Part shown: in pieces, positions 1 through 12,996 of the stretch
How positions within the stretch are numbered: the stretch's first letter is position 1
Layout: each line of letters starts with the position of its first letter
Assembly (NCBI GenBank): GCA_002408385.1
Contig: DHSB01000156.1
Span: 86,292 to 99,287 of the forward strand
Reading direction: 5' to 3'
DNA: 12,996 nucleotides
DNA from: Myxococcales bacterium UBA5297
Lineage (GTDB): Bacteria > Myxococcota > Myxococcia > Myxococcales > UBA5297
Position numbers and translations under genes: made by a program
Notes under the pieces: generated by a model
Told to the model about the DNA's origin: nothing
Database searches by the model: none
Seen by the model: only the letters and a program-made list of their open reading frames with translations

Positions 1-232
1 CCGAGCTCAAGGAGATTTCCCGATACCTCTTGAGCGCGAGCTCTCCGTGCCTAGGGCCGATTAGGCGCTCCTGGGCTCACGGGCATATCCTACCCAAATG
101 GGGGCTGTTCTAAGGCCTGTGCGCCAGCTTTTGTGGCCATTGCCAAACACTTGCGCGCATTGAGACAACCCAGGCGGGTTCGAGCGGCGCTTGTGTTAAT
201 CACCGGATTCGCGGCGCAAGGGGGGACACGAA
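1..232. other. Non-coding upstream region of the kinase gene
   Basis: I see no convincing gene here. At the left edge GCTCAAG (5-11) and CTTGAGC (29-35) form a 7-bp hairpin that could be the end of an upstream transcript, but no T-tract follows it. Close to the kinase gene, TGTGTTAAT (191-199) resembles an extended -10 element, with no clear -35 element at the usual distance. The ribosome binding site AAGGGGGG lies just before the ATG at 233. The stretch is less GC-rich than the genes around it. Confidence 0.35.
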
Positions 233-2473
233 ATGGGGCGGAGAAACGAGGTTCGCGCGGCATCGAGCGCGATGTCCAGCAAGTGGACCGCGGGTCTTGC
301 CGTGCTCGCGGTGATGCCCATCGGTGGGCTGTTCGTTCTGGGCGCTCCGCTGAGGGCTCCATGGCACGACGGCTTCAGCAGCGGCCCGGCGATCTTGATC
401 GGGGCGTTGGAGCTCGAGCGGACCGTGCAGCGGCTTGTCGCCGTCGAGGGCGCGCAGCAGCCGGATGATTCAGTCGACGCGGAAGCGCGGCTCGATGCGG
501 CTGTCGCGCGGGTAGCGGGCCTTTCGAGCCGGCTGAAGGCGACGGAGGACGTATCTGCGGCCGAGGTCGTCGAGAGCCTCGAGCTGCAGCTCGAGCGTTA
601 CCGCCATGCGCGAAGGAAGGCGGCTGCGGTCGGTCGCGAGGCCTTTCGCGAGGCGGGCCTGCGTCTCGAGCAGGGCGCCGACACGCTGGTTGCGCACCTT
701 GGCGAGCAGATGCTCCAGGCGAACGCGAGACTGCGCGCTGAACGCAGCGCGTCGCGCCGCGCTGCCTTGGGGGGACTGGGGGCTGTCGCCGTCGCGCTTT
801 TTGCCGCGGCCTTGGCGCACGTGCGGGCGTTTCGCCGTCTCGTCGCCAAGTCGATCGGGTCGGGCGCCACCGCCGAATTCGAGCGCGGGCGGTTTGAGGC
901 GCTCTTGCGGCACCTGCCCTTGCCGGTCATCCGCACCTCGGGCGCCGAGCACCGCGTCGACTTCGCAAACCCGCCGTTGCGGGCGCTGTGGGGCGAAAAG
1001 GCCGCGCTCGGACTCCCGCTGCGCGAGCTTCACCCCGAGCTCTGCGAGGCCTGGGACCGCGCCTTCTCCGGGGGCGAGGCCACGCTCGGCGGAGAGGTCA
1101 CCTGGGAGGTCGAGCGAGACGGCGCGCGCGAGCCTGTCCACCTCAGCCTCTGGCTCGAGCCGTTGCAAGGTCGCTCGGGTGCGGTCGAGGGCGTGCTCGG
1201 CATCGCCACCGACGTGACCTGCCTCGTCGCGGCGCGCGCCAACGCCGAACGACTCCAGTCGCTGACGGCCAGCCTGTCGCGCTCGCTGACGCTCGCGCAG
1301 GTCGCCGAGGTCATCGTCGAGCAGTGCCTGGTCGCCTTCGGTGCGCAGGCTTGCTCTCTCGCGGTTCCATCGCCCGACGGCGCTTCGCTCCAAATCCAGA
1401 ATGGGGGCGGGCCTCGGCCCGAGGTACTTGCCCAAGCCACGATGAGGCTCGAGGACCGGCTGCCGCCGTGCGAGGCGGCGCGCACCGGGAACCTGCTGCT
1501 GCTGCGCTCGCTCGAGGAGCTCTCCGAGCTCTTCCCCGACTGCGCCCGGGCGCTTCCCAGCGGCTATCCGGTTCGCGCGGTTGCCTGCATTCCGCTGGCT
1601 GTCGACGGGCGCAGCCTCGGCGTGGTGACGGCCGCCTTCCACCGGCCCCACCGCTTCGGCGGCTCCGAGCGCGCGCTGATGCATACCGCCGGTCGGCTGT
1701 GCGCTCAGGCACTCGAGCGAGCGAGCCTCTACGAAGCCGAAAAGCGCGCCCACACCGAACTGCAAAAGGCCATCGACACGCGCGACGAGTTCCTCTCGCT
1801 CGCCTCGCACGAGCTGAGGACCCCGCTCACCGTCGTGACCCTGCAGCTCGAGCGGGCGATCCGCTTTGGGCACGAGAAGGACTCGGCGCGCATGTGGAAC
1901 GCGCTCACCGCGGCCGAGCGCTCGGCGGGGCGGCTGGCCCGGCTGGTGGACAACCTGCTCGACGTCTCGCAGGTGCGTGCCAATCGCATGCTCCTTGAGC
2001 TCGAGCGGGTCGAGCTCGGAGAGGCGCTGCGTGAGGTGGCCGAGCGTTTTTGCGACGAGCTGGCGCGCTCGGGCAGCGAGCTCGAGATCAAGGTCGACTC
2101 CCCAGTGGTCGGCCTCTGGGATCGGCTGCGCATCGAGCTGGTCGCAAGCAACCTGCTCTCGAACGCGATCAAGTTCGGCGCCGGCAAGCCCATCTTCGTC
2201 GGGGCCATCCAGCTCGGCCAGACGGCCCGCCTCACCGTGCGCGACGGGGGCCTGGGGGTATTGCCCGAAGACCAGGAGCGCATTTTCCGCCGCTTCGAGC
2301 GGGCGGTCTCCGCGCGTCACTTCGGCGGCCTGGGCCTGGGCCTGTGGGCGACGCGCCAGAGCGTCGAGGCGCTCGGTGGAACCATCGAGGTGAAGAGCGA
2401 GCCGGGCGTCAGCTCGACCTTTGTCGTCAGTCTGCCCTGCGGCGGCCCGGCCGCTAGCCTCGCGCCCGGCTAG
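233..2473 (+). CDS. Membrane sensor histidine kinase (PAS-GAF-HisKA-HATPase)
   Basis: This is a 746-residue sensor kinase that should autophosphorylate on histidine and pass the phosphate to a response regulator. A first membrane segment lies near residues 18-40 and a second near 176-196; the helical stretch between them is probably a periplasmic sensor region. A PAS-like domain (about 220-333) and a GAF-like domain (about 345-500) follow. The H-box SHELRTPL has the phospho-acceptor His526. The ATPase domain has the N-box with Asn644 (NLLSNAIKFG), the DGGLGV motif at 671-676, the F-box (RIFRRF) and the second glycine box GGLGLGLW at 698-705, so all catalytic motifs are present. The start at 233 is supported by AAGGGGGG about eight bases upstream; Met14 is the alternative. 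There is no receiver domain. The nearest receiver gene starts 592 bp downstream on the same strand and could be a partner, but that is inference. The signal sensed is unknown. Confidence 0.93.
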   Translation: MGRRNEVRAASSAMSSKWTAGLAVLAVMPIGGLFVLGAPLRAPWHDGFSSGPAILIGALELERTVQRLVAVEGAQQPDDSVDAEARLDAAVARVAGLSSRLKATEDVSAAEVVESLELQLERYRHARRKAAAVGREAFREAGLRLEQGADTLVAHLGEQMLQANARLRAERSASRRAALGGLGAVAVALFAAALAHVRAFRRLVAKSIGSGATAEFERGRFEALLRHLPLPVIRTSGAEHRVDFANPPLRALWGEKAALGLPLRELHPELCEAWDRAFSGGEATLGGEVTWEVERDGAREPVHLSLWLEPLQGRSGAVEGVLGIATDVTCLVAARANAERLQSLTASLSRSLTLAQVAEVIVEQCLVAFGAQACSLAVPSPDGASLQIQNGGGPRPEVLAQATMRLEDRLPPCEAARTGNLLLLRSLEELSELFPDCARALPSGYPVRAVACIPLAVDGRSLGVVTAAFHRPHRFGGSERALMHTAGRLCAQALERASLYEAEKRAHTELQKAIDTRDEFLSLASHELRTPLTVVTLQLERAIRFGHEKDSARMWNALTAAERSAGRLARLVDNLLDVSQVRANRMLLELERVELGEALREVAERFCDELARSGSELEIKVDSPVVGLWDRLRIELVASNLLSNAIKFGAGKPIFVGAIQLGQTARLTVRDGGLGVLPEDQERIFRRFERAVSARHFGGLGLGLWATRQSVEALGGTIEVKSEPGVSSTFVVSLPCGGPAASLAPG

Positions 2474-2494
2474 AGTCGCCACCCTGAAAGTCTC

Positions 2495-2540
2495 GTCGAG
2501 AAGGCCTTCTTCGACCCCGTCCGGTTCCGCTCACCCTGAG
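2495..2540 (+). repeat. Dispersed intergenic repeat, copy 1
   Basis: These 46 bases match 9299-9344 at 41 of 46 positions. The right half, containing GTCCGGTTCCGCTCACCCTG, is identical in both copies. Both copies lie just after the stop codon of a plus-strand gene. This fits a REP-like intergenic repeat family; the number of copies in the genome cannot be known from here. Confidence 0.65.
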
Positions 2541-3034
2541 CGTAGCTCCCGACGCGCGAGACGGACTTCGGCCTCGGCAGGCTCGGCCTACGCTCCTAAC
2601 CAACAGCCCGCGATTTCCTCGACTTGGGCACGAGCGTCGAGTCGATAGGATGCCTCTTCATCGACCGGTTGCGACCAACCTTGTCTCTCCCCTAAGCCGG
2701 AACCAATCGGGTCCGAGCGTTTGTGCTGGCCGGCAGGCTTCAGCCCATAGACCACAGGCCCCAGGGTGAGCGAGCCTGACGAAGCGAGCCGGTGAGCCCC
2801 TGGGTTCGTGGAGTTCCGTGCGAGTCTCTTCGATCGATTCGGGCCAGGCCGCCGCGCACCGGTCATGCCTCGACTCCGAGGCTCCCGCTGGTCGCCTCTA
2901 CGCTTGGCCTGACCGGTGGCCCGCGGCGCGGCCGAAATCGCGCGAATGAGCTTCGCAGGAAGTCTGATGCTCGGCGCGAACGGGGGCGGGGCCGAGTTCA
3001 AGCGGGAGGCTCGCCGCCGGGGCCGCGCATCGGC

Positions 3035-3057
3035 TTGACGGCCCGAGAGGCTAGACT
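3035..3057 (+). promoter_or_regulatory. Putative promoter giving a leaderless PilZ/receiver mRNA
   Basis: TTGACG (3035-3040) and TAGACT (3052-3057, preceded by GC) lie directly before the ATG at 3066, and no Shine-Dalgarno sequence is present. A -10 element ending eight bases before the ATG would start transcription at about the start codon. The 11-base spacing is shorter than the usual 16-18, so the -35 assignment is uncertain. The gene at 4748 has a similar arrangement. Confidence 0.4.
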
Positions 3058-3065
3058 CCTGCTCC

Positions 3066-4478
3066 ATGGCCGAGACCAACACCGCGCTGTACGACTTCGC
3101 GCTCGCGATTCACGGAGACGTCGACTTCGGGCAGATCGTCGAGCAGATCTCCGAGCTTCAGGAGCGTTTTGCCCTCTCTCCACCCAGCGTCGAGCTCTAC
3201 GGCCGCTCGCAGGCAGGCGAGATCATCGTTCTCTATCGCTTCCCGTTCGCGGCCTACTCGGCGGCGCTGCGCCAGAAGATGCAGAAGGAGGCCGCGCGCC
3301 TCAAGGGCCGGCTCATCGAAGCGGAGCTGCTCTCGACCGATGACCGGGCGCGCTTCTACGCCCAGAGGCTGCGCGGCTGCGACGTTCGCGCCGACGCGAC
3401 CGGAGACCCGCGCGCGGCCGTCGAGGCCTTTCGCGAAGGCATGGGCCTGTCCCCGGGCAAGCCGGCTTACCAGGTGCAGTACGGCTCCCCCGAGGCCATC
3501 GCCGAGGCGTTTGCGCGCTGCGTGGCCGAGGGCTCGCTGTTCGTGCCTGCGCGCCGACTGCCAGAGCCCAAAGCGAGCGTGAGCCTGTTGCTGAGCGCGC
3601 CGGGGGCCAGTCCGCTGCCGGCGACCGGTCTTGTCCTCGAAATCGTGCGGGCGCCCGAGCCGGGCTTCTTCGCGCTGATTTCGCCGGGCGAGGAGCTGAA
3701 GGCCTTCGTCGCGAGGTGCTCGGCCCGGGCACGGCAGGGGCGGGCGCGCCGGCGCGGTGGCCGGCGTCGGCACGCGCGCATCGACACCTGTCTCGACGTA
3801 GAGCTTGGCGACTACTCCGAGCTGTCGCGCGAGCTCGCCGCGAACATCTCGCGGGGAGGGTTGTTCGTCCGCACTTCGCGCCCACCGCCGCTTCGAGCGC
3901 GGGTGCGCCTGAGGCTCAAGCTGCCCGACGGGCAGCTCGCCGAGACCAGCGCCGAGGTGGTCCACGTCATCTCGAGCAGCGAGGCCGAAGCGCGAGGCTG
4001 CTCGCCGGGCGCGGGCGTGGCCTTCGATGCCGGCGGGGCGTTCATCGAGCAGATCGAGCGCCTCCTCGCCAGCTTTCAGGCACGCCGGCCGTGCGTGCTC
4101 GTCGTCGACGACGACCGCTTCTTTCGCATGGTGCTCTCCGAGGCGCTGGTCGAGGCGAAGATGGAGGTGCAGACCGCCGGCGACGGTCAGCAGGCGCTCG
4201 AGGCGCTCGCAGAACGTATGTACGAGCTCGACGCGCTGGTGCTCGACCTGCAGATGCCCAAGCTCGACGGCTACTGCCTGATCGACCGCATCCGGCGGCT
4301 CGGAGGCGAGCTGAACCTGGCCATCGTGGTCCTCTCGGCGACATCGGAGGAAGAGCTCGCGGACCTGCGCGATCGCGGGGGCGTCAGCGAGGCGATTCGC
4401 AAGGGGACGCCTCTGGAGGAGATCGTCCGGCGCATCGCGCGGCTCGTCGATCCGGACGAGCGGCCGGCAGGCCGGTAG
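3066..4478 (+). CDS. PilZ domain plus response-regulator receiver protein
   Basis: This 470-residue protein should link phosphorelay signalling with cyclic-di-GMP. Residues 1 to about 230 match nothing I can name; the stretch around 185-220 might be a degenerate PilZ-like fold. A PilZ domain follows: the RxxxR motif is Arg234 to Arg238, and the second motif is NISRGG at 260-265, so both parts of the c-di-GMP binding signature are present. The C-terminal receiver domain (about 344-462) has the acidic cluster Asp348-350, the phospho-acceptor Asp394 in LDLQMPKLDG, Ser424 at the switch position and Lys446, so it looks functional. There is no DNA-binding or enzymatic output domain; c-di-GMP binding or protein contact is probably the output. 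Proteins of this kind are common in myxobacteria, where some act in motility. The start is set by the N-terminal sequence and the promoter at 3035-3057; there is no obvious ribosome binding site. Confidence 0.88.
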   Translation: MAETNTALYDFALAIHGDVDFGQIVEQISELQERFALSPPSVELYGRSQAGEIIVLYRFPFAAYSAALRQKMQKEAARLKGRLIEAELLSTDDRARFYAQRLRGCDVRADATGDPRAAVEAFREGMGLSPGKPAYQVQYGSPEAIAEAFARCVAEGSLFVPARRLPEPKASVSLLLSAPGASPLPATGLVLEIVRAPEPGFFALISPGEELKAFVARCSARARQGRARRRGGRRRHARIDTCLDVELGDYSELSRELAANISRGGLFVRTSRPPPLRARVRLRLKLPDGQLAETSAEVVHVISSSEAEARGCSPGAGVAFDAGGAFIEQIERLLASFQARRPCVLVVDDDRFFRMVLSEALVEAKMEVQTAGDGQQALEALAERMYELDALVLDLQMPKLDGYCLIDRIRRLGGELNLAIVVLSATSEEELADLRDRGGVSEAIRKGTPLEEIVRRIARLVDPDERPAGR

Positions 4479-4542
4479 CAGAAGGCTCGGAGAATCGTGG
4501 TCCCCGAGGGCTCGGCCGCCACCGCTCTTCCGCGGACGGCGA

Positions 4543-4612
4543 GCTCGGGGTTTCCCGAGCGCGGCCGGCCGCGGCCCCGCGAAGGGAGGAGCAGCCTCGG
4601 CCACCGCCGAGG
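4543..4612. repeat. Two short hairpins after the PilZ/receiver gene
   Basis: GCTCGGG (4543-4549) pairs with CCCGAGC (4554-4560) around a GTTT loop, and CCTCGGC (4595-4601) pairs with GCCGAGG (4606-4612) around a CACC loop. Both stems are perfect 7-bp. Neither is followed by a T-tract, so they might slow or end transcription but are not classic intrinsic terminators. The rest of the 269-bp gap between 4478 and 4748 shows no gene. Confidence 0.45.
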
Positions 4613-4714
4613 AGTCCCCGGCGGCAGGGCGGCTCGGGCTGCGGCCATCGGTCCTGGCCGAAGGCAAGGCGTCGAGGACTCGGGCGAGTGTGCGCCTCGG
4701 GCCGCAATCTGCCC

Positions 4715-4738
4715 TTGCCGTGAGCCATCTGCTATCGT
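4715..4738 (+). promoter_or_regulatory. Putative promoter of the lipoprotein/selenoprotein operon
   Basis: TTGCCG (4715-4720) and TATCGT (4733-4738, preceded by GC) stand just before the ATG at 4748. Nine bases separate the -10-like element from the ATG, and no Shine-Dalgarno sequence is visible, so the mRNA may be leaderless. The 12-base spacing is short for a housekeeping promoter. The layout resembles that upstream of the gene at 3066. Confidence 0.4.
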
Positions 4739-4747
4739 CCGCCGCAT

Positions 4748-5608
4748 ATGCGACAGATGACCTTTTTGGCGCTTCTGGCCCTGACTGCCGCCGGCTGCTT
4801 CTACCCGGCCGAGCGGGGAAAGATGCTCGAAGAGCGCCTCGACAGACTCGAAGCAGACAACCGCGAGCTCGAGAGCGCCCTGCAGGCACAGAAAGAGCGG
4901 CTCGAGGCCCAGATCCCCAAGCTCGACGCCCAGGTGGCGCTGGTGAAGCAGACGCTCGACGCGCTCGACAAGTCCGCGCGCCGCACCGGCGCCGACATCG
5001 GGATCCAGGTCGAGCAGCTCCAGGCAGACCTGGCGACCCTGCGCGGCAAGCTCGAAGAGAGCGTCTTCAAGCTGACCGAAGTACAGACTGCGCTCGCGGA
5101 GCTGAAGGAACCGGGGACAAAGCCTGCGACCGCCGGGGCCGCCCAGGGGGGCGAGCCGGCACCGGTTGAGAAGAAGCCCGAGCCTATCGAGAAGCCGACC
5201 GACAAGAAGGCCTTCGCCGACCTCGTGGTCAAGAGGCTGCAAGAGGCGCCCGCCGAGGGCCGCTCGCTCGCCGGCGAGTGGCTGCGCAAGTATCCGACCG
5301 ACGCGCTCGCCGCGCGCATCCACTACGAGCTGGGCGCCAGCTACTTCGCGGAGAAGAACTGCCGCGGCGCGCTCGCCGAGTTCGGCACGCTGATCAAGCC
5401 GGACGCGCCGAAGAGCTTCGCCAAGAGCGAGTGGGCTCCCGAGGCGCTGCTCAAGTCCTCCGAGTGCTTCGACGCCCTCAAGATGCGCGAGGAGGCGCGC
5501 CTGGCGCTCGAGGAGATCGTCAACACCTACCCGAAGAGCCCCGCGGCGAAGACCGCCAAGGCCAAGCTCACCAGCTACAAGACGCCCAAAAAGGGCAAGG
5601 GCCGTTAA
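4748..5608 (+). CDS. Coiled-coil/TPR envelope lipoprotein, CpoB/YbgF-like
   Basis: This is a 286-residue predicted lipoprotein. A short signal peptide ends in a lipobox-like AAGC with Cys17 as the lipid-modified residue. A long heptad-patterned coiled coil follows (about 25-115), then a Pro/Lys/Glu-rich linker, then an alpha-helical region (about 160-280) with TPR features: a KYPTDALAARIHYELG segment, an FAEKNCRGALAEF segment and a final repeat ending in NTYPKSPAAKTAKAKL. This coiled coil plus TPR order is that of CpoB/YbgF, which in E. coli works with the Tol-Pal system and cell-wall synthesis during outer-membrane constriction; CpoB there is soluble periplasmic, whereas this one looks lipid-anchored. 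No tol or pal genes are in the window. The basic C-terminus ends in KKGKGR. It lies 18 bp upstream of the selenoprotein gene and is probably cotranscribed with it. Assignment to the broad family is fairly safe; orthology to CpoB is not established. Confidence 0.8.
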   Translation: MRQMTFLALLALTAAGCFYPAERGKMLEERLDRLEADNRELESALQAQKERLEAQIPKLDAQVALVKQTLDALDKSARRTGADIGIQVEQLQADLATLRGKLEESVFKLTEVQTALAELKEPGTKPATAGAAQGGEPAPVEKKPEPIEKPTDKKAFADLVVKRLQEAPAEGRSLAGEWLRKYPTDALAARIHYELGASYFAEKNCRGALAEFGTLIKPDAPKSFAKSEWAPEALLKSSECFDALKMREEARLALEEIVNTYPKSPAAKTAKAKLTSYKTPKKGKGR

Positions 5609-5626
5609 GCGGTGAGAAGGACCACC

Positions 5627-6745
5627 ATGCGAAGAGACTCCCGCCGATTCGTCCTGGGCACGCTCGCCGTGGCGCTCTTCTGGAGCGCGACCGCGGCCGC
5701 CGCCGAGGACGGCAAGAAAGTGACCCTGCTCTTCACCGGAGACAACGGGGGCGAAGTCGCCCCCTGTGGCTGAGGGGGCAATCCGTCTGGCGGTCTTGCC
5801 AGAAGAGCAACCCTGGTAGCCAAGCAGCGGGCCGCGGGCCCGGTGGTGCTCGTCGACGCGGGCGATGCGCTCGCGCGCTCGGTTCGTCTCGACGTCGAGC
5901 CGGTCCCCACGCAGGCCGAGCGCCGGAAGATGAGCTTCATCCTCGAGACGATGGGCAAGCTCGGCTACGACGCGATGGCCGTCGGCGAGCGCGACCTCGT
6001 GCTCGGGGTCGAGGAGCTGAAGAAGATGGCGGCGAAGGCCAAGGTGACGCTGCTCGCGGCCAACCTCCTCGACAAAGGCGGCAAGCGGCCGTTCGAGCAG
6101 CGCAAGCTCGTCACCGCCGGCGGGGTGAAGGTGGGCATCTTCGCCGTCGCCGAGGGTGCCGAGCTCGAGCGCAAGGGGCTCAAGGTCCTGCCCGCGCTCG
6201 AACAGGCAAACCTGCAGGCCCGCGCCCTGCGCAAGGCCGGCGCCGACCTCGTCGTCGCGCTGCTGCACCAGGACTACGACAGCGCCCTGAAGACGGCCCA
6301 GAAGCTCCAGGGGGTCGATTTCGCCATCCAGTCGCACGGCGGGCGGGTCAGCTCGACGCAGGCTGTCGGCAAGGTGGTGCTCGCCGCGGGCGGTGAGCGA
6401 GGCAGGCGTCTTGGGCGCGCCGAGTTTGAGCTGGGCGGGAAGGGGCCGCTGTTCGATCGGGCCGAGGCGAAGAGCGCGCGGGCGCAGCTCGGGCACCTCG
6501 AACAGACGATTGGCAAGTACAAGCAGCAGCAACAGCAGGCGAGCGCTCAGGCCGAGAAGGACCAGCTCGAGCGTTTGCTCAAGCCCCTCGCCAAGCGCAG
6601 GCAGGAGCTGCTCGCGAAGATGGAGGCCGAGGCGCCGGCCGGCCGCAACTCGGTGCTCTGCGAGCTGGTGCCGCTCGACCGGCGGGTCGCCGACGACCCC
6701 GAGATCGCCCAGACCGCCAAGGAGGTCGAGTCGGCCGCGCGCTGA
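5627..6745 (+). CDS. Predicted Tat-exported selenoprotein, metallophosphatase-like, UGA = Sec49
   Basis: Read through the in-frame TGA at 5771-5773, this gene encodes 372 residues. The start has a good ribosome binding site (GAGAAGGA). The N-terminus contains SRRFVL followed by a hydrophobic stretch and an Ala-rich cleavage region ending near residue 26, a match to the twin-arginine export pattern. The mature part begins like calcineurin-type 5'-nucleotidases: TGDNGGE (37-43), then Cys47-Gly48-Sec49, GGLARR (55-60), VDAGD (76-80), VGERD (119-123), His214 in LLHQDYD and His237 in SHGG. The usual DxH and GNHE metal-site motifs are altered (DNG and GERD), so phosphatase activity is doubtful and a redox or metal-binding role at Cys47/Sec49 is more likely. 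From memory, relatives have Cys-Gly-Cys followed by GGLAR here. A Gln-rich coiled coil (about 280-340) precedes a short tail with Cys345, the only other cysteine. The frame shows no other disruption. A nonsense mutation or sequencing error is the alternative; the hairpin after the TGA argues against both. Confidence 0.85.
5771..5803 (+). promoter_or_regulatory. Bacterial SECIS element with its UGA Sec codon
   Basis: The TGA codon (5771-5773) is followed by a 12-base spacer and a perfect 6-bp stem, TCTGGC (5786-5791) with GCCAGA (5798-5803), closing a six-base loop GGTCTT (5792-5797). Known bacterial SECIS elements lie inside the coding region right after the UGA and have a small apical loop with a G among its first two bases; all this holds here. 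The GGTCT occupies +19 to +23 after the TGA, which by my recollection equals the GGUCU position in E. coli fdhF, where SelB binds. The bulged U of the fdhF stem is not evident. GGG (5776-5778) could pair with CCC (5811-5813) as a weak lower stem. Confidence 0.82.
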
Positions 6746-6766
6746 TTCTTCGGCCGTTCCACAGGC

Positions 6767-6806
6767 GCCCCCTCTTCGCCCCGCGCGAAGCAGGGGGCTT
6801 CTTCTT
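6767..6806 (+). terminator. Intrinsic terminator of the selenoprotein operon
   Basis: GCCCCC (6767-6772) pairs with GGGGGC (6793-6798), and inside it CTTCGC (6774-6779) pairs with GCGAAG (6785-6790) around a CCCGC loop. TTCTTCTTG follows directly. This is a strong hairpin with a T-rich tail, 21 bp after the true stop of the selenoprotein gene. Its position supports transcription through the whole gene, including the part after the in-frame TGA. Confidence 0.85.
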
Positions 6807-7030
6807 GCGGGCCACCGGGCTTCTCTCGCAAGCCGGAACATGGCCGCCCTGAGGGGCGCTGCCGACGCTTCCCCGAGCCGCGCGCGGGCAGGCGCCGGCG
6901 CTGCCGCGTTGTCACGGCCATCCGGTAGTCACCATTTTTAGCCGGAAGACGGCTCTCCGCGAGCCGCTCGCGCTGGCGGCGGGCGGCAGGCGGCAGGACG
7001 AGCGGGCGAAGGCCAGACAGGAGGGGAAAG

Positions 7031-7714
7031 ATGAGACGTGTGTGGAGGGCATCGGCGATCGCGTTTCTCGCGGTGCTGCTTGCCGCTCCTGCTGCCCAGG
7101 CGCAGTTCGGCGGCGGCTTCGGCGGCGGTAGCGGCGGAGTGGGGATCGGCGGGTACGGCGGGTACGGCGACAAGGCGGTCGAAGGGACGATACAGGGCAC
7201 GGTGCGCAGCCTGAATCTCGAGCGAGGTCTGGTGCGCGTCTCGAGCGGCGCGGGGACCCTGACCCTGCACGCGACGCCCGAGCAGCTCGCGGACGTCGAG
7301 CTGGGCGCCATCTACGACTTCGAGTACGCCAAGTACGGCAACTGGCTGTGGATGACCGGCAGCGGCGGGGGCTACGGCGGCGGCGGAGGCTTCGGCGGCG
7401 CCGGGTTCGCGGGTGACGACTTCGGCAGCGAAGGGACGGTCAGCGGCGTGGTCACTCAGCTCAACTTCGAGCGGGGCCTCATCTACATCGACGGCCGGCC
7501 GTACCGCACCCACCCGGCCGACCTGCAGGGTGTTCTGCCCGGTCAGCTCGTCAGCCTGAGCTTCCGGCAGATAGGCAGCGCCAACTGGCTCGAGGGCTAC
7601 GGCGGCTTCGGTGGCGGCATCGGCGGCGGTGGCTTCGGCGGCGACATCGGCGGCGACAGCGGGATCGGCGGCTCGGGCGGCGGCGCCTACCGCGGCGGTG
7701 GCGGATTCCCGTAA
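7031..7714 (+). CDS. Secreted glycine-rich protein with two copies of a small domain
   Basis: This 227-residue protein has a clear Sec-type signal peptide (about 1-24, ending AQAQ). Glycine-rich segments (GGGFGGG, GGYGGYG and a Gly-rich C-terminal tail) surround two related domains, one starting near residue 50 (VEGTIQG) and one near 133 (SEGTVSG). Each has the pattern EGT-x-x-G-x-V-x-x-L-N-x-ERGL-x-x-(V/I), then a beta-rich body and an aromatic segment, NWLWMTG in copy 1 and NWLEG in copy 2. The domain looks like a small beta-barrel built to control pH, ion or surface binding, but I do not recognise a named family. The start is preceded by AGGAGGGG. It lies between a terminator on its left and two strong hairpins on its right, so it is probably a single-gene transcript. 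No catalytic residues or cysteines are evident. A surface or matrix role is inference. Confidence 0.75.
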   Translation: MRRVWRASAIAFLAVLLAAPAAQAQFGGGFGGGSGGVGIGGYGGYGDKAVEGTIQGTVRSLNLERGLVRVSSGAGTLTLHATPEQLADVELGAIYDFEYAKYGNWLWMTGSGGGYGGGGGFGGAGFAGDDFGSEGTVSGVVTQLNFERGLIYIDGRPYRTHPADLQGVLPGQLVSLSFRQIGSANWLEGYGGFGGGIGGGGFGGDIGGDSGIGGSGGGAYRGGGGFP

Positions 7715-7772
7715 TCGCCGGCAGCGCCACGCTCGCGGGGGTGTCGAGGACACTCGGGCCGTTGCGGGCGCA

Positions 7773-7833
7773 GCGGCCTGGGAGGCCCAGCCGCAAGAGG
7801 CCGGACCGCGGGGAGGCTCTACGCGGTCCGGCC
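7773..7833 (+). terminator. Twin strong hairpins after the glycine-rich gene
   Basis: The first hairpin (7773-7794) pairs GCGGCCTGGG with CCCAGCCGC, with one bulged base and an AGG loop. The second is a perfect 12-bp stem, GGCCGGACCGCG (7799-7810) with CGCGGTCCGGCC (7822-7833), around an 11-base loop. They are only four bases apart. No T-tract follows, so they may be a T-less terminator or a stabilising 3' structure of the mRNA for the gene ending at 7714. Confidence 0.55.
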
Positions 7834-7888
7834 AGCCTTATCCGAGCAGAGCGAGCCTACCGAAGCCGGCCGAGCCGCAACCAACGAG

Positions 7889-7983
7889 GGGCCTGGTTTT
7901 GATCGAGCGACGGACTTCGCCCCCAACAACCCGGGGCGCAGGCGCCGGGCGAGCGCGGCGACCGGGCCTGGTCTTGATCGAGC
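7889..7983 (+). repeat. 20-bp direct repeat pair, 75 bp apart
   Basis: GGGCCTGGTTTTGATCGAGC (7889-7908) recurs at 7964-7983 with one T-to-C change. The rest of the 318-bp gap between 7714 and 8033 holds the hairpins at 7773-7833 and no gene that I can support. The repeat may be a dispersed intergenic motif or a binding site. The second copy contains TTGATC (7974-7979), which with TACAAG (7996-8001) could make a weak promoter for the gene at 8033. Confidence 0.6.
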
Positions 7984-8032
7984 AGGTAATGCCGGTACAA
8001 GCTGCACGGGACCACAGGCGAGGGCGGACTGC

Positions 8033-9292
8033 ATGTCGAAAGCTTCGAGGCTCCGGCAGGTGCTCGCGGCGCTCTTCGGCAGGGATGAACAGCAGCGCGA
8101 CTGGGCCTTCGAGCAGCTTCGGCCGCTGCGGGGCGAGCCGCTGCAGGCCAGGAGTCGCGAGGATGCGCGGGCGGTGGTCGAGGCCTTCGCGTGGAGGTCC
8201 CCGACCGCGAAAAGGCGCCGGCCTCGGCCCGTCCATGCGCTCCTCGGGCTGGTGCTGCGCCCGGGCTCCAAGGAGGCCGCGGATTTCTTCCGCGAGGCGG
8301 CGACGCCGGCCATCGTCGAAGCCTGGCCGACTCTGGAGTCGGACGAGCGCGGCGTGGCGCTCAAGGTGCTGGTCCTGTTCGGCACGCGCGAGGCGCTGCG
8401 CTTCTTCGCCGCCTGCCTGCTCGAGGAGGACGGCGCGCACGAGCTGGCCGTCATCGCGGCGCTCAACGAGGTCGATCCCCAGACCGCGCTGCTCGACGAG
8501 CTCCTCCCTGCCCTCGAGCCGGTGCTCGACTCTCCCGGCTCGAGCGCGGTCGCCGTGCTCGAGCTCGCCAACCGCCTGGCCGACGAGGAACGGCTCGCGA
8601 CCCACCCGGCCGGCTCGCGGCTGGAGCGCCTCGGAGCTTGGATCCGCTCGCGCGAGCCCTCGGAGCTCCGCTCCGCGCTCGCCGCCGTACATGCGCTCGC
8701 ACACCTCGACGGCAGGCCGGCCTCGGCGCTGCGCAAGGAGGCTCTCTTCCATCCGAGCCCCGAGGTACGCCTGCAGGCTATCCATGCGAGGTGCCGGCAG
8801 GATGAGCCAGGAGCAGAGCTCGAGCTGGCTCGCGCGGTGCTCGATCCTCGCGTCTCGAAGCGGGCGCGCGAGCTGCTCGAGATGCTCGGCAAGTCGCACC
8901 TTGTCCCTGCCGCGGCGAGCGACCCCGAGTTCCTCGCGCGTTCCGAGCTGATGGCTTGGCTTGCGCACCCGATGGAGTTCGGCCGCCCGCCTCAGAGGAT
9001 GGAGCTTTGGGATAGACGCCTGTTGCGTTGGCCGCCAACCGAGGACGAACGCGAGCTGTTCCTGTATCGCTATACCTACGTCGACGCGCCCGGCGGGCCA
9101 GAGACCGGCGTGGGGCTGGTCGGCTCGATAACCGTCAGCCTCTCTGGCGACGCTCGCCCCGATCCCGAAGGGAGTCCCGAAGAAGCTCTCGCGGTGCACT
9201 GCGCGTGGGAGCTGCAGCAGGCCGGCTTGCGCGCAGAGAGACAAGCGCTCCTCGCCTCGTGCCGCAGGCAGCTTGGCTTTGCGAAGGGCTGA
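8033..9292 (+). CDS. HEAT-like helical repeat protein with a distinct C-terminal domain
   Basis: This 419-residue protein is probably cytoplasmic: it has no signal peptide or membrane segment. Residues 1 to about 300 are Leu/Ala/Arg-rich amphipathic helices in repeated pairs, for example around VALKVLVLFGTREALRFFA, ALAAVHALAHLDG and EVRLQAIHARC, in the manner of HEAT repeats, which are protein-binding scaffolds. The last ~90 residues differ: a YRYTYVDAP segment, VGLVGSITVSL, and then SPEEALAVHCAWELQ, suggesting a small alpha/beta domain. I have seen this kind of tail in uncharacterised HEAT proteins of myxobacteria and planctomycetes but cannot name it. The ribosome binding site before the ATG is weak (GAGGGCGG). 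The gene faces the minus-strand lipoprotein gene, and both end in a shared repeat-rich gap. Function is unknown. Confidence 0.7.
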   Translation: MSKASRLRQVLAALFGRDEQQRDWAFEQLRPLRGEPLQARSREDARAVVEAFAWRSPTAKRRRPRPVHALLGLVLRPGSKEAADFFREAATPAIVEAWPTLESDERGVALKVLVLFGTREALRFFAACLLEEDGAHELAVIAALNEVDPQTALLDELLPALEPVLDSPGSSAVAVLELANRLADEERLATHPAGSRLERLGAWIRSREPSELRSALAAVHALAHLDGRPASALRKEALFHPSPEVRLQAIHARCRQDEPGAELELARAVLDPRVSKRARELLEMLGKSHLVPAAASDPEFLARSELMAWLAHPMEFGRPPQRMELWDRRLLRWPPTEDERELFLYRYTYVDAPGGPETGVGLVGSITVSLSGDARPDPEGSPEEALAVHCAWELQQAGLRAERQALLASCRRQLGFAKG

Positions 9293-9298
9293 AGGGGC

Positions 9299-9344
9299 GT
9301 CGAGAAATCCTGCTTCGACTCGGTCCGGTTCCGCTCACCCTGAG
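9299..9344 (+). repeat. Dispersed intergenic repeat, copy 2
   Basis: This is the second copy of the element at 2495-2540, with 41 of 46 bases identical and the core CGCTCACCCTG at 9332-9342. It begins six bases after the stop codon of the HEAT-like gene. Copy 1 likewise begins shortly after a stop codon. Confidence 0.65.
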
Positions 9345-9421
9345 GATCGCTGCCGATGCCCCAGCGACCGGAGCGGAGTCGAAGGGCCTCTCGACTTCGC
9401 CTCCCTCGTTCCTCGGGAGGC
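9313..9421. terminator. Inverted repeat and hairpin between convergent genes
   Basis: CTTCGACTC (9313-9321) and GAGTCGAAG (9376-9384) are perfect 9-bp inverted repeats enclosing most of the dispersed repeat. Next to them GCCTCCC (9399-9405) and GGGAGGC (9415-9421) form a 7-bp hairpin with a nine-base loop. They lie in the 194-bp gap where the gene ending at 9292 and the minus-strand gene ending at 9487 meet, so they may end transcription in both directions. No T-tract is present on either side. Confidence 0.45.
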
Positions 9422-9486
9422 TGCGCTCGAGGTGACCGGGGGGGGCCGGGCACGGGCTGTCGTCGAGGAGCAGCGCGCCGGCGGTT

Positions 9487-10071
9487 CTACCGGCACCTGC
9501 AAAGCGACTCGGCGCAGGAGAAGCCGGTGCACTCGTTGTCGGTCTCCTGCAGCTCGCAGTCATCGGGCGTCGCGCACCACTTCTCGAACGGATGCGTCAG
9601 CTCGAAGAAGGGGACCATCAGCGCGCCCTCGCCTTCCTGGAGGTGAAAGAGGCTGATCTGAGGCGAGCTTTCGACCCAGCCGCGGGCAAGCGACATGAAG
9701 AGCCCCATCTCCAGGCCGGTCTCCGGGTCGACGTAGGTGGCCATGAGCGTCACCTTCGAGGCCCGCGAGAGGTTCGGTAGCTCGCGCTTTTGGCGGTAGG
9801 AGCCTTCGATTTCGACGATGCCTTCGCAAGGCTCTTCGCGGCAGCTCGCGACGTACTGGCCGTAGAAGCTGAGATCGGTCCGCAGCACGAGAAGCGTGAA
9901 CATGCCCTTAGCAGGCGTGCGCTCCTCGTACAGGCGAAAGGTGCCGACGAGGGTGGGGTCGAGCCCGCCGGTGAGTACCCCGAGCCTCGTCGCCGCCTTG
10001 TTCAGGTCTGGGGCCGGGCCGCAACTCGCGAGGATGGCGGCCAGCAGGGCCACGGCGAGAGTTCGATGCAT
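9487..10071 (-). CDS. Small predicted lipoprotein with a cysteine-rich C-terminus
   Basis: Starting at the ATG at 10071, this encodes 194 residues. The signal peptide ends in the consensus lipobox LASC with Cys17 lipid-modified. A further upstream ATG at 10092 adds seven residues, but the ribosome binding site AAGGGGGG lies inside that extension, so 10071 is preferred. The body has alternating beta-like segments (TFRLYEERT, FTLLVLRTDLSFYGQYV, VEIEGSYRQK, VTLMATYVDPETG) and could be a beta-barrel-like ligand binding domain, similar in outline to lipocalin-type lipoproteins; this is inference. A cysteine pair (CREEPC) lies mid-protein, and the C-terminal 30 residues hold six cysteines (KWCATPDDC, NECTGFSC, SLCRCR), a pattern like the DxDC repeats of the neighbouring EGF-like lipoprotein. 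It is divergently oriented to that gene. I do not recognise a named family. Confidence 0.72.
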   Translation of the reverse strand: MHRTLAVALLAAILASCGPAPDLNKAATRLGVLTGGLDPTLVGTFRLYEERTPAKGMFTLLVLRTDLSFYGQYVASCREEPCEGIVEIEGSYRQKRELPNLSRASKVTLMATYVDPETGLEMGLFMSLARGWVESSPQISLFHLQEGEGALMVPFFELTHPFEKWCATPDDCELQETDNECTGFSCAESLCRCR

Positions 10072-10414
10072 GGGCCCCCCTTTGCCGGCCACAACCGCCC
10101 CGGGCTCTGCCTCGGCCGACCGTCAGAGCAGGTCTCTGACCGAGAGCTTGCCGACCGTTGCCGCGCCATCTCCAGCTTGCTGCCGATCACGTTCGGGACG
10201 GCGCGAACCGCCGAGTAGGGGCCTGATCGGGAAACGGGCCGCAGCTCGGGAGGGGCTGGCGTGCATCGGCGCTCCGCCCGCCTGCCGACCGCTCTGGAAA
10301 TGCACGAGGTCTGTCCCCGGAAACTCGCACGACAGGTGCCTGCCTTGACGCTCCGCCGAGCCCGTCGGTAGGGTTCGTCCCCTTTCCGAAAACCTGCACA
10401 AAGGAAGAGCCGAC
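10072..10414. promoter_or_regulatory. Divergent intergenic region with a 19-bp dyad
   Basis: This region separates two divergent lipoprotein genes. GTCAGAG (10122-10128) and CTCTGAC (10134-10140) form a perfect 7-bp dyad with a five-base spacer. It lies about 50-70 bp upstream of the minus-strand ATG at 10071, so it could be an operator or a hairpin in that transcript's leader. The promoter of the plus-strand gene lies at 10345-10374. No gene is visible in between. Confidence 0.45.
10345..10374 (+). promoter_or_regulatory. Sigma-70-type promoter of the cysteine-rich lipoprotein gene
   Basis: TTGACG (10345-10350) and TAGGGT (10369-10374) are separated by 18 bp, a normal spacing for the housekeeping sigma factor. 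Transcription would start near 10381, leaving a leader of about 33 bases that contains the ribosome binding site AAAGGAAGAG before the ATG at 10415. Confidence 0.55.
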
Positions 10415-12295
10415 ATGGCCCAGCGACCGATGCATCCCGCCTTCTTGACGCTGCTCGCCACCATGGCGATGGCGGCCTGTGGGGGCGAAGCCGATCCGGT
10501 AGCGGGCGTGGACTCCGGCGCGAGCGCGGACGCCGCCGTGGTCGCGCCCGACGCGTCAGATGCGAACGACGGCTCATTGGCCGAGCCGGATGCGGGGAGC
10601 GGGGAGGACGCTTCGCTGCCCGGGCCCGACGGCTCGGTCGCCGGGCCGGATGCGGGGATGGAGGACGCTTCGGTCCCGGGGCCCGATGGCTCGGTGTCCG
10701 ATGGGGGCCTCGACCCTTGCGACCCCAACCCCTGCACCGACGTCGAGGGCCACAGAACCCGCTGCCTCTGGGACGGCGAGGGCGGTTTCGAGTGCCGCTG
10801 CGAGGTCGGCCTCCACGACTCCGAGGGCCTGTGCTGTCCGCCCCACTCGGCCCATCAGCAGGGCGCGTGCGCCTGCGTCGCCGGCTACGTCGACGACGGG
10901 GGCGGCGCGTGCGTCGTCGCCTGCTCCGAGGAGAGCATCGAGGGGCTGAATGGCTGGTGCCCCGAGGGCGAGGTGTGCGTCCAAGGCGCCTGCGTCGCCG
11001 ACCTCTGCGACGGGTTCGCTTGCCCGGCGCGCAGCACCTGTGTCCTGCGCGCGAACGAGCCGTTCTGCCTGTGCGAAGAGGGCCTGCACCTCTCGCAGGA
11101 TCTCTGCTGCCCGTTGCACGCGAGCAACGTGGACGGCGCCTGCGCCTGCGACCCCGGCTACGTCGATCAAGCCGGCGCCTGCGTCGCCGACCCGAGCAAC
11201 CCCTGCTTCCCGACCAACCCCTGCCGGAGCCTGCATCGCAACACCTGCGTCGCCGACGGCGCGGCCGCGGGCGGCTTTCGCTGCGAGTGCAACCAGGGCT
11301 ACGAGGAGCAGGGCGGTGCCTGCGTCCTCTCGGTCTGGACGAGCTGCCCCGCGGGCCTGGTCTGCCGCGCTCAGGTCTGTGTCCCCCAAGACCTGTCGCA
11401 GGAGCAGTGCCTGGTCGATTCGGACTGCCACGAGTTCTTCCCGGACGCGCCGAGCTTCTGCAACGAGTCGGCCGCCGGCGGCATCTGCCTCGGCTGCGTG
11501 CAGCACACCGACTGCCCGGGCAACACGCAGTGCACCTCCTACGGCTCCTGCGCCCTGCTGTGCGACGACGACGGCGATTGCCCCTACGGCCGCTGCTATT
11601 CGGCCACCGGCTTCTGCGGGCAGACCCGCTGCAGCGCGGACACCGATTGCTTCAACGGCACCGTCTGCATCGACGAGGACGGCAACGGCCAGGGGCTGTG
11701 CCTGCGCGTCCCCTGCCTCGAGACCGAGTGTTCCTCCACCCCTCCGAACGGCACCTGCCCGCAGCCTGGGCAGGCATGTCTCTACGGCGCTTGCGTCGAT
11801 AGCTGCAGCCCCAACCCCTGCACGCAGGAGCTCAACAAGACCGTCTGCACCATCGAAGGCGGCGCGCCGGTCTGCTCGTGCGCGCCCGGGTACGCCCTCG
11901 CCGCCGACGGGCGCTGCCTGCCGGAGGCGGCAGAGTGCCCGTCCGGTTTCGCCTGCAGCGGCGGGGTCTGCGCCGACACGTCGAACCCGGGGTTCGTCTG
12001 CGCCCAGGACTCCGACTGCGGCGGCGGGCTCGTCTGCTCTCCTGCACTGCCTTCCGGCTCGTGCCAGGGCTGCAGCCTCACCGCCCCCTGTCCAGCCGGC
12101 CTCGACTGCGTCTCCGGCTACTGCCTCAAGTCCTGCAGCCGGCCCTCCGACTGCCACCCGGAGATGACCTGCCGCGGCTCGGGCTACTGCGGGCGGAAAG
12201 CCTGCGCGTCACCCGCCGACTGCGCCGCGCCCTATGTCTGCGTCGCCGGCGCCGACGGCGGCACCTGCCGGCGCCCTGTCTGCACGGGACCGTAG
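10415..12295 (+). CDS. Large cysteine-rich EGF-like surface lipoprotein
   Basis: This 626-residue protein is a predicted surface or secreted lipoprotein. A signal peptide ends at MAAC with Cys22 as the lipid site, and a good ribosome binding site (AAAGGAAGAG) precedes the ATG. Residues 23 to about 100 are a linker rich in Asp, Ala, Gly, Ser and Pro, with a 20-residue tandem repeat. The rest is densely cysteine-rich. Two homologous modules, at about 105-170 and 195-260, share the order PC/AC, a C-x-C pair, G-L-H, CCP-x-H, GACAC and GYVD, ending in ACV. EGF-like units (GGFRCECNQGYE, VCSCAPGYALAADGRC) and short units of the DSDC or DADC type follow. Such proteins are common in Myxococcota, where the cysteines would form disulfides outside the cytoplasm. 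Binding or adhesion is inference; no enzymatic motif is visible. The gene has its own promoter. Confidence 0.8.
   Translation: MAQRPMHPAFLTLLATMAMAACGGEADPVAGVDSGASADAAVVAPDASDANDGSLAEPDAGSGEDASLPGPDGSVAGPDAGMEDASVPGPDGSVSDGGLDPCDPNPCTDVEGHRTRCLWDGEGGFECRCEVGLHDSEGLCCPPHSAHQQGACACVAGYVDDGGGACVVACSEESIEGLNGWCPEGEVCVQGACVADLCDGFACPARSTCVLRANEPFCLCEEGLHLSQDLCCPLHASNVDGACACDPGYVDQAGACVADPSNPCFPTNPCRSLHRNTCVADGAAAGGFRCECNQGYEEQGGACVLSVWTSCPAGLVCRAQVCVPQDLSQEQCLVDSDCHEFFPDAPSFCNESAAGGICLGCVQHTDCPGNTQCTSYGSCALLCDDDGDCPYGRCYSATGFCGQTRCSADTDCFNGTVCIDEDGNGQGLCLRVPCLETECSSTPPNGTCPQPGQACLYGACVDSCSPNPCTQELNKTVCTIEGGAPVCSCAPGYALAADGRCLPEAAECPSGFACSGGVCADTSNPGFVCAQDSDCGGGLVCSPALPSGSCQGCSLTAPCPAGLDCVSGYCLKSCSRPSDCHPEMTCRGSGYCGRKACASPADCAAPYVCVAGADGGTCRRPVCTGP
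10586..10705 (+). repeat. 60-bp tandem repeat coding the acidic linker
   Basis: Two imperfect 60-bp units begin at 10586 and 10646. They encode PDAGSGEDASLPGPDGSVAG and PDAGMEDASVPGPDGSVSDG. They keep the reading frame and lengthen the flexible linker between the lipid anchor and the cysteine-rich part. Confidence 0.75.
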
Positions 12296-12496
12296 AGCGC
12301 GCGAGCCAAGGATCGGGAGCGCCAGCGTCTCGCTGGCGCGCCGACCAGGCCAGGGCGGCGCCCGAGGAGGAAGCTTCGTTTTCCGACCCGGGGTTCTTCA
12401 CGCGCGCGCATGGGGTCACGGTCTGCGCGGTGGAAAGCAACCCTGTGCTGCCTGCGCGGATAATTGCGCACACCCCCGTCGATGGAAGGAGTGCCG
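12296..12496. other. Intergenic region with an 8-bp palindromic hairpin and possible -10 element
   Basis: GCGCCAGC (12319-12326) and GCTGGCGC (12332-12339) form a perfect 8-bp hairpin with a GTCTC loop, 23 bases after the stop of the cysteine-rich gene. It looks like a REP-type palindrome and has no T-tract. Further right GATAAT (12459-12464) could be a -10 element for the LysM gene, with no clear -35 element; it sits inside TGCGC (12453-12457) and GCGCA (12466-12470). GGAAGGAG precedes the ATG at 12497. Confidence 0.45.
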
Positions 12497-12996
12497 ATGA
12501 GCCACTACGCCATCAAGCCTGGCGAAACCCTCGGTGAGATCGCTCGCCGCTTCAACACCACCGTCAGCGCTATCGCCCGGGCGAACGGCATCCAGAATCC
12601 CGAGAACGTCCCCGCGGGGATGAACCTGGTCATCTCGGGCTGGGACGGGCTCGACTCCTTCGAGAGCGCCAGCGTCGACTCGACCTACAAAGTCAGGAGC
12701 GGCGACAGTCTCTACACCATCGCTCGGAAGCTCGGCACGACCCCGGACGCGCTCATGGCGCTCAACGGCATCCGCAATCCCAACAACCTGCGGGTCGGCC
12801 AGGTCCTCAAGGTCCCCGGTGCGGCGCCTTCCCCTGAGCCCGCGGGCAAGACCTATGAGGTGCAGCGGGGCGACAGCTTCTACACCATCGCCAGGAAGCT
12901 CGGGACGACCCCGGACGCGCTGATGGAGCTCAACGGCATCCGTGATCCCAACGGCCTGCAGGTCGGCCAGCTTCTCAAGGTCCCCGGTGCGGCGCC
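12497..12996 (+). CDS. LysM-repeat protein, 5' part (runs off the window)
   Basis: The visible part is 166 codons with no stop before the window end, so the protein is partial. It starts MSHYAIKPGETLGEIARRF with no signal peptide. Three LysM domains are seen at about residues 3-47, 63-108 and 119-163, each with the pattern Y-x-V/I-x-x-G-D/E-(T/S)-(L/F)-x-x-I-A-R, then LN/AN-G-I-x-(N/D)-P, then a V-P/I-S end. LysM domains bind peptidoglycan or chitin N-acetylglucosamine chains; an enzymatic domain may follow beyond the window, such as a peptidase or amidase. The linkers between the domains are short and Pro/Ser/Ala-rich. The ATG is preceded by GGAAGGAG at a good distance. Absence of an export signal is odd for a wall-binding protein, and suggests either non-classical export or a role inside the cell. 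Confidence 0.85.
   Translation, partial: MSHYAIKPGETLGEIARRFNTTVSAIARANGIQNPENVPAGMNLVISGWDGLDSFESASVDSTYKVRSGDSLYTIARKLGTTPDALMALNGIRNPNNLRVGQVLKVPGAAPSPEPAGKTYEVQRGDSFYTIARKLGTTPDALMELNGIRDPNGLQVGQLLKVPGAA
12683..12996 (+). repeat. 168-bp direct repeats coding LysM domains 2 and 3
   Basis: The unit at 12683-12850 recurs at 12851-12996, cut off by the window end. The two are very alike at the DNA level, including silent positions; for instance GGTCCCCGGTGCGGCGCC ends both at a 168-base offset (12811-12828 and 12979-12996). The first LysM domain (12503-12640) is more diverged. This points to recent duplication within the gene. Confidence 0.8.

What the first reader, a model, noticed from the sequence alone, without database searches (positions are those of the whole stretch)
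5627..6745. Unannotatable-by-default selenoprotein: metallophosphatase-like with Cys-Gly-Sec
A single in-frame TGA (codon 49) splits a reading frame that otherwise has a good ribosome binding site, an export signal, 324 further codons without a stop and a terminator at the end. The TGA falls exactly where I recall relatives having the second Cys of a Cys-Gly-Cys motif before GGLARR. I do not recall a described selenoprotein in this family, so it may be a new one. Standard gene calling would begin at a GTG at 5843 and lose the signal peptide and the key motif.
Basis: partly seen in the sequence, partly recalled or inferred. Interest (0 to 1): 0.92.

Follow-up and report, generated by a model that had tools for sequence, protein, structure and literature searches.

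The report
Myxobacterial UshA-like selenoprotein, heme-less branch
A stop-like TGA inside this exported-looking bacterial protein very likely encodes selenocysteine; the protein family is already catalogued as holding selenoproteins, but this short myxobacterial branch scores below the catalogue's threshold and database copies are often cut short.

Summary
In detail: codon 49 (5771-5773) of a 372-residue frame is TGA, open on both sides. Reading it as selenocysteine (Sec) is strongly supported. Of 105 near-full-length relatives in 195 genomes of the phylum, 85 carry exactly one in-frame TGA. In all 48 distinct TGA genes whose sequence I read it sits at position 49; the 20 no-stop loci read have Cys there. 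In 47 of the 48, GGTCT starts exactly 18 nt after the TGA, in a hairpin loop. All 85 TGA genomes have tRNA-Sec; it was found in none of the 5 genomes with only Cys forms, though one of these (G155) still has selB. The own genome has selA (split by an N run), selB, tRNA-Sec, and a selD that itself contains Sec. The idea of a new family fails: UshA-like COG0737 CxU selenoproteins were tabulated in 2008, and NCBIfam has NF041198. This heme-less branch scores below that model's cut-off (176 against 275 bits). The fold is 5'-nucleotidase-like, most metal and catalytic residues are lost, and Cys-Gly-Sec/Cys is invariant in the 26 aligned. Likely a periplasmic selenol/thiol redox protein; function untested.

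The parts
5627..6745 (+). Gene of UshA-like Cys-Gly-Sec protein, 372 residues with one Sec
5771..5773 (+). TGA codon 49, read as Sec
   Evidence: TGA at this place in all 48 distinct TGA genes read, Cys codon in the 20 no-stop loci read
5784..5805 (+). Candidate SECIS hairpin directly after the TGA; in the window itself the paired core is 5786-5791 with 5798-5803
   Evidence: fold; pair counts over 14 distinct sequences; distance
5792..5797 (+). GGTCTT loop, 18 nt after the TGA
   Evidence: GGTCT at 18 nt in 21 of 22, 27 of 27 and 23 of 24 TGA loci; the sets overlap, 47 of 48 distinct genes
5614..5621 (+). GAGAAGGA, likely ribosome binding site
   Evidence: sequence; by eye
5627..5704 (+). Likely export signal (residues 1-26)
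   Evidence: sequence; helix 10-23 at low confidence in the model; several relatives have a lipobox-like Cys instead (by eye)
6458..6625 (+). Predicted helical hairpin, residues 278-333
6762..6808 (+). Likely intrinsic terminator
   Evidence: not listed by the scan
4748..5608 (+). Upstream neighbour, coiled-coil/TPR protein, 18 bases before the Sec gene; a conserved neighbour
   Evidence: TPR_6 over cut-off, TolA_bind_tri below it; matched in 20 of 29 relative loci, 19 of the 21 with TGA
5843..6745 (+). Truncated frame that standard calling gives (300 aa)
   Evidence: P0002

Best explanation
The gene encodes an exported selenoprotein on the N-terminal domain fold of 5'-nucleotidase/UshA. Ribosomes read UGA codon 49 as Sec because SelB with tRNA-Sec binds the hairpin just after it. 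In the periplasm, Cys47-Gly-Sec49 lies shortly after the first strand, where the parent enzymes have their first metal ligands. Those metal and catalytic residues are mostly lost, so the protein probably acts through its selenol/thiol pair, as a redox or sulfur-handling protein and not as a phosphatase. Related long forms carry the same domain fused to a multiheme cytochrome, which fits a redox role; this branch has lost or never had that part. Shown by comparison here: TGA position, Cys/TGA exchange, hairpin, Sec machinery, predicted fold, loss of ligands. Inferred: Sec insertion itself, export, redox chemistry (about 0.55), partner and substrate. The confidence given is for the Sec reading and the fold.
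Against: No protein or selenium was measured. The window's own hairpin is only moderately stable against shuffles (z -1.73, 9 of 200 as good), no Rfam SECIS family matched, and the number of stem pairs with changes on both sides (2) is not above shuffles. One TGA locus (L041, heme-bearing) lacks GGTCT. The own selD's TGA is not followed by GGTCT at 18 nt. Own selA is split by an N run. Of the 5 Cys-only genomes, G155 has a full-length selB over cut-off, so its missing tRNA-Sec may be an assembly gap (910 contigs). TGA and tRNA-Sec counts come from related genomes, so the p-values overstate independence. For the redox part: PMC2398784 (passage) names UshA-like among three exceptions to the major families that contain a conserved Cys-based redox motif.
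Confidence: 0.93

Rival explanations
1. The TGA is a true stop: a 48-residue leader, or a broken gene, with the downstream part made from GTG 5843 or not at all.
For: Standard gene calls do this (P0002).
Against: Sequence on both sides of the TGA, with Cys47, is conserved in loci of about 33-42% identity (alignment); one stop only and always TGA in 85 relatives, at 49 in all 48 genes read; tRNA-Sec in 85 of 85 TGA genomes.
Confidence: 0.03
2. TGA is read through as another amino acid (Trp, or by general suppression) without selenium.
For: An open frame under TGA=residue would look the same.
Against: The 20 no-stop loci read have Cys and none has Trp at this place; tRNA-Sec co-occurs in 85 of 85; TGA also ends this very gene at 6743-6745.
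Confidence: 0.02
3. A base error: the true codon is a Cys codon.
For: One base away; Cys forms exist.
Against: One in-frame TGA in 85 genomes; of the 20 Cys loci read only one (L038, at 15 nt) has GGTCT in the next 60 bases, while this gene has it at 18 nt.
Confidence: 0.01
4. The protein is still a metal-dependent phosphoesterase or SoxB-like hydrolase, with Sec as an extra metal ligand or modulator.
For: Fold match to 5'-nucleotidases and SoxB; SoxB model second by E-value (55 bits, cut-off 550); Asp39, Asp77 and His237 mostly kept; PMC2398784 does not count UshA-like among the families with a Cys-based redox motif.
Against: GNHE Asn and His in 0 of 26, the other metal histidines in 0 to 6 of 26. 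The own genome has a separate classical 5'-nucleotidase with TNDLHG and GNHEFD.
Confidence: 0.3

Closest known systems
UshA-like (seleno)protein, NCBIfam NF041198 (UshA_like_PCGU); COG0737 CxU family of PMC2398784
   Same: PCG[U/C] motif with GGLARR after it, same domain over positions 5-376 of the model, Sec/Cys exchange
   Different: Lacks the model's last ~140 positions (heme part); 176 bits against a cut-off of 275. All 26 members of A1 match, the best (L020) with 185 bits, so none reaches the cut-off
UshA-like (seleno)protein family 2, NCBIfam NF049981 (CxxU in PMC13188914)
   Same: Short UshA-like domain with selenoprotein members
   Different: Weak match, 49.8 bits against 140; CxxU instead of CxU
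5'-nucleotidase/UshA (CD73, Thermus 2z1a, E. coli UshA)
   Different: Most metal ligands and the catalytic His lost; no match to a nucleotidase C-terminal domain
SoxB thiosulfohydrolase
   Different: 55 bits against cut-off 550

Membership tests
Bacterial selenoprotein | In-frame TGA aligned to Cys or TGA in relatives | tested here: met
Bacterial selenoprotein | SECIS-like hairpin just after the TGA, conserved in TGA forms | tested here: met
   no Rfam match
Bacterial selenoprotein | selA, selB, tRNA-Sec, selD in the genome | tested here: met
   selA split by an N run
Bacterial selenoprotein | Selenium in the purified protein | not testable with these tools
   needs experiment
NF041198 UshA_like_PCGU | Score over the curated cut-off of 275 bits | tested here: not met
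   176.1 bits; none of the 26 rows of A1 reaches it
NF041198 UshA_like_PCGU | PCG[U/C] motif | tested here: met
NF041198 UshA_like_PCGU | C-terminal heme part (model positions beyond 376) | tested here: not met
   match ends at 376 of 519; no CxxCH in the frame
UshA/5'-nucleotidase enzyme | N-terminal metallophosphatase fold | tested here: met
   predicted model
UshA/5'-nucleotidase enzyme | Two-metal ligands and GNHE His | tested here: not met
UshA/5'-nucleotidase enzyme | Nucleotidase C-terminal domain (PF02872) | tested here: not met
   no Pfam family in P0001 at E 0.001
SoxB | Score over the curated cut-off (550 bits) | tested here: not met
   55.3 bits

The most novel reading that the evidence does not exclude
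A phosphatase fold was turned into a Sec-based periplasmic redox or sulfur-transfer enzyme by dismantling its metal site and putting Cys-Gly-Sec in its place, and in myxobacteria it works with the TPR/coiled-coil partner encoded just upstream instead of with a fused cytochrome. Sec and Cys have been exchanged many times, with Cys forms found either in genomes where no tRNA-Sec was found or beside a Sec paralogue, making this clade a natural test of what Sec is for.
Probability: 0.3. Interest if true: 0.65.

Novelty: new variant of a known kind. Interest (0 to 1): 0.42.

Why it matters
A naming model with a high cut-off leaves this branch below threshold, and database copies are often cut just after the Sec codon, losing the export signal and the key motif. 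The clade also holds Sec/Cys pairs, in one genome or in sister genomes with and without the Sec machinery, which makes the question of why bacteria keep Sec testable on closely related proteins.

Tried and rejected
New selenoprotein family: rejected, since COG0737 UshA-like CxU is in three papers (passages seen only) and NF041198 exists. Searches for a paper on the myxobacterial branch: 'UshA-like' with selenoprotein gave 3 papers, 'UshA' with selenocysteine 25, of which 20 were listed and only those same 3 were opened; 'Myxococc' with selenoprotein and selenocysteine gave 2 papers on other subjects by title (listing only); '5-nucleotidase' with selenoprotein and SECIS gave 0; PGAP and NCBIfam with selenoprotein gave 0. 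'Myxococc' does not occur in the main text of the three papers. This says only what the held library shows by these terms.

tRNA-Sec was found in 0 of 5, but G155 has selB over cut-off. selA frameshift: the two selA pieces in different frames flank a run of N, so a frameshift is not shown. 'Hairpin lost in all Cys copies': not claimed; GGTCT is absent in 19 of 20 Cys loci read, and only G109's stretch was refolded.

Chemosensory operon: relatives of L087's MCP, CheA and CheR lie upstream in L092 but gave no tblastn match at 1e-6 in L088-L091 or the window, so two of six larger neighbourhoods have it; only the TPR neighbour is general. Terminator by scan: not listed, but the fold supports it. 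The search for related loci in genome contigs gave no relative. Rfam gave only weak matches to unrelated families. A Tat-like SRRFVL stretch in the window's signal is not shared by relatives (by eye). Where Sec49 lies in space relative to the old metal site could not be measured; no coordinates were given.

Points on counting: the first row of A1 and the folded model carry one extra residue (373, the stop codon read as C). My note gives the TGA as 5774-5776; the right place is 5771-5773. My first scripts mishandled loci on the other strand or used a poor pattern; one search replaced them (it printed all rows and failed only on saving). L041 is counted among TGA genes though it is a heme-bearing form. 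The 105 hits are those with E of 1.1e-98 or better; weaker and partial matches, some with TGA, were left out. The 39 tree rows were chosen by me from more that were available.

Full report
What is there. The frame 5627-6745 starts with ATG and is interrupted once, by TGA as codon 49 (5771-5773); 323 sense codons follow before the TGA stop. The window lies in a 7.65-Mb, 255-contig genome. At 70% GC a long frame proves little: one search lists 68 frames of 80 aa or more, among them an 856-aa frame antisense to this gene. The case therefore rests on comparison.

The TGA is conserved. A search of 60 genomes (own plus relatives) matched 40; I read the 30 loci of this search that were delivered (L001, L020-L048): 22 have TGA and 8 TGC at the codon aligned to position 49, and no TGA locus has another in-frame stop in the match. 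Seven of the 8 TGC loci (L042-L048) have long C-terminal extensions (447-491 residues after the site); L038 is short. A profile search of 195 genomes of the phylum gave matches in 161; 105 matches have E of 1.1e-98 or better: 85 with exactly one TGA (85 genomes) and 20 with no stop (17 genomes, 12 of which also hold a TGA form; counts). The 30 best loci were read: 27 TGA and 3 TGC, all at position 49; 12 of the 27 repeat genes. One search adds 11 more TGA genes and 9 more Cys loci. In all, 48 distinct TGA genes and 20 Cys loci were read. Of 97 database proteins the residue aligned to 49 is Cys in 44; 31 begin after it, some on short contigs where other reasons are possible; 10 are unaligned there, and 12, mostly distant, have other residues. 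None is shown with Sec, but databases may write Sec otherwise.

The hairpin. GGTCT starts exactly 18 nt after the TGA in 47 of the 48 genes (21 of 22, 27 of 27, 23 of 24, overlapping); the exception is L041. Of the 20 Cys loci one (L038) has GGTCT in the next 60 bases, at 15 nt. From memory, not from a call, E. coli fdhF has the same loop and distance. Over 14 distinct sequences the 8-pair stem has 88.4% paired cells (shuffled mean 79.1%) and covariation 0.251 (0.098), 0 of 500 shuffles as high for both; but the number of pairs with changes on both sides, 2, is not above shuffles. The window's own hairpin is moderately stable (z -1.73, 9 of 200 shuffles as good). Third-position GC falls from 85% and 93% to 46% in codons 50-62, which fits RNA-level constraint.

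The machinery. The own genome has selB (over cut-off), tRNA-Sec with TCA anticodon, selA in two pieces around an N run and selD, itself with an in-frame TGA in GGG-Sec-ACK. That selD TGA is not followed by GGTCT at 18 nt. With tRNA-Sec at E of 1e-10 or better in 138 of 195 genomes, 85 of 85 TGA genomes have it, and 0 of the 5 genomes with only Cys forms (G015, G095, G109, G121, G155). At a laxer threshold all 5 have matches, 2 of them over Rfam's gathering score, but ARAGORN calls the best ones tRNA-Ser or tRNA-Leu. selB is over cut-off in 1 of the 5, G155, and in both controls with TGA forms, G013 and G085. So G155 (910 contigs) may simply miss its tRNA-Sec; G095 is rated 79% complete; G109, rated 100% complete in 2 contigs, is the firm case. 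Relatedness inflates any p-value.

Sec and Cys exchange. A tree of 39 chosen proteins (24 Sec, 15 Cys) needs 9 changes of the label, 8 forced by well-supported branches; direction is not settled because the root is arbitrary, and three long branches are unsure. The clearest pair is G109 (Cys) beside G013 (Sec): both read RHNPSGGLARRK after the site, but G109 has lost GGTCT by synonymous changes, and its lowest-energy fold is no longer the hairpin, though part of a stem could still be drawn.

What it is. NCBIfam NF041198, 'UshA-like (seleno)protein', matches at E 1e-51 but with 176 bits against a cut-off of 275, covering positions 5-376 of 519. All 26 rows of alignment A1 match it; the best, L020, has 185 bits. 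Of 7 other forms scored (L041, L042, L048, P0055, P0057, P0060, P0071), one (P0057, 317 bits) passes. So the cut-off excludes many relatives, not only this branch. The family is in print: PMC2398784 (passages seen) lists COG0737 UshA-like, CxU, 76 selenoproteins and 92 Cys homologs; PMC9312934 and PMC13188914 (passages seen) list it again, the latter with NF041198 and a second family, NF049981. [quoted passage not shown]

Neighbourhood. A TPR/coiled-coil protein ends 18 bases before the Sec gene. Its relatives were found in 20 of 29 loci with flanks of about 1.5 kb or less, 19 of the 21 with TGA plus L038. A chemosensory cluster upstream occurs in two of six larger neighbourhoods.

Verdict.

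Noticed in passing
L053 about 3207-3545 (own genome, C147, between selA and selD): Short tandem repeats (translations such as RRADGRRRADG) and an N run lie between selA and selD.
   Followed up: no
L053:3563-4723: selD of the same genome is itself a Sec gene (TGA codon 55 of the frame as listed), with different letters after it (GGACCTGGTCCAGGTCC could pair).
   Followed up: partly
L038 (G015): A short Cys form in a genome where no tRNA-Sec was found keeps GGTCT 15 nt after the Cys codon, with one residue fewer in between: perhaps a relic.
   Followed up: no
L041 (G012): A heme-bearing TGA form whose downstream hairpin has GGCTT instead of GGTCT; the same genome has a second partial match with TGA (G012:C8).
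   Followed up: no
G155:C508:1901-3814: A full-length selB over cut-off in a genome whose only near-full-length short form is Cys and in which no tRNA-Sec was found.
   Followed up: partly
window 10415-12295: Cys-rich secreted-looking protein with EGF-like repeats (cEGF match below cut-off).
   Followed up: no
window 12464-12994: Protein with LysM-like repeats running off the window end (by eye).
   Followed up: no
window 233-2473 and 3066-4478: Sensor histidine kinase (GAF, PAS) and a PilZ plus response-regulator protein upstream of the TPR gene.
   Followed up: no
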